Origin: Halorubrum salsamenti
GTDB lineage: Archaea; Halobacteriota; Halobacteria; Halobacteriales; Haloferacaceae
Direction of reading: 5' to 3'
Assembly (NCBI RefSeq): GCF_007671685.1
Contig: NZ_VCNL01000002.1
Span: 682,001 to 746,000 of the forward strand
DNA: 64,000 bases
Of the stretch, positions 1-64,000 are shown piece by piece. The position numbers and the translations under genes were made by a program. Within the stretch, counting starts at the first letter, position 1, and each line of letters starts with the position of its first letter. The notes below the pieces were generated by a model that saw only the letters and a list, made by a program, of their open reading frames with translations, ran no database searches and had not been told where the DNA came from.

Positions 1-665
1 TGTTCGAGACCGACCTCGATGCGCCTGTGGACCGCCGGCCGCTGGCCGTCGACTTCGGCGATCCCGAGGGCGACACCGCCCGCGGACTCGCCGTCGTAAC
101 CGCGGTCGACGGAGAGCAGTCGATCAGTCTGCTCGACGCCACCGGTGAGGCCAGGTGGACGACGACCCCGTCGGTCACGGCCCTGAGCTGGAGCGCGGCG
201 GACACCCGGAGCGGCCCGGTGCTCGCGCTCGGCGGCGCGAACGGGAATTTGGAGACGATCGACGTCGCCGACGGCGGGAGCCGCTACGAGGTCGGACTAC
301 AGGACCTGCCCGTCACCGTCGGCGACGCGGACCCCGGCCGGGTCCACGTCGCCGGGAGCGGGAGCGTCTGGGCGGTCGACCTGCTCGACGGTGAGGTCGT
401 CTGGAAACAGCAGTACGGTGGGGATACACGGGTGAACGCGCCCGGCGTCGCCGACGTCGACGGCGACGGTTTACCGGGGCCAGTCGTGGTGAACCGGAAC
501 GGCGGCGTGCTCGCGCTGAACCAGAACGGCGAGGCGATCGCTCGCGGCGACATCGGCCGTGCCGTCGTGTACGCGGGGCCGTTGTTCGCAGACGCGACCG
601 GAGACGGGAGCGCGGAGATGCTCGTGGTCGCCGAAGACGGCCGAATCGTGGCGCTGTCCGACTGA
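1..665 (+). CDS. PQQ/FG-GAP beta-propeller protein, C-terminal part (5' end outside window)
   Basis: The reading frame is already open at base 3 (FETDLDAPVDRRPL) and ends with TGA at 663-665, so the start lies upstream. The visible part has repeated short beta-strand units of the outer-membrane BamB/PQQ or FG-GAP type: a DLLDGEVVWK strand typical of quinoprotein-like repeats, and two Asp-rich FG-GAP-like calcium loops (ADVDGDG and ADATGDG) each followed by a hydrophobic strand. Such proteins are usually cell-surface or secreted and bind ligands or partners; no catalytic residues are visible. The exact role cannot be given because the N-terminus, with any signal peptide, is missing. Confidence 0.75.
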   Translation, partial: FETDLDAPVDRRPLAVDFGDPEGDTARGLAVVTAVDGEQSISLLDATGEARWTTTPSVTALSWSAADTRSGPVLALGGANGNLETIDVADGGSRYEVGLQDLPVTVGDADPGRVHVAGSGSVWAVDLLDGEVVWKQQYGGDTRVNAPGVADVDGDGLPGPVVVNRNGGVLALNQNGEAIARGDIGRAVVYAGPLFADATGDGSAEMLVVAEDGRIVALSD

Positions 666-826
666 GCCGCCGATCTCGTTCCGAGCGGGTTTATCAGTCG
701 ATGGAGGGCGGTCATCCGCCGCAGTCACCGAATTTCAGATGTGATTTCACCGGAAATGAGGTGTGTCGGAATAGCTACCGCTCACGGGAACGCGGCGTCG
801 AAGAAAGCGAAAAGCGGCGTCGCCGT

Positions 827-1306
827 TCAGTGCTGTTCGTCCTCGTACACCCACGCGGCGGTGTCGAGGCCGTAGTCGACGAGTTCGTCCTCGTCGAAGA
901 ACAGGTCGATCTCGCGCTCGTTAGCGCCCTCGTCCTCGTGGTCCGACGCGTGGATCACGTTGTGACCGAGGTCTAAGCCGAAGTCGCCGCGGATCGTGCC
1001 CGGGGCGGACTCGGCGGGGTCGGTCTCGCCGACCATCGCGCGGACCTGTCGGGTCGCGTCAGCGCCCTCCCACACCATCGCGAAGACGGGGCCGGAAGTG
1101 ATGAACTCGACGAGGCCGTCGAAGAACGGCTTGCCCTCGTGTTCGCCGTAGTGCTCGTGGGCGAGGTCCTCGTCGATCTGCATGAACTTGCCGCCGACGA
1201 GCTTCAGACCGCGCTCCTCGAAACGGGAGACGATCTCGCCGATGAGACCGCGCTGCACGCCGTCGGGCTTCACCATCACGAAGGTGCGCTCGTCGTGGTG
1301 GCTCAT
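827..1306 (-). CDS. ndk: Nucleoside diphosphate kinase
   Basis: Transfers the gamma phosphate from ATP to NDPs through a phospho-histidine, keeping the cytoplasmic NTP and dNTP pools balanced. The 159-residue protein has the family N-terminus ([17 protein letters not shown]) and the catalytic motif NVIHASD with His119. It is slightly longer than the usual 150 residues and ends in an acidic tail typical of halophiles. It is the last gene of a minus-strand run L7Ae-S28e-L24e-Ndk and starts directly after the L24e stop, so co-transcription is likely. Certain by motif. Confidence 0.97.
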
Positions 1307-1495
1307 CTACTCGCCACCCTGCTCGCGCCCTTCCTCGGTCCACTCGAGGTCGCGCGCCTCACGGCCGAGGAAGTAGTTCTTCTCCGCCTTCGAGTCGACG
1401 AAGTGGAGAATCTGTCCGTTCTTCTTCACGTACATCGTGCCCGTGCCGGGCTCGATCTCTTCGCCGGTGTAGTCGCAGGTGCGTGTCTCGACCAT
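1307..1495 (-). CDS. rpl24e: 50S ribosomal protein L24e, zinc-ligand-poor form
   Basis: Small (62 aa) component of the large ribosomal subunit. The sequence keeps the family core (EEIEPGTGTMYVKKNGQILHF, then LGREARDLEW) seen in Haloarcula L24e. The family normally binds zinc with four cysteines (CxxC near the start, then C...C after the HF strand). Here only Cys7 remains: the second position reads CDYT and the later pair is HFVDSKA, so the zinc ribbon cannot form. Contiguous with ndk downstream and rps28e upstream. Identity is firm; loss of the zinc site is read directly from the sequence. Confidence 0.95.
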   Translation of the reverse strand: MVETRTCDYTGEEIEPGTGTMYVKKNGQILHFVDSKAEKNYFLGREARDLEWTEEGREQGGE

Positions 1496-1498
1496 TGG

Positions 1499-1723
1499 TT
1501 ATCGCCCTCCGATGGAGTCGGCGTCGCGCTGCGTCTCCCGGAGCTGGAGCACGTCGCCCATGCGGACGGGGCCCAGGACGTTCCGGGTGATGATCCGGCC
1601 CTGGTTCGATCCCTCCTGGATGCGGCACTTGACCTGCATGGCCTCGCCGTGCATCCCGGTCTTGCCGACGACCTCGATGACCTCCGCGGTCGTCGAGTCG
1701 CCGGTGCCCTCTTCTGCGCTCAT
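1499..1723 (-). CDS. rps28e: 30S ribosomal protein S28e
   Basis: A 74-residue OB-fold protein of the small subunit, located near the mRNA exit in archaeal and eukaryotic ribosomes. The conserved core [18 protein letters not shown] and the C-terminal LRETQRDA are present. The start ATG at 1723 lies 6 bases downstream of the L7Ae stop; the L24e start follows 3 bases after its own stop. This gene order (L7Ae-S28e-L24e-Ndk) is the standard one in haloarchaea. The N-terminus is about ten residues longer than in many homologues and acidic. Confidence 0.96.
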
Positions 1724-1729
1724 GGGTGG

Positions 1730-2092
1730 TTATCGAAGCTCCGCGACCTTCTCGCCGATATCCTCGACGTCGTCGTCGGCGTCGCCGGCGTCGACGACGG
1801 CGGCGGCGGCCGAACCGACTTCGAGGCCGGCGGCGTGGCCGACTTCGTCCTGCGTGTCGACGAAGACGACCGGGATGCCCTTCTCCTCGGCGAGTTCGGG
1901 GAGGTGCATCACGATCTCCTCGGGGGAGACGTCCTCGGCGACGATGACGAGGTCCGCGTTGCCGCGCTCGACGGCCTTCGTGGTCTCGTTGGTTCCTTTC
2001 TTCACGGTACCGGTGTCTCGGGCGACCTCGAGCGCCTCAAGCGATCGCTCGGCGAGGTCGGCTGGGGTTTCGTAGTCTACGTAAACGGGCAT
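1730..2092 (-). CDS. rpl7ae: 50S ribosomal protein L7Ae
   Basis: RNA-binding protein that recognises kink-turns. In archaea it serves in the ribosome and also in box C/D and H/ACA guide RNPs and RNase P. 120 aa, with the family signature [24 protein letters not shown] and the helix-strand pattern through [15 protein letters not shown]. The acidic C-terminal half ([11 protein letters not shown]) is a halophile feature. First gene of a four-gene minus-strand operon. It works with Cbf5, also in this window (21494-22498), in H/ACA pseudouridylation. Confidence 0.97.
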
Positions 2093-2199
2093 ATGTTGTT
2101 CACCTATCCCCCGCGCGGGCTCGCGTGTCCGTCCCGTGGTCGGTCCCTATCGGAACGGCACATCATCAACCCCGCAGAGGCTGTGAAGCGACGTAGTCC

Positions 2200-2222
2200 G
2201 GACATCCATAAAAGCGCTTTCA
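2200..2222 (-). promoter_or_regulatory. Likely promoter of the L7Ae operon
   Basis: On the minus strand the segment reads as a run of As and Ts around CTTTTATGG, a TATA-like box about 110-120 bases before the L7Ae start. This implies an unusually long leader for a haloarchaeon, which would be consistent with autoregulation by a kink-turn-binding protein, but no kink-turn was demonstrated. Seen: the AT tract. Inferred: promoter role. Confidence 0.35.
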
Positions 2223-2383
2223 ATGTCTCGCGCGTGTGAGAGCGGGGATCACGGGGGTCGGACCCGCTTCAGTCGCGACGTTGGCGACGGATCGGCCGAT
2301 TCGCCGCACCGCACTCCGACGGCAGCGCGCCGCCCGGACTCCGCGCTTTTTAAGCGTCGTTCGCCCCTTCCCCCGCACATCGA

Positions 2384-3835
2384 ATGGCCCGTCTCGTTCA
2401 CTATTCCGACATCGAGAACGTCTTTGACGCCCCCGAGCGGGCGGCCCGCCTCGCCGGCCGGATCCGGGAGGTTTCGGGCCCCGACGCCGCCGTCGTCGCC
2501 ACCGGCGACACGACCGCCCCGGGCGTCCTCTCGCTGGTCGCGACCGGCCGGCAGGTCCTCGATTTCTACGCCGCGACTGACACCCTCCTCGACACGTTCG
2601 GTAACCACGAGTTCGACTACGGACCGGACCCGCTGCGCGGCCTCGTCGACGACGCCACCGCGACGTTCGTCTCCGCGAACGTCCGCGACGAGAACGGAGA
2701 CCCCTTCGGCCGCGACGAGGGCGTCGTCCCGTGGACGGTCCGCCGGATCGACGGCGCGACCGTCGGGTTCGTCGGCGTCACCGATCCCGCGACCGACTCG
2801 CTGAACCCCATGGCCGCCGACCTCACGTTCGACGACCCCGTCGCCGCCGCGCGCACCGCTATCGCGGAGATGCGCGCCGATGCCGCCGAGAACGGGGACG
2901 GCCTCGATCGCGTCGTCGTCCTCTCCCATCTCGGCGCGGGCGACGACGACCTCGCCCGCGAGCTCGACGTGGACGCGGTCCTCGGCGGCCACGTCCATAG
3001 CCCGCGCAACGAGCGCGTGGCCGATACCTTGCTGGTCCGCCCCGGAGTCAACGGCGAGACCGTCGTCGAGGTCGATCTCGGCGGGGAAGAAGACGCCGAA
3101 GGGGATTCCGAGGGAGACGCCGAGGGGGCATCCGTCCCCACCGCGACCCTTCATGAACCGGACGGTGCCGAGCCGGTCGCCGGTCTCGGAGCCGCCCTCG
3201 AAGAGCGGATGGCCGCCGCCGACCTCGACGAGGTCGTCGACCGCGTCGACGAGCCGATCGAGCGGACCGGCGAGGTCGTCCACGGCGGGGAGTGTCGCGT
3301 CGGTAACTTCGTCGCGGACGCGTTCCGCTGGGCGCTCGACGCCGACGTGGGGCTGTCGAACGCGGGCGGCCTCCGTCAGGGGGACCCGTGGGTCGGCGAC
3401 GTGACGAAGGCCGACCTGATCAGTCTGATCCCGTTCGAGGAGCCCGTGGCGCTCGCGTCCGTCACGGGCGCGGAGCTGCGTGACGTGCTCCGCGAGATGG
3501 CCGCGCCCGACGTTGACTTCGGCGAGGACGACTGGTGGCACGGCCACGTCTCGAACGCTCGAGTCGTCTGGGACGCCGACGCCGAGCTCGTTCTGGGGGC
3601 CACCGTCGGCGGCGAGCCGATCGACCCCGAGGCGCGCTACACCGTCGCCGTCTCGGAGTATCTCCTCCACTCCGACCACGAGTTCCCGACGCTCGCGCAG
3701 CGCCACCGGATCGACGAGACGGACATCCAGTACGAGGTGCTCGCCGACTACGCCCGCGAACACGGGATCGATCCGCGGATCGAAGGACGGATCGAGATCA
3801 GGAATAAGGAAGCGATTCCCGGTGAGAGCCGGTGA
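2384..3835 (+). CDS. 5'-nucleotidase / 2',3'-cyclic phosphodiesterase-like metallophosphoesterase
   Basis: UshA-type two-domain protein (483 aa). N-terminal calcineurin-like domain: ATGDTTAPG (motif II), FGNHEFDYG (motif III, the GNHE block), VVLSHLGAGDDD (motif IV His) and LGGHVHS (motif V). The C-terminal domain begins near residue 280 and carries the substrate-pocket elements NFVADAFRWALDADVGLSNAGGLR. Oddities: motif I reads YSDIEN instead of the usual D-x-H, so one metal ligand is changed, and there is no signal peptide although most relatives are secreted; it probably acts in the cytoplasm. A TATA-like TTTTTAAG at about 2346 precedes the start by about 35 bases. The substrate is not determinable. 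Confidence 0.85.
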   Translation: MARLVHYSDIENVFDAPERAARLAGRIREVSGPDAAVVATGDTTAPGVLSLVATGRQVLDFYAATDTLLDTFGNHEFDYGPDPLRGLVDDATATFVSANVRDENGDPFGRDEGVVPWTVRRIDGATVGFVGVTDPATDSLNPMAADLTFDDPVAAARTAIAEMRADAAENGDGLDRVVVLSHLGAGDDDLARELDVDAVLGGHVHSPRNERVADTLLVRPGVNGETVVEVDLGGEEDAEGDSEGDAEGASVPTATLHEPDGAEPVAGLGAALEERMAAADLDEVVDRVDEPIERTGEVVHGGECRVGNFVADAFRWALDADVGLSNAGGLRQGDPWVGDVTKADLISLIPFEEPVALASVTGAELRDVLREMAAPDVDFGEDDWWHGHVSNARVVWDADAELVLGATVGGEPIDPEARYTVAVSEYLLHSDHEFPTLAQRHRIDETDIQYEVLADYAREHGIDPRIEGRIEIRNKEAIPGESR

Positions 3836-3848
3836 AAACGGGGAACAC

Positions 3849-4166
3849 CTACGCGCTGCCGTCGACGAACTGCTCGGCCCCCTCGTAGAACCAGTAGCCG
3901 TTCTCGCGCATCGCGCGCCCGAGCTCTTGGTGGAACTCGACGAAGTCCTCGAACTCCTCCTTCTCGACGTTCTCGAAGATATCCTCGACGGAGACGACCG
4001 TCTCGAAGTCGATCCGGATCGGATGGTCGCCGTACTGCTCGACGTAGTCGGCGGCCGACAGCGGGAAGTCCTCCCCTTCGTCGATCTTCTTCGCGAGCAC
4101 CGCGTGCCCGTACTGCCGCATGCCCTCGCTCCCCTGTTCGCCGTCGGGGTCGTGTGGCCAGTCCAT
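3849..4166 (-). CDS. Conserved haloarchaeal protein (DUF5785-like)
   Basis: 105-residue soluble acidic protein beginning MDWPHDPDGEQGSEG. I recognise it as a haloarchaea-restricted family, probably that catalogued as DUF5785, from memory only. It contains a repeated acidic/aromatic helix (FENVEKEEFEDFVEFHQELG) and no metal or catalytic motif. I chose the ATG at 4166 because homologues begin MDWPHD; the longer frame to 4223 runs through non-conserved sequence. It converges with the nucleotidase gene, the two stops being 13 bases apart. Function unknown. Confidence 0.75.
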   Translation of the reverse strand: MDWPHDPDGEQGSEGMRQYGHAVLAKKIDEGEDFPLSAADYVEQYGDHPIRIDFETVVSVEDIFENVEKEEFEDFVEFHQELGRAMRENGYWFYEGAEQFVDGSA

Positions 4167-4305
4167 ACCTCCCGGTTCATCGGGACCGGGGATAGTCATT
4201 ACGGAACGACAGACCGAACCCAACCGGTGCTGACCACCGTGACTACCGGGACCGACGAGACCGACGGTTCCGGTCTGCTCCGTTCTCGTTTCGACTGGAA
4301 CGCTC

Positions 4306-4380
4306 TGAATAACTGATATATAATTAAATTATAACTTAATTTATTAACAGTATAATATAATGTAAAAACGTTTAGAATAC
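4306..4380. promoter_or_regulatory. Extremely AT-rich promoter region before formaldehyde dehydrogenase
   Basis: About 75 bases made almost only of A and T (TATATAATTAAATTATAAC and similar) in a genome that is roughly two-thirds GC. It lies immediately upstream of the dehydrogenase gene at 4411 and offers several overlapping TATA-like boxes. Haloarchaeal promoters are AT-rich only over about 8 bases, so this length is unusual; it may mark a strong or bidirectional promoter or a DNA-melting or bending site. Confidence 0.6.
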
Positions 4381-4410
4381 CAGACGCCCATTGGTCACAC
4401 GGAGCACATA

Positions 4411-5580
4411 ATGAGAGCTGTTGTATACCAAGGCCCGTACGACGTGGCCGTCGAAGAAGTAGATGACCCGGAGATCGAACACCCGAACGACGTCGTCGTC
4501 GACATCACGACGTCGTGCATCTGTGGCTCCGACCTGCACATGTACGAGGGTCGGACCGCCGCCGAGGAAGGGATCGTGTTCGGTCACGAGAACATGGGGA
4601 TCGTCTCGGAAGTTGGTGAAGCCGTCTCGACGTTGGAGGAGGGCGACCGCGTCGTGATGCCGTTCAACGTCTCCTGCGGGTTCTGTCAGAACTGTGAAGA
4701 GGGGTACACCGGCTTCTGTACCAACGTCAATCCCGGCTTCGCCGGCGGAGCGTACGGCTACGTCGCGATGGGACCGTATCCGGGCGGACAGGCCGAGAAA
4801 CTGCGCGTCCCGTACGCGGACCACAACGCCCTGAAACTGCCCGAGGGGCGCGAACACGAAGACGCGTTCTCGCTGCTCGCGGACATCTTCCCGACCGGCT
4901 GGCACGGCACCGAACTGGCGAACCTCGAATCGGGCGAGTCCGTCGCCATCTTCGGCGCCGGGCCGGTCGGACTGATGGCCGCCTACAGCGCGAAGATCAA
5001 GGGCGCCGCCGAGATCTACATCGTCGATCAGGTGCCCAGCCGGCTGGAGCTGGCCGAAGAGCACTGCGACGCCCACGCTATCGACTTCTCCGAGGGCGAC
5101 CCGGTCGATCAGATCATCGAGGAGCACGGCGGGATGGTCGACAAGGGCGTCGACGCGGTCGGGTATCAGGCGACCGATCCCGACGACGTCGACACCGACA
5201 CGGAGGACTACTCCTACCAGCCGGCCAAGGAGAACCCGGCGGTCGTGATCAACAACCTGATCCGCGTGGTTCGACCGACGGGCGAACTCGGCATCCCCGG
5301 CCTGTACGTGCCGGAAGATCCGGGCGCGCCCGACGACATGGCCGCGCAGGGGCGGCTCGGCATCGACTTCGGGAAGTTCTTCGAGAAGGGGCTCAAATGC
5401 GGCACGGGCCAGTGTAACGTGAAGGCGTACAACCGGTACCTCCGCGACATGATCATCGAGGGTCGCGCCGACCCGAGCTGGGTCGTCTCGCACCGCGTCA
5501 ACCTCGACGAGGCGCCGGAGATGTACGAGGCGTTCGACGCCCGCGAGGAGGGCGTCACGAAGGTCCTGCTCGAACCCTGA
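4411..5580 (+). CDS. Glutathione-independent formaldehyde dehydrogenase (zinc MDR family)
   Basis: NAD-dependent medium-chain dehydrogenase of the PFDH type, expected to oxidise formaldehyde or other aldehydes/alcohols without glutathione. 389 aa, the usual length. Catalytic zinc ligands: Cys in TTSCICGSDLH and His-Glu in VFGHENMG. Structural zinc: CGFCQNCEEGYTGFC, all four cysteines present. The Rossmann loop is FGAGPVGLMAA followed by IYIVDQVPSRLELA. The long insert after DAVGYQATD is characteristic of this subgroup. Monocistronic behind the AT-rich promoter region. Exact substrate cannot be told from sequence; Mch at 49 kb could take C1 units further. Confidence 0.9.
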   Translation: MRAVVYQGPYDVAVEEVDDPEIEHPNDVVVDITTSCICGSDLHMYEGRTAAEEGIVFGHENMGIVSEVGEAVSTLEEGDRVVMPFNVSCGFCQNCEEGYTGFCTNVNPGFAGGAYGYVAMGPYPGGQAEKLRVPYADHNALKLPEGREHEDAFSLLADIFPTGWHGTELANLESGESVAIFGAGPVGLMAAYSAKIKGAAEIYIVDQVPSRLELAEEHCDAHAIDFSEGDPVDQIIEEHGGMVDKGVDAVGYQATDPDDVDTDTEDYSYQPAKENPAVVINNLIRVVRPTGELGIPGLYVPEDPGAPDDMAAQGRLGIDFGKFFEKGLKCGTGQCNVKAYNRYLRDMIIEGRADPSWVVSHRVNLDEAPEMYEAFDAREEGVTKVLLEP

Positions 5581-5631
5581 GTCGCCGAGGCGAAGCCTCG
5601 CCGTCCGGTTTTCTTTTAAACTGATCGACCG

Positions 5632-5799
5632 TCAGGCCCGGAGCCACGCCTCCGGGTGCTCGTCCCGGAGATGTGACTGGTACCGCCCGATCAGCTCCGG
5701 GTACCCGCCGGCGATGCAGTGCCAATCGCAGTGATCGCAGGTGCGTTCGACCGCCTCGTCGTTTCCCTGAACGTGTCCGCCGCGCCTGTATGTGACCAT
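5632..5799 (-). CDS. One-finger C2H2 zinc microprotein
   Basis: 55-residue protein. The segment CDHCDWHCIAGG, then YQSHLRDEHPEAW, gives C-x2-C ... H-x4-H, the spacing of a single C2H2 finger, with an additional Cys. I used the ATG at 5799; the longer frame upstream runs through the intergenic repeats and is not credible. Single-finger proteins are abundant in haloarchaea and mostly uncharacterised. It is divergent from a second small Cys-His protein (5941-6120), and a CobW-type zinc GTPase lies just beyond. Function unknown; nucleic-acid or protein binding is inferred. Confidence 0.75.
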   Translation of the reverse strand: MVTYRRGGHVQGNDEAVERTCDHCDWHCIAGGYPELIGRYQSHLRDEHPEAWLRA

Positions 5800-5895
5800 G
5801 AGTGTCTCGTCGCGGCCGGTCCGCGCTGATGGGTACCATACGTCACGAGTGCGGTTCACTCTGTCGACATCCGTGGGACGTACCACCTCCGTCCC

Positions 5896-5941
5896 CCCGC
5901 CGAAACCGGTACCACTTGCGTCCCTCCCGCCGAAACCGGTA
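5896..5941 (+). repeat. 16-bp direct repeat, period 30
   Basis: The 16-mer CCCGCCGAAACCGGTA occurs at 5896-5911 and again at 5926-5941, exactly 30 bases apart, in the gap between the two zinc microprotein genes. The core ACCGGTA(T) is seen a third time at 5963-5969. The second copy runs into the first possible ATG of the downstream gene. Could be an operator pair or a local duplication. Confidence 0.8.
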
Positions 5942-6120
5942 TGTCGGTCCCGCGCGTGGTCACCGGTATGTGTAAGTACTGCAACTGGGCGTTCCACGAC
6001 GGCTGGGGGGAGCTGTTGAAGTACGACGACGTCTACCAGTCGGCGGTCGGCGCCGAGACCGAGTCCACCCACGGGTTCCACGAGGACTGGGACGACCTAC
6101 AGGCGGAGCTAGGTATCTGA
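5941..6120 (+). CDS. Small Cys-His protein, second zinc microprotein
   Basis: 59 residues from ATG 5941, or 50 residues from the in-frame ATG at 5968 (MCKYCNWAFHDGWGELL), which starts directly at the CxxC and may be the true start since the upstream part lies in repeat sequence. The protein has CKYCNW near the start and HGFH towards the end, a possible C2H2 zinc site, with an acidic tail. The CxxCxW element resembles the CDHCDW of the divergent neighbour. Function unknown; zinc binding is inferred from residue spacing. Confidence 0.65.
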   Translation: MSVPRVVTGMCKYCNWAFHDGWGELLKYDDVYQSAVGAETESTHGFHEDWDDLQAELGI

Positions 6121-6144
6121 TTCGGACCGGCCGGTGGAGCCCGC

Positions 6145-7260
6145 TCAGATCGGGAACGCGTCCGCGCTCTCGACCGCCTCGGGGTCCGAGGCCGCCAGCC
6201 CGTCGAGTTCCCCGCGGATCCGCGCTTCGTCCATCTCGCTGCCGATGAACACGAGCCGCGTGCGGCGGTCGTCCTCGGGCCCCCACTCGCCGATCGGTCC
6301 CGCCTGTACCGAGGGGCCGGCCTGACTCACGCCGATGACCTCGTCGGTGCCCGCGACGTTGGCGACGCCCTTCGCCCGCACGATGGCGCCGTCCCAGTCG
6401 GCGAGCCAGTCCGCGAACGGCTCCGGGTCGAGGGCGTCGGCCGAGCGGTAGACGAACGAGTCGACGCCGTGGGCCGCGGCGGCGCCCTCGGCGTGGTCGT
6501 GGCCGTGGTGATCGCCCGCCGACTCTTCCCCGCCCTCGCTCTCCGCTATCGCGCGTTTCCACCCGGGCGACCGCGTGGCCGTCTCGAAGTCGAAGCGCCC
6601 GGTGTCGAGCACGTCCCCCGGATCGACCTCGGAGTAGCTCGTCCGGATGCGCTTCGCCCGCGGACCGAGTCGCTCGGTGACCGACTCGATCTCGTCGAGC
6701 ACGTCGTCGGGAACCATGTCCGTCTTGTTCATCACGAGCACGTCGCAGAACTCGATCCCCTCGACGAGCACGTCCGCGAGGGGGCGGTCCGCGGTCGACT
6801 CCCCGTCGCCCGGCAGGCTCTCGCCGGCGTCGAACTCCTTCCAGAATCCGTAGGTGTCGAGGACGGTCACCATCGTGTCGAGCCGGAAGCGCTCGGTCGG
6901 GTCGATATCGGAGTCCTCGGTCCCCTCAGTGAACGCCCGCGCGACCGGGATCGGCTCGGAGATGCCCGACGACTCGACGAGGAGGTAGTCGAACTCGCGG
7001 GACTCCGCAAGTGCGGCCGACTCGCTCAGCAGATCGTCCTGCAGCCGACAGCAGATACAGCCGTTCGAGAGGTCGACGATCCCCTCCTCGTCGTTCTCGC
7101 GCGCGACGAGCTCCGCGTCGACGTTCACCTCGCCCATGTCGTTTAAGATGACGGCGATCCGCCTGTCTCCGGGGTTCGCGAGCAGGTGGTTTACCATCGT
7201 CGTCTTCCCGGCGCCGAGGTACCCGCTGAGAACCGTCACGGGAATCCGATCGTCGCTCAT
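6145..7260 (-). CDS. CobW/P47K-family GTPase, putative zinc metallochaperone (COG0523)
   Basis: 371-residue G3E GTPase. Walker [10 protein letters not shown] at residues 13-21; metal motif CICC at 68-71 (family CxCC); MNKTDMV is the base-recognition motif; the CobW C-terminal domain covers roughly the last 110 residues. A His-rich stretch HHGHDH between the domains is the metal-sensing loop found in zinc-linked members. I start at ATG 7260 ([13 protein letters not shown]). Members deliver or insert zinc or cobalt; the nearby zinc-finger microproteins favour zinc, an inference. Convergent with the 5941-6120 gene. Confidence 0.88.
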
Positions 7261-7358
7261 GTGTGTTACCGTGAGACGTGCTATCAGTATGAAACGATCG
7301 ATCGCAGAAGTCCCTCGCCGCCACAAAATTTACCCCGGCCGCCGGGCGGCTCTCCACC

Positions 7359-7826
7359 ATGCGCCGCAGAGCCCTCCTCGCGACCGCGGCCGCCGCCTCG
7401 ACCGCCTCGATCGCCGGCTGTCCCACGCCGCCGTGGGGTGAAATTCCTGAAAGGGTCGATGGCGCAGAAGTGACGCTCCGCCGCGAGCACACCGGCGAGT
7501 TCGAACCCGACGAAGCGAGTCCAAACAACGCTGTCATCCTGCTCCGCGCGGTCGACGCCGAGCCGCCGCGCCTCACCGTCAGGGGGCGGCTGCTCGACGG
7601 CTCGCGGGACTGCTACCGCGTCGATCTGATCGAGGCGGACCTCGACGCCGGCCGCCTGCTGTTCCGGCTGACCACCGAGGACGATCCGGACTGGGACGGC
7701 GGCCCGTGCTCCGATATCGGCGAAACGCATCCCTACGAGGTCGCTGTCGCGTTCACGGAGGCGTCGATCCCCGAGCGCGTCGAAGTCCGCCACGGCGACG
7801 AGACGGTACTCGACGAGCGGGTGTAA
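7359..7826 (+). CDS. Hypothetical lipoprotein
   Basis: 155 residues. N-terminus MRRRALLATAAAASTASIAGC has three arginines, a short hydrophobic stretch and a lipobox (IAGC, Cys21), so it should be exported and anchored by a lipid on that Cys; the RRR head is compatible with the Tat route. The mature part is small, beta-rich and acidic, with two further Cys (RDCYRV and GGPCSD) that could form a disulfide. No family recognised. A TATA-like AAAATTTA at about 7325 lies roughly 30 bases before the start, so the message may be leaderless. Confidence 0.75.
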   Translation: MRRRALLATAAAASTASIAGCPTPPWGEIPERVDGAEVTLRREHTGEFEPDEASPNNAVILLRAVDAEPPRLTVRGRLLDGSRDCYRVDLIEADLDAGRLLFRLTTEDDPDWDGGPCSDIGETHPYEVAVAFTEASIPERVEVRHGDETVLDERV

Positions 7827-7879
7827 ACAATCGGGTAAGGTCGGAATCCGATCTCCTGTTTTCATAAATGGACTGCGGT

Positions 7880-8310
7880 GGCGCGTGCCTGCGAGGCCGT
7901 TTCACGGCCGAGCAACACGCGCGAGGGAGTCGCAGGCGGCGACAGCCGCCAGCGACAGGGCGAGAGCGGAGCTCTCGCTTGTAACCGGACGCAGTCCGGT
8001 GACGAGGCTGGGGAGGAGTGAGGCTGAGCGGTGCGGTTGGGCGGGGTTCAAAGGGGCAGTCGCGAGGACGAAGGCGGCCGCAGTAAGCACCGCAGCGAGC
8101 AACGCGAGCGAGGCGCGCAGCAAGGCCTCCGAGTCGTCGTGACTGGGGCTTTGACGGTGTTCTCCGTCGAGTCACCGATCCCGTACTACTGAGCGGTTGG
8201 GGCTTTGGTGGTGTTCACCGTCGATCCGGTATCAATCACTTATAAACGAGCTGCCGGGGCTTCGGAGGTCTTCACCACGGCGCACGTCACAGCCATCTAA
8301 AAACGACCGA
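7880..8310 (+). repeat. Dispersed structured repeat element, copy A (noncoding)
   Basis: No credible gene lies in the 527 bases between 7826 and 8354. Instead there is a stretch homologous to 32643-32930: both start GGCGCGTGCCT, share CACGCGCGAGGGAGTCGC, a hairpin (7930-7955 here), GACGAGGCTGGGGAGG, CAAAGGGGCAG and CGCGAGGACGAAGGCG, and end with TGGGGCTTTG ... ACTTATAA. Copy A has extra hairpins (CGGCCG-TTTCA-CGGCCG; ACCGGAC-GCA-GTCCGGT) and its tail unit GGGGCTT..GG.GGT.TTC is repeated three times near 8144, 8200 and 8256. Probably a transcribed or mobile structured element; not protein coding. Confidence 0.75.
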
Positions 8311-8353
8311 CTACAACCTCTCAGCCTGCCACCCAACCACCAACAATCACGCC

Positions 8354-8698
8354 CTACCGCTCGATCCCGCCCTGCTCTTTGATCCGCATGATGTGCCGGA
8401 CGTTCAGGTATATCTCCTCGGGAGATGTCTGCTCCTCCGAGTCGTACAGGTCCGACACGCGGTAGAGGATCGCCGAGAGCTGCTTGCTCTCGGAGCTGTC
8501 GCCGCGCACGTCGGCGGCGATCTCGCGGAGGAACGCGCGGACCGCGTCGTCCTCGGCGAACGCCTCGCCCGCCGCGTCCGCGGCCGACTCGGGGACGACC
8601 GGATCGATCCCGGCCGCGTCGAGAGGGTCTGCGGGCTCGTCGCTTTCGCCGCCCTCTCCCTCTTCGCCGTCGCCGTCGCCGTCGCCTTCCTCGCTCAT
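8354..8698 (-). CDS. Conserved hypothetical protein downstream of mrp
   Basis: 114 residues from the ATG at 8698, which overlaps the stop of the Mrp gene by four bases (ATGA), so the two are translationally coupled. The first 25 residues are a low-complexity Asp/Glu/Gly tail; the rest is helical and ends SPEEIYLNVRHIMRIKEQGGIER. No known motif. Coupling to an Fe-S carrier suggests a helper role, but that is only context. Confidence 0.8.
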   Translation of the reverse strand: MSEEGDGDGDGEEGEGGESDEPADPLDAAGIDPVVPESAADAAGEAFAEDDAVRAFLREIAADVRGDSSESKQLSAILYRVSDLYDSEEQTSPEEIYLNVRHIMRIKEQGGIER

Positions 8699-9750
8699 CG
8701 CTCTCCGCTCACCTCGCGGCGGCGCACGACCCCGGCGTTGTTCGCGACGTTCTCCACGATCACCCGGAACGCGTCCGCGGTCTCGCCCTCCTCCAAGACG
8801 ACCGGCTCGCCGTCGTCGCCGCCGGTCCGGACCGCGGGGTCGAGCGGGACGCCGCCGAGGAAGGGAAGCTCGTGCTCCTGCGCCAGCGCCTTCCCGCCGC
8901 CGGAGCCGAATATCTCGTGGAAGCCGCCGCAGTCGGGACACCGGAAGCCCGCCATGTTCTCGGCGATCCCGAGCACGTTCGTGTCGTGTTTGCCGAACAT
9001 CCGGAGCCCCTTCACCGCGTCGTCGAGCGCGACCTCCTGCGGGGTCGTGACGATCACGGCGCCCGTCAGCGGGAGCGTCTGGAGGATCGTGAGCTGGGTG
9101 TCGCCGGTGCCCGGCGGCAGGTCCATCACGAGGTAGTCGAGCTCGCCCCACTCCACGTCCTCGACGAGCTGGGTGATGATCTTGTGGACCATCGGGCCCC
9201 GCCAGATGACCGGGTCGTCCTCGCCGGTGAGGAAGTCCATGCTCATCAGCTTCACGCCGAAGCGCTCGGGAGGGACGATCGTCTCGCCGTCGGTCTGCGG
9301 GCGCTCCTCGGCCGAGACCATTCGGGGGACGTTCGGGCCGTACACGTCGGCGTCGAAGAGGCCGACGCGCGCGCCGAGCTCCGAGAGCCCCGCCGCGATG
9401 TTGACGGCCATCGTCGACTTCCCGACACCGCCCTTGCCGGAGGCGACCGCGATCACGTTTTTCACGCCCGGCAGGACCTGCTCGTCCGCGTCCAGCTCGT
9501 CCGGGATCGAGGCCGAGAGCTCCACGTCGAGGCCCGTGTCGGCGAGCGCCGCCCGGACGTCCTCGGCGATCCCCGACTCGTGCGGCGAGAAGGGGGCGCC
9601 GAGCGCGAGCGACACGTGGACCGTCCCGCCGGCCCCGCCCTCGTCAGCCTCGACGGCGACGTCGTTCACGAGACCGAGCGAGACGATGTCGTCCCCGAGG
9701 TCGGGGTCCTCCACGTCCGCGAGCCGCTCCCGTACGTCCGCTTCGTTCAT
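8695..9750 (-). CDS. mrp: Mrp/NBP35-type iron-sulfur cluster carrier ATPase
   Basis: 351-residue P-loop protein that carries and transfers Fe-S clusters in the cytoplasm. N-terminal MIP18/DUF59 domain (about 1-85), then the deviant Walker A SGKGGVGKST, DADVYGPNVPRM (switch), VMDLPPGTGD (Walker B region) and CPDCGG, the CxxC pair that bridges a cluster between two subunits. Standard length for the haloarchaeal form. It heads a two-gene unit with the small acidic protein at 8354-8698. Confidence 0.93.
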   Translation of the reverse strand: MNEADVRERLADVEDPDLGDDIVSLGLVNDVAVEADEGGAGGTVHVSLALGAPFSPHESGIAEDVRAALADTGLDVELSASIPDELDADEQVLPGVKNVIAVASGKGGVGKSTMAVNIAAGLSELGARVGLFDADVYGPNVPRMVSAEERPQTDGETIVPPERFGVKLMSMDFLTGEDDPVIWRGPMVHKIITQLVEDVEWGELDYLVMDLPPGTGDTQLTILQTLPLTGAVIVTTPQEVALDDAVKGLRMFGKHDTNVLGIAENMAGFRCPDCGGFHEIFGSGGGKALAQEHELPFLGGVPLDPAVRTGGDDGEPVVLEEGETADAFRVIVENVANNAGVVRRREVSGER

Positions 9751-9795
9751 ACCTAGAGGGAGAACGGTGGGCCGAATAAGGGTTCTGTCCCCCGA

Positions 9796-10605
9796 TCAGT
9801 CGACCCGAGTGCCGGCGTCTTCCCCCCGCAGGAACGACGCCAACCCGTCGGCGCCGAACACGTACGCCGGCGCGTCGAGCGCCAGCAGTTCGCGGACCTT
9901 CGCCGCCATCCCACCGGATACGTCCGTCGCGTCGCTCGCGCCCAGCGCGTCGGCGACCGACTCGAAGGAGCCGATGGCGGGGATCACCGCGCCGTCGCCG
10001 TCGAGGACGCCCGGGACGGTCGAGCAGACGCCGACCCGCCGCGCGCCGAGCCCGGCGGCGAGCTCGACGACCAACTCGTCGCCGGAGACGACGGTGACTC
10101 CCTCGCCCGCGGTCGCGACGCCGTCGCCGTGGAGCACCGGGACGAACCCCTCGCCGAGCAACGTCGCCGTCGAGGAGAGCGGCAGGTCGAGGTCGCCGTC
10201 GGAGCCCTCGGGACGGGCCGAAAGCGACAGGGGATGGACGGGCACCGCGGGCACGTCCCGCTCGTGGAGCCGGTCGAGGACCGCCCGGTTCAGCGTCGTC
10301 ATCGCGCCGTGGACGTCCATCACCGCGCCGGCGTCCCCGGTTCCCGCCGTCGTCGAGACGCCGTGCTCGCTGGCGTGGTGATGTCCGAAGCTCCCGCCGC
10401 CGTGGACGACGACGAGCCGCTCGACCGCGCCGTCGGCGAGCGCGCCCGCGACCGCGTCGCAGGCCGCGGCGAGCGCGTCGTCGTCGATCGTCTCCGGGTG
10501 GTCCTTCTCCGTGATCAGGCTCCCTCCGAGCTTGAGGACGACTGGTGGTCCGGCGTCGGAGTCGCCTGCGGCGTCGGAGTCCGGATCCGTGCCGATGCCC
10601 GTCAC
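9796..10605 (-). CDS. ipk: Isopentenyl phosphate kinase
   Basis: Phosphorylates isopentenyl phosphate to IPP in the archaeal mevalonate route. 269 aa amino-acid-kinase fold: VLKLGGSLITEK (ATP site), VVHGGGSFGHHHASEHG with the substrate-binding His of IPKs, VVSGDELVVELA and DVSGGMAAKV. Start is GTG at 10605, which overlaps the mevalonate kinase stop (GTGA), giving coupled translation; no ATG fits. The first 15 residues (GIGTDPDSDAAGDSDAGPP) are an extra acidic lead. The product supplies the C5 units for archaeal membrane lipids and carotenoids. Confidence 0.94.
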   Translation of the reverse strand: MTGIGTDPDSDAAGDSDAGPPVVLKLGGSLITEKDHPETIDDDALAAACDAVAGALADGAVERLVVVHGGGSFGHHHASEHGVSTTAGTGDAGAVMDVHGAMTTLNRAVLDRLHERDVPAVPVHPLSLSARPEGSDGDLDLPLSSTATLLGEGFVPVLHGDGVATAGEGVTVVSGDELVVELAAGLGARRVGVCSTVPGVLDGDGAVIPAIGSFESVADALGASDATDVSGGMAAKVRELLALDAPAYVFGADGLASFLRGEDAGTRVD

Positions 10606-11618
10606 GGCTCCACCACCCGGACGCCCTCCGTCGCCAGCTCGGCGCGGAACGCCTCCTCGCAGCCCTGCGTGAAGGAGAGCGCGGTCTCCGTCGCGTCGCT
10701 CGGGTCGAGCGCGACGATGCAGCCGCCCCCGCCAGCGCCGGTGAGCTTCGCCCCGTGGGCGCCGGCGTCGCGGGCGGCCCACACCATCGCGTCGAGCGAG
10801 CGCGCGGAGACGCCGAGCGCGGCTAACAGTCCGTGGTTGAAGTCCATCAGCTCGCCCAGCTCCGCGAGCAGCTCCGGGGACGGCTCTTCTTCAGGAGCGG
10901 CGTCTTCGAGCAGCCCCTCGCCGGTCCTGACTAGGTCGCCTATCGAATCGACGGTGTCGGCCGCGAACCCGTACTCCTCGCGGAGCTCGCCGACGCCGGC
11001 GACGAGTTCTCCGGTGTCGCCGGCCCCGCCGTCGAAGCCGACGACGAACGGGAGGTTCGGCGTATCGATCGGTTCGCAGTCGTCACCTTCGACGCGGACC
11101 GCGCCGCCCATCGTCGAGCAGAAGGTATCGGCGCGGGAGGCCTGCCCGTCCTGCACCTCGTACTCGGCGCGATACGCGCGGTCAGCCAGCTCGCGGCGGT
11201 CGAGCGGGTCACCGAGCGCGCGCGTCGCGGCGTCGATCCCGGCGACGACGACAGCCGCAGAGGAGCCGAGTCCGGCCCCGAGCGGGATGTCGCTCTCGAC
11301 GGTGATATCGAAGCCGGCGTCGGGGGCGTCCGCCGCGTCCCGAGCCTGCCGCACCGCGGCGTCGACGTAGCCCATCGCGGCCTCGACCAGCGGGGTCGGC
11401 ACGTCCACGTCGGGTCGGTCGCCGGTGCCGCCGGCGTACTCTACCGTGAACCCGTCGAGCGAGAGGTCCTCGGCCTCGACGCGGACGTGGTCGTCCGACC
11501 GGGGCTCGGCGGTCACCGTGGCGCGTCGCTCGATCGCCGCCGGCACGGCGGGCTCGCCGTAGACGACGGCGTGTTCGCCGAAGAGGTACACCTTCCCCGG
11601 CGCTTCACAGGCGGTCAT
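10602..11618 (-). CDS. mvk: Mevalonate kinase
   Basis: ATP-dependent phosphorylation of mevalonate; first kinase of isoprenoid synthesis. 338-residue GHMP kinase: APGKVYLFGEHAVVYG (N-terminal substrate motif), IPLGAGLGSSAAVVVAG (GHMP ATP loop) and KLTGAGGGGCIVAL (C-terminal motif). Stop overlaps the GTG start of ipk by four bases, so the pair forms one transcript. In many haloarchaea this pair directly follows rps2; here two plus-strand genes (11749-12711) lie between. Confidence 0.96.
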   Translation of the reverse strand: MTACEAPGKVYLFGEHAVVYGEPAVPAAIERRATVTAEPRSDDHVRVEAEDLSLDGFTVEYAGGTGDRPDVDVPTPLVEAAMGYVDAAVRQARDAADAPDAGFDITVESDIPLGAGLGSSAAVVVAGIDAATRALGDPLDRRELADRAYRAEYEVQDGQASRADTFCSTMGGAVRVEGDDCEPIDTPNLPFVVGFDGGAGDTGELVAGVGELREEYGFAADTVDSIGDLVRTGEGLLEDAAPEEEPSPELLAELGELMDFNHGLLAALGVSARSLDAMVWAARDAGAHGAKLTGAGGGGCIVALDPSDATETALSFTQGCEEAFRAELATEGVRVVEP

Positions 11619-11748
11619 ACGAACTCACTCTCTCCGCGTGCTTACAGGCGTTGCGCTTGCGGGATCGTCACAGGTGTGGTTCGGACGCGGAGCGGCAAGC
11701 CCCACCGACCCCGCCAGCTTTTCACCGCCGGCCGCTGTCGTGCGCGCT

Positions 11749-12297
11749 ATGACGACGCTCCCGTCGCTTTTGACACGGTCACTCATGAACTTCGTTGAGG
11801 GTCTGGCAGTCGCGATACCGCGGCTGCTCTCGGGACTGATCTTCCTCGCCCTGGCGTACGTGACGGTACGGGTCATCCTCTCTCTGGTTCGAACCTCGAT
11901 CGACCGGATCTACGTCGGCGACCGCGAACTGGTGGGCGATCTCATCGCCACGCTCATGGCTATCTTCCTGTGGTTCGGCGTCGCGCTAACGTTCCTGAAG
12001 GTCGTCGGTATGGGCGACATCGCGGCGAGCCTCGGCACCGCCGTCGGCTTCATCGCGCTGGGGATCTCCTACGCGCTCTCCGAGATGATCGAGGACACCG
12101 TCGCGGGCGTCTACCTCCTCCGCGACCCCGACTTCAACGTCGGTTACCGCGTCGAGGCGAAGGGCGTGACCGGAACGGTCGCCGCCATCGAACTCCGGAA
12201 GACCCGGATCGACACGGACGGCGGCGACCGAGTCGTGCTCGCGAATCGGGAGATAGAGCCGCGGTGGACCCATGACGTGCCCGACGAGAGTCCCTAG
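11749..12297 (+). CDS. Small MscS-like mechanosensitive channel family protein
   Basis: 182 residues from ATG 11749 (MTTLPSLLTRSLMNFVEG). Three hydrophobic segments (about 22-45, 62-84 and 92-112) are followed by a short beta domain. The third helix GDIAASLGTAVGFIALGISYALSEMIED resembles the pore-lining TM3 of MscS, with Gly/Ala packing, and the next part (YRVEAKGVTGTVAAIELRKTRI ... VVLANREIEP) matches the MscS beta domain. The C-terminal alpha/beta cage is absent, so this is a minimal member. Expected role: osmotic release valve in the membrane. A longer GTG start at 11638 overlaps the mvk promoter region and is less likely. Confidence 0.75.
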   Translation: MTTLPSLLTRSLMNFVEGLAVAIPRLLSGLIFLALAYVTVRVILSLVRTSIDRIYVGDRELVGDLIATLMAIFLWFGVALTFLKVVGMGDIAASLGTAVGFIALGISYALSEMIEDTVAGVYLLRDPDFNVGYRVEAKGVTGTVAAIELRKTRIDTDGGDRVVLANREIEPRWTHDVPDESP

Positions 12298-12329
12298 CTT
12301 CGTGGTCCGATCGGGAATCTGGACCCAAT

Positions 12330-12336
12330 ACTTATC
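12330..12336 (+). promoter_or_regulatory. TATA-like box of the DUF4870-like gene
   Basis: TACTTAT at 12330-12336 sits 28 bases before the ATG at 12361, the distance expected for a leaderless haloarchaeal transcript. The surrounding bases 12325-12360 are AT-rich compared with the neighbouring coding sequence. Confidence 0.55.
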
Positions 12337-12360
12337 AATTCAGTATGAGATATCCGTAGT

Positions 12361-12711
12361 ATGTCATCCCCAACAGATGCGGGCGTTGAGGAAACGGTCG
12401 CCGGAGATACGACTCTCGCCGCCCTTTCGCACGCGTCGGCACTGGTCGCTTCGTTCCTGGGACCGCTGTTGTTCCTGATACTCGCGGACGACGACGACGA
12501 GCTCGTCAAACAGAACGCCAAAAACTCCCTCAACTTCCAGCTGATCATCTTCATCGCGATGGTCGTCTCGGGACTGTTGACGGTCGTCCTCGTCGGGTTC
12601 GCGCTCATCCCGCTCATCGGACTGATCGATCTCGTGTTGGTTCTGATAGCCACTCTGAAGGCCAACGACGGGCAGGTCTACTCGTACCCGTACACGCCGG
12701 ACATCCTCTGA
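12361..12711 (+). CDS. DUF4870/Tic20-like small membrane protein
   Basis: 116 residues. A polar 20-residue head is followed by three to four membrane helices: LAALSHASALVASFLGPLLFLIL, LNFQLIIFIAMVVSGLLTVVLVGFAL and LIGLIDLVLVLIATLKA. The signature between helices 1 and 2, DDDELVKQNAKNSLNFQL, is the hallmark of DUF4870 proteins (charged D/E then V..hA..ALNFQ). Function of the family is unknown. Transcribed alone from its own promoter and divergent in orientation from the ribosomal block. Confidence 0.85.
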   Translation: MSSPTDAGVEETVAGDTTLAALSHASALVASFLGPLLFLILADDDDELVKQNAKNSLNFQLIIFIAMVVSGLLTVVLVGFALIPLIGLIDLVLVLIATLKANDGQVYSYPYTPDIL

Positions 12712-12867
12712 GGGCCGCGGAGCAGGTCGCGGCCCGCGTCGCACACGACGCTCGCGGGAGCGTCCTCACGAGTCCGTCTCCCACGAGATCGCCTCCCGCA
12801 AGATCGCCTGCCGATCACTCGTTATCACGATAGCGACGGCGACAGCGGCGGTGCTACGGGAGTGAAC

Positions 12868-12884
12868 TGTCAGAAAAGTCGAAA
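12868..12884 (-). terminator. Possible terminator after rps2
   Basis: Read on the minus strand, the bases just past the S2 stop give ATTTCGACTTTTCTG, a T-rich tract of the type that ends archaeal transcription. It is downstream of the last gene of the S13-to-S2 block. Only the T tract supports this. Confidence 0.35.
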
Positions 12885-12901
12885 TCGACGTCGAAACGGC
12901 C

Positions 12902-13750
12902 CTACAGCTCGTCCTCGAAGTCCTCGAGGGCGAACACGGTGTCGGAGCCGCGGCGGTCGAGCGTCTCGTTGGCGAGGAGCCAGTAGACGACCGACAGCGC
13001 GCGTCGGCCCTTGTTGTTCGTCGGGATGACGAGGTCGACGTTCGACAGCTGGTTGTTGGAGTCGCACATCGCGATGACCGGGATGCCGACGGTGATGGCC
13101 TCCTTGACGGCCTGCGCGTCGCCGATCGGGTCAGTGACCACGACGACGTCCGGCTCGATATAGCCGGCGTAGTCGGGGTTCGTCAGCGTTCCGGGGATGA
13201 AGCGACCCGTGCGGGCGCGGGCGCCGATGGCGTCCGCGAACTTCTCGGCCGGGAACCGGCCGTACTGGCGCGAGGACGTGACGAGGATCTGCTCGGGGTC
13301 GTAGTTCGCGAGGAAGTCCGCGGCGGTGCGGATCCGCTGGTCCGTCGTGCTCACGTCGAGCACGTACAGGCCGTCGTCGCGGACGCGGTGGATAAACCGC
13401 TCCATGTCCTTCGTCTTCTGCTGGGTCCCGATGTGGACACCGGCGGAGAGGTAGTCCTCGACCGGGATCAGCAGGTCGACGTCGTCGTCGGGCATGACGT
13501 CGTCGTCGAACGGGGAGGCGTCCTCCTCGTCCGCGGCGTCGTCACCCGCGTCTTCCGTCGCGTCGGCCTCGGCGGCCGCCTCGCTCTCGGCGTCGGCGGA
13601 TGCTTCGGGCTCGGCGTCAGCGGACGCCCCCTCGGCAGCCGCGTCGGCGGTCGGTTCCTCGGTCGTGTCGGCCTCCTCCTCGACCGCCGCGTCGACCGCC
13701 TCGGTCTCCGCGTCGTCGTCGAGTTCGACCGCGTCGTTGTCTTCGCTCAT
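12902..13750 (-). CDS. rps2: 30S ribosomal protein S2 with acidic N-terminal extension
   Basis: Small-subunit protein. The conserved core begins near residue 88 ([20 protein letters not shown]) and runs through [43 protein letters not shown] and [19 protein letters not shown]. In front of it is an extension of about 85 residues made largely of Ala, Asp and Glu; a shorter acidic lead is known in other haloarchaea. Start ATG 13750 is 16 bases below the enolase stop. The extension is likely unstructured and surface exposed. Confidence 0.96.
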
Positions 13751-13766
13751 GCGTGGTGTCGGCCCG

Positions 13767-14969
13767 TCATACCGCGTCGTCCGCGATGCGGACCAGTTCG
13801 TTCAGCTTGGCAGTGCGCTCGCCGCCGACCGTGCCGGTCTTGATGAATCCGGCATCGGTCGCCACGGCGAGGTGTGCGATGGTGGTGTCCTCGGTCTCGC
13901 CCGAACGGTGCGAGATGACCGTCTCGTACCCGTTGCGAGAGGCGAGTTCGACCGCGTCGAACGCGTCCGACAGCGTCCCGATCTGGTTCGGCTTGATCAG
14001 GATGCTGTTGGCCGCGCCCGTGTCGATCCCCTCGCGGAGCCGCTCGACGTTGGTGACGAACAGGTCGTCGCCGCAGATCAGCGTCCGGTCGCCGACTCGG
14101 TCGGTCAGCTCCGCGAACGCCTCGTAGTCGTTCTCGTCGAGAGGGTCCTCGACGTACGCGAGGTCGTACTCGTCGACGAGTCCGGCGACGTAGTCGATCT
14201 GCTCGCCGGTCGATTTGGTCTCGTCGCCGTACACGTACGCACCCTCGTCGTCGTCGTACAGCTCGGCGGCAGCCATGTCGAGCCCGAAGCGGATCTCGAA
14301 GCCGACGTCGTCCTCGACGCGGTCGACCGCCTCGTCGACGACCTCGAACGCGTCGGCGTCCGAGATCGGGGGCGCCCACGCGCCCTCGTCGCCCTTCGCG
14401 GCCGGCACGCCGCGCTCGTCGAGCACGTCCGCCACCGCCGCGTGGACCGCGGCGTTCGCGAACACGGCCTCCGAGACGCTGGGCGCGCCGACGGGCGCCG
14501 CGAGGAACTCCTGGATGTGCGTCGCCTCCTTGGCGTGCTCCCCGCCGCCGACGACGTTGCCGAGCGGGATCGGGAAGTTCTCGCCGCGGAACGCGCCCCC
14601 GAGGTGCTGGTACAGCGGCGCACCGAGCACGTCGGCGGCGGCCTTCGCGGCCGCCATCGAGATCGCGACCGCGCTGTTGGCGCCGATCGCGGAGAAGTCG
14701 TCCGTGCCGTCGGCGGCGCGCAGCGCGTTGTCGACCGCGCGCTGGTCGCCGGCGTACACGCCTTCGAGGCGGGGGACCGCGTGCTCGCGGGCCGCCGCGA
14801 TGGACTCGTTGGCCGGGAGCTCGATCGCCTCGTACTCGCCGGTCGAGGCCCCGCTGGGGGCCGCCCCGCGGCCGAAGCCGCCGGACTCGGTGAGCACGTC
14901 GGCCTCCACGGTGGGGTTCCCGCGTGAGTCGAGCACGCGACGCAGTGAGATGCCGGTGATTCGGGTCAT
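13767..14969 (-). CDS. eno: Enolase (phosphopyruvate hydratase)
   Basis: Interconverts 2-phosphoglycerate and phosphoenolpyruvate. 400 aa with family features: [15 protein letters not shown], the mobile loop [12 protein letters not shown], metal ligands in AYVEDPLDE and [11 protein letters not shown], the catalytic Lys in [11 protein letters not shown] and [20 protein letters not shown]. Start ATG overlaps the rpoK stop by one base. Its place inside a transcription/translation operon is standard in archaea. Confidence 0.97.
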
Positions 14970-15148
14970 TAGTTGGATTCCCTCCGGACCGTGAACGGGA
15001 GCGCACCCGCGTCGTACTCCTCGGCGGCGACGAGGATGGGCTCCGTCTGGTCCGTCTCGATCAGCACGGGCGCCCCGTAGGACACCTGCAGCGCTCGCGC
15101 GCCGAGGATTCGTGCCTTCTCGTATCGGTTGTATCGCTGTTCTGACAT
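14969..15148 (-). CDS. rpoK: DNA-directed RNA polymerase subunit K (Rpb6/omega homologue)
   Basis: 59-residue subunit that helps assemble and stabilise the largest polymerase subunit. The diagnostic Rpb6 core is complete: [23 protein letters not shown], followed by the C-terminal helix/strand [21 protein letters not shown]. Start ATG 15148 lies three bases below the rpoN stop; the stop overlaps the enolase start. Short enough to be missed by length cut-offs. Confidence 0.96.
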
Positions 15149-15151
15149 GGT

Positions 15152-15346
15152 TTACTGGTACGGCGAGACGACGTCGACGAGGTCGCGGTGACTGACCAGC
15201 ATTCGGCGACAGCAGTGCCGGTCGACGCCGAGCTCGTCGAGGACCTCACCGGGGTCCTCGTCGCCCTCGCGGGCGCGCTCCTTGAATTCCTCCCAGTGCT
15301 CACCCACGACGTTGCCGCACGTGAAACACCGGACGGGGATCATCAT
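15152..15346 (-). CDS. rpoN: DNA-directed RNA polymerase subunit N (Rpb10 homologue)
   Basis: 64 residues. Zinc-bundle motif fully preserved: CFTCG near the start and [10 protein letters not shown] in the middle (C-x2-C ... CC). It joins the D-L-N-P assembly platform of archaeal RNA polymerase together with RpoD, encoded upstream in the same block. Lies 12 bases below the S9 stop and 3 above the rpoK start. Confidence 0.97.
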
Positions 15347-15358
15347 GACTGGATCACC

Positions 15359-15757
15359 TCAGCGGTAGGACTTCTGGTAGCGGGCACGCGCGCCGGGTCC
15401 GCCCCACTTCTTGGGTTCGGACTGGCGCACGTCGTTGACCAGCAGCGTGCGGTCGAAGTTCATGTACGCGTCGCGCAGCTCGGCGTCGCTGAGGTGCTGA
15501 ACGAGACCGCGCGCGATGGCGGTCCGCGTCGCGTCGGCCTGGCCGCTGAAGCCGCCGCCCTCGACGTTGATATCGATGTCGACGCCGTCGCGGAGTTCCT
15601 CACCCGCGATGCGGAACGGCTCCAGCATCTTGAGCCGCGCCTGCTCCGGTTCGACCAGCTCGACTGGCTGGGAGTTGATACGAACGCGGCCCTCGCCGTC
15701 TCGCACGGTGGCGCGGGCGACGGCCGTCTTCTTCTTGCCTGAGGTGTTAGTTACCAT
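15359..15757 (-). CDS. rps9: 30S ribosomal protein S9
   Basis: 132 residues with the family signature [22 protein letters not shown] and the basic C-terminal tail [13 protein letters not shown] whose last residues reach the P-site tRNA. N-terminus [21 protein letters not shown] is typical. Start overlaps the L13 stop by seven bases, indicating coupled translation. Confidence 0.97.
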
Positions 15758-16200
15758 GTGACGTTGGCTCCCAGAGACTCGGAGATGGATCCGAGCGTCG
15801 TGAATTTGATGTTCGAGAGGCGGTCGAGCGAGGTTCCGTCGAGGACGACGCTCTCGACGTCATCGTCGCGCTCGTAGGGGTTGCCCACGTAGACGCGGAC
15901 GTTCGAGAACGCCTCGCGACCGTCCTCCGTCTTGTACGGCAGCATGCCGCGGATGGCACGCTTGAAGATCCGGTCGGGGCGCTTGGGGTAGTACGGCCCG
16001 CTGTCGGAGCCGAGCTCCGCACGGGTGTGGTACGTCTCCATCGTCGCCTCTTCGTTGCCGGTGATGACCGCGCGCTCGGCGTTGACGACGGCGACCGTCT
16101 CGCCGTCGAGGACGCGCTGGGCGACCTTCGACGAGACACGACCGAGGATGCAGTCTCGGGCGTCGACGACGACGTCCGCGTCGATCTTCGCGAGACTCAT
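15751..16200 (-). CDS. rpl13: 50S ribosomal protein L13
   Basis: 149 residues of the L13/L13a family: [38 protein letters not shown] and the signature [20 protein letters not shown]. Start overlaps the L18e stop by four bases. In archaea L13 and S9 are always adjacent, as here. Confidence 0.97.
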
Positions 16201-16550
16201 CGGATCACCCGGACGTTGCTCCCTTCGGGATTCTGTTCAATGAACTGTTCGAGCGACACCGCTTCGCCGGCCTGGTCGATCTTCGTTCGGGCGGTGCCCG
16301 AGAAGTCGACGGCGGCGACGGTGACGTTCTTTTCGAGCACACCGCTGCCCAGCACCTTGCCGGGGACGACGACCGTCTCGTCTTCCTGAGCGTATCGTTC
16401 GATACGGCCCAGGTTGACCTCAGCGTGCGTGCGCCGTGGCTTCTCCAGTCGGGCGGCGATATCCTGCCATACGTTGGCACCGGAATCGCGCGAGACCGAC
16501 TTCAGATCGGCGATGAGGTTCTGTAGTTTCGGATTCGTCTTGCTACTCAT
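16197..16550 (-). CDS. rpl18e: 50S ribosomal protein L18e
   Basis: 117 residues, related to bacterial L15. Conserved parts: [35 protein letters not shown] and [34 protein letters not shown]. First protein gene after the tRNA-Leu gene in the block; the stop overlaps the L13 start. Confidence 0.97.
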
Positions 16551-16589
16551 AGCTGTCCCTCCTGAAGTGGAGAGTTAGTGAAAACGGAG

Positions 16590-16674
16590 TGCAGGGAGCA
16601 GGATTTGAACCTGCGGACCTCTACAGGACAGCGCCCTGAACGCTGCGCCGTTGGCCTGACTTGGCTATCCCTGC
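16590..16674 (-). tRNA. tRNA-Leu (anticodon CAG)
   Basis: 85-base class II tRNA. Acceptor arms GCAGGGA and TCCCTGC with discriminator A; D arm GCC...GGC containing AAGTCAGG; anticodon stem CAGCG/CGCTG with loop TTCAGGG, hence CAG reading CUG; long variable arm; T arm GCAGG-TTCAAAT-CCTGC. No intron. It sits inside the ribosomal/polymerase block between rpoD and rpl18e, so it is probably processed out of a mixed mRNA/tRNA transcript. Confidence 0.95.
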
Positions 16675-16781
16675 GTGCACTCCTGCGTAATCCGGCTCCC
16701 TTCAAACCACTTTCGGTCCCGGCGTCGTGACTCCGTGCAGGGGCGAGCGCCGTGTGTGCGGTTTGAAGGTCCGTCATTACG

Positions 16782-17534
16782 TTAGACCGCGACTTTCGTC
16801 TGTAGTTCGTCCGCGCGCTCCTCGATGGAGTCGATCGCGCGGAGCAGCAGTTCCTCGACGTCGAACGAGCCGTCCGTCTCGATGTGGAACACGAACGCGC
16901 CGGGGACATCCTCGACGCTGACTTCCTTCCCGGGGAACCGCTCCGAGAGGTCGTTGTCGAACTCGTCGGTGAGCTCGATCTCCCCGTCAGGCGTCTCGAT
17001 GACGCCGCGGAGGATCCGGGGCTCGTCGTCGTCGAACTCGCCGAGGTCGCCCTCGACGGAGACGCGCTGAAGGTGACGATAACCGACGGAGACACCGCCC
17101 TGATGTTTGGCGTGCTCCTTGCCGGTATCGAGCACCGCGTCGGCCTCGAACTCCAACCGCTGTCCCTCCTTCAGCTCGATGATCGGGATGTTGTCGTCGG
17201 CGACCTCGACGAGCGGGTCCGCGCACTCGATGTCGCCGGAGTACGCCGTCGCCGGTCCTTCGACGTCGAGCGCGAGGGTGACCTCGTCGCCGAGTTCGAA
17301 GTCGTCGAGCGGCGTCTTCAGGGGCACGAGCCCCAGCCGAAGTCCGATCATCTCGTCGAACATGACGGAGGAGTTCTCGACGAACCGAACGGTGTCGATC
17401 GAGAACGTCGGGACGTCGGCGATCATCGCGCGGCGGATGCCGTTGGCGAACGCCGGCGTGAGCCCGCGGATCAGTACCCGCGCGCTGCGATCGTCCCGTT
17501 CGACGTACTGGACGTCGAAGTCGTCTTCCGTCAT
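16782..17534 (-). CDS. rpoD: DNA-directed RNA polymerase subunit D (Rpb3/alpha homologue)
   Basis: 250-residue assembly-platform subunit pairing with RpoL. N-terminal dimerisation part [33 protein letters not shown] is highly conserved. The central insertion domain binds 4Fe-4S clusters in some archaea (Sulfolobus); here the whole protein contains a single Cys (DIECADP), so no cluster can form. ATG 17534 overlaps the end of the S11 upstream spacer by one base from its stop. The gene is followed by tRNA-Leu. Confidence 0.96.
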
Positions 17535-17535
17535 G

Positions 17536-17925
17536 TCAGACTCGCTTGTTCTTGGGCGCCTTCGTCCCGTCGTGCGGGATGGGCGTGACGTCCTCGATCC
17601 GGCCGATCTCGACGCCCGCACGCGAAAGCGCGCGGATCGTCGCCTGCGCACCGGGACCGGTGGACTTGTTGAGGTTGCCGCCGGGGCCGCGCACGCGAAC
17701 GTGCACGCCCTCCAGGCCGGCGTCCTTGACGCGCTCGGCGACGACCTCCGCCATCTGCATGGCGGCGTACGGCGACGCCTCGTCGCGGTTCTGCTTCACC
17801 ACGGTGCCGCCGGACGACTTGGCGATCGTCTCGGCGCCCGTCTCGTCCGTGACCGTGATGAGCGTGTTGTTGAACGACGCGTACACGTGGGCGATGCCCC
17901 ACTTTCCGTCCTCGGATTCACTCAT
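17536..17925 (-). CDS. rps11: 30S ribosomal protein S11
   Basis: 129 residues. Signature [41 protein letters not shown] and the invariant C-terminal [17 protein letters not shown] that contacts the decoding platform. Encoded just before rpoD, one base apart, and six bases after rps4: the usual archaeal S13-S4-S11-D order. Confidence 0.97.
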
Positions 17926-17931
17926 GGTTGG

Positions 17932-18459
17932 TTACTCCTGTGACTCCGCGCGCTCGGGGTGGAGATCGTCCGCGAGCGGGCTGTTCTCGTCGAAGGCGAT
18001 GGCGCCTTCGTCGTCCACATCGACCTTCACCGACGGGCGCGTGACGCGGGCGCCGTTGACGGTGATGTGGCCGTGAACGATGAACTGGCGGGCCTGCTGG
18101 GTCGAGGACGCGAACCCCTGCCGGTAGGCGACCGTCTGGAGACGGCGCTCGAGCAGGTCGGTCACGTCCAGCGAGAGGACCGCGGAGATGTCGTCGTTGT
18201 CGCCGAGGATGCCGATGCGGCGGAGCCGTGCGACGAACTCCGCGCCGGCCTCCTGTGCGGCGTCGACGTCGCCCTGCGCCTCGCCGAGCAGGCGACGCGC
18301 CTCGCGTCGCATGCTGCGAAGCTCGGACTGGGCGCGCCAGAACTCCTCTTTGTTCTTGAGACCGTACCGCGAGAGGAGATCGGACTCCTCGGCGATGCGC
18401 TCGCCCTGGTACGGGTGGTTCGGCGTCTCGTAGCCCTTCGTGTTCTTGCCGGTGCTCAT
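17932..18459 (-). CDS. rps4: 30S ribosomal protein S4
   Basis: 175 residues. Primary 16S-binding protein with an S4 RNA-binding domain at the C-terminal half ([44 protein letters not shown]). N-terminal [22 protein letters not shown] is typical of archaeal S4. Start overlaps the S13 stop by four bases. Confidence 0.97.
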
Positions 18460-18977
18460 TCCTCGTCACCCGCTGCTTCTTCTTCCGCCATCTCCTCGCG
18501 GATCTCCTCGACGTTGACCCCGATGGTCCCCTCCGAGCGACCCGTGGACTTCGTGCGCTGACCGCGTACCTTCTGGCCGCGCTTGTGGCGAACGCCCTTG
18601 TACGATTCGATGATCTTCATCCGGTTGATGTCGTGGCGACGTTTCTCGTTGACGTCGGTGCCGACGAGGTGCGTCGTCTCTCCGGAGTAGAAGTCGTTCT
18701 GTCTGTTCGTCATCCACGACGGGACGTGGTCTTCGAGGTTCTCGGCGATGTCGACCACCGCGTCGAGGTCATCCTCGTCGAGGAGTCCGAACGTGGCGTT
18801 CTTGTCCACGTCGGCCTTCTCGGCGACCAGCCGCGCCGTGCGCGTGCCGATGCCGTCGAGTTCGGACAGGCTTCGCTCGACCGTCTTCGTCCCGTCGAGG
18901 TCCGCGCCCCCGATCCGGACGAAGTACTGGAGGTCTTCCTCCTCCGGCGAGTCGTCCTGTGATTCTTCCGTGCTCAT
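18456..18977 (-). CDS. rps13: 30S ribosomal protein S13
   Basis: 173 residues with an acidic lead of about 15 residues. Core: [38 protein letters not shown] (helix-two-turns-helix) and the basic tail [25 protein letters not shown] that contacts tRNA and forms the bridge to the large subunit. First protein gene of the block; tRNA-Ser lies 58 bases upstream on the same strand. Confidence 0.97.
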
Positions 18978-19034
18978 GTGTTGGTTGTGGTGAGCCCTAC
19001 CGGCGCGAATCCGGCGGTGCTCGGTCCGTTCGAG

Positions 19035-19120
19035 CGTTGCGGCGGGGATTCGAACCCCGGAGGCAGTGACGCCACAGAGTTAGCAACCCTGCGCCTTGGG
19101 CCAGGCTTGGCTACCGCAAC
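19035..19120 (-). tRNA. tRNA-Ser (anticodon GCT)
   Basis: 86-base class II tRNA. Acceptor GTTGCGG/CCGCAAC with discriminator G; D arm GCCAAGCCTGGCCCAAGGC; anticodon stem CAGGG/CTCTG with loop TTGCTAA, so GCT reads AGC/AGU; long variable arm GGCGTCACTGCCTCC; T arm CGGGG-TTCGAAT-CCCCG. No intron. Lies directly upstream of rps13 on the same strand. Confidence 0.94.
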
Positions 19121-19197
19121 TCGCGTCGTATCATCGCCCTCGTGGACTCGGGACCCGGCGCCCCTGCAGTTCGTGCATCCGTATGGTCCCCCTTTCG

Positions 19198-19208
19198 GTA
19201 CTTAAACA
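19198..19208 (-). promoter_or_regulatory. Likely promoter of the tRNA-Ser/S13 block
   Basis: On the minus strand the bases read GTTTAAGTACC, an AT-rich TATA-like box about 80 bases upstream of the tRNA-Ser 5' end. The 386-base gap 18978-19364 otherwise holds only tRNA-Ser and, at about 19330-19340, a GTTTAGT box serving the dehydrogenase on the other strand. Confidence 0.45.
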
Positions 19209-19364
19209 TCACGAAAGGCTCGGGACGGATGCGCCCGATTCACACCGGTGTGAGGGCTTGTCACGGAAGAACGAGCATTCGCCGAGGGCGGCAACGGGAA
19301 TCCCGCGTGGTCCGGCGGTTCCGTTTGGCGTACTGTTTAGTGGGTGCCGCGGCTGGATCCTCCC

Positions 19365-20405
19365 ATGAAGGCCGTCCAGTTCGACGCCCACGGCGACCGC
19401 GACGTGATCGAGTACGGCGAGTTCCCGGACCCGGAACCCGACCGCGGCGAGGTCCTCGTCGACGTCAAGGCGGGCGCGCTGAACCACCTCGACATCTGGA
19501 CGCGTCGCGGGATGCCGGGCATCGACCTGGAGATGCCCCACATCCCCGGCAGCGACGCGGCCGGCGTCGTCGAAGCCGTCGGGGAGGGCGTGACGCGCTT
19601 CGAACCCGGCGACCGCGTCGCCGTGAGCGCCGGCGTCTCCTGCGGCGAGTGCGAGTTCTGCCGGCACGGCGAGGAGTCGCTCTGCCCGTCGTTCCACATC
19701 ATCGGCGAGCACGTCCGCGGCGTCCACGCCGAGCGCGCGGCCGTGCCCGCGGAGAACCTCGTGCCGGTCCCCTCGGGCGTCGACTGGGAGGTCGCGGGCT
19801 CCGCCTCGCTCGTCTTCCAGACCGCGTGGCGGATGCTCCAGACCCGCGCCGACATCGAGGCCGGCGAGAAGGTGCTCGTCCTCGGCGCCTCCGGCGGCGT
19901 CGGCCACGCGGCCGTCCAGATCGCCGACCACGCGGGCTGTGAGGTGTTCGCGACCGCCTCCACCGAGGAGAAGCTCTCCCACGCCGAGGCGTGCGGCGCC
20001 GACCACGTCATCGACTACGAGACGAACGACTTCGCCGAGGAGATCGCCGAGCTGACCGGGCGACGCGGCGTCGACGTCGTCGTCGATCACATCGGCGAGG
20101 CCACGTACCCCGACTCGCTGAAGTCGATGGCGAAGGGCGGTCGGCTCGTCACCTGTGGCGCGACGACCGGGCCGAACCCCGACGCCGGACTCAACCGGAT
20201 CTTCTGGAACCAGCTGTCCGTGATCGGCTCGACGATGGCGACGCCCGGCGAGGTCGACGACGTGCTGGAGCTCGTCTGGGACGGCACGTTCGAGCCGCAC
20301 GTCCGCGACACACTGCCGATGAGCGAGGCCGCCCGCGCACACGAGATGATCGAGAACCGTGAGGGCTTTGGCAAGGTGGTCGTAAAACCCGACAGTGAGC
20401 TCTGA
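19365..20405 (+). CDS. Zinc-binding alcohol dehydrogenase / quinone reductase-like MDR protein
   Basis: 346 residues from ATG 19365 (MKAVQFDAHGDRDVIEY). GroES-like domain followed by the Rossmann domain with LGASGGVGHAAVQIADHAG. A structural zinc loop CGECEFCRHGEESLC is complete, but the first catalytic zinc ligand of classical ADHs (Cys) is replaced in the segment GALNHLDIWTRRG, placing it with the Zn-containing quinone-reductase-like branch that is common in haloarchaea. Substrate unknown; NAD(P)H-linked oxidoreductase is safe. The downstream membrane-protein gene overlaps its last 11 bases. Confidence 0.88.
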   Translation: MKAVQFDAHGDRDVIEYGEFPDPEPDRGEVLVDVKAGALNHLDIWTRRGMPGIDLEMPHIPGSDAAGVVEAVGEGVTRFEPGDRVAVSAGVSCGECEFCRHGEESLCPSFHIIGEHVRGVHAERAAVPAENLVPVPSGVDWEVAGSASLVFQTAWRMLQTRADIEAGEKVLVLGASGGVGHAAVQIADHAGCEVFATASTEEKLSHAEACGADHVIDYETNDFAEEIAELTGRRGVDVVVDHIGEATYPDSLKSMAKGGRLVTCGATTGPNPDAGLNRIFWNQLSVIGSTMATPGEVDDVLELVWDGTFEPHVRDTLPMSEAARAHEMIENREGFGKVVVKPDSEL

Positions 20406-20766
20406 AGCCGACGGCGACACGGGCGAGAGCACGGACGGCGGCTACGTCCACGTGCCCGGCGAGGTCAGCGACGGCGGGGGCGACCACGGCGGTGAGAGCG
20501 ACGGAACCGGCCGGAGAGCGTCCGATCCGGCGCCCGCCGCGTCCGAGCCCGAGGCCGACGGCTTCGGCCGGAAGGGGTGGGCGCTGACGGCGGTGCTTTT
20601 CACCTGTATCCTCGTCATCCCCGGGATCATCTACGTGTACCCGTACGCGGCGGGCGCGCTCGGGTTCTCGTTTTTCGCGACGTACCTCGCCTTACCGCTC
20701 GTCCCGGCCGTCCTGCTCGGCGCGGTCGCGGTCTGGTCGATGACCGCGGCGACGCGGGATCAGTAG
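20395..20766 (+). CDS. Hypothetical membrane protein with acidic N-terminus
   Basis: 123 residues from GTG 20395, overlapping the dehydrogenase stop by 11 bases. The first 55 residues are polar, Gly/Asp/Ser-rich and probably cytoplasmic and disordered. Two membrane helices follow: WALTAVLFTCILVIPGIIYVYP and FFATYLALPLVPAVLLGAVAVWSM. No motif recognised. The overlap suggests co-transcription with the dehydrogenase, which may be chance. Confidence 0.75.
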   Translation: MSSEADGDTGESTDGGYVHVPGEVSDGGGDHGGESDGTGRRASDPAPAASEPEADGFGRKGWALTAVLFTCILVIPGIIYVYPYAAGALGFSFFATYLALPLVPAVLLGAVAVWSMTAATRDQ

Positions 20767-20874
20767 GGACGCTTCGACGCTCGGCGGCGCCTCGTCGGAA
20801 CCTCGCCGACGCGCTTCCTCGCTTGCCGCGCGCCGAACGACAACCGTTTTGAACGACACCCGCGCAGTAGCGAT

Positions 20875-21453
20875 ATGTTGATCACCGTCTCCGGCCCGCC
20901 GGGAAGCGGGAAGAGCACGAACGCCGCGGGGCTCGCCGATCGGCTCGGGCTCGATCACGTCTCCGGCGGGGACATCTTCCGCGAGATGGCGGCCGAACGC
21001 GACATGACTCCCGTCGAGTTCAACGAGTTCGCGGAGGAGGACCCCCAGATCGACCGAGACCTGGACGGTCGACTCCACGAGATCGCCACGACCCGCGACG
21101 ACCTCGTGTTGGAGTCGCGGCTCGCCGGCTGGCTCTCGGCGGACCACGCCGACTTCCGGTTCTGGTTCGACGCTCCCGTGTCGATCCGCGCCGAGCGCAT
21201 CGCCGAGCGCGAGGCGAAGCCCGTCGACCGCGCGAAGGCCGAGACCGAGCGCCGCGAGGCCTCAGAGAAGAAGCGCTACCGCGAGTACTACGACATCGAC
21301 ATCGACGACCTCTCGATCTACGACGCCGCGTACAACACCGCCCGGTGGGGACCGGAGCCGTTCATCGACGTCCTCGTCGCGACCATCGACGCGTACGACC
21401 CCGCGACCGACGAGGGAAAGGCACCGATCGAGGGCGTGAGCTACGACTTCTGA
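20875..21453 (+). CDS. cmk: Cytidylate kinase (archaeal type)
   Basis: 192 residues. Phosphorylates CMP/dCMP for pyrimidine nucleotide supply. P-loop GPPGSGKST at residues 7-15, then [14 protein letters not shown] (substrate helix), [12 protein letters not shown] and the lid segment [19 protein letters not shown]. This archaeal CMK is normally followed by cbf5, as here (41 bases away). Start ATG 20875. Confidence 0.94.
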
Positions 21454-21493
21454 CCGCTGAATCCACACTCCCCACACTCCACACAACCCCCGC

Positions 21494-22498
21494 ATGACCC
21501 GACACTCCGACGACACCGATCCGGGCGACGACTCCGCCGCCGATCTCAGTGACGACCCCCTCCGAGCCCCGCCCGGCGAGCGCTCGGTCCCGGAGCTGCT
21601 CAGGTTCGGCGTCGTCAACGTCGACAAGCCCGCGGGCCCCTCCTCCCACCAGCTCTCCGCGTGGGTGCGCGACGCGATCATCGAGACGCTGGCGAATCTG
21701 GACCCCGAGGGTCCCGCGATCGGCGGGGTCGCGCACGCGGGAACGCTCGATCCGAAGGTCACCGGCTGTCTCCCGACGCTGACCGGCGACGCGACCCGCG
21801 CTGCACAGGTCTTCTTGGAGGGGAGCAAGGAGTACGTCTCGGTGTTGGAGCTTCACGGGTCGCCCCCTGCGGACTTCCGCGACGTGATCGCCGAGTTCGA
21901 GGCGGAGATCTACCAGAAGCCGCCGCGCAAGAGCGCGGTGACCCGCCGGCTCCGGACCCGCACGATCCACGACCTCGACGTGCTGGAGGTCGACGGCCGG
22001 CAGGCCCTCATCCGAATCCGGTGTGAGTCCGGGACGTACGTCCGGAAGCTGTGTCACGACATCGGTCTCGCGACGGGCGTCGGCGCGCACATGGGCCACC
22101 TCCGCCGGACCGCCACCGACCCGTTCGACGACCGCGATCTGCATCCCTTACAGGACCTCTTCGACGCGCTCGCGTGGGCCGAGGAGGGCGACGACGCGCT
22201 CCTCCGCGAGGTCGTCCGCCCCGCCGAGGACGCGCTGGTCCACCTGCCGTCGGTGACGATCGCGCCCTCCGCCGCGCGCAACGTGGCTACCGGCGCGCCA
22301 GTCTACGCCCCCGGCGTCATCGACGTGGACGGTGTCGACACCGACGAGAGTCCGGGCGAGAACGGTGACGAGAGCGACGACCCCCCGCTCGTCGCCTGCC
22401 ACACCCCCGACGGCGCTGCGGTCTGTCTCGGCCGGCTGGTCGGCGATCCGGACGCCGAGTCCGGCGTCGTCGTCTCGCTGGAGCGCGTCCTCGTCTGA
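21494..22498 (+). CDS. cbf5: tRNA/rRNA pseudouridine synthase Cbf5 (TruB family)
   Basis: 334 residues. Catalytic subunit of archaeal H/ACA RNPs, also able to make tRNA Psi55. Catalytic motif AHAGTLDPKVTGCLP holds the essential Asp; RRLRTRTIHDLDVLEVDGRQALIRIRCESGTYVRKLCHDIG is the TruB domain; the final part (VTIAPSAARNVATGAPVYAPGV...) is a PUA domain interrupted by an acidic insert. An acidic lead of about 35 residues precedes the conserved RFGVVNVDKPAGPSSHQ. Works with L7Ae (1730-2092). Confidence 0.95.
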   Translation: MTRHSDDTDPGDDSAADLSDDPLRAPPGERSVPELLRFGVVNVDKPAGPSSHQLSAWVRDAIIETLANLDPEGPAIGGVAHAGTLDPKVTGCLPTLTGDATRAAQVFLEGSKEYVSVLELHGSPPADFRDVIAEFEAEIYQKPPRKSAVTRRLRTRTIHDLDVLEVDGRQALIRIRCESGTYVRKLCHDIGLATGVGAHMGHLRRTATDPFDDRDLHPLQDLFDALAWAEEGDDALLREVVRPAEDALVHLPSVTIAPSAARNVATGAPVYAPGVIDVDGVDTDESPGENGDESDDPPLVACHTPDGAAVCLGRLVGDPDAESGVVVSLERVLV

Positions 22499-22573
22499 GG
22501 CCGTCGTGGTCGGCGGACGAGGAGTGAAACGAAGTCCTTAATTACCGGACTCTCGTTTTTTCGGATGCAGACA

Positions 22574-22644
22574 GGGACCGTGGGGTAGTGGTATCCTATG
22601 CGGATGGGGTCCGTATGACCTGAGTTCGACTCTCAGCGGTCCCA
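22574..22644 (+). tRNA. tRNA-Pro (anticodon GGG)
   Basis: 71-base tRNA. Acceptor GGGACCG/CGGTCCC with discriminator A; D arm GGGTAGTGGTATCC; anticodon stem TGCGG/CCGTA with loop ATGGGGT, so GGG reads CCC/CCU; T arm CTGAG-TTCGACT-CTCAG. No intron. An AT-rich CTTAATTA at about 22537 is a plausible promoter. Confidence 0.93.
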
Positions 22645-22836
22645 TGCGAATTCTCACACGATCTGCCCGAAATTAGCCAGCTTCGCTGCTATTGCGTCGA
22701 TATAGCGTGACGTGTCCTGTCCGGCCCACCGGCCAGTCACGCTCGTCGGAGATACAGGGAGATCTCGAGCGTTTCAGCGTTTCTCCCGAATGTCTATGGG
22801 AAACACCGTTAGGTGCGTTCAACCCGTAGAAGGAGT

Positions 22837-23937
22837 ATGTCCGTTCGTTCCCGACCAGCGGCCGTTGCCGCGTGTGCCCTGTTTGCGACGCTCGTCGCGA
22901 GACCGGTCGCGGCCCACGTCGATTACGTCACCGAAGACACGGGGGACCCGCTCGACGCGGTGGCGTTCGCCGTCGGGGTGCTGTCGGAGCCGCTGAACGC
23001 CGCGGTGTTTACGGGCGCCGGTCTCGTCACGGCCGTCGGGATCGCCGTGTATCTCTGGGTACGACCGACGATCACCGACGTGGTCGTCCTCCGCCAGACG
23101 CTCGCCGGCTACGCCGACCTCGTCCCGTGGATACTGCGACTCGCCATCGGTCTCCCACTCGTCGGCGCCGGGTTTCAGGGGTACCTGTTCGCGCCGACGC
23201 TCGCGTTCGACACCGGGTCGAGCCCGTTCCTCCGGGTGCTGTTCATCGGGATCGGTTTCTTCGTCCTCTTCGGGCTCGCGACGCGGATCGCCGCGACGGT
23301 CGGGCTAATAACGTACGCGTGGGTCCTCCTCGCGGTCGATCCCGCCGTCGTCATCGCGATGGAGTACGTCCCGGTGCTGATCGCGCTCGTGATGGTTGGC
23401 GGCGGTCGGCCGAGCGCCGACGACATCCTGTTAGCGGTCGCGAGCACACCGGGGTCGTACTACGGTCGGGTCGACCCCGTCCACCACCTGAAGTCGTTCC
23501 TCGACGCGTCGACGGGCTCACTGCGCCGGTACGTCCCGACGATCCTCCGCGTCGGGATGGGCGTCACGTTCGTGTATCTCGGGCTCATCGAGAAGCTCGC
23601 AGACCCCGGCAGGGCGCTGCTCGTCGTCGAGAAGTACGACCTCACGTCGGTCGTCCCCGTCGATCCGGGACTGTGGGTCGTCGGCGCCGGCGTGACGGAA
23701 ATAGCGGTCGGTGTGGCGCTGATCGCCGGGTTCTTCACCCGCGGCGCGGCCGCGCTCTCGTTCGTGTTGTTCACGACGACGCTGTTCGGTCTCCCGGACG
23801 ACCCCGTCCTCGCCCACGTCGCGCTGTTCGGAATGGCGTCGGCCGTCTTCACGCTGGGGTCCGGCCCGCTCTCGTTCGACCGCTTGGTCGGCCGTCCAGC
23901 GCTCGACGGCGACGAATCGGCCATTGCGGCCGACTGA
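22837..23937 (+). CDS. DoxX-like membrane protein
   Basis: 366 residues from ATG 22837, which has a Shine-Dalgarno-like AGGAG five bases upstream. An export signal (ACALFATLVARPVAAHVDY) precedes at least eight hydrophobic helices. Two DoxX-type halves can be made out: GLPLVGAGFQGYLFAPTLAFDTGSSPFLRVLFIGIGFFVLFGLATRIAATVGL and VGMGVTFVYLGLIEKLADPGRALLVVEKYD ... TEIAVGVALIAGFFTRGAA. DoxX relatives support respiratory quinone reactions or redox stress defence; the actual role here is unknown. Confidence 0.8.
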   Translation: MSVRSRPAAVAACALFATLVARPVAAHVDYVTEDTGDPLDAVAFAVGVLSEPLNAAVFTGAGLVTAVGIAVYLWVRPTITDVVVLRQTLAGYADLVPWILRLAIGLPLVGAGFQGYLFAPTLAFDTGSSPFLRVLFIGIGFFVLFGLATRIAATVGLITYAWVLLAVDPAVVIAMEYVPVLIALVMVGGGRPSADDILLAVASTPGSYYGRVDPVHHLKSFLDASTGSLRRYVPTILRVGMGVTFVYLGLIEKLADPGRALLVVEKYDLTSVVPVDPGLWVVGAGVTEIAVGVALIAGFFTRGAAALSFVLFTTTLFGLPDDPVLAHVALFGMASAVFTLGSGPLSFDRLVGRPALDGDESAIAAD

Positions 23938-24065
23938 GGGATCGAAGGCGGTGACACGTCGGAGCGACTCGACGACGGCGTCACCAACGCGCACGGCCGG
24001 ACCGCCGAGCGCCTGCAACGAGTGGCTCCGCAACCACTAAACGCGGCTCGCTCTTTGCACCGGTA

Positions 24066-25550
24066 ATGGCCGACTGGACCGAAAAGTACCGCCCGAGCAC
24101 CCTCTCTGAGGTCCGCGGCAACGACAAGGCCCGCGACGCGTTCGCGGACTGGGCGCGCTCGTGGGACGATCACCGCGAGGCCGTCGTCCTCCACGGGAGC
24201 CCGGGCGTCGGGAAGACGAGCGCGGCCCACGCGCTCGCGAACGACATGGGGTGGGAGACGGTCGAGCTGAACGCCTCCGACCAGCGCACCGCCGACGTCA
24301 TCGAGCGCTTCGCGGGCCGGGCCGCCCGCAACGCCACTCTCGGCGGGAGCGCGGCCGGGGGCGGCGCGGCCGGCGGCGACACGGCCTCGCGCCAGCTCGT
24401 TATCCTCGATGAGGCCGACAACATTCACGGCAACTACGACCGCGGCGGGGCCTCGGCGATCACGAAGCTGGTCAAGGAGTCGGGCCAGCCCATCGTCCTG
24501 ATCGCCAACGACTACTACGACATGGCGCGCGGGCTCCGGGACGCCACCCAGGAGATCGAGTTCCGCGACGTCTCCGCTCGCTCCATCGTCCCCGTCCTCC
24601 GCGACGTCTGCCGGAAGGAGGGGATCGAGTTCGAGTCGGACGCGCTCGAACGGATCGCGGAGCGCAACCGCGGCGACTTGCGCGGCGCGATCAACGACCT
24701 GCAGGCCGCCACGGAAGGCCGCGACTCGATCGCGGTCGAGGACGTGGTCACCGGCGACCGCGACAAGGCGCTCGGGTTGTTCCCGTTCCTCGACGCGGTC
24801 CTCAAGGAGGAGTCGGCAGAGGAGGCACTCCAGTCGGCGTACGCGGTCGACGAGACCCCCGACGACCTCACCAAATGGATCGAGAACAACGTCCTCGACG
24901 TGTACGACCCGATGGAGTCGGTCCGCGCGTACGACTTCCTCGCGAACGCCGACGTGTGGCTCGGGCGCGTCCGGGCCACCCAGAACTACACCTACTGGCG
25001 CTACGCCACCGACAACGCGGCCGCCGGCGTCGCCGCCGCGCGTGACGGCGAAAAGGGGGGGTGGACGCGCTACGGCCGTCCGCAGTTCTGGAGTTCCTCC
25101 GACGCGACTGCGGATGAGCTGGTCGGGAAGATCGCCGCCGAAAGCGGGTGCAGCGTCGCGACAGCGCGCCGTGAGGTGCTCCCGTTCCTGCAGGCGGTCA
25201 CCCACCACTGCAAGCCCCGCGAGCTGACGGTCGCGATGGCGGCCGCCTACGACCTCGACGAGGCTGGCGTCGCCTTCGTCACCGGGTCCGGCGAGTCGAC
25301 GAACAAGGTGGCGTCGGTCGTCGAGGACGCGCAAGCGCTCCGCGACGAGCGGATGGAGGACCACGCCGAGGGGGCCTTCGCCGGCGGCCGCCGCGCGGCG
25401 GACGAGACCGACCCGTCGGACGCCGGAGCCCCAGACGGGACGACAGCCGGTGCGGACGAGAACGACGGGAACGGCGAAGACGACGAGGGCGACGAGGACG
25501 ACGACGCTGGCGGCGACGACGGACAGGCGGGGCTGAGCGACTTCGTCTGA
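24066..25550 (+). CDS. rfcL: Replication factor C large subunit
   Basis: Clamp-loader large subunit (494 aa) that opens and loads PCNA. AAA+ domain: WTEKYRPSTLSEVRGN, Walker A GSPGVGKTS, Walker B VILDEADNIHG, sensor region NDYYDMARGLR. RfcL-type C-terminal collar, then an acidic tail rich in Asp/Gly ending QAGLSDFV, a PIP-box-like peptide (Q-x2-L-x2-F) expected to bind PCNA. The Gly/Ala run at about residues 93-107 is an unusual insertion between Walker A and B. Confidence 0.95.
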   Translation: MADWTEKYRPSTLSEVRGNDKARDAFADWARSWDDHREAVVLHGSPGVGKTSAAHALANDMGWETVELNASDQRTADVIERFAGRAARNATLGGSAAGGGAAGGDTASRQLVILDEADNIHGNYDRGGASAITKLVKESGQPIVLIANDYYDMARGLRDATQEIEFRDVSARSIVPVLRDVCRKEGIEFESDALERIAERNRGDLRGAINDLQAATEGRDSIAVEDVVTGDRDKALGLFPFLDAVLKEESAEEALQSAYAVDETPDDLTKWIENNVLDVYDPMESVRAYDFLANADVWLGRVRATQNYTYWRYATDNAAAGVAAARDGEKGGWTRYGRPQFWSSSDATADELVGKIAAESGCSVATARREVLPFLQAVTHHCKPRELTVAMAAAYDLDEAGVAFVTGSGESTNKVASVVEDAQALRDERMEDHAEGAFAGGRRAADETDPSDAGAPDGTTAGADENDGNGEDDEGDEDDDAGGDDGQAGLSDFV

Positions 25551-25594
25551 AGGGAGACGGCCGTCGGATCAGCCCGTACGATCCCCCGCAGCGC

Positions 25595-26821
25595 TCATTC
25601 GCTCGGGGGCGTTTCCGATCCGCTGCGAGAACCGGATCCGCCGGATCCGGGATCGACACGCACGTTCGGCGCGGCGTCCGCGACGTCGGTTTCCTCGGAG
25701 TCGACGAGGTCGACATCGGAGAACTCGAACCGGGCGCCGCCGGCCCGGCTCTCGGTGACCGAGAGCTCCCAGCCGTGGGCCTCCGCGATGCGCTCGACGA
25801 TAGAGAGCCCGAAACCGGTCCCGTCTCTGTCGGTCGAGTGGCCCGGCTCGAAGACGGCGTCGCGCTCCGACGGGTCGATCCCCGTGCCGTCGTCGGCAAC
25901 GTAGAAGCCGTCCGGCAGCCGTCCCACGAACACCCGTAGCAACGGATCGCGGTCGGTCGCGCCCTCGGAACCGTCGTTCCCGGAACGGGGGACGGGTCCG
26001 TCGAAATCGGAGCGAGCGGTGGTGTCTCCACCGAACGTCTCGGTGTCGATGTCGTCGGTCGACCTTCCGGCACCCCGTTCGACGGAATCGCTCTCCGTCG
26101 ATTCCGACGTCCCGTGTTCGATCGCGTTGCGGAAGAGGTTCTCTAACGCCTGCCGGAGCCGGCTCCGATCGCACTCGATGGACGGCAGGGGCTCGTCAAC
26201 GACGAGGACGACGCCTTCTGGGGCACCGACCGTCTGCCACGCCCGATCCACGATGGTCCGGAGGTCGGCCGTCGCGGTCTCTTCGACCGATCGGCCCTCG
26301 CGAGCGAGCGCGAGGAGGTCGGAGATGAGGTCGTCCATGTAGTCGAGCGCGTCGTGCGCGCGGTCCAATCGCTCGTCCGCCTCCTCCCCGTCGAACTCTC
26401 GGGCGAGTTCGATGTTCCCGACGACGACGGAGAGCGGATTCCGCAGGTCGTGGGAGACCACGCTGGCGAACTCCTCTAACCGCTCCCGTTGCTGTTCGAG
26501 CTGTTTGCGGCGCTGGACCCGGTCGTCGGCGGGGAAGAGGTATCCGACGACGTCGCCGCTCTCGTCGCGCGCGCCGCGCTCGTGGATCCACTCGGACTCG
26601 TCACCGACCGTGAGCCGATACGTCACGTCGACCGCGCCCCCGTCGAGCGCGTCGCGAAGCCGCTCTCTGTCGTCCGGCTCGACGATCCGGAGCCAGTCAG
26701 ACCGCGTCAGGGTCTCCGGGTTCAGACGCGACTCGCCGGCGGCCTCAACGACAAGCCGCGTCGGGTCGCCGTCCGGTCGACGGTACGCGACTCCCGGTCG
26801 ACCTTCCATCGGCTGTGTCAC
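25595..26821 (-). CDS. PAS-containing sensor histidine kinase
   Basis: 408 residues from GTG 26821. A PAS-like sensor part (about 1-90, ending VGYLFPADDR) is followed by a coiled-coil linker, HisKA FASVVSHDLRNPLSVVVGN with the phospho-His, N box ENLFRNAIEHG, G1 YVADDGTGI and G2 GTGFGLSIVERI. Between the N box and G1 is an 80-residue Ser/Asp/Gly-rich insert; the C-terminus carries another acidic tail. No membrane helix, so cytoplasmic. Start: a TATA-like TTTATTAT at 26845-26852 places the transcript start next to this GTG; ATG 26809 is the alternative. No response regulator is adjacent. Confidence 0.88.
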   Translation of the reverse strand: MTQPMEGRPGVAYRRPDGDPTRLVVEAAGESRLNPETLTRSDWLRIVEPDDRERLRDALDGGAVDVTYRLTVGDESEWIHERGARDESGDVVGYLFPADDRVQRRKQLEQQRERLEEFASVVSHDLRNPLSVVVGNIELAREFDGEEADERLDRAHDALDYMDDLISDLLALAREGRSVEETATADLRTIVDRAWQTVGAPEGVVLVVDEPLPSIECDRSRLRQALENLFRNAIEHGTSESTESDSVERGAGRSTDDIDTETFGGDTTARSDFDGPVPRSGNDGSEGATDRDPLLRVFVGRLPDGFYVADDGTGIDPSERDAVFEPGHSTDRDGTGFGLSIVERIAEAHGWELSVTESRAGGARFEFSDVDLVDSEETDVADAAPNVRVDPGSGGSGSRSGSETPPSE

Positions 26822-26844
26822 ACGTAGTACAATTTCTGTAGAAT

Positions 26845-26852
26845 AATAAACC
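26845..26852 (-). promoter_or_regulatory. TATA-like box of the histidine kinase gene
   Basis: The minus strand reads TTTATTAT here, about 27 bases before the GTG at 26821, in an AT-rich stretch 26825-26900. This spacing fits a leaderless message and decides the start codon chosen. Confidence 0.55.
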
Positions 26853-27056
26853 TTTCTCAAATACCAGTTTAGTTACCAGTAACTCGATCGTTGAAATTTC
26901 ATAATACGCTCCCTAAAGCCGTTAAAAGAGCGTTTAGTGGGTGAAAACAAAGTTCATAGACAGGTCTCGCTGATATCGTATCACGTTCGAATCACGTGTC
27001 TGACGCCGTATGCGTCCGGAGCGCAGTTTTAATTCACGCTGGATTGTGGTACCGGT

Positions 27057-28136
27057 ATGCGCGCAGCGATCCTCCGCGAGTACGGCGAACCGCTCGACGT
27101 CCGCGAGGTCCCAGGGCCGGAGCCCGACCCAGACGGCGCCGTGGTCGACGTGGCGGCCTGCGGCGTCTGCCGAAGCGACTGGCACGCGTGGGCGGGCCAC
27201 GGGGAGTGGGCCGACGACCGCGTCCCTCGCGGGCAGGTACTCGGCCACGAGCCCGCCGGCGAGGTGGTCGCCGTCGGCGACTCGGTCGATCGATTCGCGC
27301 CGGGCGACCGCGTCGTCGTCCCGTTTTCGCTCGGCGACGGTACCTGCCCGCGCTGCCGCCGGGGACACGGGAACGTCTGCGACGACGGGCGAGCGCTCGG
27401 CTTCGAGCCCGACGCCCCCGGCGCGTTCGCCGAGCGGATCGCCGTTCCGGACGCCGACTACAACCTCGTCGAGCGCCCGCCGTGGCTCGACGCGACCGCA
27501 GCGGCCGCGCTCGGCTGTCGGTACATGACGGCCTACCACGCCCTCGCGGAGCGGGCCGGCCTCGGCGGCGGCGAGTGGCTGGCCGTCCACGGCTGCGGCG
27601 GCGTCGGGCTCTCGACGGTCCAGCTGGGCGACGCGCTCGGCGCGCGGATCGTCGCCGTCGACGTCGACGACGAAGCCCTCTCGCTCGCCCGGGATCTGGG
27701 CGCCGACGAGACCGTGAACCCGACCGACCTCGGTGACGGCGAAAAGGCGGTGCCGGACCGGGTCCGGGACCTGACCGACGGCGGGGCGGACGTCTCGGTC
27801 GACGCGCTCGGTATCGCCGAGACGTGCCGCAACTCGGTCCGGTCCGTGCGCCCCCGCGGGACCCACGTGCAGGTGGGACTGACCACCGAGGCCGAGCGCG
27901 GCGAGGTGTCGCTGCCGACCGACTGGATGACCCGTTGGGAGGTGTCGTTCGTCGGCTCGCGCGGGATGCCGCCGACCAGCTACGACGACCTGTTCGCGCT
28001 CGTCGAGGCGACCGACGTGGACCCCGCCGCGCTGGTGAGCGACGAGCTGGCGCTCTCGGAGGTCTCCGACCGGCTCGCCGCGATGGGCGAGTACGACGCC
28101 CGGGGCGTCGAGGTCGTCACCGACTTCGGGGGGTGA
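27057..28136 (+). CDS. Zinc-dependent alcohol dehydrogenase (MDR family)
   Basis: 359 residues. Catalytic zinc ligands Cys in VAACGVCRSDWHAW and His-Glu in VLGHEPAGEV; Rossmann loop VHGCGGVGLSTVQLGDALG. The structural zinc loop reads DGTCPRCRRGHGNVC: three Cys are kept while the first is Asp, an acceptable but weaker ligand. Closest to the Zn alcohol dehydrogenases acting on primary alcohols in haloarchaea; substrate unknown. TATA-like TTTTAATT at about 27028 lies roughly 27 bases upstream, consistent with a leaderless start at ATG 27057. Confidence 0.9.
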   Translation: MRAAILREYGEPLDVREVPGPEPDPDGAVVDVAACGVCRSDWHAWAGHGEWADDRVPRGQVLGHEPAGEVVAVGDSVDRFAPGDRVVVPFSLGDGTCPRCRRGHGNVCDDGRALGFEPDAPGAFAERIAVPDADYNLVERPPWLDATAAAALGCRYMTAYHALAERAGLGGGEWLAVHGCGGVGLSTVQLGDALGARIVAVDVDDEALSLARDLGADETVNPTDLGDGEKAVPDRVRDLTDGGADVSVDALGIAETCRNSVRSVRPRGTHVQVGLTTEAERGEVSLPTDWMTRWEVSFVGSRGMPPTSYDDLFALVEATDVDPAALVSDELALSEVSDRLAAMGEYDARGVEVVTDFGG

Positions 28137-28157
28137 GCGCCGTCCGAGCCCGGCGCC

Positions 28158-29084
28158 TCACTCCTCGCTTCCGGCGCCGAGCCCGGGGATCGCCACACGA
28201 TCTTCGACGCGGACCATCAGCTTCGACGCCGTGAGGACCAAGGCGAGGTACATGGCTCCCGTCACGAGGAAGATGAGCGTGTACCGGAACGTCTCGGCGG
28301 CGATCTGGTCGGCCCGGTAGTACAGCTCGGGGACCGTGATGAACCCCGCCAGCGACGAGTACTTGATCAGGTAAACGAACTCGTTGGTCCACGACGGGAT
28401 CGCGTACCGGAGCCCCTGCGGAAGCACGACGTGGTAGATCGTCTCCAGCTTCGAGAGGCCGATCGCCCGGCCCGCGGTGATCTGTCCCTCCTCGACGCTC
28501 TCTAAGGCGCCGCGGATGTACTCGGCCTGATACGCGGCCCCGTTGAGCGTGAACCCGAGGATCGCCACCCAGACCACGTCACGCGCGAACACCCCGGAGA
28601 CCGCGCCGGGGACGTAGCTCGCGAGGTTGAGCCCGTAGTAGAGCACGAACAGCTGCGCCAGAAGGGGAGTGCCTCGCAGCAGCTCCGTGTACGCCAGCGA
28701 GACCCACGACGAGAACCGACCGTACACGCGGGTCACCGCCAGCGGGACCGCGATCACGAACCCCAGCCCGAGACTCACGCCGGTTATGACGACCGTGAGC
28801 CACGTCCCCCGCGCAAGATCCGGCGTCATCTCGACGACGAAGGCGGCGTCGGCCGCGTAAGCGGCGAGCCCGGGAACTCCGGCGAGCGTCGCTTCGACGG
28901 CGGCAGGCGGGACCAGCGGCTGCCCGACCGGCACGAGAACCCCGCCCAGCCACCGATTGACCCAGCTCACGGCGAGCCAGCCCCAGAACAACGCGCCGGC
29001 GGCGACGAGGAGGAGCCGACCGACGGAGCGGTCGGACTCGGCCACGCGCTCCCGGACCGTCGCGGGTCTCGTCGCGCTCGACAT
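28158..29084 (-). CDS. Polar amino-acid ABC transporter permease
   Basis: 308 residues. Membrane subunit of a HisM/GlnP-type importer. Helices include LLLVAAGALFWGWLAVSWV and GTWLTVVITGVSLGLGFVIAVPLAV; the ATPase-contact (EAA) loop is EEGQITAGRAIGLSKLETIYHVVLPQGLRYAIP, and the family mark ELLRGTPLLAQLFVLYYGL is present. An N-terminal extension carries an extra helix compared with short GlnP proteins. Last gene of a four-gene operon, overlapping the ATPase gene by one base. Confidence 0.93.
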   Translation of the reverse strand: MSSATRPATVRERVAESDRSVGRLLLVAAGALFWGWLAVSWVNRWLGGVLVPVGQPLVPPAAVEATLAGVPGLAAYAADAAFVVEMTPDLARGTWLTVVITGVSLGLGFVIAVPLAVTRVYGRFSSWVSLAYTELLRGTPLLAQLFVLYYGLNLASYVPGAVSGVFARDVVWVAILGFTLNGAAYQAEYIRGALESVEEGQITAGRAIGLSKLETIYHVVLPQGLRYAIPSWTNEFVYLIKYSSLAGFITVPELYYRADQIAAETFRYTLIFLVTGAMYLALVLTASKLMVRVEDRVAIPGLGAGSEE

Positions 29085-29830
29085 CAGTCGTGACTCGCGA
29101 TCCGTTCGAGGAACCGGCCGGTCCGCTCCTCCTCGGGGCGTTCGAACAGCTGTTCGGGCGGCCCGCGTTCGACCACGCGGCCGTCGTCCAAGAAGACGAC
29201 CTCGTCGGCGACCGCGCGGGCGAAGCTCATCTCGTGGGTGACCACGAGCATCGTCATCCCCTCGTCGACGAGCCCGTGCATCACCTCCAGCACCTCGCCG
29301 ATGAGCTCGGGATCGAGCGCGCTCGTCGGCTCGTCGAACAGCATCAGCTTCGGCTCCATCGCCAGCGCGCGGGCGATGCCGACGCGCTGCTGTTGGCCGC
29401 CGGACAGCTCGGCGGGGTAGGAGTCGAACTGCTCACCGAGCCCGACGCGCTCCAGCTGGTCCTCGGCGCGCTCGCGGGCCTCCGTCTCCGAGAGGCCGAG
29501 CACGCGCCGCGGACCGAGCGCGACGTTGCCGACCGCGGTGAGGTGCGCGAACAGGTTGAACCCCTGGAACACCATCCCGACCTCGCGGCGGAGCTCGTCG
29601 ACGTCGAGGTCCGGCGAGAGCACCTCCTCGCCGTCCAGCAGGATCGAGCCCTCCTGCGCCTCCGCGAGGCGGTTGACGCACCGCAGCATGGTCGATTTCC
29701 CGGAGCCGGACGGCCCGATGAGGACGGTCACGTCGCCGCGGTCCATCTCGAAGGAGACGTCGTGGAGCACCTGCTCCTCGCCGTACCACTTCGAGACGTC
29801 CGTCACGCGGAGGAAGTCGTCGTCACTCAC
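29084..29830 (-). CDS. Polar amino-acid ABC transporter ATPase (GlnQ/HisP type)
   Basis: 248 residues. Walker A GPSGSGKSTML, Q-loop VFQGFNLFAHLT, signature LSGGQQQRVGIARALA, Walker B LMLFDEPTSALDPE and the H-loop VVTHEMSFA. Energises uptake by the two permeases flanking it in the operon; overlaps both neighbours (4 and 1 bases). The LFERPEEERTGRFLERI tail is usual for this amino-acid subfamily. Confidence 0.96.
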   Translation of the reverse strand: MSDDDFLRVTDVSKWYGEEQVLHDVSFEMDRGDVTVLIGPSGSGKSTMLRCVNRLAEAQEGSILLDGEEVLSPDLDVDELRREVGMVFQGFNLFAHLTAVGNVALGPRRVLGLSETEARERAEDQLERVGLGEQFDSYPAELSGGQQQRVGIARALAMEPKLMLFDEPTSALDPELIGEVLEVMHGLVDEGMTMLVVTHEMSFARAVADEVVFLDDGRVVERGPPEQLFERPEEERTGRFLERIASHD

Positions 29831-30624
29831 GTCGACTCCCCCTCCGGAATCGCGTAGTAGCTGCCGAGGCGGTCGAGCGCGCGGTTCGTCGTGAACGTGA
29901 GGACGAAGTAGATTGCACTGATGAAGAGAATGACTTCGAGCACCGCGGTCGTCTGCTCCGAGAACAGGTCGTATCCCCGGGTGAGCAGCTCCGCGAGCCC
30001 GATCGCGAACACGATGCTCGTGTCCTTCAACACGATGGTGAACTCGTTTTGAAAGCCCGGGATCGACCGGCGCAGGGCCTGCGGGACGACGACGTACCGG
30101 ACCGCCTCGAACCGCGAGAGCCCGAGCGAGCGACCCGCCTCCAGCTGGCCGTCGTCGACGCTGGCGAGGGTCGCCCGGAAGATCTGCGACTGGTAGGCGG
30201 CGCTGCGCAGGCCGAGCCCTAAGATTCCGGCCGTCATCGCCGAGGAGATCGAGACGACACCGAGGTTGATCTGCGGCACCCCGACGACGAAGTACATCAC
30301 GATGAGGATCACGACGATAGGCGTCCCGCGCAGCACGACGCCCGCGACGTTCACCGCCCGTTTGAGATACCCGTCGCCGTACACCTCGACCGCGCCCGCC
30401 GGGAACCCGACGACGAAGCCGAGGAGGATCGAGGCGACCGTGAGTCCGATGGTCAACAGAGCGCCGACACCGAGGTAGTCGGCGTTCCTGAAGACGAACT
30501 CCCAGTCGACGGCGTCGCCGACGAACGCGGTCGAGAGCCCGGTCGGTGGGGCCACGGCCGTCGCCCGGGCCGCGGCGCCGAGGCTCTCGACCGCCGCGAG
30601 CGCGAGCGTCCCCGCGACCGACAT
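29827..30624 (-). CDS. Polar amino-acid ABC transporter permease
   Basis: 265 residues, second membrane subunit. The EAA loop is DDGQLEAGRSLGLSRFEAVRYVVVPQALRRSIP and the family mark VLRGTPIVVILIVMYFVVG is present. About five or six helices. Stop overlaps the ATPase start by four bases, and the start is just below the binding-protein stop, so the order is binding protein, permease, ATPase, permease. Two different permeases imply a heterodimeric channel. Confidence 0.93.
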   Translation of the reverse strand: MSVAGTLALAAVESLGAAARATAVAPPTGLSTAFVGDAVDWEFVFRNADYLGVGALLTIGLTVASILLGFVVGFPAGAVEVYGDGYLKRAVNVAGVVLRGTPIVVILIVMYFVVGVPQINLGVVSISSAMTAGILGLGLRSAAYQSQIFRATLASVDDGQLEAGRSLGLSRFEAVRYVVVPQALRRSIPGFQNEFTIVLKDTSIVFAIGLAELLTRGYDLFSEQTTAVLEVILFISAIYFVLTFTTNRALDRLGSYYAIPEGEST

Positions 30625-30625
30625 C

Positions 30626-31429
30626 CTACTCCTGCCCGAACCAGGTGTTGGTTATCTCCTCGTACGTACCGTCGTCGCGAACGGTCGCGAGACCGTCGTT
30701 GAGCGACGACTGGAGCTCCGACTCGCCCTGCCGGAGGCCGAATCCGAACTCTTCGCCGGTCTCCTCGACGAACGCGATCGCGACGTCCCGGTTGGCGGCG
30801 AACGTCTCCGCGACGGGAGTGTCGATCACGACGGCGTCGATGTTCTCGTTTTCGAGGTCCTCGACCGCGAGAACGTAGCTACCGTACGTGCGGTAGTCGT
30901 CCTCGGAGACGAGGCCGGGCTCGATGAGGTTCGACTCGACCTGTCCGGCCCCGGTTGTCCCCGACTGCGCGCCCACGTTGACGCCCTCGAAGTCCTCCCA
31001 CGACTCGGGCTGGAAGCTACCGCCCCCACGCACGAGGATCGCCTGATCGGACTCCCAGTAGGGGTCGGAGAAGGCGATCGTCTCCAAGCGCTCCTCGTTG
31101 ATCGTCATCGCGGCCGCGATCACGTCGATCTCCTCGTTCTGGGTGAGCGCCGGGATGAGCGAGTCGAACTCGAAGGTCTCCCACTCGGCGAGCTCGTACT
31201 CGGTCTCGGCGACGACGGCTTCCAGCAGGTCGATGTCGAAGCCGATCAGCTCGCCGTCTTCCTGCATCTCGAACGGCGGGAAACCGGGCGCGGTCCCCGG
31301 GGTGATCGTGGTGCCGCTCCCGCCGCCGCCGAGACAGCCGGCGACTCCGGTCAGTCCGACGGCACTCGACGCTCCGGTGAGCTTCAGGTACGTCCGACGG
31401 CTCATGTCGGTCCGCGTGCGGCGTGACAT
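30626..31429 (-). CDS. Amino-acid ABC transporter substrate-binding lipoprotein
   Basis: 267 residues from ATG 31429, or 259 from ATG 31405; both starts keep a Tat motif (MSRRTYLKLTG) and the lipobox VAGC, after which a Gly-rich linker leads into the type II periplasmic-binding fold: FPPFEMQEDGELIGFDIDLLEAV, DVIAAAMTINEERLETIAFSDPY and VGAQSGTTGAGQVE. It should sit outside the membrane, tethered by lipid, and deliver a polar amino acid to the permeases. Tat export of folded lipoproteins is the norm in haloarchaea. Confidence 0.93.
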   Translation of the reverse strand: MSRRTRTDMSRRTYLKLTGASSAVGLTGVAGCLGGGGSGTTITPGTAPGFPPFEMQEDGELIGFDIDLLEAVVAETEYELAEWETFEFDSLIPALTQNEEIDVIAAAMTINEERLETIAFSDPYWESDQAILVRGGGSFQPESWEDFEGVNVGAQSGTTGAGQVESNLIEPGLVSEDDYRTYGSYVLAVEDLENENIDAVVIDTPVAETFAANRDVAIAFVEETGEEFGFGLRQGESELQSSLNDGLATVRDDGTYEEITNTWFGQE

Positions 31430-31573
31430 ACCGGTGGGAGAACGGGAACCGATTTCAACCTTTCCTCCTCGGGCGGGTCGTCGCACCCGTTCCGGCGGGT
31501 TCTTCGTCGATCGGGCCGGTACGTCACTGGGAAATCGGCACGGAATCGACCGCGAGCGGACGGTCGAGAAGGC

Positions 31574-31613
31574 AGTCGCGGCGGCGGGGTTCAGTCGCGG
31601 CGGCGGGGTTCAG
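31574..31613 (+). repeat. Tandem 19-bp repeat, two copies
   Basis: AGTCGCGGCGGCGGGGTTC is present twice head to tail at 31574-31592 and 31593-31611, in the gap between the binding-protein start and the CtaA stop. No function seen; probably replication slippage. Confidence 0.85.
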
Positions 31614-31632
31614 ACGACCTCCCCGGACGAAC

Positions 31633-32526
31633 TCAGTCGCTCCGGACGGGCCCCGTCGTCGTCCCCTCGGAACTGAGCCCTTTCACCACCCACGCGGCGC
31701 CGAGCGCGAGCGCGGCGGCGACGCCGAGCGCGACGAGGTTGAGCCGCTGCCAGAACGCGGTGTACAACACCAGGTCGCGGCCCAGAAGCAGGGTGCCGAC
31801 CAGCGCGGCCATCGATCCGGCGGCGAGCAGGCGGACCGTCTTCGCGGTCGACCGGTCGACCCCTGCGTAGCCGCCGTTGACGGCCTCGGTGGCGTACGCG
31901 ACGGCCGCCACGAGCCCGAGGTGACCGGCGAGCCCGGTCGCGTAGAAGCCGGCCTGCGCGCCCGGCGAGTAGGTCACGAAGGGGACCGCCCGCGAGAACA
32001 CCGCGCTGGCGACGATCCCGACCGCGGCGACCCCGACCGCGGCCCGGAGCAGCCGCGGGGAACCGCGGCCGCCGCCCCAGATCGTCGCGAGTCCGAGCAG
32101 CGTGAAGATCGCCAGCGCGACGATCAGGTGGGCGGCGTGAGTCGACACCGTGTATCCGCCGGGAACGAGTCCGCCAACCGTGACGGTGATCGCGCCGACC
32201 GTGATCTGCAGCGGGAGGATCGCGACCGCGAGCGTCGCCGCCAGCCGGGTTCGGCGATCCCGACCCCCGAACCAGGTCCAGCCGGCGACCCCGATGATGA
32301 GGAAGCCGGTGACCATCGCCCACACGCGGTGGAACCACTCGATGAAGTCCGGGTTGATCGTCAACGTGGGGATGAGCTGGTCCGAACAGAGCGGCCACTG
32401 GGCCTGACACGCCAGCCCCGAGCCGGTCGCCGCGGTGTAGACGCCGAGCGCGAACAGCACCAGGGTCATCCCGGTCGTCGCCGCCGCGTATCGCCTGAAC
32501 GTCAGCCACGCGGGCCGAAGACTCAT
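31633..32526 (-). CDS. ctaA: Heme A synthase (COX15/CtaA family)
   Basis: 297 residues with eight hydrophobic helices. Oxidises the C8 methyl group of heme O to give heme A for terminal oxidases. Family features: the first helix with GVYTAATGSGLACQAQWPLC (paired Cys), heme-ligand His in IEWFHRVWAMVTG, VSTHAAHLIVALAIF and a later TGLAGHLGLVAA, four His in all at the expected places in a tandem four-helix arrangement. Stands alone, without ctaB or oxidase genes nearby. Confidence 0.9.
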   Translation of the reverse strand: MSLRPAWLTFRRYAAATTGMTLVLFALGVYTAATGSGLACQAQWPLCSDQLIPTLTINPDFIEWFHRVWAMVTGFLIIGVAGWTWFGGRDRRTRLAATLAVAILPLQITVGAITVTVGGLVPGGYTVSTHAAHLIVALAIFTLLGLATIWGGGRGSPRLLRAAVGVAAVGIVASAVFSRAVPFVTYSPGAQAGFYATGLAGHLGLVAAVAYATEAVNGGYAGVDRSTAKTVRLLAAGSMAALVGTLLLGRDLVLYTAFWQRLNLVALGVAAALALGAAWVVKGLSSEGTTTGPVRSD

Positions 32527-32642
32527 TGGTCGAGTTCGGGTTTGAGCGCACTTAGACCGTTCGGACGCTCCGGGAAGGCGGGAACGCGACGTGCGAGGCG
32601 AGGACCTTCACAGATCCGTTTCTACTTATAAAGATCGGGCGG

Positions 32643-32930
32643 GGCGCGTGCCTCCGAGTGGCCGCCGACGGCGGCCGCGAGGAGCACGCGCGAGGGAGTC
32701 GCTGGCGGCGGCAGCCGCCAGCGACGAGGCTGGGGAGGTGTGAGGCTGTGCGGTTGCGGGCGGGTGGGACTCAAAGGGGCAGCCGCGAGGACGAAGGCGC
32801 GGGACGCAAGGACCGCAAGGAGGGAGCGGAGCGACCGACTGAGGACCGCAGCGACCGCACCGAGTCCTCGCGGCTGGGGCTTTGGAGGTGTTCGCCGCCG
32901 ATCCAGCATCAGCGACTTATAAGCGATCGA
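32643..32930 (+). repeat. Dispersed structured repeat element, copy B (noncoding)
   Basis: The 432 bases between ctaA and the next gene hold this second copy of the element at 7880-8310. Shared blocks in the same order: GGCGCGTGCCT, CACGCGCGAGGGAGTCGC, a perfect hairpin TCGCTGGCGGC-GGCA-GCCGCCAGCGA (32699-32724), GACGAGGCTGGGGAGG, CAAAGGGGCAG, GAGGACGAAGGCG, CTGGGGCTTTGGAGGTGTTC and a closing GACTTATAA. The stem corresponding to 7895-7911 is kept with a different sequence. Short open frames inside are not conserved as protein. Confidence 0.75.
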
Positions 32931-32958
32931 CAGTTACCTCAACAACGACCTCCGAGAC

Positions 32959-33414
32959 TTATCCCGACAGTTCCCGCTTCGCTCTCCGCGCCCGGTCCGA
33001 CATCTCCTCGTTGCTCTCCACGTCGGCGAGGGTCTCGATCGCCTCAAGCTGCCGCACCGAGTCGTCGAGGAACGAGAGCACGTCGCCGGTGTAGGCGTAC
33101 ACCATATAGTCGTCGCTCATCACGTCCACGATCGCCTGCGGACCGAGCCCCTCGGCCCGGAGCTCCAACACGTACCGCATGAACTTCTCCTCCGGGCAGC
33201 CGCAGTAGGGGTTCGCCTGACAGTCGCAGTCGAGGAAGTCCTCCGCGAAGTCCAGGATCCGGTCCCGCGTCGTCTCGTCGAGCTTCGAGAGCCCGTCGCC
33301 GGTGAACAGCATGTCGAGGGTCGCGCCGGCGAAGGCCCCCTTCGGGATGTTCGTCTCCAGCTGGGAGGCGAGCTGCCGGTGGTTCTTCACGTAGATCTTG
33401 TCGGTGAACGCCAC
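32959..33414 (-). CDS. Conserved haloarchaeal protein with Cys cluster (DUF5814-like)
   Basis: 151 residues. I start at GTG 33414 (VAFTDKIYVKNHRQL) because a TTTTACT box lies about 30 bases upstream and the longer reading runs into that promoter. The protein is helical; the middle carries CDCQANPYCGCPEEKF, four Cys in 11 residues, a likely metal or cluster site. I believe the family is the one catalogued as DUF5814, from memory. The sequence after the Cys cluster (KFMRYVLELRAEGLGPQAIVD) is the best conserved-looking helix. Function unknown. Confidence 0.75.
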   Translation of the reverse strand: MAFTDKIYVKNHRQLASQLETNIPKGAFAGATLDMLFTGDGLSKLDETTRDRILDFAEDFLDCDCQANPYCGCPEEKFMRYVLELRAEGLGPQAIVDVMSDDYMVYAYTGDVLSFLDDSVRQLEAIETLADVESNEEMSDRARRAKRELSG

Positions 33415-33572
33415 GGTTACCCGCGGATACGCCGGCTGGGAGTAAAAGCGGCGTGGTCGTCGGGGCAATTGGCGTCCCGACCGACGGAGACGATCACCGG
33501 ACGCTACCGCGTCACACGCACGTCCGGGAGTCGTAACGGTTATTTATCAAAGCGGGATAGATATCGACGCGT

Positions 33573-33646
33573 GTCCGGGTTAGGGTAGTGGACTATCCTT
33601 CAGCCTTGTGGAGGCTGAGACGCGGGTTCGATTCTCGCACCCGGAC
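33573..33646 (+). tRNA. tRNA-His (anticodon GTG)
   Basis: 74 bases counting the extra 5' G(-1), which pairs with C73, the identity element of tRNA-His. Acceptor TCCGGGT/ACCCGGA; D arm GGGTAGTGGACTATCC; anticodon stem CAGCC/GGCTG with loop TTGTGGA, so GTG; T arm GCGGG-TTCGATT-CTCGC. A TTATTTATC box lies about 30 bases upstream (33540) and TTTT follows at 33648-33651. Confidence 0.95.
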
Positions 33647-33754
33647 CTTTTCCGACGAACGGAGTGAGGAGCGAAAAGTCCGGAAGGCGAGATTGAATCA
33701 TGCGAGACGAGCGGAGCGAGTCTCGCTCGGGTTCGATTCTCGCACCCGGACCTT
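33623..33754 (+). repeat. Duplicated tRNA-His 3' end (possible att scar)
   Basis: The 27 bases from the T arm through the acceptor and just beyond (start CGGGTTCGATTCTCGC) occur at 33623-33649 inside the gene and again, identically, at 33728-33754. The 78 bases between are unrelated to tRNA and contain a GAGACGAGCGGAGCGAGTCTC palindrome-like segment. A repeat of exactly the 3' part of a tRNA is what integrases of the tyrosine family leave as attL/attR. No integrase remains. Confidence 0.75.
33648..33651 (+). terminator. Oligo-T after tRNA-His
   Basis: Four Ts immediately follow the mature 3' end and could end the tRNA transcript. Short, so only tentative. Confidence 0.35.
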
Positions 33755-33786
33755 CTTCGAAACGCCGCTTTCGAACAGCGACGCGG

Positions 33787-34521
33787 CTACAGCTCGATCG
33801 CTTCCCCGTCCTCCGGGACCAGCACGTCCTCGGTCTCGGACCGCAGCTCCTCCCGCGAGAGCAGACAGTGGTTGATCGCCTCCATGTGGGCCACGGCGAC
33901 CGCGGCGTCGGTGGCCTCGCGGACGGCGACCACGTCGTCGACGCCCATGGTGATCGGCTCCCCCTCGTTGAACCGCGCCGCGCCGCCGTTGAGGAGGACC
34001 GCGTCGGGCTCGAACCGGTCCAGCGTCTCCGCGACCGGCTCGTACCAGACCGTGTCGCCGGCGAGGTACAGCGTCTCGTCGCCTTCGAGGACGAACCCGG
34101 AGACCGGCCCCATCCGCTCGGCCAGTTCCCCGTGCCCGTGACGGCCCGGCGTCCGGTGGAGGGTGACGTCCGCGAACGACGCCGCGTCCTCGACGGGCCG
34201 CACGTCGGTGAACCCCTCCTCGACGAACGCGTCCGCCTCGGCGGGCTGACAGAACAGCGGGACGTCCGCGTCGAGCTCCGCTTTCGCCGCCTCGTCGAAG
34301 TGGTCTGGATGGCGGTGGGTGACGATCACCGCGTCGTGTGCCAGGTCGACGTCGGGCATCGGGACGAGCGGGTTCGCGCGGTCATTCGGCGTGTCGTCGA
34401 TCGGCGGCAACGCGCCCTGCGGCGCGAACAGCGGATCGACGAGGAAGGTCGTCTCGTCGACGGTCGCGAGGACCGTGGCGTTGCGGGCGAGGGTGACGCT
34501 GACGTCGGCGTTCGTCGACAT
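33787..34521 (-). CDS. MBL-fold metallo-hydrolase (UlaG-like)
   Basis: 244 residues of the beta-lactamase fold. Metal motif THRHPDHFDEAA (HxHxDH), then GRHGHGELAERMGPVSGFVLEGDETLYLAGDTVWY (His and the bridging Asp) and a late His in VAHMEAINHC. The layout matches the UlaG/metal-dependent-hydrolase branch, which includes lactonases, phosphodiesterases and hydrolases of unknown substrate. No signal peptide: cytoplasmic. Starts at ATG 34521. Confidence 0.88.
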   Translation of the reverse strand: MSTNADVSVTLARNATVLATVDETTFLVDPLFAPQGALPPIDDTPNDRANPLVPMPDVDLAHDAVIVTHRHPDHFDEAAKAELDADVPLFCQPAEADAFVEEGFTDVRPVEDAASFADVTLHRTPGRHGHGELAERMGPVSGFVLEGDETLYLAGDTVWYEPVAETLDRFEPDAVLLNGGAARFNEGEPITMGVDDVVAVREATDAAVAVAHMEAINHCLLSREELRSETEDVLVPEDGEAIEL

Positions 34522-34609
34522 GTAGCGACCACTTCGGCGAGCGAGGGGTTGTCACTTGCGACGGGGGCGATTCGGTATCGACGACGACGGGTGCGGAGCG
34601 TCGACGGGA

Positions 34610-35590
34610 TCACCCGAAGATCCGTAGGAGCCCGAGCACCCATCGGGCCAGCTCGGAGCAGACGAAGAGAGCACCCTCGGTGCGCGAGAGCCGTCGTCCG
34701 GACCACAGCGCCGCGACCATCAGCACCGTGAGGACCGTCAGCCAGAGGAGCGTCTCGATCGCCGCGCCGCCGACCGCGAGCGGGCGGAGGAGAGCGGCGA
34801 TCCCCAGGATCCCGAGCACGTTGAACACGTTGCTCCCGACGACGTTACCCACGGACATCCCGACGTGGCCCTGTCGCATCGCGACGAGCGAGACGGCGAG
34901 TTCCGGCGTCGAGGTCCCCATCGCGACGATCGTCCCCCCGATCACCCAGTCGGAGATACCGACCCCGCGCGCGAGCGTCGACGCGGCCTCGACCATGAAG
35001 TGCCCGCTGACCAGGACGACCGCCAGCCCGCCGCCGAGCAGCAGCGCGTCGCGGGCCCGGTGCGAGAACCCGGTCGGGATCGCGCCGGTGACCCGCGACT
35101 CCGCGTACTCCGTCTCGATCGAGTGCGCGGTGCGTTCGTCACGGACCAGATAGGTAGTGTACGCGACGAATAACCCCACCAACAGGGCGCCCTCGACGCC
35201 GGTCACGGTCCTGTCGAACAGGACCGCGAACCCGGCCAGCGTCGAGAGTACCAGCGCGACGCCGTCCCGGTGGACCAGCGAGCGCTCGACCGGGATCACC
35301 CGCAGCAGCGACACCGCGCCGAGGATGAACGCGAGGTTGTAGGCGTTCGAGCCGACGACGTTGCCGACGCCGATCTCGCCGAGCCCCGCCAGCGCCGCGT
35401 CGACCGTCACGACGAGCTCGGGCGTCGAGGTCCCCATCGCGACGATCGTCAGCCCGATGGTGAGCTCGCTGACGCCGAACCGACGAGCGATCCGCACCGT
35501 CGAGTCGACGAGGGCCCGAGCGCCGATCCACAGGCCGACGACGGTGAGCGCGATGATCGCGAACTGGACGGTCGACCCCCCAAGAGCCAT
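34610..35590 (-). CDS. Sodium/calcium exchanger family protein
   Basis: 326 residues of the CaCA family. Two homologous halves each contain the ion-binding alpha repeat: LTIGLTIVAMGTSTPELVVTVDAA ... GNVVGSNAYNLAFILG and WVIGGTIVAMGTSTPELAVSL ... GNVVGSNVFNVLGILG. Ten hydrophobic helices; a short cytoplasmic loop between halves (RDERTAHSIETEY). Expected to expel Ca2+ against Na+ entry, useful in a high-Na habitat. An ATG 35590 start (MALGGSTVQF) follows a GTTAAAA tract. Confidence 0.92.
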   Translation of the reverse strand: MALGGSTVQFAIIALTVVGLWIGARALVDSTVRIARRFGVSELTIGLTIVAMGTSTPELVVTVDAALAGLGEIGVGNVVGSNAYNLAFILGAVSLLRVIPVERSLVHRDGVALVLSTLAGFAVLFDRTVTGVEGALLVGLFVAYTTYLVRDERTAHSIETEYAESRVTGAIPTGFSHRARDALLLGGGLAVVLVSGHFMVEAASTLARGVGISDWVIGGTIVAMGTSTPELAVSLVAMRQGHVGMSVGNVVGSNVFNVLGILGIAALLRPLAVGGAAIETLLWLTVLTVLMVAALWSGRRLSRTEGALFVCSELARWVLGLLRIFG

Positions 35591-35756
35591 GTGCGTAGTC
35601 GTTCTCGAAAGGCGGTGTTAAAATCGACCCCGGGGCCGGATCCGGAAACCAGATCCGGATCCAGTCTCGGAGCCGCTCGACGCGACCCGTAACGCACCGG
35701 GTACTTATGTGTCGGTCGAGCGTCGTGTCGCTCATTATGGACGGACGTGAGACGCC

Positions 35757-35891
35757 GTGAGACGACGCGGTCTGCTCCGGAAGAGCGCCGGGCTCGGCGC
35801 CGTCGGGCTCGCCGCCGGCACGGCGGTGATCTGGGGGGCCGACGCGACCCACTACGTCGACGACCGCTCGGTGGCCGTCGAACCGCGATGA
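35757..35891 (+). CDS. 44-residue Tat-signal-like small protein
   Basis: GTG 35757 opens a frame reading MRRRGLLRKSAGLGAVGLAAGTAVIWG, then a short tail HYVDDRSVAVEPR. It looks like a bare export signal or single membrane anchor. The stop TGA overlaps the ATG of the next gene (ATGA at 35888-35891), and the codon use matches the neighbours, so it is probably translated and coupled to the membrane protein downstream. No family recognised. Confidence 0.6.
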   Translation: MRRRGLLRKSAGLGAVGLAAGTAVIWGADATHYVDDRSVAVEPR

Positions 35892-36961
35892 GCGGTGAAT
35901 CGGAGACGGCGTCGAGCGCGGACGACGCCGAAGACGCCGACGACGCCGACAGCGACGCGAGTACCGCCGACACGATGCGAGAGCGCGCCGGCGAGAACCG
36001 GATGAAGCTCTGGCTGCTGTTGCGCGCGAACCGGCTCGTCGTCGCGGGAGTCCTGACGGTCGCCGTCTTCGTCGCGTTCGTCGCCGTGGCGGTCGCCTTC
36101 TCGCCGTCCCTCGCCGAGAAGGTCGGAGCGAGCGACCCGATCGAGACGCTGTTCGCTTCGATGATCACGGTGATCGTCACGGGGGCGACGCTCGTCGTCA
36201 CGATCGGTCAGGTCGTGCTCACGCAGGAGAACGGCCCGCTCGGAGACCAGCAGGAGCGCATGAACGACACGCTCACGGTCCGGGACTCCGTCGCGGGACT
36301 GACCGGCTCCCCGGCGCCCACGAACCCCGCCGCGTTCCTCGACGCGATCCTCGGGGCCGCGACCCGGCGCGCCGAGGACCTCCGCGAGTCGGTCCGCGAG
36401 CGCGGTGGCGACGGACCCGACGAGGCCGCCCTCTGGGAGGACGTCGACGAGCTCACCGCGGGCACCGTCGAGAACGCCGACGCCGTGCGCGACCAGCTCG
36501 ACGGCACGGAGTTCGGCACCTTCGACGTGGTGTTCGCTGCCCTCAACTTCGACTACAGTCCGAAGATCGGACGGGCCGAGCGCATCCTCGACGACCACGG
36601 CGACGCGCTCACCGACGACGAGCGCGACCTGCTCGGGGAGCTGAAGGAGTCGCTGTCGCTGTTCGGTCCCGCTCGCGAACACGTCAAGACGCTGTACTTC
36701 CAGTGGGCGCTGATCGACCTCTCGCGGCAGATCCTCTACGCCGCGGTGCCCGCGTTGGTCGTTTCGGGCCTCATGCTCGCGGTCGTCGACGCCGGGACGT
36801 TCCCGGGACGCACGCTCGGGATCGACCACGTGACGCTCGTCGTCGGGGGCGCGTTCGCGGTCACGCTCCTCCCCTTCTCGCTTTTCGTCTCCTACCTGCT
36901 TCGCGTCCTCACCCTCGTGAAGCGGACGCTCGCCATCGGACCGCTGGTGCTGCGTGACTGA
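35888..36961 (+). CDS. Hypothetical four-helix membrane protein
   Basis: 357 residues from ATG 35888. An acidic, Ala-rich head of about 30 residues is followed by helices RLVVAGVLTVAVFVAFVAVAVAF and ASMITVIVTGATLVVTIGQVVLT, a long soluble domain of about 150 residues with a charged helix (RILDDHGDALTDDERDLLGELKESL), then two more helices, QILYAAVPALVVSGLMLAVV and VTLVVGGAFAVTLLPFSLFVSYLL. The topology puts both ends inside. Family known to me only as a haloarchaeal conserved protein. A diverged copy of its last codons appears at 40170-40206. Confidence 0.8.
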   Translation: MSGESETASSADDAEDADDADSDASTADTMRERAGENRMKLWLLLRANRLVVAGVLTVAVFVAFVAVAVAFSPSLAEKVGASDPIETLFASMITVIVTGATLVVTIGQVVLTQENGPLGDQQERMNDTLTVRDSVAGLTGSPAPTNPAAFLDAILGAATRRAEDLRESVRERGGDGPDEAALWEDVDELTAGTVENADAVRDQLDGTEFGTFDVVFAALNFDYSPKIGRAERILDDHGDALTDDERDLLGELKESLSLFGPAREHVKTLYFQWALIDLSRQILYAAVPALVVSGLMLAVVDAGTFPGRTLGIDHVTLVVGGAFAVTLLPFSLFVSYLLRVLTLVKRTLAIGPLVLRD

Positions 36962-37138
36962 TCGCAGACGCAACGGTTCCGTTGAAAGCCTCAAGCGGTG
37001 ATACGGTTCGGCCGGTTCGCTGGAGACGACGCGCGTCTCGCAGCAGGCCTTCTCCCGAGCGGACCCCCTCGGATCGGGTAAGGGGTCCAGACGAAGGCGG
37101 GTCCCTTCCTTCCCGTTGACACCGCTGACTGCCGAGTG

Positions 37139-37148
37139 TTTACAAACC
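37139..37148 (+). promoter_or_regulatory. TATA-like box of the winged-helix gene
   Basis: TTTACAAACC at 37139-37148 lies 27 bases before ATG 37170, matching a leaderless promoter. The upstream gap 36962-37138 otherwise shows nothing recognisable. Confidence 0.5.
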
Positions 37149-37169
37149 CTCTGAAACAACCTCTGGTAG

Positions 37170-37457
37170 ATGGAGGGGGCCCTGTGGCATCTGCTTGCGA
37201 GTTCTCGCGGAGGGCCGACACGAGTCCGTGTTCTCCGAGCACTTGATGAGCGCCCGCGGAATGCGAATGAGCTTGCGACGGAACTGGACATGGATTACAC
37301 GACAATTCGCCACCATCTCGACGTTCTGATGGACAACAACATCGTCAGACGAACAGACGACGACTACGCCACCACGTATCTGATTACAGATCAGGCCAGA
37401 GTCAACTGGGACGTTATCGAGGAGATCTTCGAAACAGTCGATCAGGAGAACCCATGA
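37170..37457 (+). CDS. Winged-helix transcriptional regulator (ArsR-like)
   Basis: 95 residues. The whole protein is one winged helix: RVRVLRALDERPRNANELATELDMDYTTIRHHLDVLMDNNIVRR carries helix-turn-helix with recognition helix YTTIRHHLDVL, followed by the wing and a C-terminal helix VIEEIFETVDQ likely used to dimerise. No metal-binding Cys as in true ArsR sensors. Lower-GC codon choice than the neighbourhood. It leads a short unit with a membrane protein and a lipoprotein, which it probably regulates; the shared 15-base motif at 37462 and 37836 is a candidate binding site. Confidence 0.88.
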   Translation: MEGALWHLLASSRGGPTRVRVLRALDERPRNANELATELDMDYTTIRHHLDVLMDNNIVRRTDDDYATTYLITDQARVNWDVIEEIFETVDQENP

Positions 37458-37461
37458 GTTC

Positions 37462-37850
37462 GGACGAACTTTGGACAGCGCATTTAGCCGAGTATGACCA
37501 ACGGAGGAACGATGGCAATCTGGCTTGAGATCACTCGGGGTGTTGCGGTGGTGAACGTCCTCTTACTGCTGGTTCTCAGTTTCATCTGGTTTCGCAACTA
37601 CCGTCAACACGGTGCCGACCACACGCTTGCGCTCCTCGTATTCGCCGTGTTTCTGCTCGTCGAGAACGGACTGTGGGTCTTCTTCTACCTCGTTCATTCC
37701 GGTTTCATCGGTTGGTTCGTTAACGCCGGCACCGACGTTCAGATCGGTATGACGATGCTCTGTGGCCTCGAACTTGGCGCACTCGCTATTTTGACCCGCA
37801 TCACCGTACGCTAATCGGGACTCTCCGGTGATGTTGGACGAAGTTTGGAC
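37462..37850 (+). repeat. 15-base motif before two cassette genes (37462-37476 and 37836-37850)
   Basis: GGACGAACTTTGGAC at 37462-37476 and GGACGAAGTTTGGAC at 37836-37850 differ by one base and each stands 36-46 bases before a gene start (37512 and 37896). Either an operator for the winged-helix protein or the trace of a duplicated short reading frame: both copies also lie in small frames reading DELWT and DEVWT. Confidence 0.5.
37512..37814 (+). CDS. Small three-helix membrane protein
   Basis: 100 residues from ATG 37512, chosen because GGAGG (37503-37507) sits five bases before it; ATG 37494 is the longer option. Helices: ITRGVAVVNVLLLLVLSFIWF, ALLVFAVFLLVENGLWVFFYLV and VQIGMTMLCGLELGALAILT. 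Resembles the small membrane partners found next to winged-helix regulators and copper/halocyanin-like genes in haloarchaea, but no motif allows a function. AT-richer than the surroundings, as is the whole cassette. Confidence 0.8.
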   Translation: MAIWLEITRGVAVVNVLLLLVLSFIWFRNYRQHGADHTLALLVFAVFLLVENGLWVFFYLVHSGFIGWFVNAGTDVQIGMTMLCGLELGALAILTRITVR

Positions 37851-37895
37851 TCAGTTCGGAAAATACTCAACAGCAATCACGACTCCAGTTCAGCC

Positions 37896-38462
37896 ATGGG
37901 TCTCAAACGACGCACAGTCATCGTCACCGGTGGCATGAGCCTCTGCCTCGCTGGATGCACAGGCGATAACGAGACCACACCGGTCGAAGACGGAGAAACG
38001 ACGGCTCCCGATGAGACGGACGACCAGGACACAGAGACGGATTCGGACGATCAGGACGCGAACGCGAGTGACTCGACAACGGCGGAATCAGCGGATGCGA
38101 CCGTACAGGTCCGGTCCCATTCCGAACATGGCGATATCTTGGTCGGTCCCGACGAGATGACTCTCTACATGTTCGATCAAGACACACGGGGCGAAGCCAT
38201 GAGTAGCTGTTACGACAGTTGTGCTACCAACTGGCCACCGCTCACGGTCGCCGATACACCGGTGGCCGGGGACGGTGTGGCTGCCGACCTGGAAGCCTTC
38301 GAACGCGAGACCGGTGAGCGCCAGGTGATGGCTGGCGGGTGGCCACTGTACTACTTTGCCCCGGACGAGGAGCCGGGCGATGCAACGGGCCAGGGAGCCA
38401 ACGATGTCTGGTGGGTGTTGAACCCCGATGGAACCCCGGTCAAACCGGCTGGTGGCTATTGA
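37896..38462 (+). CDS. Secreted lipoprotein with YxFxxD repeats (COG4315-like)
   Basis: 188 residues from ATG 37896. Signal peptide MGLKRRTVIVTGGMSLCLAGC with a Tat-like KRR and the lipobox Cys21. An acidic Thr/Asp/Ser spacer of about 55 residues follows. The folded part has the two marks of the conserved-lipoprotein family: LTLYMFDQD-like motif (here MTLYMFDQDTRGEAMSSC) and a second WPLYYFAPDEEPGDATGQGANDVWWVL. The paired Cys (SSCYDSC) may form a disulfide. Probably held at the outer face of the membrane; role unknown. Low-GC cassette member. Confidence 0.87.
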   Translation: MGLKRRTVIVTGGMSLCLAGCTGDNETTPVEDGETTAPDETDDQDTETDSDDQDANASDSTTAESADATVQVRSHSEHGDILVGPDEMTLYMFDQDTRGEAMSSCYDSCATNWPPLTVADTPVAGDGVAADLEAFERETGERQVMAGGWPLYYFAPDEEPGDATGQGANDVWWVLNPDGTPVKPAGGY

Positions 38463-38788
38463 GTCCGAGGAGTGACCGCCTCGTTTGAGAGACAGCGACG
38501 ATAGACCGCCTCGGTCCGGAGGTGACGTATGCGCTCGATGCGGGGGCACTACGTCGGCGGGATCGAGGCGACGCCCGGCCCGAAACACCTCGGACGGTGA
38601 TCCGCCGGTGGTTCGCGTGACGCGCAGTCCCGGGACACCTCCCGTCCGAACCGGGGGTGAGCGCGACCCAGTCGGAGCGAGCGTCGAACGGCGTGCTGAA
38701 TACGAGGCCAGAGCGGTGGAGAGCGGATACGTGGGCGGGGAGGTCCCGAGACCGGTCCACCACGCGGAGACGGCGTTCTGATAGCCAT
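38463..38788. other. Gap without a supported gene
   Basis: About 325 bases with no convincing gene. A 98-codon plus-strand frame (38485-38781) exists but is Arg/Pro-rich, lacks a ribosome site and has no family. Its end, ERRAEYEARAVESGYVGGEV, looks more protein-like and could be a leftover of a decayed gene. Confidence 0.4.
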
Positions 38789-38790
38789 AA

Positions 38791-38797
38791 TTTATAT
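38791..38797 (+). promoter_or_regulatory. TATA box of the PH-domain gene pair
   Basis: TTTATAT at 38791-38797 is 28 bases upstream of ATG 38822 inside the AT-rich segment 38785-38821. Good spacing for a leaderless transcript. Confidence 0.6.
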
Positions 38798-38821
38798 CTC
38801 GATCGATATTAATCGTGATGT

Positions 38822-39457
38822 ATGGTAACAGTACCCGAGTGGCTTTCGCTCGATGCCGGGGAGGAAGTCGTCTGGACGGGGAAGCCGCGGTTGCGACGAA
38901 TCGTCTCGAACGTCGCGTCGTTCGCCGTCTGGTCGGTAGCGGCGTTCGTGGTGGCGTTCGTCCTCACATCCGTTCTGAACGTCGAGTTTCCCATCCCGAA
39001 TCGGGCGGTGTGGGGTGTCGCCGTCCTCTGGACGCTACTCCAAGCCGCCAACCCCGTTCGGGCGTACTTGCGGACGAAAAACACCGACTACCTCCTCACC
39101 GACGAGAACGTCTACAAGAAGACCGGCGTCTGGTCGGAGAACGTCACCCGAATCGGCATCGACAACATCCAGAACACGCAGTTGAAGAAGAATCTCTTCG
39201 GCAACGTCTTCGACTACGGGACGATCCTCCTCAGCACGGCCGGCGGGAGTGGAGTCGAGATGTCGATCGAGGACTTAGACGACCCCGACGAGCTCCGTAC
39301 CGAACTCCGGGAGAGGATCGCACAGGCCGGCGATCGAAGTCGAAGTGAACCCGGGAGGGGCCACGGCGGCGTCGATCCCGAAACGATCGAAACCCTCGTC
39401 GACGAGGCGACGGCACTGCGCGAAACCGCGGAAACCGTCGAACGTCACCTACAGTAG
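38822..39457 (+). CDS. PH-domain (bPH2/YdbS-like) membrane protein, first copy
   Basis: 211 residues. Short N-terminal motif VPEWLSLDAGEEVVWTGKPR, two membrane helices (FAVWSVAAFVVAFVLTSVL and AVWGVAVLWTLLQAA), then a bacterial PH domain: LRTKNTDYLLTDENVYKKTGVWSENVTRIGIDNIQNTQLKKNLFGNVFDYGTILLSTAGGSGVEMSIEDL. A C-terminal charged helix suggests coiled-coil contacts. The family is linked to membrane-bound assemblies of unknown purpose. Four bases separate its stop from the start of a paralogue. Confidence 0.87.
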   Translation: MVTVPEWLSLDAGEEVVWTGKPRLRRIVSNVASFAVWSVAAFVVAFVLTSVLNVEFPIPNRAVWGVAVLWTLLQAANPVRAYLRTKNTDYLLTDENVYKKTGVWSENVTRIGIDNIQNTQLKKNLFGNVFDYGTILLSTAGGSGVEMSIEDLDDPDELRTELRERIAQAGDRSRSEPGRGHGGVDPETIETLVDEATALRETAETVERHLQ

Positions 39458-39461
39458 GCCC

Positions 39462-40133
39462 ATGGCAGCAGCAACTACCGAATCCGACGCCCCCGCATCG
39501 ACGCCGTCCGACCGCGCGGTGCCCGAGTGGCTCTCGCTCGACGACGACGAGGAAATCCAGTGGATAGGCGAACCCGCTCCGGTCAGTATCGTCGGGACAG
39601 CCGTCTGGGGAGTGGTCCTCACGGTCGTCCTCATCGGTTTTCTCATCCTGCTTATGCTCCCGTTCTCGTGGCTCTCGCTGAAGAACACCGACTACGTAGT
39701 GACCGACAAGTCCCTGTACGTCAAGAAGGGCGTCCTGGGAACGAACATCGAGAGCGTCGCACTCGATAAGATTCAGAACACAGAGTATAGCCAGTCCTTC
39801 TGGGGAAAGCAGTTCGGCTTCGGCAGTATCGACATCAGTACCGCCGGCAGTTCCGGCGCCGAGGTCAGTTTCCGGAACGTCGACAACGCCCGCAGCGTCC
39901 GAGAGACGATCACCGGCCTGACCAACGAGTACGCCGCCGAAAACCGACGTTTGAGTCCGCCGGGCGACGAGACGATGGAACCGGCCGTCGACACCGCGAC
40001 GGCCGAACGGATGGACGAACTGGTAGAAGAGCTCCGTGGCACTCGACGGGCCATGGAACGGATAGAACAGCACGTGAGCGAGGAGGGACCACCGGCCAAC
40101 GACTCGGCTCCCGCCGAGGAGCGATCGAACTGA
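39462..40133 (+). CDS. PH-domain (bPH2/YdbS-like) membrane protein, second copy
   Basis: 223 residues from ATG 39462. Same plan as its upstream neighbour: VPEWLSLDDDEEIQWIGEP, a hydrophobic pair AVWGVVLTVVLIGFLILLMLPFSW, and the PH core LKNTDYVVTDKSLYVKKGVLGTNIESVALDKIQNTEYSQSFWGKQFGFGSIDISTAGSSGAEVSFRNV. C-terminal helix RMDELVEELRGTRRAMERIEQHV is a probable coiled coil. The pair probably forms a hetero-oligomer at the membrane; unknown role. Confidence 0.87.
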   Translation: MAAATTESDAPASTPSDRAVPEWLSLDDDEEIQWIGEPAPVSIVGTAVWGVVLTVVLIGFLILLMLPFSWLSLKNTDYVVTDKSLYVKKGVLGTNIESVALDKIQNTEYSQSFWGKQFGFGSIDISTAGSSGAEVSFRNVDNARSVRETITGLTNEYAAENRRLSPPGDETMEPAVDTATAERMDELVEELRGTRRAMERIEQHVSEEGPPANDSAPAEERSN

Positions 40134-40139
40134 GTGTGC

Positions 40140-40215
40140 TACTCGTTTTCGGCGTGTCGTACGTCTCGAAGCGGACGCCCGCGATCGGACCGCCGGCGCT
40201 GCGGGGCTCGGAGCG
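40140..40215 (+). pseudogene. Fragment matching the 3' end of the 35888-36961 gene
   Basis: GAAGCGGACGCCCGCGATCG (40171 on) and the following bases to GCTGCG match 36916-36951, the end of the four-helix membrane gene, at 32 of 36 positions; the translated end reads KRTPAIGPPALRG against KRTLAIGPLVLRD. It has no start and no upstream part. The remaining gap to 40479 shows nothing else recognisable. Read as a relic of duplication or of insertion of the material between the copies. Confidence 0.6.
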
Positions 40216-40479
40216 GAAAGCGGGACGCTCAGAGGTGCGGAAATGTCGCCCGCGACACTAACGACCGGTCTCATCTCCGGCGGCGTGCCGCGTCGACCGG
40301 GAAACCCTCGTGGCGGGCGGTCGCCTGCGCGGCGACGGGCGGGTCGCGTCAGCGACCACATGTGACGCGCCTGGGTTCTCCGCGCTGTCATCGCTCCCAT
40401 CGGGGAGTACTCGGGCGGGGACTGAGGGCGCGCACCCGACGATAGCCCCCGAGCGGTTTTAAAAGGTCCGCTGGGACGC

Positions 40480-42159
40480 TCAGTCGCTCTGATCCTCGCC
40501 GGCGACGACCACGCGCTCGCCGTCGTCGGTCTGCGGCTCCGACACCGACACCGGATCGATCCCGCGGCGGGAGGCGTCGAGCTCGGAGAGGAGGTAGACG
40601 AGCCCGGCGAGGAGGACGGCACCGAGCGGGAGCAGCGCGAGCGGCGTCACGCGGGTGACCCCCCACACGACCAACAGGAGGACGACCACGGCGGCGACCG
40701 TGACCGCGTAGTAGATCTGGGTGCGGACGTGGTCGATCAGGTCCGCGCCGGTGAACGTCGCCGAGAGGACGGTGGTGTCGGAGATGGGCGAGCTGTGGTC
40801 GCCGAAGATGGCGCCCGAGAAGATGACGCCGACCATCGCCGCCACGAGCGTGTGGCCCGCCGCGCCGCCGCCGCTGATCTCCCACGCGATCGGGATCGCG
40901 ATGGGGGTGACGATCCCCATCGTCCCCCACGAGGTCCCCGTCGAGAAGGCGATGACGCCGGCGACGACGAACACCAGCGCGGGCAGCAGCGCCGGCGAGA
41001 CGGAGCCCACGGTCGCCGTCGCCACGTAGTCGCCCGTGCCGAGCGCGTCGATCGCCTCGCCGATCCCCCACGCGAGCACGAGGATGGAGGCCGCCGTGAG
41101 CATGATCCCGAACCCGTCGATCGTGTACTCGGTCGCGTCGCCGACGCCGAAGACCCCGTACGCCTTCCCGAGGACGAAGCCGCTGGCGACCATCGCGAAC
41201 GACCCGACCATCAGCGCCACCTCGTAGGAGGCGTTGAGCGCGGCGTCCCACAGCCGCCCGCCGGCCGCCTCGAACTCGGCGGCGAGGAGGTCGCCGCCGA
41301 AGCCGGCGGGCGAGAACTCGCCGGACCACAGCGCGGTCGCGACCGTGACCGCGATCAGGACCGCCACGGGGACGAAGAAGTTGACGAGCCGGGGCGTCGA
41401 CGCCGGCGGCTCGCCCAGCTCGCCGGCCACGTCCTGCATCGGCACGGCCTCGTCGCGAGTCACCTTCCCCGAGGTCCACGACCGGTTCTCGGCCGTCAGC
41501 ATCTCGCCGTAGTCGCGGCCCGACCCCACGATCAGGAGGACCATCACGATCGCGAGGATCGCGTACATGTTGAACGGGATCGACGAGACGAACACCTCGA
41601 AGGTGCCCGGACGGTTCGCCTCGGCGACCCCCGCCGACTCGTATCCGTCCGAAATGAGCGACAGCTGGAACGCGACCCACGAGGAGATCCCCAGCGTCGC
41701 CACCGGAGCGGCGGTGGAGTCGACGATGTACGAGAGCTTCTCGCGGGAGATCCGGAGGCGGTCGGAGACGTCTTTCATCGCCGACCCGACGATCGCGGTG
41801 TTGGCGTAGTCGTCGAAGAAGAGGACGATCCCGAGCCCCCACGCGACGAGCCCGGCCTTCCGCTGGGAGTCGAGGCGCTCGAGCGCCCAGTCGCGGACCG
41901 CGGCGGTGCCGCCGAGGTTCCACACCATGGCGACGCCGGAGCCGAGCAGCAAGGTGAACACGAGGATCGTCGCCTGAAATTCGTCGGAGACGGCCGCGAC
42001 GATCCACTCGAACGTCTGGACGATCCCGAGCCCGCCCGTGACGATGACGGCCCCCGACCAGATGCCGAGGAACAGCGACAGGACGGCCTTCCGAGTGATC
42101 ACCGCCAGCACGATCGCGAGCACCGGCGGCGCGATTGACAGCGCTCCGAAGTCGGTCAT
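40480..42159 (-). CDS. NhaC-family Na+/H+ antiporter
   Basis: 559 residues from ATG 42159 (MTDFGALSIAPPVLAIVLAV). About twelve hydrophobic helices; NhaC signatures include ITRKAVLSLFLGIWSGAVIV, IVLFFDDYANTAIVGSAMKDVSDRLRISREKLSYIVDSTAAPVATLG and FSTGTSWGTMGIVTPIAIPIAWEI with GAIFGDHSSPISDTTVLS. Expected to export Na+ in exchange for H+. The start lies about 27 bases after a TTTATATATC box on the minus strand; a GTG at 42165 is the alternative. Confidence 0.93.
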   Translation of the reverse strand: MTDFGALSIAPPVLAIVLAVITRKAVLSLFLGIWSGAVIVTGGLGIVQTFEWIVAAVSDEFQATILVFTLLLGSGVAMVWNLGGTAAVRDWALERLDSQRKAGLVAWGLGIVLFFDDYANTAIVGSAMKDVSDRLRISREKLSYIVDSTAAPVATLGISSWVAFQLSLISDGYESAGVAEANRPGTFEVFVSSIPFNMYAILAIVMVLLIVGSGRDYGEMLTAENRSWTSGKVTRDEAVPMQDVAGELGEPPASTPRLVNFFVPVAVLIAVTVATALWSGEFSPAGFGGDLLAAEFEAAGGRLWDAALNASYEVALMVGSFAMVASGFVLGKAYGVFGVGDATEYTIDGFGIMLTAASILVLAWGIGEAIDALGTGDYVATATVGSVSPALLPALVFVVAGVIAFSTGTSWGTMGIVTPIAIPIAWEISGGGAAGHTLVAAMVGVIFSGAIFGDHSSPISDTTVLSATFTGADLIDHVRTQIYYAVTVAAVVVLLLVVWGVTRVTPLALLPLGAVLLAGLVYLLSELDASRRGIDPVSVSEPQTDDGERVVVAGEDQSD

Positions 42160-42181
42160 CGACACGTACTGCCACGGGCAG

Positions 42182-42190
42182 ATATATAAA
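42182..42190 (-). promoter_or_regulatory. TATA box of the nhaC gene
   Basis: The minus strand reads TTTATATAT, 27 bases before ATG 42159; this is a good match to the haloarchaeal TATA consensus. Its near-palindromic AT core could also work on the other strand, but the next plus-strand gene starts more than 120 bases away. Confidence 0.6.
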
Positions 42191-42314
42191 CGTCGCGTGC
42201 CGCACCCGCGTCACCGGGGCTCGGTCGCTTCCGCGCGGCGCGGGCGCCGTCACCGACCGGCGTAATCGGCGCGTATCCGAACGCACTTACGTCCCTGTGA
42301 CCGACCCACGCGCA

Positions 42315-43361
42315 ATGTCAGTACGAGTCGGCATCCTCGGCGCCACCGGCGCCGTGGGACAGCGGTTCATCCAGCTCCTCGACGACCACCCGACCTTCGA
42401 CCTCGCCGCGGTCACCGCGAGCTCGGAGAGCGCCGGGAAGACCTATCGCGAGGCTGCGAAGTGGCGCGTGAACACCCCGATCCCGGACGACGTCGCCGAG
42501 ATGGAGGTCGCGGAGACGACGCCTGCGGGGATCGCGGACGACGACGTGGACCTGCTCTTCTCGTCGCTCCCCTCGGGCGTCGCCGCGGAGGTCGAGCCGG
42601 CGTTCTTGGAGGAGGGATACGTCGTCTCCTCGAACTCCTCGAACGACCGCATGGCGATGGACGTGCCCCTCACGATCCCCGAGATCAACCCCGGCCACCT
42701 CGACCTGATCGAGGTCCAGCGCGACGAGCGCGGCTGGGACGGCGCCCTCGTGAAGAACCCGAACTGCTCGACGATCACGATGGTCCCGACGCTCGCGGCG
42801 ATCGACCGGTTCGGGTTAGAGAGCGTCCGCGTCTCCACCCTGCAGGCGGTCTCCGGCGCGGGCTACTCCGGCGTCACCTCGATGGAGATCATCGACAACG
42901 CCATCCCGCACATCGGCGGCGAGGAGGAGAAGATGGAGACGGAGTCGCGCAAGCTCCTCGGCGAGTTCGACGGCGCGGAGGTCCACCTCCACGGCGCCGA
43001 CGTGGCCGCCTCCTGTAACCGGATCCCGACGCTCGACGGCCACTTAGAGAACGTCTTCGCCGAGTTCGCCGAGGACCCCTCGCCCGCGGACCTGCGCGAG
43101 GCGATGCGCTCGTTCGAGGGAGCCGGCGCGCTCCCCAGCTCGCCCGACCGGCTCATCAAGGTGTTCGGCGAGGACGAGCCGGAGCGCCCCCAGCCCCGCC
43201 TCGACCGCACGTACGCGGACGGGATGGGTATCGTCGCCGGCGGCGTACAGGCGACGGACGCCGGCGCGAAGTACAACTGCCTCGCGCACAACACGATCCG
43301 CGGCGCGGCGGGCGCCTCGCTGCTCAACGGCGAACTGCTCGTCGAGGAGGGATACGTCTAA
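42315..43361 (+). CDS. asd: Aspartate-semialdehyde dehydrogenase
   Basis: Reduces aspartyl phosphate to the semialdehyde, at the branch to threonine, methionine and lysine. 348 residues: NADP loop VGILGATGAVGQRF, catalytic Cys151 in KNPNCSTITMVP, substrate loop VSGAGYSGVTSMEI and the late His in DVAASCNRIPTLDGHLENVF. Archaeal/fungal subtype. Starts at ATG 42315; the longer frame overlaps the nhaC promoter. Stands alone. Confidence 0.95.
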   Translation: MSVRVGILGATGAVGQRFIQLLDDHPTFDLAAVTASSESAGKTYREAAKWRVNTPIPDDVAEMEVAETTPAGIADDDVDLLFSSLPSGVAAEVEPAFLEEGYVVSSNSSNDRMAMDVPLTIPEINPGHLDLIEVQRDERGWDGALVKNPNCSTITMVPTLAAIDRFGLESVRVSTLQAVSGAGYSGVTSMEIIDNAIPHIGGEEEKMETESRKLLGEFDGAEVHLHGADVAASCNRIPTLDGHLENVFAEFAEDPSPADLREAMRSFEGAGALPSSPDRLIKVFGEDEPERPQPRLDRTYADGMGIVAGGVQATDAGAKYNCLAHNTIRGAAGASLLNGELLVEEGYV

Positions 43362-43438
43362 ACGACGGCGTTGGTTCCAGCGGTCCCGTGCGGTTCCGAC
43401 CGAACTCTTGAACAGTTTCGGCTCGGTACCCGGATCGC

Positions 43439-44065
43439 ATGGTCGATAAAGAGGCCGTTCGCCGCGGCTACGACGAGTTGGCGGAGGCGTACGCCGCGGA
43501 CCGGAACGAAGACGGACGCGGCCGCGAGGTCCTCTCGGGGTTTCGCGAGTCGCTCCCGGCGTCGGCGCGAGTCCTCGACGCCGGCTGCGGGCAGGGAACG
43601 CCGGTCCTCCGCGACCTGAGCGCGTCGGCGACCGCGGTCGGGACGGACATCTCGCGCACGCAACTGGAGCTGGCCGCGGATCGCGTCCCCGACGCGGACC
43701 TCGCGCAGGGGGACATGGCCGCGCTCCCCTTCCGCGACGGCGCCTTCGACGCGGTGACGGCGTACCACTCGCTGATCCACGTCCCGCGCGGGCAACACCA
43801 AGTGGTCGTCGACGAGTTCGCCCGCGTCCTCGACGACGGCGGCCGACTGCTCTGCTCCGAGGGACCGGACGAGTGGCGCGGGACGAACCCGGACTGGCTC
43901 GACAGCGGCGTCGAGATGCAGTGGCACATCGCGGGTATCGAGGCGACGCGGGATCACCTCCGAAACGCCGGGTTCGCCGTCGAACGGGAGTGGGGAGTCG
44001 CTGACTCGCTCGACGACGGCGACGACGCCCGGTGGACGTTCCTCTCGGCGCGGTTGGAGGGGTAG
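43439..44065 (+). CDS. Class I SAM-dependent methyltransferase
   Basis: 208 residues. Motif I RVLDAGCGQGTPVLRDL binds SAM; acidic motif II in VGTDISRTQLELA; motif III/IV LAQGDMAALPFRDGAFDAVTAYHSLIHVPRGQH. These mark the ubiquinone/menaquinone-biosynthesis (UbiE/COQ5-like) fold, but substrate selection cannot be read. A TATA-like box is not evident; the start ATG 43439 is 78 bases after asd. Confidence 0.88.
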   Translation: MVDKEAVRRGYDELAEAYAADRNEDGRGREVLSGFRESLPASARVLDAGCGQGTPVLRDLSASATAVGTDISRTQLELAADRVPDADLAQGDMAALPFRDGAFDAVTAYHSLIHVPRGQHQVVVDEFARVLDDGGRLLCSEGPDEWRGTNPDWLDSGVEMQWHIAGIEATRDHLRNAGFAVEREWGVADSLDDGDDARWTFLSARLEG

Positions 44066-44083
44066 GAGACGGTCCCTACGCGC

Positions 44084-46075
44084 TCACTTCCCTTCGAACT
44101 CGGGCTCGCCGTCGCCGATGTACGCCGTGACGCCCTCGATGAGGTCGTCGGTGTTCATCACGTGGCCGAAGCCCATCGCCTCCACTTCGAGGCCGGCCTC
44201 GCCGTCGGTGCGGCCGGCGTGTATCGTGCGTTTCGTGTACTTCTGTGCGATCGGCGGGCCGGCGGCGAGCTGCTCGACTAACTCCCACGCGCGCTCGTCG
44301 AGTTCGTCGTCGGGAACCACGTCGTTGAGGAAGCCGTACCCTTCGAGCGTCTCCGCCTCGTAGCGGTCCGCGGTGAAGATGATCTCCTTGGCGCGCCCCT
44401 CGCCGACGATCCGGGCGAGTCGCTGGGTGCCGCCCCACCCCGGCATCAGTCCGAGGTCGTGTTCCGGCTGACCGAACTCCGAGCGCTCGGACGCGACCCG
44501 GAGGTCCGCCGCGGTAGCGAGTTCCATCCCGCCCCCGAGGCAGTAGCCGTCGATGGCGGCGACCACGGGCTTGTCGGAGTCCTCCAGCTTGCCGAACGTC
44601 CGCTGCCCCTGCCGCGAGAGCTCGACCGCGGTGAGCGGTTCGACGCCCCCGGCAGCCATGCTCTGGACGTCGGCGCCCGCGGAGAAGGCGCGGTCGCCCG
44701 CACCCGACAGGAGGATGGCCCGTACCTCGTCGTCCGCGTCGAGCCGGTCGATCGCGTCGGGGAGTTCGTCGAGCAGCTCCCCGCTGATCGTGTTCATCCG
44801 GTGCGGGCGGTCGATCTCGACGTGCCCCACGCGGTCCTCGACGGTGACGTTGAGGGTGTCGTAGGCGGCGAGCGCGCCGTCGCCGTCCTCGCCGTCGGCC
44901 TCTCCGGCACCGCCGTCGTGGAAGCCGCCCGCCTCGGCGGCCTCGCGGAGGTAGTCGGTCGCCTCGTAGCGCGCCTCGCCCGTCTCCTCGTGGAGGTCGT
45001 CGAGCACGTCGACGAGCGCGTCGAGCCCCTCGCCGTCGGCGATCTTCGCCGGTCCGTCCGGGAAGCCGGCGCCGAGCATCACCGCGCGGTCGATCGCGGG
45101 CGGGTCGGCCACGTCGTTCCCGACGAGCCCGGCGACCTCGTTGGCCATCACGGCGAGCAGTCGCTTGCGGACGTCGGCGTCGATCGCGTCGGACGGGATC
45201 TGGGCGCCGCCGTTCTCGTAGTCGTAGAACCCCTTACCGGTCTTCTTCCCGAGCTCGTCTGCGTCGACCTTCTCGACGAGCAGCGGGCAGGGCCGGTACG
45301 CCTCGCCGAGCACCTCGTGCATGTACTCCAGCACGTGGTACCCCACGTCGATGCCGACCTGGTCCGCGAGCTCGAACGAGCCCATCGGGAGCCCCACGTC
45401 GAACTTCGTCGTGGAGTCGACCGTCTCGATCGTCGCGTCGCCGGACTCGACGATCCACGCCGCCTCGTTTATCAGCGGGACGAGGATCCGGTTGACGATG
45501 AACCCGGGGCTGTCCTTCCGGACGCGGACGGGGGTCTTCCCCATCGACTCCGCGAGCCCCTCGATCAGTTCGAGGGTGTCCTCCGAGGTGTGTTTCCCCG
45601 AGATGACCTCGACCAGGTCCATCCGCACCGGCGGGTTGAAGAAGTGCATCCCGCAGAAGCGCTCGGGGCGGTCGGTGACCTCGGAGAGTTCCGTGATCGA
45701 GAGGCTGGAGGTGTTGGTGACGAAGACGGCCTCGTCGGGCGCGTACTCGACGACCTCGTCGTACACGTCCTTCTTGATCGCCATCTTCTCGGGGACGACC
45801 TCGATCACCACGTCGGCGTCGGCGAGGGAGTCCTCGAGGTCCACGAAGGTCTCCACGCGGTCGAGCGCGGCCTCCGCCTCCTCGTCGCCGATCCGGTCCT
45901 TCTCGGCGAGCTTGCCGAGCGACCACTCGATCTGGTCGTAGCCGTCCCGTACGAACTCCTCCTCGATGTCCCGCAGCGCCACGTCGTAGCCGGCGAGCGC
46001 GGCCACCTCCGCGATGCCGTGCCCCATGTTCCCGGCGCCGAGAACCGTTACGCGCTGGACGTCTTCGAGCTGCAT
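44084..46075 (-). CDS. Fused 3-hydroxyacyl-CoA dehydrogenase / enoyl-CoA hydratase
   Basis: 663 residues from ATG 46075 (MQLEDVQRVTVLGAGNMG). N-terminal NAD-binding 3HCDH domain (about 1-180; VTVLGAGNMGHGIAEVAALAGYDV and MHFFNPPVRMDLVEVISG), the C-terminal 3HCDH domain (to about 390; KDSPGFIVNRILVPLINEAA), an acidic linker, then a crotonase domain (about 410-663; GDRAFSAGADVQSMAAGG, AAIDGYCLGGGMELATAADLRVA, PELGLMPGWGGTQRLARIVG-like). It performs two consecutive beta-oxidation steps, in the reverse domain order of bacterial FadB but as common in haloarchaea. The ATG at 46114 is possible but adds a non-conserved lead. Confidence 0.94.
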   Translation of the reverse strand: MQLEDVQRVTVLGAGNMGHGIAEVAALAGYDVALRDIEEEFVRDGYDQIEWSLGKLAEKDRIGDEEAEAALDRVETFVDLEDSLADADVVIEVVPEKMAIKKDVYDEVVEYAPDEAVFVTNTSSLSITELSEVTDRPERFCGMHFFNPPVRMDLVEVISGKHTSEDTLELIEGLAESMGKTPVRVRKDSPGFIVNRILVPLINEAAWIVESGDATIETVDSTTKFDVGLPMGSFELADQVGIDVGYHVLEYMHEVLGEAYRPCPLLVEKVDADELGKKTGKGFYDYENGGAQIPSDAIDADVRKRLLAVMANEVAGLVGNDVADPPAIDRAVMLGAGFPDGPAKIADGEGLDALVDVLDDLHEETGEARYEATDYLREAAEAGGFHDGGAGEADGEDGDGALAAYDTLNVTVEDRVGHVEIDRPHRMNTISGELLDELPDAIDRLDADDEVRAILLSGAGDRAFSAGADVQSMAAGGVEPLTAVELSRQGQRTFGKLEDSDKPVVAAIDGYCLGGGMELATAADLRVASERSEFGQPEHDLGLMPGWGGTQRLARIVGEGRAKEIIFTADRYEAETLEGYGFLNDVVPDDELDERAWELVEQLAAGPPIAQKYTKRTIHAGRTDGEAGLEVEAMGFGHVMNTDDLIEGVTAYIGDGEPEFEGK

Positions 46076-46200
46076 ACCGGAACGGTCGGAACCGTCATGG
46101 TTCAACGTTTCCATATTCCAAACGGAAAACTCACTGTAAGTTTATCACGTGCGGCTGGCGGGGGAAACCCACTCCCGTCTCCGGAGCCAACCGCCTCTCG

Positions 46201-46797
46201 ATGAACGAGCGAGTCGCGGCGACCCTGCGCGAGGACCCGACGATGGCGCGGCTGATCGACCGACACGGCCCGCTGGCGGTCGAGCCCGCCGGCGACGAGT
46301 TCGCGCGCCTCTGTACCTCGATCGTGAACCAGCAGCTCTCGACCGCCTCCGCGGCGGCGATTCACGAGCGCTTCGTGGACACGCTCGGCGGCGATCCGAC
46401 GCCAGATCGCGTGCTCGCGGCCGACGAGGACGACCTCCGCGAGGCCGGCCTCAGCGGCACGAAAGTCGAGTACCTGCGCGAGGTCGCCGGGGCTTTTCGC
46501 GACGGCGACGGCGACCTCACGCGCGAGGGGCTCGCGGACGCGAGCGACGAAGCCGTCGTCGCCGCGCTCACCGAGATCCGCGGCGTCGGCGAGTGGACCG
46601 CGCGGATGTACCTCATCTTCGCGTTAGGCCGCGAGGACGTGCTCCCGCTCGGCGACCTCGCGGTGCGGAAGGGGATCGAGCAGGCCTACAACGACGGCGA
46701 CGAGCTGACCCGCGCGGAGATGCGCGAGATCGGGGAGGCGTGGCGGCCCTACCGGAGCTACGGGACGCGGTACGTCTGGGCCGAGTACGAGTCGTAA
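46201..46797 (+). CDS. DNA-3-methyladenine glycosylase (AlkA-like, HhH-GPD)
   Basis: 198 residues, the minimal HhH-GPD glycosylase without the N-terminal AlkA domain. Helix-hairpin-helix LTEIRGVGEWTARMYLIFALGREDVLPLGDLAVRKGIEQAY, with catalytic Asp152 in GDLAVRKG. Front part FARLCTSIVNQQLSTASAAAIHERF is the classical first motif. Removes alkylated purines in base-excision repair. Transcribed divergently from the beta-oxidation gene. Confidence 0.93.
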   Translation: MNERVAATLREDPTMARLIDRHGPLAVEPAGDEFARLCTSIVNQQLSTASAAAIHERFVDTLGGDPTPDRVLAADEDDLREAGLSGTKVEYLREVAGAFRDGDGDLTREGLADASDEAVVAALTEIRGVGEWTARMYLIFALGREDVLPLGDLAVRKGIEQAYNDGDELTRAEMREIGEAWRPYRSYGTRYVWAEYES

Positions 46798-46824
46798 GTC
46801 GGCCTGCTGCACCGTTGCTGAACG

Positions 46825-47181
46825 CTACTCGCCGCCCCGCGCCGCGTACGTCTCCAGCGACGTGAGCCGCCCGTCTTCGACTGAAAAAACGTCCACGAAC
46901 GCGAACACCTCGTCGCCCTCGTCGTCGAGCAGCCGCCCCCGGACGGCGACGCCGGGACCCTCGGGGTACACCGCGTCGACGGCGTGGGCGGTGTCGGTCA
47001 TCGGGCGCTCGTCGCGCATGAACGCGACGAAGCGGTCGCGGCCCTTAAAAGTGCGATCGGGACGCTTCTGGACGAATTCGGGAGCGAGCAGGTCCGCGAG
47101 CCGGTCGTACTCGCCGGCGTCGAGCGCGTCGTAGTACGCCCGGGCGAGCCGGGCGGGGTCGTCCGTTCGGGGCGCCGTCAC
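46825..47181 (-). CDS. SnoaL-like (NTF2 fold) small protein
   Basis: 118 residues from GTG 47181, which overlaps the stop of the PhoU/TrkA-C gene (GTGA), so expression is coupled. The sequence has the cone-shaped NTF2 pattern: LARAYYDALDAGEYDRLADLLAPEFVQKRPDRTFKGRDRFVAFMRD followed by strands VRGRLLDDEGDEVFAFVDVFSVEDGRLTSLETYAARGG. Family includes polyketide cyclases and stress-related isomerases; no role can be assigned from the context. Confidence 0.85.
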   Translation of the reverse strand: MTAPRTDDPARLARAYYDALDAGEYDRLADLLAPEFVQKRPDRTFKGRDRFVAFMRDERPMTDTAHAVDAVYPEGPGVAVRGRLLDDEGDEVFAFVDVFSVEDGRLTSLETYAARGGE

Positions 47182-48383
47182 GACGCGAGCGCCTCGAACT
47201 CCCCCGCCGAGGTGCGGGTCCCCTTCGCGATCACGGCGTCGCCGGCGCGGAGCGTGGTATCGATGTCGTGTCCGACGAGCCACCCCTCGTCGGGACGACG
47301 GATGGCGATGACGCTCGTCGAGATGTCGGTCGCGGGGATCCCGTCCTCGACTCGGGTGCCGTCGAGGTCGCTTCCCTCGGCGATCACGGTCCGGGTAATG
47401 ATCTCGTCGGACTCTTGGACCGCCATCTCCACGACCGGGTGAACGCCGATGTCGCGCATGACGCCCTCGGTGATCTCCAGGGCGGCGTCGGAGATCTCCT
47501 CGGTCGCGACGCCGAGGTGGATCAGTCCGCGCAGCGAGACGGGGTCCTCTGCCTCGCGGGCGGCCCGGAGCGTCCACGCCTCGAACCGCGACTGGAGCGC
47601 GTCGACCTCGATCTCCAGGTTCGACACCTCCTCGGCGAGCGCCTCGTTGTCGAACAGGACGGAGCCGTACGCCAGGTCGACCGCCAGCTCCGAGAGGTCC
47701 TTCATCAGCACGATGGAGTCGACCGCGCGCTCCAGGTCGTCGATGGCGGGCTCCGAGGGCTCGCTCGGGTCGAACGGATCGCCGGTCAGCGTCGGATGAA
47801 CGTCGACGACGCCCGTCTCGGGGCCGCGAAGGAGCGTCACGTCGCCGGCCTCGATTCGGGTCTTCGGGCCGGGGTTGAAGATCCAGTCGTCGTCGCGCCG
47901 GATCGCGATGACGCGCACGCCCGTCTTCGACTCCAGGTCGATGTCCTTCAGCGTCCGCCCCGCGTACGCGGAGTCGGACGAGACGGTGGCGCGGACCAGC
48001 GTCTCGACGCCCTCGGTGAGCGCGCCGCGCATCGCGTCGGGGAGGCCGATCTCCTCGGTGACGATCTTGGCGATGTCGCCGGCGGCGTCGGAGATCTTGT
48101 CGGCCGCGCCGACCACGCCGAGCACCGGCGCGAGCGTCTCGGCCTCGTCCGGGCTCCGCGCCGCGAGCATGAGGCTCATCCGCGCGCGCATCTGGAGCAC
48201 GTCCATCCGGTGTTCGAGCTCGACGACCTCGTGGGCGATCGTCGGGCTCCCGTGGAGGACCGCGGAGTACGACAGGTCGATCAACAGCTCGGCGGTGTCT
48301 TTCATCTCCACGAGCAGGTCCTTCACGCTCGTCGGCTCGTATCGGACCCGCAACGGTCCGTCCCGCCCGTCGAATCGTCCCAT
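47178..48383 (-). CDS. PhoU plus TrkA-C double-module regulator
   Basis: 401 residues, start ATG 48383. Two tandem copies of one unit: PhoU-like helices (VKDLLVEMKDTAELLIDLSYSAVLHGSPTIAHEVVELEHRMDVL ... and IVLMKDLSELAVDLAYGSVLFDNEALAEEVSNLEIEVDAL) each followed by an RCK_C (TrkA-C) beta domain (LKDIDLESKTGVRVIAIRRDDDWIFNPGPKTRIEAGDVTLLRGP and VEDGIPATDISTSVIAIRRPDEGWLVGHDIDTTLRAGDAVIAKG). Such proteins are thought to gate or regulate K+ or phosphate transport by binding a ligand in the RCK_C part. No membrane helices. Overlaps the SnoaL-like gene by four bases. Confidence 0.88.
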   Translation of the reverse strand: MGRFDGRDGPLRVRYEPTSVKDLLVEMKDTAELLIDLSYSAVLHGSPTIAHEVVELEHRMDVLQMRARMSLMLAARSPDEAETLAPVLGVVGAADKISDAAGDIAKIVTEEIGLPDAMRGALTEGVETLVRATVSSDSAYAGRTLKDIDLESKTGVRVIAIRRDDDWIFNPGPKTRIEAGDVTLLRGPETGVVDVHPTLTGDPFDPSEPSEPAIDDLERAVDSIVLMKDLSELAVDLAYGSVLFDNEALAEEVSNLEIEVDALQSRFEAWTLRAAREAEDPVSLRGLIHLGVATEEISDAALEITEGVMRDIGVHPVVEMAVQESDEIITRTVIAEGSDLDGTRVEDGIPATDISTSVIAIRRPDEGWLVGHDIDTTLRAGDAVIAKGTRTSAGEFEALAS

Positions 48384-48452
48384 GGAAGTACCTCTCCGGC
48401 TCCGAGTAAAAGGCTTGTTACGAGTCATCGACCGCACCCACGAACCGTCGTT

Positions 48453-48986
48453 TCAGGCGGTGTCGCTCGCGACGTAGGCGACTGAACGCTCGTCCGGATC
48501 TCCGGTTTCGTCCGCCTCGATCGGCCGGGCGAGGTCGACGAGCGCGAGCCACCGGAGGAGCCGATCGGCGCGCTCGCGCCACGTCGACTCCCAGTTCGGG
48601 TCGCGGGCGCGGTCGTGTCGCGGCACCGACTCCCGAGTCGCCGCGAACAGGTCGTCGGACGTGAGCGGGTCCGAAGGCGAGGCCTCCCGCAGGGCGGCGA
48701 GCGCCTCGGGAACGAGGAGCACGCCGTCGCGGAGCCCCTCCCGGACGCGCTCCGGGGTCGGCTCCGCGTCGGCTCTCACGAACCCGCGAGGGGTCTCCCG
48801 AGCCAGCCCGAGCGCGCGCAGGAACGCCAGCCAGTCGTTCGCGGTCCGGCGGTCGGCGAGCCCCCGACGCTCGCGGAGCCGGGCGCAGCAGTCGTCGGTG
48901 CTCCCCGGGACGAGCGGGACCGCCCGCTGGAACGCCCGGAGGTCGTCGATCGAGTCGGGCGGTTCGGGGACCGGTTTGAGCCTCAT
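48453..48986 (-). CDS. Hypothetical protein
   Basis: 177 residues, rich in Arg and Asp, no membrane segments. Parts such as FQRAVPLVPGSTDDCCARLRERRGLADRRTANDWLAFLRALGLARETPRGFVR have a winged-helix-like pattern of hydrophobic residues, and the C-terminal part WRERADRLLRWLALVDLARPIE is a helix pair. No family recognised. Lies 37 bases downstream of mch on the same strand, so co-transcription is possible. Confidence 0.65.
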   Translation of the reverse strand: MRLKPVPEPPDSIDDLRAFQRAVPLVPGSTDDCCARLRERRGLADRRTANDWLAFLRALGLARETPRGFVRADAEPTPERVREGLRDGVLLVPEALAALREASPSDPLTSDDLFAATRESVPRHDRARDPNWESTWRERADRLLRWLALVDLARPIEADETGDPDERSVAYVASDTA

Positions 48987-49023
48987 CGTCGACGGCTCGG
49001 GCGGGCCGAGGCGGCGGTCGGCA

Positions 49024-49962
49024 TCAGCGGTAGCCGAACGACTCCGCCAGCAGCTCCTCGTCCGTCTCGCCGACCGTGTAGACGGGGCCGTCGACCACGT
49101 CGACGGTGACCTTCGCGGGGGCGAAGACGCGCTCGTCGACCTCGTAGAAGTCCCAGCCGGCGTCCTCGAACACGTCGACGAAGGGCGTCCCGTACTCCTC
49201 GCGGGCGGTCGAGACGATCTGGTCGAAGCGGTCGTCGTCGCGCGCGACCTGCAGGTGGACCTCCCCGCCGTAGGCCAAGGCGTCGTTCGTCCGGCCCATC
49301 GCCAGGTCCTCGTCGCGGGTGGCCGGGGCCATCGGCGCCGCGCCGGAGGCGTGGAGCACGTCCGTGGGCTCGTAGCCGAGCTCCAGCAGGCGGAAGACGG
49401 CGAGCTCGGCGGCGCGGGCCGCGGTCGCGACCGAGCCCGCAGTCGAACCGGTCGCGTACGTCGGCAGGAACACGCCCTCGGCGTCGACCTCGGCGAGGTC
49501 GGCGACGTGCTCGGCGACCTCCTCGGTCGGGAGCGTCGTCGACTCGACGGCGAGCGTCGCGAACTCGGAGGAGTCGTAGTAGCCGACGCGCTCGAACTCG
49601 GCCTCCTGTCCGACGAGCGCCCGGGCCGGCCCCGAGCCGAGCCCCTCGAAGCCAGAGTCGAAGGCGAGCTCCCAGCCGGCCTTCTGCGAGCAGAGCAGCG
49701 CGATGGCGGGGTGGTCGGTCGACAGTTCCACGTACTGGCGCGGCGCGCCCGCGACCTCGCCCATGCGGGTGCGGAGGTTCGCGAGCCCGGCGGTCTGGAT
49801 CTCGGCGAGCAGCAGTCCCGCCTCGACGCCGCCCGCGGCGTCGACGCCGAAGTCGACGACGGTGGCGCCGTTGTCCAGCTCGTAGCCGACGACGTCGAGC
49901 TCGCCGGCGAAGTCGAGCGCCTCGTCGACGAGCTCGATCGCGGTCCGGTTGATGCTTTCCAT
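49024..49962 (-). CDS. mch: Methenyltetrahydromethanopterin cyclohydrolase
   Basis: 312 residues, start ATG 49962 (MESINRTAIELVDEAL). Opens the methenyl ring of a H4MPT- or folate-type carrier to formyl. Typical conserved parts: STDHPAIALLCSQKAGWEL, SGPARALVGQE, LPTYATGSTAGSVATAARAAELAVFRLLELGY and GAAPMAPATRDEDLAMGRTNDALAYGGE. In haloarchaea, Mch is thought to replace the FolD cyclohydrolase in folate C1 metabolism. A likely partner of the C1 chemistry in this window, but not adjacent to it. Confidence 0.95.
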   Translation of the reverse strand: MESINRTAIELVDEALDFAGELDVVGYELDNGATVVDFGVDAAGGVEAGLLLAEIQTAGLANLRTRMGEVAGAPRQYVELSTDHPAIALLCSQKAGWELAFDSGFEGLGSGPARALVGQEAEFERVGYYDSSEFATLAVESTTLPTEEVAEHVADLAEVDAEGVFLPTYATGSTAGSVATAARAAELAVFRLLELGYEPTDVLHASGAAPMAPATRDEDLAMGRTNDALAYGGEVHLQVARDDDRFDQIVSTAREEYGTPFVDVFEDAGWDFYEVDERVFAPAKVTVDVVDGPVYTVGETDEELLAESFGYR

Positions 49963-50018
49963 GCCCGACCGTTCTCGCTCCCGCATTAAGGGGTTTGTCA
50001 GTCGTCGGCGTCGGCGCC

Positions 50019-50348
50019 CTAGGTACCGTCGCCGGCGGCGACCGGCTCGACGTGGAACACGTACCCCTCGTACGCGTCTTCCACGTTCGCCGGGGACTCG
50101 TCGGCGGTGTGGTCCGCGCAGAGGAAGGCTGTCGCCTCCACGGCGCCGGCCCCGGTCTCCTCTTGGTACCGCTCGGTGACCGAGAACGCCACGGGTTCGG
50201 AACAGCCTCGGCGATGGCACTCCGCCGGCGGATCGGTAGCCGGCTCCGTCTCGTCGCCGCGCTCTCGGGCCTCCGAGATGTCTCGCTGTATCCGTCGGCG
50301 CTCCTCGTCGCGCGCCTGTTTGTCTCGCCCCGATTTGGTGTCCGCCAT
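50019..50348 (-). CDS. Small zinc-ligand-containing hypothetical protein
   Basis: 109 residues. A basic/acidic helical head (SGRDKQARDEERRRIQRDISEARERGDE) is followed by ECHRRGCSEPVAFSV and, later, FLCADHTADES: Cys/His placed C-H-x3-C ... C-x2-H, a plausible zinc knuckle like those in haloarchaeal small zinc proteins. Family and role unknown. Starts at ATG 50348. Confidence 0.72.
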   Translation of the reverse strand: MADTKSGRDKQARDEERRRIQRDISEARERGDETEPATDPPAECHRRGCSEPVAFSVTERYQEETGAGAVEATAFLCADHTADESPANVEDAYEGYVFHVEPVAAGDGT

Positions 50349-50414
50349 ACGTCCCTGTCGCGCCTCAGGGGGATAATGCTACGGTCGATTCCGAGCGATG
50401 GATCGTTCGCGACC

Positions 50415-50876
50415 CTACCAGAAGCCGCCTCCCGAGCCCCCGCCGGACCCGTCTGGTCCCGACGGTCCGCTCGGTCCCCGCGGCCCGCTCGGGCGGGGAT
50501 CGGGGTCGATCTCCACCAGCTCCGACTCGGCGCGCGGGTCGACCTCGCGTCCCTCCTCGTAGCGCACGAACGAGAGGTAGAAGGGCTCACCGCAGCCGGG
50601 ATCGCCGCCTCCCGATGGGTCTCCGGTCTCCGACTCCAGTTCCTCCACGTCCGGCCCGCGAACCCCGTCGTGCGGGTCCCAGTCGACGCCGTCGCTCTCG
50701 CCGCAGACGAACCTGACGCCGTCGGCGTCGTCGCCCTCGAACGACTCCGTCGGGTCGACGTACGCCCATCCTTCGAGGGGATACGGCGTCACCGACTTGT
50801 CCGCGAGGTACCCGTCCCGCTCCAGTTCGACGAGGGTCCCGCAGTGCGGACAGTAGTAGGTGACCGGGTAGCTCAT
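50415..50876 (-). CDS. Zinc-ribbon protein with collagen-like Gly/Pro tail
   Basis: 153 residues from ATG 50876. N-terminal zinc ribbon YYCPHCGTLVELERDG, with a second Cys pair candidate (FVCGESDGV and GCGEPFYLSF). The last 30 residues, PSGPRGPSGPSGPDGSGGG and onward to GGGFW, are collagen-like Gly-x-Pro steps followed by a poly-Gly run with a terminal aromatic pair, unusual for a haloarchaeon. TATA-like TTTATAAA at 50896-50903 lies 23 bases upstream. Role unknown; the tail may mediate assembly. Confidence 0.78.
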   Translation of the reverse strand: MSYPVTYYCPHCGTLVELERDGYLADKSVTPYPLEGWAYVDPTESFEGDDADGVRFVCGESDGVDWDPHDGVRGPDVEELESETGDPSGGGDPGCGEPFYLSFVRYEEGREVDPRAESELVEIDPDPRPSGPRGPSGPSGPDGSGGGSGGGFW

Positions 50877-50895
50877 GCGGATCGTACGGTCGTTG

Positions 50896-50903
50896 TTTAT
50901 AAA
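50896..50903 (-). promoter_or_regulatory. TATA box of the zinc-ribbon gene
   Basis: Palindromic TTTATAAA centred 23 bases before ATG 50876, so the message is essentially leaderless and the short start is supported over the in-frame upstream extension. Confidence 0.6.
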
Positions 50904-51050
50904 GGACCGTCGGCGGGTGAGGACCTGTTTTCTGACCGCCGGCCACGCCGACGAACTCCTCGGCGGGTGGTACATCTCCCCGGTTCCGGCATTACCGTGT
51001 GTGAAATCACCAACCAAAGATACTTAGTCGATCTCGAAGTAGCCGAAACA

Positions 51051-51278
51051 GTGGAGAGAAACGTATTCACGTATCTGAAAGGAATCGGGTTGGTTCTCGC
51101 TCTGTTTTTCGCCCTCTATCCGGCGCTCCTCCTCGTTCAGGTACTAACGAACACGGTTACGGAGTCCACCGGCCAAATAGCGGTTCTCTTGGTCCTGTCC
51201 GGTATCGCGTGGGGTTGGATACTTCGTCTCTATCGTGCGTATCGTTCCGTCGGACTGTCGATGAAAGCCTCCGAATAG
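51051..51278 (+). CDS. Small two-helix membrane protein
   Basis: 75 residues from GTG 51051 (VERNVFTYLKGIGLVLALFFALYPALLLVQVL). Two helices: GIGLVLALFFALYPALLLVQVL and IAVLLVLSGIAWGWILRLYRAY. The start is set by an AT-rich TATA-like AAAGATACTTA at 51017-51027, about 28 bases upstream. The much longer open frame through this point (to 49995) is antisense to other genes and not real. Codons are less GC-rich than the surroundings, suggesting recent arrival. No family recognised. Confidence 0.7.
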   Translation: MERNVFTYLKGIGLVLALFFALYPALLLVQVLTNTVTESTGQIAVLLVLSGIAWGWILRLYRAYRSVGLSMKASE

Positions 51279-51300
51279 TCGTCTCGGTACGTACGGTCCG

Positions 51301-51852
51301 TCAGTGGAAGCCGCGGTCCACGTCGTCCTCGTCGATCAGGTCTTCGAGCTCGGAAGAGAGGAGCTCCTCGGCCTCCTCGAAGGTGCCCGAGAGTTCGTCG
51401 AGCTCGTCCGGGCGCCCGTCGAACTCGTAGTCCATCGGGCCGAACGCCGGCGAGTCGATCGCCTCCATCACGTCCTCGAACAGGTGGTCCGGATCCGTGG
51501 GCGCCTCCGCGTGGACCTTCAGCGTCTCGCGCAGCCGGGTCGCGACGTCCTCGGCCTGCTCCTCGTCCTCGGGCGGCGACTGCACCGCGAACCGCCCGGC
51601 CGACTCCTCGTCCGGGAGCAGGGGGTCGAGTTCGTCGTCGACGCTGCGGGCGATCTTCGCGCCCACGCCGCGGAGGTCTCGGGGGTTCTTCGCGTACGTC
51701 TTCAGGTGATAGACGCCGACGCTCGGGTGACCGAAGTAGAGGTCCTCGCCGAGTCCCTCGCGTCTGGAGCCGGCGACCGCACGCCAGCCGTCGGGGTCGG
51801 TCGAGTCGCTCGCGACGTCGGCGAGGATGTCGTCCCAGTCTCGCACGCGCAT
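51301..51852 (-). CDS. Conserved haloarchaeal acidic protein
   Basis: 183 residues. Very acidic C-terminal half (EEAEELLSSELEDLIDEDDVD) and a compact N-terminal part with GLGEDLYFGHPSVGVYHLKTYAKNPRDLRGVGAKIARSVDDEL, the best-conserved-looking segment. No motif known to me. A CTTATAAG box at 51864-51871 lies so close that the true start may be GTG 51846, two codons inside. Function unknown; a family of uncharacterised haloarchaeal proteins has this look. Confidence 0.72.
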   Translation of the reverse strand: MRVRDWDDILADVASDSTDPDGWRAVAGSRREGLGEDLYFGHPSVGVYHLKTYAKNPRDLRGVGAKIARSVDDELDPLLPDEESAGRFAVQSPPEDEEQAEDVATRLRETLKVHAEAPTDPDHLFEDVMEAIDSPAFGPMDYEFDGRPDELDELSGTFEEAEELLSSELEDLIDEDDVDRGFH

Positions 51853-51863
51853 GTCGGCGTATC

Positions 51864-51871
51864 CTTATAAG
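51864..51871 (-). promoter_or_regulatory. Palindromic TATA box CTTATAAG
   Basis: The same 8-base palindrome used twice at 52305-52332 is found 16 bases before ATG 51852. The short distance suggests transcription starts at or inside the annotated first codons. Confidence 0.5.
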
Positions 51872-51938
51872 TGAGCGCGCTTGAGCGTGTCGGTCTCGGC
51901 GGATCGGCTCCGCGTCGATCGCGGCTGGACCGCCCGGT

Positions 51939-52283
51939 CTAGTCGCTCGCGCGCCGATACCCCATCCGCGCGAGCAGCGCCGTCCCGGCGACGAGGAAGA
52001 CGACGGAGAAGGGCGTGACGGCGCCGACCGCGACGTCGACGACCCCCCAGAGCACGAGCCCGGCGTACAGCGCGGTCCGGAACCGGTCCGTGTCGAACCC
52101 CTCGACGGCGACGCCCCAGACGACCAGCACCGCGATGTAGCCGTTGACGACGACGTCGCCGAGGGCGGCGATCCCCTGCGTCTCCAGTCGGGCGTAGCCG
52201 CTGACCGCGGACAGCGCCGCCAGCGAGAGGACGAAGACGACGACCGCGGGGCGTCCGTAGCGGTAGAGGGTCGAGTCGCTCAT
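51939..52283 (-). CDS. Hypothetical four-helix membrane protein
   Basis: 114 residues, start ATG 52283. Helices AVVVFVLSLAALSAVSGYA, VVVNGYIAVLVVWGVAVEG, TALYAGLVLWGVVDVAVGAV and PFSVVFLVAGTALLARMGY. No conserved polar motif. Divergent from the nuclease-helicase and controlled from the tandem promoter repeat; the TATA centre is 25 bases before its ATG, i.e. leaderless. Confidence 0.75.
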   Translation of the reverse strand: MSDSTLYRYGRPAVVVFVLSLAALSAVSGYARLETQGIAALGDVVVNGYIAVLVVWGVAVEGFDTDRFRTALYAGLVLWGVVDVAVGAVTPFSVVFLVAGTALLARMGYRRASD

Positions 52284-52291
52284 GTCCGACC

Positions 52292-52331
52292 GTTCGAGCG
52301 TGCGCTTATAAGTTCGAGCGTGCGCTTATAA
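52292..52331. promoter_or_regulatory. Tandem 20-bp repeat carrying two palindromic TATA boxes
   Basis: GTTCGAGCGTGCGCTTATAA stands twice head to tail (52292-52311 and 52312-52331). Each copy, together with the next base, contains the palindrome CTTATAAG (52305-52312 and 52325-52332). The left box is placed for the minus-strand membrane protein, the right one for the plus-strand nuclease-helicase, so the duplication provides each divergent gene with its own core promoter. The flanking GAGCG..CGC part may bind a factor. Confidence 0.75.
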
Positions 52332-52386
52332 GTGGCTACGGGCGCGGTTGATCCCCCACCGACAGCGTTTTTCGAGGGCGCCGCCG

Positions 52387-55092
52387 ATGACGGCCGTGAA
52401 CGTTCGGGGGCCGATCCTCTCCGTCGGGGAGGCGCGGACGGTGTCGACGTCGTACGGCGATCGCGAGCTCCGCGAGCTCCGGATCCGCCCCGACCGCGGC
52501 GCGGGCGACGCGGTCGACGTGACGCTGTGGGGGAAGTGGACCGAGACCGCCGAGCACGCCGAGCCGGGCATGGAGCTGCTCGTCACCGACGCCGAGGAGG
52601 ACGGGTTCGGCGGCGAGACGGGGTACGCCACCACCGGCGACTCGTGGGTCGTACTCGAACCCGACTTCCTCGTCGACGTGACCGGGATCCGCTCGTGGGT
52701 GCAGTGCCCGCGGATGTACTATTTAAATAAGCTCTCCGGCATCCCGCTCAACTACCCCGTGGTCAAGGGGACCGTCGTCCACGAGGTGTTCGGCGACCTG
52801 CTCCGCGGGATGGAGTTAGAGGAGTCCGTCGCCGACCGCGTCGAGGAGGCCGGGCTCGAACTCGGCCTGCTGGGGTACGAGCCCGAGGAGGTCGCCGACG
52901 AGGTGCGCCGCAACGCGGCCGCGATCGAGGGGTGGCTCTCGCAGGGGACCCTGACCGATGAGGACACGTGGCGGTCGGAGTTCACCCTCATCTCCCCGAC
53001 GTTCGGCCTGAAGGGGCGCGCCGACGCGCTCCGGCGCGGGACCCCCGTCGAGCTGAAGACCGGGAAGAACACCAAGCGGGAGCCGCGCTTCCACGACAAG
53101 ATCCAGGCGGCCTGCTACGCGCTCATGCTCGACGAGCGCGGCGTCGACCCCGACATCGGAACCCTCCTCTACACGAAGAACACCGCCTTGGACCGCAACG
53201 AGGAGTCGGGCGACCTGGCGCCCGCCAAGGAGTTCTCGGTGGGTCGGGGGTTACTGGAGTTCGTCGTCCGCGAGCGCAACGCCCTCGCGGCGATGGAGTG
53301 GCGCGCGCTCGACGACCCCGGCGAGCGCCCGACCGTCCCGACGGGGTACGAGGCCGACGCGAAGTGCGAGTACTGCTTCGAACAGGACACCTGCATGGTC
53401 GTCTCCGGCCGCCTCGATCAGGAGTCGAAGGCGGGGTCGGTGGGGACGCCGGTCCCCGACGAGGAGCGCGACTACTTCGACCGGTTCTACGTCGCCCTCG
53501 AGGAGGAGCGCCGCGAGACCCACGCCGAGTACCGGAAGCTGTGGGAGCAGACCCCCGCGGAGCGCGCTGCCGACGACCGCGCGCTGATCGACCTGGAGCC
53601 GGTCTCGCAGACGGAGATCGACGACGCCCGCTGGGAGCTCCGCGCTCGCAAGCCGGACGACGCCGTCTCCAAGCTCCGCGAGGGCGACGTGGCGCTCGCG
53701 AGCGACGGCGACCCCGTGAGCGGCCACGGCGAACTCGGTCGCATCACCGCGCTCGACGGCGAGGAGGTCGTCGTCGAGACCGACGAGCCGGTCGAGCTCC
53801 GGCGGCTCGACGTGTACCCCTCGGAGATCTCCGTCGACCGCTCGCTCACCGCGCTCCACGACGCGATCTTAAAAGGGAGCGAGGCGCGCAAGGACGTGCT
53901 GTTCGGGCGACGCGAGCCCGAGTTTCGTGATTCCTCCGACCGCCCCGCCGACGCCCCCGACGCCTACATCGGCAACAACGCGGCCCAGAACGACGCCGTC
54001 GAACTCGCCGTCGACGCCGAGGACTGCGCGCTGATCCACGGGCCGCCGGGCACCGGGAAGACGTACACCATCGCCCGGACGATCCGCGCCTTGGTCGAAG
54101 AAGGGAACCGGGTGCTGCTCTCGGCGTTCACCAATCGCGCGGTCGACAACGCCCTCGAAGCGCTCCGCGATCAGGACTTTGAGAACGTGCTCCGCGTCGG
54201 GACCGAGACCGGCGTCCGCGGCGACATGCAGGACGTGCGGCTCGTCCAGCGCGGCGACCCCAACGCGAAGGCCGCCGAACTGCGGGACGCGCCGGTCGTC
54301 GCCGCCACCACCGCGGCCTGCGGCTCCCGCGTCCTCCGCGAGTGCGAGTTCGACGTGGCCTTGGTCGACGAGGCCTCACAGCTCACGGAGCCGGGCACCC
54401 ACGCCGCGATCAACCGCGCGGACCGGTTCGTGCTGGTAGGCGACCACGAGCAGCTCCCGCCGGTCGTGCGCGCGGAGAACGACCTCCAGACCTCGCTGTT
54501 CCAGCGACTCATCGAGGAGTACCCCGACGCGAGCGTCATGCTCGACCGCCAGTACCGGATGAGCCAGCGCATTCAGGCGTTCGCCTCCGCGGAGTTCTAC
54601 GACGGCGCGCTCCGCCCGGCGACCCCTGAGGTGGCGGGACAGACCCTCCGCGACCTCGGCGTCGATCCCGCCGACCTCCCCGACGGGCTCGCGGGCGGCG
54701 TCGACTTCGTCGATCCGGACGGGAGCCGCGACGGCAACCGGAACGTCCGTGAGGCCGAGCGCGTCGCGGAGGTCGTCGACGCCTACGTCGCGGCCGGCGT
54801 CGATCCGGACGACATCGGCGTGATCGCCCCGTTCCGCGCGCAGGTCGCCGAGATCGGCCGGCGGACCGCCGTCACCGTCGACACGGTCGACCGCTTCCAG
54901 GGCTCCTCGAAGGAGGTGATCGTCGTCTCGCTGGTCGCGACCGGCGACCTCGACGGGCCGATATTTGAGGACCACCGCCGGATGAACGTCGCGCTCACGC
55001 GGGCGAAAAAGCAGCTGACGCTGGTCGGCGACGCCGACGCGCTCGGCTCCGACCCCTTCTACGGGCGGATGCTCGACTGGGCGCGGCGGTGA
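52387..55092 (+). CDS. Dna2/Cas4-like nuclease fused to SF1 helicase
   Basis: 901 residues from ATG 52387. After an OB-like start (about 1-95) comes a Cas4/RecB-type nuclease: Cys107 (QCPRMYY), His132, Asp212 (GRAD), Glu221-x-Lys223 (ELK), Gln239-x3-Tyr243 and a Cys trio at 326, 329, 335, together giving a nuclease core plus a four-Cys Fe-S site like Dna2. The SF1B helicase follows: Walker A GPPGTGKT at 551-558, DEAS at 660-663, QYRMS (motif III/IV region), VDRFQGSSKEVIVVS (motif V) and NVALTRAKKQLTLVG (motif VI). Expected to unwind and cut DNA flaps in replication or end repair; role in vivo not proven here. Confidence 0.93.
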   Translation: MTAVNVRGPILSVGEARTVSTSYGDRELRELRIRPDRGAGDAVDVTLWGKWTETAEHAEPGMELLVTDAEEDGFGGETGYATTGDSWVVLEPDFLVDVTGIRSWVQCPRMYYLNKLSGIPLNYPVVKGTVVHEVFGDLLRGMELEESVADRVEEAGLELGLLGYEPEEVADEVRRNAAAIEGWLSQGTLTDEDTWRSEFTLISPTFGLKGRADALRRGTPVELKTGKNTKREPRFHDKIQAACYALMLDERGVDPDIGTLLYTKNTALDRNEESGDLAPAKEFSVGRGLLEFVVRERNALAAMEWRALDDPGERPTVPTGYEADAKCEYCFEQDTCMVVSGRLDQESKAGSVGTPVPDEERDYFDRFYVALEEERRETHAEYRKLWEQTPAERAADDRALIDLEPVSQTEIDDARWELRARKPDDAVSKLREGDVALASDGDPVSGHGELGRITALDGEEVVVETDEPVELRRLDVYPSEISVDRSLTALHDAILKGSEARKDVLFGRREPEFRDSSDRPADAPDAYIGNNAAQNDAVELAVDAEDCALIHGPPGTGKTYTIARTIRALVEEGNRVLLSAFTNRAVDNALEALRDQDFENVLRVGTETGVRGDMQDVRLVQRGDPNAKAAELRDAPVVAATTAACGSRVLRECEFDVALVDEASQLTEPGTHAAINRADRFVLVGDHEQLPPVVRAENDLQTSLFQRLIEEYPDASVMLDRQYRMSQRIQAFASAEFYDGALRPATPEVAGQTLRDLGVDPADLPDGLAGGVDFVDPDGSRDGNRNVREAERVAEVVDAYVAAGVDPDDIGVIAPFRAQVAEIGRRTAVTVDTVDRFQGSSKEVIVVSLVATGDLDGPIFEDHRRMNVALTRAKKQLTLVGDADALGSDPFYGRMLDWARR

Positions 55093-55148
55093 GGCCCGCG
55101 GCGGACGGCGGTGAGGCCCGCGGCGGACGGCGGTGAGGCCCGCGGCGG
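55084..55148 (+). repeat. Three tandem 22-bp repeats at the helicase stop
   Basis: CGGCGGTGAGGCCCGCGGCG plus GA is repeated at 55084, 55106 and 55128 (the last copy loses its end). The first copy contains the helicase stop codon TGA. The period of 22 is not a multiple of three, so gain or loss of copies would not add protein here. Possibly slippage. Confidence 0.85.
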
Positions 55149-55169
55149 CTCGCTCGTTCTCGTTCGGGC

Positions 55170-55886
55170 CTATTCCCCGTCCGCTTCGGGGTCCGCCTCG
55201 GTGACGATCCCCGGCTCCTTGCTCGCGATGACGACCATCCGGTCGGTGAGGTCCTCGATCGTGTTCGCGAGCTCGTCCAACAGGATCGCGAGCTCCCGGT
55301 AGACGAGCGGCTGGTCGACCGCGTCGTCGGCGAAGGCGGTCGCGATGGCGTCGTTGCGGAGCTCGTCGCACTCGCTTTCGAGGCCGCGGATCGCCTCGAT
55401 TCCCTCGGTGAGCGTCTCGGTGGTGTCGCTCCGAGCGAGCCCGCGGACGAACCCCTCGACGACGTCCCCGAGAACGGTCACCATCTCGACGATCCGACCG
55501 GCCATCTCCCGCATGTCGCGGAAGGAGTCGCCGTCGGCGTCGGGCCGCATCATGACCACCTCCCGGACGATCCGCTCGGTGTGGTTCGCGACCACGTCGA
55601 GCTCCTTGTAGAAGTCGAGCAATGCGGACTCGTTGAAGTTGATCCGGGTGTTTAACAGTCCGATGTCGTCCGGGCCGGCGTTGGTGATGGTCCCTGTGAT
55701 CTCTCGGACCAGCCCGTCGCACTCGCTCTCGATCGCGGCGATTTCGTCGACCGTCTCGCGGTACGGGCCGTCGCTCGCGTACTCGTCGAGGGCACGCGGG
55801 AGGAGGGCGACGCAGTCGTCGATCCGATCGAGGTACGCGGCGGTCTGGGACTCGAGCCGTTCGCCGAAGTCGGCGTCGGTGGGCAT
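55170..55886 (-). CDS. PhoU-like phosphate transport regulator (DUF47)
   Basis: 238 residues from ATG 55886. All-helical, DUF47/TIGR00153 type: LESQTAAYLDRIDDCVALLPRALDEYASD, AIESECDGLVREITGTITNAG, DIGLLNTRINFNESALLDFYKELDVVANHTERIVREVVMMRP and the second bundle LESECDELRNDAIATAFAD. Usually found next to Pit-type phosphate transporters; none is adjacent here. The Glu/Asp-rich loops could bind metal clusters, as in PhoU. Confidence 0.9.
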   Translation of the reverse strand: MPTDADFGERLESQTAAYLDRIDDCVALLPRALDEYASDGPYRETVDEIAAIESECDGLVREITGTITNAGPDDIGLLNTRINFNESALLDFYKELDVVANHTERIVREVVMMRPDADGDSFRDMREMAGRIVEMVTVLGDVVEGFVRGLARSDTTETLTEGIEAIRGLESECDELRNDAIATAFADDAVDQPLVYRELAILLDELANTIEDLTDRMVVIASKEPGIVTEADPEADGE

Positions 55887-55963
55887 GTCACGACCCACGA
55901 ACGTCGGGGCTAAAGAGGTTCCCTCGCGTTTCGTCGATCGTGAGGGTTCCGACCGGCTTCGCC

Positions 55964-57040
55964 CTACAAGCCGTCGGCCGCGTCGAGCGCCGCCTCGATG
56001 TCGGGAACGTCGAACCACTCCCGGTCGGTGTACGCGTTCGTCCCGGCCGCGTACAGCTCGGAGACCGCGTCGACGACCGCCGGGGGGAGCGGCTCGGGGT
56101 CGCGCTCGCAGAGCTCGCGCCAGTCGTCGATGTCGCGGCCCTCGACCGCCGCCTTCGCCTCCTTGACGGCCTCGACCCACGCGGGGTCGTTCGCCTTGTA
56201 CCACTGGCGGACGACCTCCTTCGAGATCCCGCGCCCGCCGTACGAGAAGCGGTTCTCGTCGAAGGTGCCGACCACGTCGGCGACGCGGAGCTCGCCGTCG
56301 GCGTACAGGCACTCGATCTTCCCGTCCTCGTGGACGAACCCGGCCGCCTCGGCGCGCTCGGTGACGATCCGATTCACGTCGCGCGCGAGCGATTCGAGGG
56401 CGTCGACGTCGGCGACGCCCGCGATCCGGTCGGCCTCGGCGCGGGTCAGATAGCGGTCCTGCTGCTCGTACTTCGTCGAGAACTCCACGACCGGCTCGGG
56501 GAGGTCGACCGGCCCGTCGGGCCAGGCGTCGGCGTCGATATCGGGGTCCGCGTCGAGCCCGAAGTCGGCGGGCTCCCGGCGCCGCCGGAGGCTGGACCCC
56601 ACCGGGACCCGGTTGCGGAAGACGACCTCCAGCGGGACGAGGTAGTTCTCGCCGCCCGCGGCGTGGAAGGCGTCGTAGTCGTAGCCCGCGTCGGGGCCTT
56701 TATAAGGGAGATCGGGGACCTGCGTCAGGTCGATCGCCATCTCCGTCGGCGGGGCGGTCGCGTCGGCGAGGGGGACGACCTCCGGCTCTCCCTCCCCGTC
56801 CGCGTCGGCGTCTCGGCCGGGGTCCGCGACGCCTCGGTAGTGAGTCGGGACTCCCTCGGCCTCCAGCAGTTCGAAGTTGAACGCGCCCATCGCACAGAGG
56901 CTCGCGCCCTTGCGCGGGATCGCGTCCGGCATCTGCCCCCAGTCGAACACCGAGTAGGCGTCCGTGAAGACGAACCGACCGCGGCCGAGCGAGTCGGCGG
57001 TGGCGGGCTCGTCGACGCGGAACTCCTTGACGCTCGTCAT
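55964..57040 (-). CDS. purC: Phosphoribosylaminoimidazole-succinocarboxamide synthase
   Basis: Joins CAIR with aspartate to SAICAR in purine synthesis. 358 residues: [56 protein letters not shown] (substrate/ATP region), [37 protein letters not shown] and [47 protein letters not shown]. This long haloarchaeal form exceeds the bacterial 240 residues by C-terminal additions. Starts at ATG 57040; convergent with the DUF47 gene is not the case, both run on the minus strand with a 77-base gap. Confidence 0.92.
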
Positions 57041-57210
57041 ACCTCACCCGGCGACCGCCTCCCCCATGAATCTTTCACTTACGTGGTCACCTCTCGTCCA
57101 TGTCTCGGTGAACGATCCATAACCGTGCGGTGTACGCGGCGAACCGCGAACGCCGGTCCCCGGCGAGTCCGCATCGAAAGGACCACGCCGCTCGCGGGCG
57201 CACCGCCGGT

Positions 57211-57828
57211 ATGCACGATGCGCGCGAGGTCGTCGTCCTCCGGTACGGTCACCGGCCGGGCCGCGACGACCGCATGACGACGCACGTCGGGCTCACGGCC
57301 CGAGCGCTCGGCGCCGACCGGGTGATCTTCCCCGACAACGCCGGGCAGTCGGCCGAGACGGTGCGGGACATCACCGACCGGTTCGGCGGCCCGTTCGCGG
57401 TCGAGCTCCGCGACGACCAGAAGGCGATCGTCCGGGACTTCGAGGGGGTCGTCGCGCACCTCACGATGTACGGCGAGCGCGTTCAGGACGTGGAGGAGGA
57501 CGTTCGCGAGGCGGTCGGACTCGGCGGCTCGGACGCGACCGACGGGGAGTCGACGCCCCGCGATCTCCTCGTCGTGGTCGGCGGCGAGAAGGTGCCGTGG
57601 GCGCTGTACGAACGCGCCGACTTCAACGTGGGCGTGACGAACCAGCCGCACTCCGAGGTCGCGGGGCTCGCGGTGTTCCTCGACCGACTGTTCGAGGGCG
57701 CGGAACTCGATCGCGAGTGGGAGAACGCCGACCGGCGGGTGATGCCGGAGGCGACCGGCAAGACGGTGATCGACGCCGGCGAGGGGCCCGCGGGCGACGA
57801 CAATTCCGAGACTGGCGACCGCGGCTGA
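57211..57828 (+). CDS. trm56: tRNA (cytidine(56)-2'-O)-methyltransferase
   Basis: 205 residues from ATG 57211. Archaea-specific SPOUT enzyme methylating C56 in the T loop. Conserved parts: VVVLRYGHRPGRDDRMTTHVGLTARALGADRVIF, VAHLTMYGERVQDV, LLVVVGGEKVPWALYERADFNVGVTNQPHSEVAGLAVFLDRLFEG, the last including the trefoil-knot SAM site. The final 40 residues are an acidic tail. The start is the first ATG in a conserved position; longer frames run over the purC promoter. Confidence 0.94.
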   Translation: MHDAREVVVLRYGHRPGRDDRMTTHVGLTARALGADRVIFPDNAGQSAETVRDITDRFGGPFAVELRDDQKAIVRDFEGVVAHLTMYGERVQDVEEDVREAVGLGGSDATDGESTPRDLLVVVGGEKVPWALYERADFNVGVTNQPHSEVAGLAVFLDRLFEGAELDREWENADRRVMPEATGKTVIDAGEGPAGDDNSETGDRG

Positions 57829-57896
57829 CTCATCCACTCGTCGCAATCACCGCCTCGATCCCCCGCCTCGATCCTCGCTTCGATCACCCGCCTCGA

Positions 57897-59372
57897 TCAC
57901 CGCTTCGGTTCCCGATCCGGTTCCCGATCGACGACCTCCGGCGTGCCGCTCAGGATACCGCGGAGCTGCGACATCGGCTCGCCGACGGTGATGCCGTGTT
58001 CCGTGATCCGAAACTCGCGGATCGTCCGCTCGAAGTCGCTCGTCCGCTTCTTGAGGACGCCGATCGCCTTCCGGAGCTCGCCCTCGACCTCCAGGTGCCG
58101 GAGGAAGACGATGTTGTCCGCGAGGTAGCTGATGTTCTCCATCGTCGCCTGGAACTCGCCCGTGACGTTCCGCGTCTCGTCGACGAAGAGCCCCGTCACG
58201 CCCTCGTTCTTGAGGTAGCGGCCGAGCGCGTGCATCTGCTGGAGCATCATTCCCTCGTCGCCGCGAAGCGTCAGCCGGTACCCGGAGATCCCGTCGACCA
58301 TGACGATGTCGGCGTCCCGCTCTTCCACCTCCTCGCGGACCATCCGCGCGAACTCCTGTGGCGACCGCTCTAACGCCTCCACCTCGTTCACTTGCAGGGT
58401 CCCTCTCTCCAGCATCTCGTCCACCGGGATGTTGACTGCGCGCGACCGGGTGAGGAACGTCTCCTTGTTCTCCTCGAACAGGTAGATGACGGAGCGTTCC
58501 CCTCGGCCCGCGGCCTCCTTCATGAACTGCGTGCTCAGGGTCGTCTTCCCCACCCCGGTCGGCCCGCTCACGACGGTGACGGTCCCGCGTTCGATCCCCC
58601 CGTGGAGCAGCTCGTCGAACTCCGGGATCCCCGAGGAGATCTGTTCGAACTCGGCGTCGTCGTCGCGCTGTCCGGGCTGGAGCGCGGGGTACACCTCTAT
58701 GCCCGAGTCGGTGACCCGGTAGGCGTGATCGCCGCTCTGCGTCGCCGAGCCGCGGAACTTCGGCACGCCGATCGTCTTGCCGTACTCCGCCGCGTCGAGC
58801 TGGATCGTCCCGTCCGTGATGAACTCGAGGTCGTCCGTCGGCAGCGACTCGGTGTTCTGGACGGTGAAAAGCACCGTCGTCTCCAGGCCTTTCAGGAAGC
58901 GCATGAATCCGACCACCTGCTTCCGGAACTGGTAGTCGTCGGACAACAGGAAGCGGAGCTGGGTCAGGGGATCGACGACGACGCGGTCCGGATCGGCCGC
59001 GGTCACGCCCTCGACGATCTGCTCGGTCAGCGATTCCCGCTCGACCTCGGAGGGCTCGAACACCTCGTACGACTCGTCTTCGACGAACACGTCCGCGCTC
59101 GGACTCAGGTCGAGGAACTCGATCGCGTCCGTGTCGAAGCCGAGCGCGGCCGCGTTCGCCTTCAGGTCGCGGGCGTCCTCTTCGAGGTTGATGAACAGCG
59201 CCGTCTCCCCCTCGTCGACGCCCTGCTGGAGGAAATGGAAGCTCAGGATCGTCTTCCCGCTACCGGCCTGCCCGCGGACCATGTAGCTACGCTTCGGGAC
59301 GAGTCCCCCCGACAGTATCTCGTCGAGTCCCGCCACGCCGGTCGACATTCGCCCGGGCAGTGGTGTTGACAT
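57897..59372 (-). CDS. KaiC-like double RecA-fold ATPase
   Basis: 491 residues. Two RecA-like domains, each with Walker A (GQAGSGKT at 34-41; GPTGVGKT) and Walker B (DRVVVDPLTQ; DIVMVDGIS), plus the clamp-like STGVAGLDEILSGGLVPKRSYMVRG start typical of KaiC. The true clock KaiC phosphorylation pair (Ser-Thr in the C-terminal domain) is not evident, so this is a KaiC relative as found in many haloarchaea, not proof of a clock. It is divergent from a LOV histidine kinase 74 bases away. ATG 59372 is the usual start (MSTPLPGRMSTGVAGLDE). Confidence 0.92.
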   Translation of the reverse strand: MSTPLPGRMSTGVAGLDEILSGGLVPKRSYMVRGQAGSGKTILSFHFLQQGVDEGETALFINLEEDARDLKANAAALGFDTDAIEFLDLSPSADVFVEDESYEVFEPSEVERESLTEQIVEGVTAADPDRVVVDPLTQLRFLLSDDYQFRKQVVGFMRFLKGLETTVLFTVQNTESLPTDDLEFITDGTIQLDAAEYGKTIGVPKFRGSATQSGDHAYRVTDSGIEVYPALQPGQRDDDAEFEQISSGIPEFDELLHGGIERGTVTVVSGPTGVGKTTLSTQFMKEAAGRGERSVIYLFEENKETFLTRSRAVNIPVDEMLERGTLQVNEVEALERSPQEFARMVREEVEERDADIVMVDGISGYRLTLRGDEGMMLQQMHALGRYLKNEGVTGLFVDETRNVTGEFQATMENISYLADNIVFLRHLEVEGELRKAIGVLKKRTSDFERTIREFRITEHGITVGEPMSQLRGILSGTPEVVDREPDREPKR

Positions 59373-59446
59373 CTTGTCGGTCCGTTCGGCGACCGATCAC
59401 ATAAATGGACAACTCTTAGTGGCTGTGCGGTCTTCCTCTACGAAAT

Positions 59447-60927
59447 ATGGGTACGGGTCCCGGCGAGATCGCCGACGAGTCCGCACCCGACGAGACCGCC
59501 GGGTCCGAGACGGCCGACCGGGTCTTGCTGTTCATGCGAGCGGGACGCGACCGCGAGCTGGTGGCGGAGACGCTGAGCGAGCGGTACCGGATCGAGACGG
59601 CGACCGACCCGGACGAGCTCGACTCGGGGTTCGACTGCTGCGTGCTCGACGCCCACGCGTTCGGCCGGCTCACTGAGGTGCTCGACCGGCGGCGAGAGCG
59701 CGCAGACCCGGTGTTTCTCCCCTTCGTGCTGCTCGTGCAGGATTCCGGGTCGGAGACCACACGGGACCCGTGGGAACACGTCGACGACGTCGTCGAACTC
59801 CCGGTGCGGGGGCGACGCTGCGGTCCCGGATCGGCAACCTGATCGAGCGGCGACGCACCTCCCTCCGGCTCGCGGCTCGCGAGCGGCAGCTAGAGACGGC
59901 CGTCGAGGAGCTCCGGCAGAAGGAACGGGCGATGGACGAGGCCCCGGTGGGGATCTCACTCTCGGAGCCGGGGACGGAGAACAACCCGCTGACCTACGTC
60001 AACGAGGAGTTTCAGCGGCTCACCGGGTACGGTCCAGAGATGCTCGGGAAGGACTGTCGGTTCCTGCAAGGGGAGGACACGGATCCCGAAACGGTGGCGA
60101 CGATCCGCGAAGCGATCGACGACGAACGGCCGGTATCCACCGACATCCTGAACTACCGCGCGAACGGCCAGAAGTTCTGGAATCGACTCACCGTCGCGCC
60201 GATCCGCGACGAGGACGGGACCGTGATACGCTACGTCGGGTTCCAGATGGACATCACGGAGCGGAAGATCCGCGAGCGGCGGCTGGAGGTTATGAGTCGG
60301 GTACTCAACCACAACCTCCGGAACAAGATGAACCTCATCGAGGGGTACACGGACCTCTTGCGGCGCGACCTCGACGAGGAACAACGCCGAAAATCGCTCG
60401 ACGTGATCGCGGAGACGACCGATGACCTAATGGGGATCGCGGAGGCGGTGCGGAAGATCAACCACACGCTCTCGGAGACCGAACCGGACGAGGCCACCGT
60501 CGAGCTGCGCGACCGCCTGTCCGAGCTGCTGAGCCGGATGAGCGATCGGTACCCCTCCGCGACGTTCGACCTCTCGCTTCCCGACGACGACCCGCTCAGG
60601 ATGAGCGTTCTCGGCCTCCAGACGGCGATCGAGGAGGCCGTCGAGAACGCGGTCAAGCACAACCACGCCCCGAACCCGACGGTCTGGATACGGGTCGAGA
60701 ACGGGGACGAGGAGTGGATCGAGATCGAGATCGAGGACGACGGGCCGGGGATCCCGGAACACGAGACCCACGTGCTCGAACGGGGCGAGACGTCGCTGAA
60801 GCACGCGGACCGGCTCGGGATCTGGCTGATGTACTGGGTCGTGAGTAAGGCGGGCGGCGAGTTCTCAGTGGAGTCGTCCGGGACGGGCGGGACGCTCCTC
60901 CGGATGGCCGTCCCGGCGCGCCCTTGA
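59447..60927 (+). pseudogene. LOV-domain histidine kinase interrupted by a frameshift
   Basis: Two frames make one gene. 59447-59842 gives a receiver-like domain ending DDVVELPVRG; it runs out of frame at the five-G run 59808-59812. With one more G the frame joins ATLRSRIGNLIERRRTSLRLAARERQLETAVEEL, the usual linker, and goes on to 60927. The next part is a LOV-type PAS domain: LGKDCRFLQGEDTDP (photoactive-Cys motif), NYRANGQKFWN and GFQMDIT. The kinase part has VMSRVLNHNLRNKMNLIEGY (phospho-His), EEAVENAVKHNH, EDDGPGIPE and GIWLMYWVVSKAGG. Sequencing error, phase variation or decay are all possible; the second part may still be made. Confidence 0.8.
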
Positions 60928-60966
60928 GCGACCTCTGATCGCGCACTGCCGCTCGCGCGCCGGAGG

Positions 60967-61983
60967 TCACGGGGTCCGCTTCGACCGGAGCCGCGCCAGC
61001 CGCGTCCGCGCTTCCTGTCGGCTCGTCCCCCGCACCCGGCCCGTCTCGGCGTCCGCCATCGAGACGAGAGAGAGGCGGTCGAGGAGGGGCGGCCAGTCGG
61101 CGGCGCCCGCGGCGTCGCTGGCGAACTCGACGGCGCCGCCGAGCCCGTCGCGTTCGGCCGTTCCGACCCGTGCCACCGCCGCGTCTGCGTCCCGGCGCCC
61201 GCCGGCGATGTAGAGCCGGTCGCCGACGGCGGCCGGGAGCCACGCCGGGAGGAGCAGGAGCCAGAGCGCGATCCCGGCGGCCGCGTACGCCCACGAGGGG
61301 ATCCGATTACGGTCCGGCTCGTACCCGTGGATCCGGTTGACGCGGCGGTCGGCTGCCGTCCGCTCGCCGCGGCGCCCGACGAGCAGGGTCGCGAGGAGCG
61401 CCACCGTCTCGACCGCCCCGAGCGCCGGGAGCAGCGCGGTCGCGACGAGCGCCTCACGGGTCCGAAGCCGGACGAGCGCGTGCCGGAGCGCCGCGTCGCG
61501 GTCGGCCTTCGGCAGCGAGAGCAGCCGGGTGGAGACGACGAGCCGCGAGCCGCGGTGGCCGTCGGCGACGGCGACGTTGGCGGCGTCGGCGCGGACGACC
61601 GTTACCTCGGGAGGGTCGACGCCGACCTCGTCCGCGAGGGTCGCGACGCGGTCGGCGACGAAGTCGGCGGGGCGGTCGTCGAGTTCGGCCTCGGGAAGCC
61701 GGGCGAGACGGCGGTCGACGACGATCGGACCGAGGAGCGCGGAGCCGCCGAGGCCGACGACGACCGCGGCGAGGAGCCCCCCGACCGCGCCCGGACCGGC
61801 GACGTCGAGGCCCGCGGGGCCGAGGATCGCTGCGACGGGGACCAGCGGGACGCCGGCGAGCAGGACGGGGACGGAGAGCAGGGCGAGCGCGCCGACGGCT
61901 CGGCGGGCACGCGTTCCGGCCGTCGGGGGGGCGGAGGCGTCCTGATCAGACGCCACCTCTGCCGTGTCGCCGTTCGATGCCAT
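60967..61983 (-). CDS. M48-like membrane protein lacking the HExxH motif
   Basis: 338 residues from ATG 61983. HtpX/M48-like plan: two helices (ALALLSVPVLLAGVPLVPVAAILG and VGGLLAAVVVGLGGSALLGPIV), then VTVVRADAANVAVADGHRGSRLVVSTRLLSLPKADRDAALRHALVRLRTREAL. In active proteases the ALRHALVRL place reads HELAH; here both catalytic His and the Glu are gone. Two more membrane helices follow (TALLPALGAVETVALLATLLVG and AYAAAGIALWLLLLPAWLP). A pseudoprotease of unknown purpose, presumably a regulator or scaffold. The acidic head and C-terminal basic helix are species-like. Confidence 0.78.
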   Translation of the reverse strand: MASNGDTAEVASDQDASAPPTAGTRARRAVGALALLSVPVLLAGVPLVPVAAILGPAGLDVAGPGAVGGLLAAVVVGLGGSALLGPIVVDRRLARLPEAELDDRPADFVADRVATLADEVGVDPPEVTVVRADAANVAVADGHRGSRLVVSTRLLSLPKADRDAALRHALVRLRTREALVATALLPALGAVETVALLATLLVGRRGERTAADRRVNRIHGYEPDRNRIPSWAYAAAGIALWLLLLPAWLPAAVGDRLYIAGGRRDADAAVARVGTAERDGLGGAVEFASDAAGAADWPPLLDRLSLVSMADAETGRVRGTSRQEARTRLARLRSKRTP

Positions 61984-62043
61984 ACGACCCTGTCGTGTCA
62001 CAGGCGAGGTAAAGCTTTGCCGGAGCCCATCTGGAGTGGTATC

Positions 62044-62916
62044 TCATTGCCCTTCAGGCGGTGATACGGTCAGTACGGGGACGTTCGCGACGCGGACGAT
62101 TTTCTCGGTGACGCTTCCGAGGAAGTACCGTTCCAGGCCGGTTCGGCCCTGCGTCCCCATCACGATACAGTCGACATCACGTTCTTCCGCGTAGTCCAAG
62201 ATGGCTCGGGCAGGTGTTCCACTCAGAACCGATGCCTCCACGGACCGCAGATCCGCGTCTTCGGCTCGATCGATGACGTCATCGACGGCCCGTTGGCCCG
62301 CCTCCTCTAACGCGGTTAGCACCTCAGTACTACCAAAGTTTCCCGAAAGGGGGGTGAGATCGACGGCGTGGACGACATGCATCGCTGCACCGGTCGCCTC
62401 CGCGAACGTTATCCCGTGATCCGCGGCAACGTTCGCCGGGTCGCTCCCGTCCGTCGGCACGAGGACCGTCTCGAAGTCGGGGTCGAGCGGGACGTCCTCG
62501 TGGACAGTGAGGACCGGTACCGGCGAGGTGCGGAGCGTCCGCTCGGTTACGCTACCGAGGACGAGGCGGTTCAACCCCGTTCGCCCGTGCGTCCCCATCA
62601 CGATGAGATCGACGTCGTGGTCTCTCGCGTAGTCGATGATCGTCTGGTGGACCGGGTCAGCGGTTTCTATGACCTGAGTCGCCGTTGAAACTCCGACGTC
62701 CGCCGCCCGATCCCTGAGCGTCGCTAGCGTCTTCTCCCGACGGTGGGTAATTTCCTCGGCAACCTCTGATTCGACGTCGGTCGGGGACTCATTGAGTTCG
62801 ACGACGTTAATCGCGTGGAGCGAGGCGTCGAAGCGTTGTGCAAGGCCGAGCGCTGTTTCAGCTGCTGTTCCCGCAGCGGCGCTCCCGTCTGTCGGAACCA
62901 GGATCTTGTCGTACAT
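62044..62916 (-). CDS. Tandem universal stress protein
   Basis: 290 residues from ATG 62916: two UspA domains, each with VPTDGS near the start and the ATP-binding GTHGRTGLNRLVLGSVTER / GTQGRTGLERYFLGSVTEK motif (G-x2-G-x9-G-S). MYDKILVPTDGSAAAG begins domain one and FETVLVPTDGSDPAN domain two. Cytoplasmic, ATP-binding, stress or energy-linked. A related single-domain gene and a broken Usp remnant lie just upstream on the same strand. Confidence 0.92.
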   Translation of the reverse strand: MYDKILVPTDGSAAAGTAAETALGLAQRFDASLHAINVVELNESPTDVESEVAEEITHRREKTLATLRDRAADVGVSTATQVIETADPVHQTIIDYARDHDVDLIVMGTHGRTGLNRLVLGSVTERTLRTSPVPVLTVHEDVPLDPDFETVLVPTDGSDPANVAADHGITFAEATGAAMHVVHAVDLTPLSGNFGSTEVLTALEEAGQRAVDDVIDRAEDADLRSVEASVLSGTPARAILDYAEERDVDCIVMGTQGRTGLERYFLGSVTEKIVRVANVPVLTVSPPEGQ

Positions 62917-62939
62917 GCTTCTCTCTTTGAGTTGAGACG

Positions 62940-63082
62940 TTATCAAGGTAGACCACCGTCTTCACCGGCTCGCGTTCTTCCCGTACTCCCAAGACCGGCA
63001 TCGGCGCACGTCGAACGACCTCTCGACCGTAGTTCCGATACCGCGTGTCGCGTCGCGCCAAACGGGCGGACCAACTCGACAC
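62940..63082 (-). pseudogene. Remnant of a Usp-like C-terminus
   Basis: Reading the minus strand gives RNYGREVVRRAPMPVLGVREERE, matching the end of a universal stress domain (G..ERVVR.APVPVLVVR). Only this tail is preserved, with no ATP-binding loop before it, and it runs into the start of the tandem Usp gene. Probably the relic of a third usp copy. Confidence 0.5.
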
Positions 63083-63113
63083 GTTGGCTCGCCTGCCTCG
63101 CCTCCGCGAGGGA

Positions 63114-63542
63114 TCAGCGAACTAACACCACGGGCACCGACGCGCGTTTCGAGACCGTCTCGGCCACGTTCCCGACGAGAAATTGACGCGTCGCGCGGCT
63201 CCAATCCGCGCCGTGAGCACCGAGCACAACCGTGTCGTAGTTCTCAGCGCGATCGATGATATTCCGGGCGGGGTGACCGATGTCTACGATCGTGTCGATC
63301 TCCCGGTCACGCTCGGTCGCTATCTCGCGGGCACGTTCGAAGACAGGTTCGGCACGTTCGGCGGCGGCCTCCTCGATATCGTCCGCGAGGGCGAGCGCCG
63401 CCGCTTCTCCCATCATCGGCGATGGAACGCCGACAACGTGTAACACGGAAACGTCGGCGCCCGGAAAATTGTCGAATGCGTATTCGAGCGCCTGCCCGGC
63501 GTGCTCGGAGTCGTCCATCGGAACGAGAATTCTCGAGGCCAT
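63114..63542 (-). CDS. Universal stress protein, single domain
   Basis: 142 residues from ATG 63542. UspA fold: ASRILVPMDDSEHAGQALEYAFDNFPGADVSVLHVVGV, DIGHPARNIIDRAENYDTVVLGAHGADWSRATRQFLVGNVAETVSKRASVPVVLVR. The ATP loop GAHGADW...FLVGNVAE is slightly altered from the G-x2-G-x9-G-S form (GN instead of GS). Follows, on the same strand, the relic and the tandem Usp. Confidence 0.9.
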   Translation of the reverse strand: MASRILVPMDDSEHAGQALEYAFDNFPGADVSVLHVVGVPSPMMGEAAALALADDIEEAAAERAEPVFERAREIATERDREIDTIVDIGHPARNIIDRAENYDTVVLGAHGADWSRATRQFLVGNVAETVSKRASVPVVLVR

Positions 63543-63787
63543 ATCCCAAAGGGATCGTCCACCCACCTAAGTCTCTTCCTCAGACAACGCCCGGCTGATC
63601 CGCCTCCGTGGTCCGTCGTTCTGGCTGGACGGCGCGGTTGGTCCGTATACGAACGAGATCCTCCGCACAATCCTCTCTCCGACGGCAACGAAACGAGCGA
63701 CAGGGGGCCGCCGCGGCGCCGAAAAGGGGGGATACTTAGCGCGGGCGGACGACCGTACCCGTGGTCAGCGGTGATCGATCCTTCCGG

Positions 63788-63797
63788 AGCTTTTAAC
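63788..63797 (+). promoter_or_regulatory. TATA-like box of the tfe gene
   Basis: CTTTTAACCC, centred about 30 bases before ATG 63823. The gap 63543-63787 upstream contains nothing recognisable. Confidence 0.55.
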
Positions 63798-63822
63798 CCG
63801 GTTCCTCCACCAGATCCACGTA

Positions 63823-64000
63823 ATGGCTTTTGAGGATCTACTGAACGACCCCGTCATCCAGAAGTACCTCCACGAGCTGGTGGGGCCGACGGGGATGCCG
63901 GTCGCGGCCGCGCCGCCCGACGGCGAGGTCACCGACGAGGAGCTTGCGGAGGAGCTCGGACTGGAGCTCAACGACGTCCGACGCGCGCTGTTCATCCTGT
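63823..64000 (+). CDS. tfe: Transcription factor E (TFIIE alpha homologue), 3' part outside window
   Basis: 59 codons are visible. MAFEDLLNDPVIQKYLHELVGPTG begins the family's extended winged helix; the recognition part is VTDEELAEELGLELNDVRRALFIL, diagnostic of archaeal TFE. It helps TBP/TFB open promoters. The zinc ribbon and the rest lie past the end of the window. Confidence 0.9.
   Translation, partial: MAFEDLLNDPVIQKYLHELVGPTGMPVAAAPPDGEVTDEELAEELGLELNDVRRALFIL

Follow-up and report, generated by a model that had tools for sequence, protein, structure and literature searches.

Organization of the locus

The window analysed here is a stretch of 64,000 nucleotides from Halorubrum salsamenti, and near its end lie two coding regions that point away from each other. 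On the minus strand, positions 57897 to 59372 encode a two-domain KaiC-type ATPase of 491 amino acids. On the plus strand, starting from an ATG at 59447, are the parts of a sensor histidine kinase with a LOV domain. The divergent orientation, the 74-base gap that separates 59372 from the ATG at 59447, and the two-domain nature of the KaiC relative had all been read from the DNA in an original prediction, and each was borne out. The intergenic region (59373-59446) contains a TATA-like AT-rich stretch and a TTAGTG block, both conserved across Halorubrum in an alignment of 29 species, and on this basis it possibly holds overlapping divergent promoters.

The same prediction treated the kinase as one gene extending from 59447 to 60927, and this has to be corrected, as both a frameshift near 59809 and an N-terminal pseudo-receiver domain had been missed. 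The ATG at 59447 opens a frame of 131 amino acids which matches the pseudo-receiver profile (E 4.8e-33) and is ended by the frameshift, with a stop at 59842. The LOV-histidine kinase is read in a second frame, which stays open between 59677 and 60927 and is readable as protein from about 59815, with possible starts at a GTG (59770) and an ATG (59932). In an alignment with four close Halorubrum species, all four have one extra base near 59809, which places a one-base deletion between 59804 and 59818, adjoining a run of five Gs. Pseudo-receiver, LOV domain and kinase form a single frame in relatives with an intact copy, and the intact Halorubrum protein has about 490-550 amino acids. As the intact copies are joined in one frame, the deletion is particular to the H. 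salsamenti genome, and a programmed frameshift is unsupported. An unbroken kinase gene in this genome is ruled out by the split frames and the congener alignment, although the LOV-kinase part is itself open.

Downstream of the kinase are two frames (62044-62946 and 63114-63566) that by eye resemble universal stress proteins; their adjacency to the pair is not conserved within the stretches compared.

The LOV domain and the histidine kinase

The three motifs on which the prediction of a LOV domain was based, LGKDCRFLQG, NYRANGQKFWN and GFQMDIT, are all present in the plus-strand frame ending at 60927. The domain itself (PAS_9, PF13426, E 1.1e-20) occupies 59953-60261, and the codon of the photoactive cysteine, within GKDCRFLQ, is at 60055-60057 (pattern match G000:C12:742046, equivalent to window position 60046). 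Among solved structures, the best matches of the LOV-kinase are LOV photoreceptors and LOV kinases, led by the YtvA-FixL chimera YF1 (4gcz, E 2e-34) and followed by Chloroflexus LOV domains. The motif G-x-D-C-R-F-L-Q, with its photoactive Cys, Arg and Gln, is invariant in 14 orthologues, as are the flavin-contacting Asn, Asn and Gln of NYR, FWN and GFQ, and the photoactive Cys is kept in all of the Halorubrum orthologues. When the H. lipolyticum kinase is modelled (pLDDT 84.6), its LOV domain superposes on crystal LOV domains to within 0.7-0.8 Angstrom. From these residues, the domain would be expected to bind flavin.

The LOV motif occurs at three sites in the H. salsamenti genome as opposed to none for a reversed control pattern, and is therefore not a product of chance. 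It is rare when set against the 32 HATPase_c domains of the same genome, and across the genus there are one to four sites per genome. The further motifs in this genome lie at G000:C16:328261-328284 and G000:C1:647008-647031, and GVNCRFLQ, the type found at the former, recurs in most Halorubrum genomes. The photoactive position is not a cysteine everywhere. In two Halobacteriales MAGs (L075, 5441-6922; L076, 883-2373) the motif reads GENHRFLQ, with His replacing the Cys in a pseudo-receiver-LOV-kinase that is otherwise intact and lies beside KaiC; the position is Ser in L158 and Pro in L188.

The kinase region contains the expected boxes (HNLRN, ENAVKHN, DDGPGIP and GIW), conserved in the 14 orthologues. 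The phospho-acceptor His, within LNHNLRN, is encoded at 60310-60312 and is invariant in this set; the HisKA match is weak, and the HATPase_c catalytic domain (PF02518, E 6.5e-16) is at 60610-60918. As in YF1, EL346 and the Brucella LOV-HK, which give the best structural matches, the LOV domain directly precedes HisKA-HATPase; unlike here, to our knowledge none of those proteins has a pseudo-receiver in front or a KaiC neighbour. The haloarchaeal LOV kinases reported together with ALovD-1 (PMC12202551) share the canonical LOV domain and C-terminal kinase, but their N-terminal domain is a receiver whereas that of the Halorubrum kinase is a pseudo-receiver. The paper describing them makes no mention of KaiC, whereas the Halorubrum kinase has a KaiC gene linked to it. 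The LOV domain expressed in that study was photoactive, so that a haloarchaeal LOV domain with the canonical motif is known to be a working blue-light photoreceptor (PMC12202551).

The KaiC-type ATPase

Two PF06745 domains (E 3.8e-80) were recognized in the KaiC relative, and its matches to KaiC structures extend along the whole protein. Like Synechococcus elongatus KaiC it has two RecA-like domains, with Walker A, Walker B and the pair of catalytic Glu residues intact in both. The equivalents of Thr426 and Ser431 of the S. elongatus protein are kept, the latter in 170 of 171 homologues; the position of Thr432, however, is a Tyr, as it is in all LOV-paired and all bacterial homologues. In the alignment the adjacent Ser431-Thr432 phosphorylation pair is thus absent and replaced by Ser415-Tyr416 (codons at 58125-58130, minus strand). 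With Tyr at this position the clock's ordered Ser-Thr cycle is not possible in its known form, although the Ser may still be phosphorylated.

The NCBIfam models for clock KaiC score far below their cut-offs on this protein. KaiA and KaiB profiles (PF07689 and PF07688), both of which detected their targets in S. elongatus as a control, have no match in the H. salsamenti genome, which is 99.96% complete. In S. elongatus the partners of KaiC are SasA and CikA; here the partner is a pseudo-receiver-LOV kinase and there is no KaiA or KaiB match. Membership of a KaiABC clock was rejected on these grounds together with the Tyr at 432.

The N-terminal pseudo-receiver

The domain in front of LOV has no match in Pfam or NCBIfam. 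An AlphaFold model of the H. lipolyticum domain, made with 62 sequences, has a receiver fold (pLDDT 92), and the solved structure nearest to it is that of the second PleD receiver (Z 16.0, with an rmsd of 2.7 across 129 residues). None of the 62 sequences has the acidic pair that follows strand 1 or the Lys that follows strand 5, but 54 of them retain the Asp that ends strand 3; these positions were assigned from the predicted strands. An ordinary response-regulator receiver was rejected, given the missing active-site residues and the lack of a PF00072 match. The domain is a pseudo-receiver as this term has been defined in the literature (PMC12632262). It shares with the pseudo-receivers of CikA and KaiA, which act in KaiC signalling, a receiver fold without the full phosphorylation site (PMC12632262). 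Nonetheless, those two belong to a different sequence family, and the domain described here has no Pfam match. The pseudo-receiver of CikA sits at the C-terminal end of the protein and binds KaiB.

Conservation of the pair

As a check, the original prediction had proposed a search for the adjacent pair in other haloarchaea, and in this it was strongly supported: the divergent pair recurs in some 30 species of Halorubrum, in Halobellus captivus and, amid different surrounding genes, in further haloarchaea. Halorubrum genomes share the flanking genes as well, and since the whole neighbourhood is retained, adjacency in that genus alone is weak evidence. In a locus from another family (L041), however, the divergent pair is kept and the flanking genes have changed.

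A scan with KaiC alone returned 80 public loci, from Halorubrum, Halobellus captivus and several Halobacteriales, followed by cyanobacteria, Chloroflexota, Myxococcota and others at 51-57% identity. A pseudo-receiver protein adjoins KaiC in 78 of them, the exceptions being L100 and L122. In the bacterial loci this protein is downstream of KaiC, co-directional and without the LOV motif, and a co-directional version with LOV is present in Salinigranum and in a Haloarculaceae genome. The two genes are often separated by a small receiver gene in cyanobacteria; L086, L094, L085, L108 and other cyanobacterial loci have KaiC, a receiver protein of 120 amino acids and a pseudo-receiver-kinase in a row, and the KaiC of these loci, at 51-57% identity, is nearer to the archaeal KaiC than clock KaiC is.

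Among 195 Halobacteriales genomes, the pseudo-receiver is present in 101, KaiC in 99 and both in 95 (Fisher p about 1e-42, a value that ignores kinship, although the pattern extends over dozens of genera). No more than 1.5 kb separates 103 of the 132 pseudo-receiver copies from KaiC; 89 of these are co-directional and downstream, and 12 are divergent as in the window. Taken with the 78 loci, this co-occurrence indicates that KaiC and its pseudo-receiver partner form an old module, and chance neighbourhood was rejected on the strength of L041, the 78 loci and the 103 copies. The association is not universal. Some two-domain KaiCs have no pseudo-receiver partner nearby, and G019 has none in its genome; conversely, there are pseudo-receiver proteins with no KaiC in their vicinity. 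In family f17, the genomes G046, G097, G105, G123, G167, G181, G186 and G208 each have several additional two-domain KaiCs; no pseudo-receiver was detected close to these extra copies, and in most of the genomes the pseudo-receiver protein is on another contig.

Variation in sensor and output domains

Sensor and output domains vary among the partners of KaiC and the pseudo-receiver stays. When the presence of LOV is mapped on the KaiC tree it changes 11 times, at least nine of them by well-supported branches, compared with 23 under shuffling; the label is the strict motif, which misses some divergent LOV domains and may therefore lead to an overcount of the changes. A single well-supported clade unites the divergent LOV pairs of Halorubrum and its closest relatives, together with one MAG in which His replaces the Cys. 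With the label repeatedly gained and lost, light is not an input common to all versions of the module. From this distribution, LOV is an exchangeable sensor that is stable in Halorubrum, where the photoactive Cys is kept.

Six loci have a partner without a kinase match (L155, L163, L167, L139, L141 and L143). The three of these that were scanned (L155, L141 and L163) have a partner with the order pseudo-receiver-GAF-BAT-HTH_10, as do Haloferax-type genomes, and KaiC may in such cases be wired straight to a DNA-binding regulator. Three of the six are in one genus; in three genomes of that genus the published forward primer for Haloferax volcanii cirC matches KaiC at the same site, with 0-2 mismatches. 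The CirC protein, like the one described here a two-domain KaiC homologue (PMC3941300), is on the evidence of that one primer probably orthologous to our KaiC relative. Searches of the genomes that match the forward primer gave neither the cirC reverse primer nor the fixL and orc2 neighbours that have been reported; where scanned, the neighbour of KaiC in these genomes is the co-directional pseudo-receiver-GAF-BAT-HTH_10 protein, in contrast to the divergent LOV kinase of the window. H. volcanii has four kaiC homologues including cirC, with light-dark-dependent expression that is arrhythmic in cir mutants (PMC3941300). This expression fits a link to light in the KaiC family, even though the cirC partner in that species is apparently not a LOV kinase.

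Discussion

The domain content of the pair, its intact catalytic and photochemical residues, the predicted receiver fold, and the co-inheritance and adjacency of the two genes in archaea and bacteria form the basis for what is suggested here. We consider it probable that the Halorubrum pair is one version of an ancient module, comprising a two-domain KaiC-type ATPase and a pseudo-receiver partner, in which blue-light input is coupled through the pseudo-receiver to a KaiC switch. Blue light would generate a flavin-cysteine adduct in the LOV domain, and the resulting change would pass through the adjoining helices and alter kinase or phosphatase activity. The pseudo-receiver is the constant element of the partner proteins and is proposed as the contact with KaiC; by analogy with CikA and KaiA, it might dock onto the KaiC hexamer, and each protein would then set the state of the other, the ATPase state in KaiC and the light state in the kinase. 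KaiC would act as an ATP-driven switch or hub, and the output could be phosphotransfer to a response regulator whose gene lies elsewhere. The docking, the direction of signalling, the output and the functional link as such are what we infer from this arrangement. A more far-reaching version, that haloarchaea possess a light-set KaiC timer or switch free of KaiA and KaiB, with the pseudo-receiver-LOV-kinase as both input and output and with related pseudo-receiver proteins reading KaiC in cyanobacteria and Chloroflexi, is speculative and seems to us unlikely.

The general theme of KaiC-based signalling is known. KaiC-like ATPases have been presented as archaeal signalling hubs connected to sensory domains (Makarova, Galperin and Koonin 2017, cited in PMC5847659), and the present pair shares this general theme. 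What appears to be new is a pseudo-receiver without a family model that is tied to one KaiC family in both Archaea and Bacteria, LOV being an exchangeable part. The one paper found that names both KaiC and a LOV domain in Archaea describes no such pair. The original prediction of a new haloarchaeal arrangement was right in that the pairing is real and conserved, but too narrow, since KaiC and the pseudo-receiver also occur together in bacteria, are mostly co-directional, and have LOV as one of several sensors. By its tracking of one KaiC family from cyanobacteria to haloarchaea, the pseudo-receiver becomes a clear candidate for the docking part. The clock output SasA-RpaA has been reported missing in Archaea (PMC5520375), and a genus-wide, linked blue-light kinase in culturable haloarchaea offers a concrete candidate for both input and output of KaiC homologues outside KaiABC.

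Other explanations of the pair have to be considered. The LOV domain might be a redox or oxygen sensor, with the module tuning metabolism through KaiC and light irrelevant to it, and this would suit the PAS or GAF sensors carried by partners of the same KaiC family that lack LOV, the His at the Cys position in two MAGs and the Ser or Pro in two other loci, and the H. volcanii neighbour described as fixL (PMC3941300). It is nevertheless improbable for Halorubrum, where all orthologues retain the Cys and where the canonical motif is of the kind that works as a blue-light photoreceptor in haloarchaea (PMC12202551). The two genes could also be mere neighbours under a shared divergent promoter, with the LOV kinase and KaiC in separate pathways; adjacency within Halorubrum needs no function, given that the flanks are conserved as well. 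We regard this as quite unlikely, however, because 78 of the 80 loci and 103 of the 132 copies show the linkage, which spans dozens of genera and two orientations and extends to bacteria, and because L041 retains the pair with other flanks. Least likely of all, and in our opinion very improbable, is that the pair belongs to a KaiC-based circadian clock entrained by light. KaiC homology, the LOV input and light-dark-dependent cir expression in H. volcanii (PMC3941300) would be in keeping with such a clock, but the absence of KaiA and KaiB family matches from the genome, the Tyr at the Thr432 position in all close homologues and the low scores of the clock models all speak against it.

For the strain itself, the deletion near 59809 may be either a real loss, with the coupling gone, or a base lost in sequencing. 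That the kinase is truly broken, and that light input has been lost or reduced to an internally started LOV-kinase (ATG 59932) unable to couple to KaiC, is a serious possibility, though we lean slightly away from it. The deletion separates the pseudo-receiver from LOV and is missing in all four congeners compared; against this, the remaining frame is free of stops and has 87% identity to its nearest relative, the adjoining run of five Gs is a common place for sequencing errors, and the genome is a draft of 21 contigs. A broken gene in this strain is in any case compatible with the coupled light-sensing module favoured here for the family. Apparent frame breaks were also seen elsewhere in Halorubrum, in KaiC of L047 (G011) and in the pseudo-receiver-LOV-kinase of L142 (G178), and such repeated breaks of the pair in high-GC drafts may reflect sequencing error or real loss.
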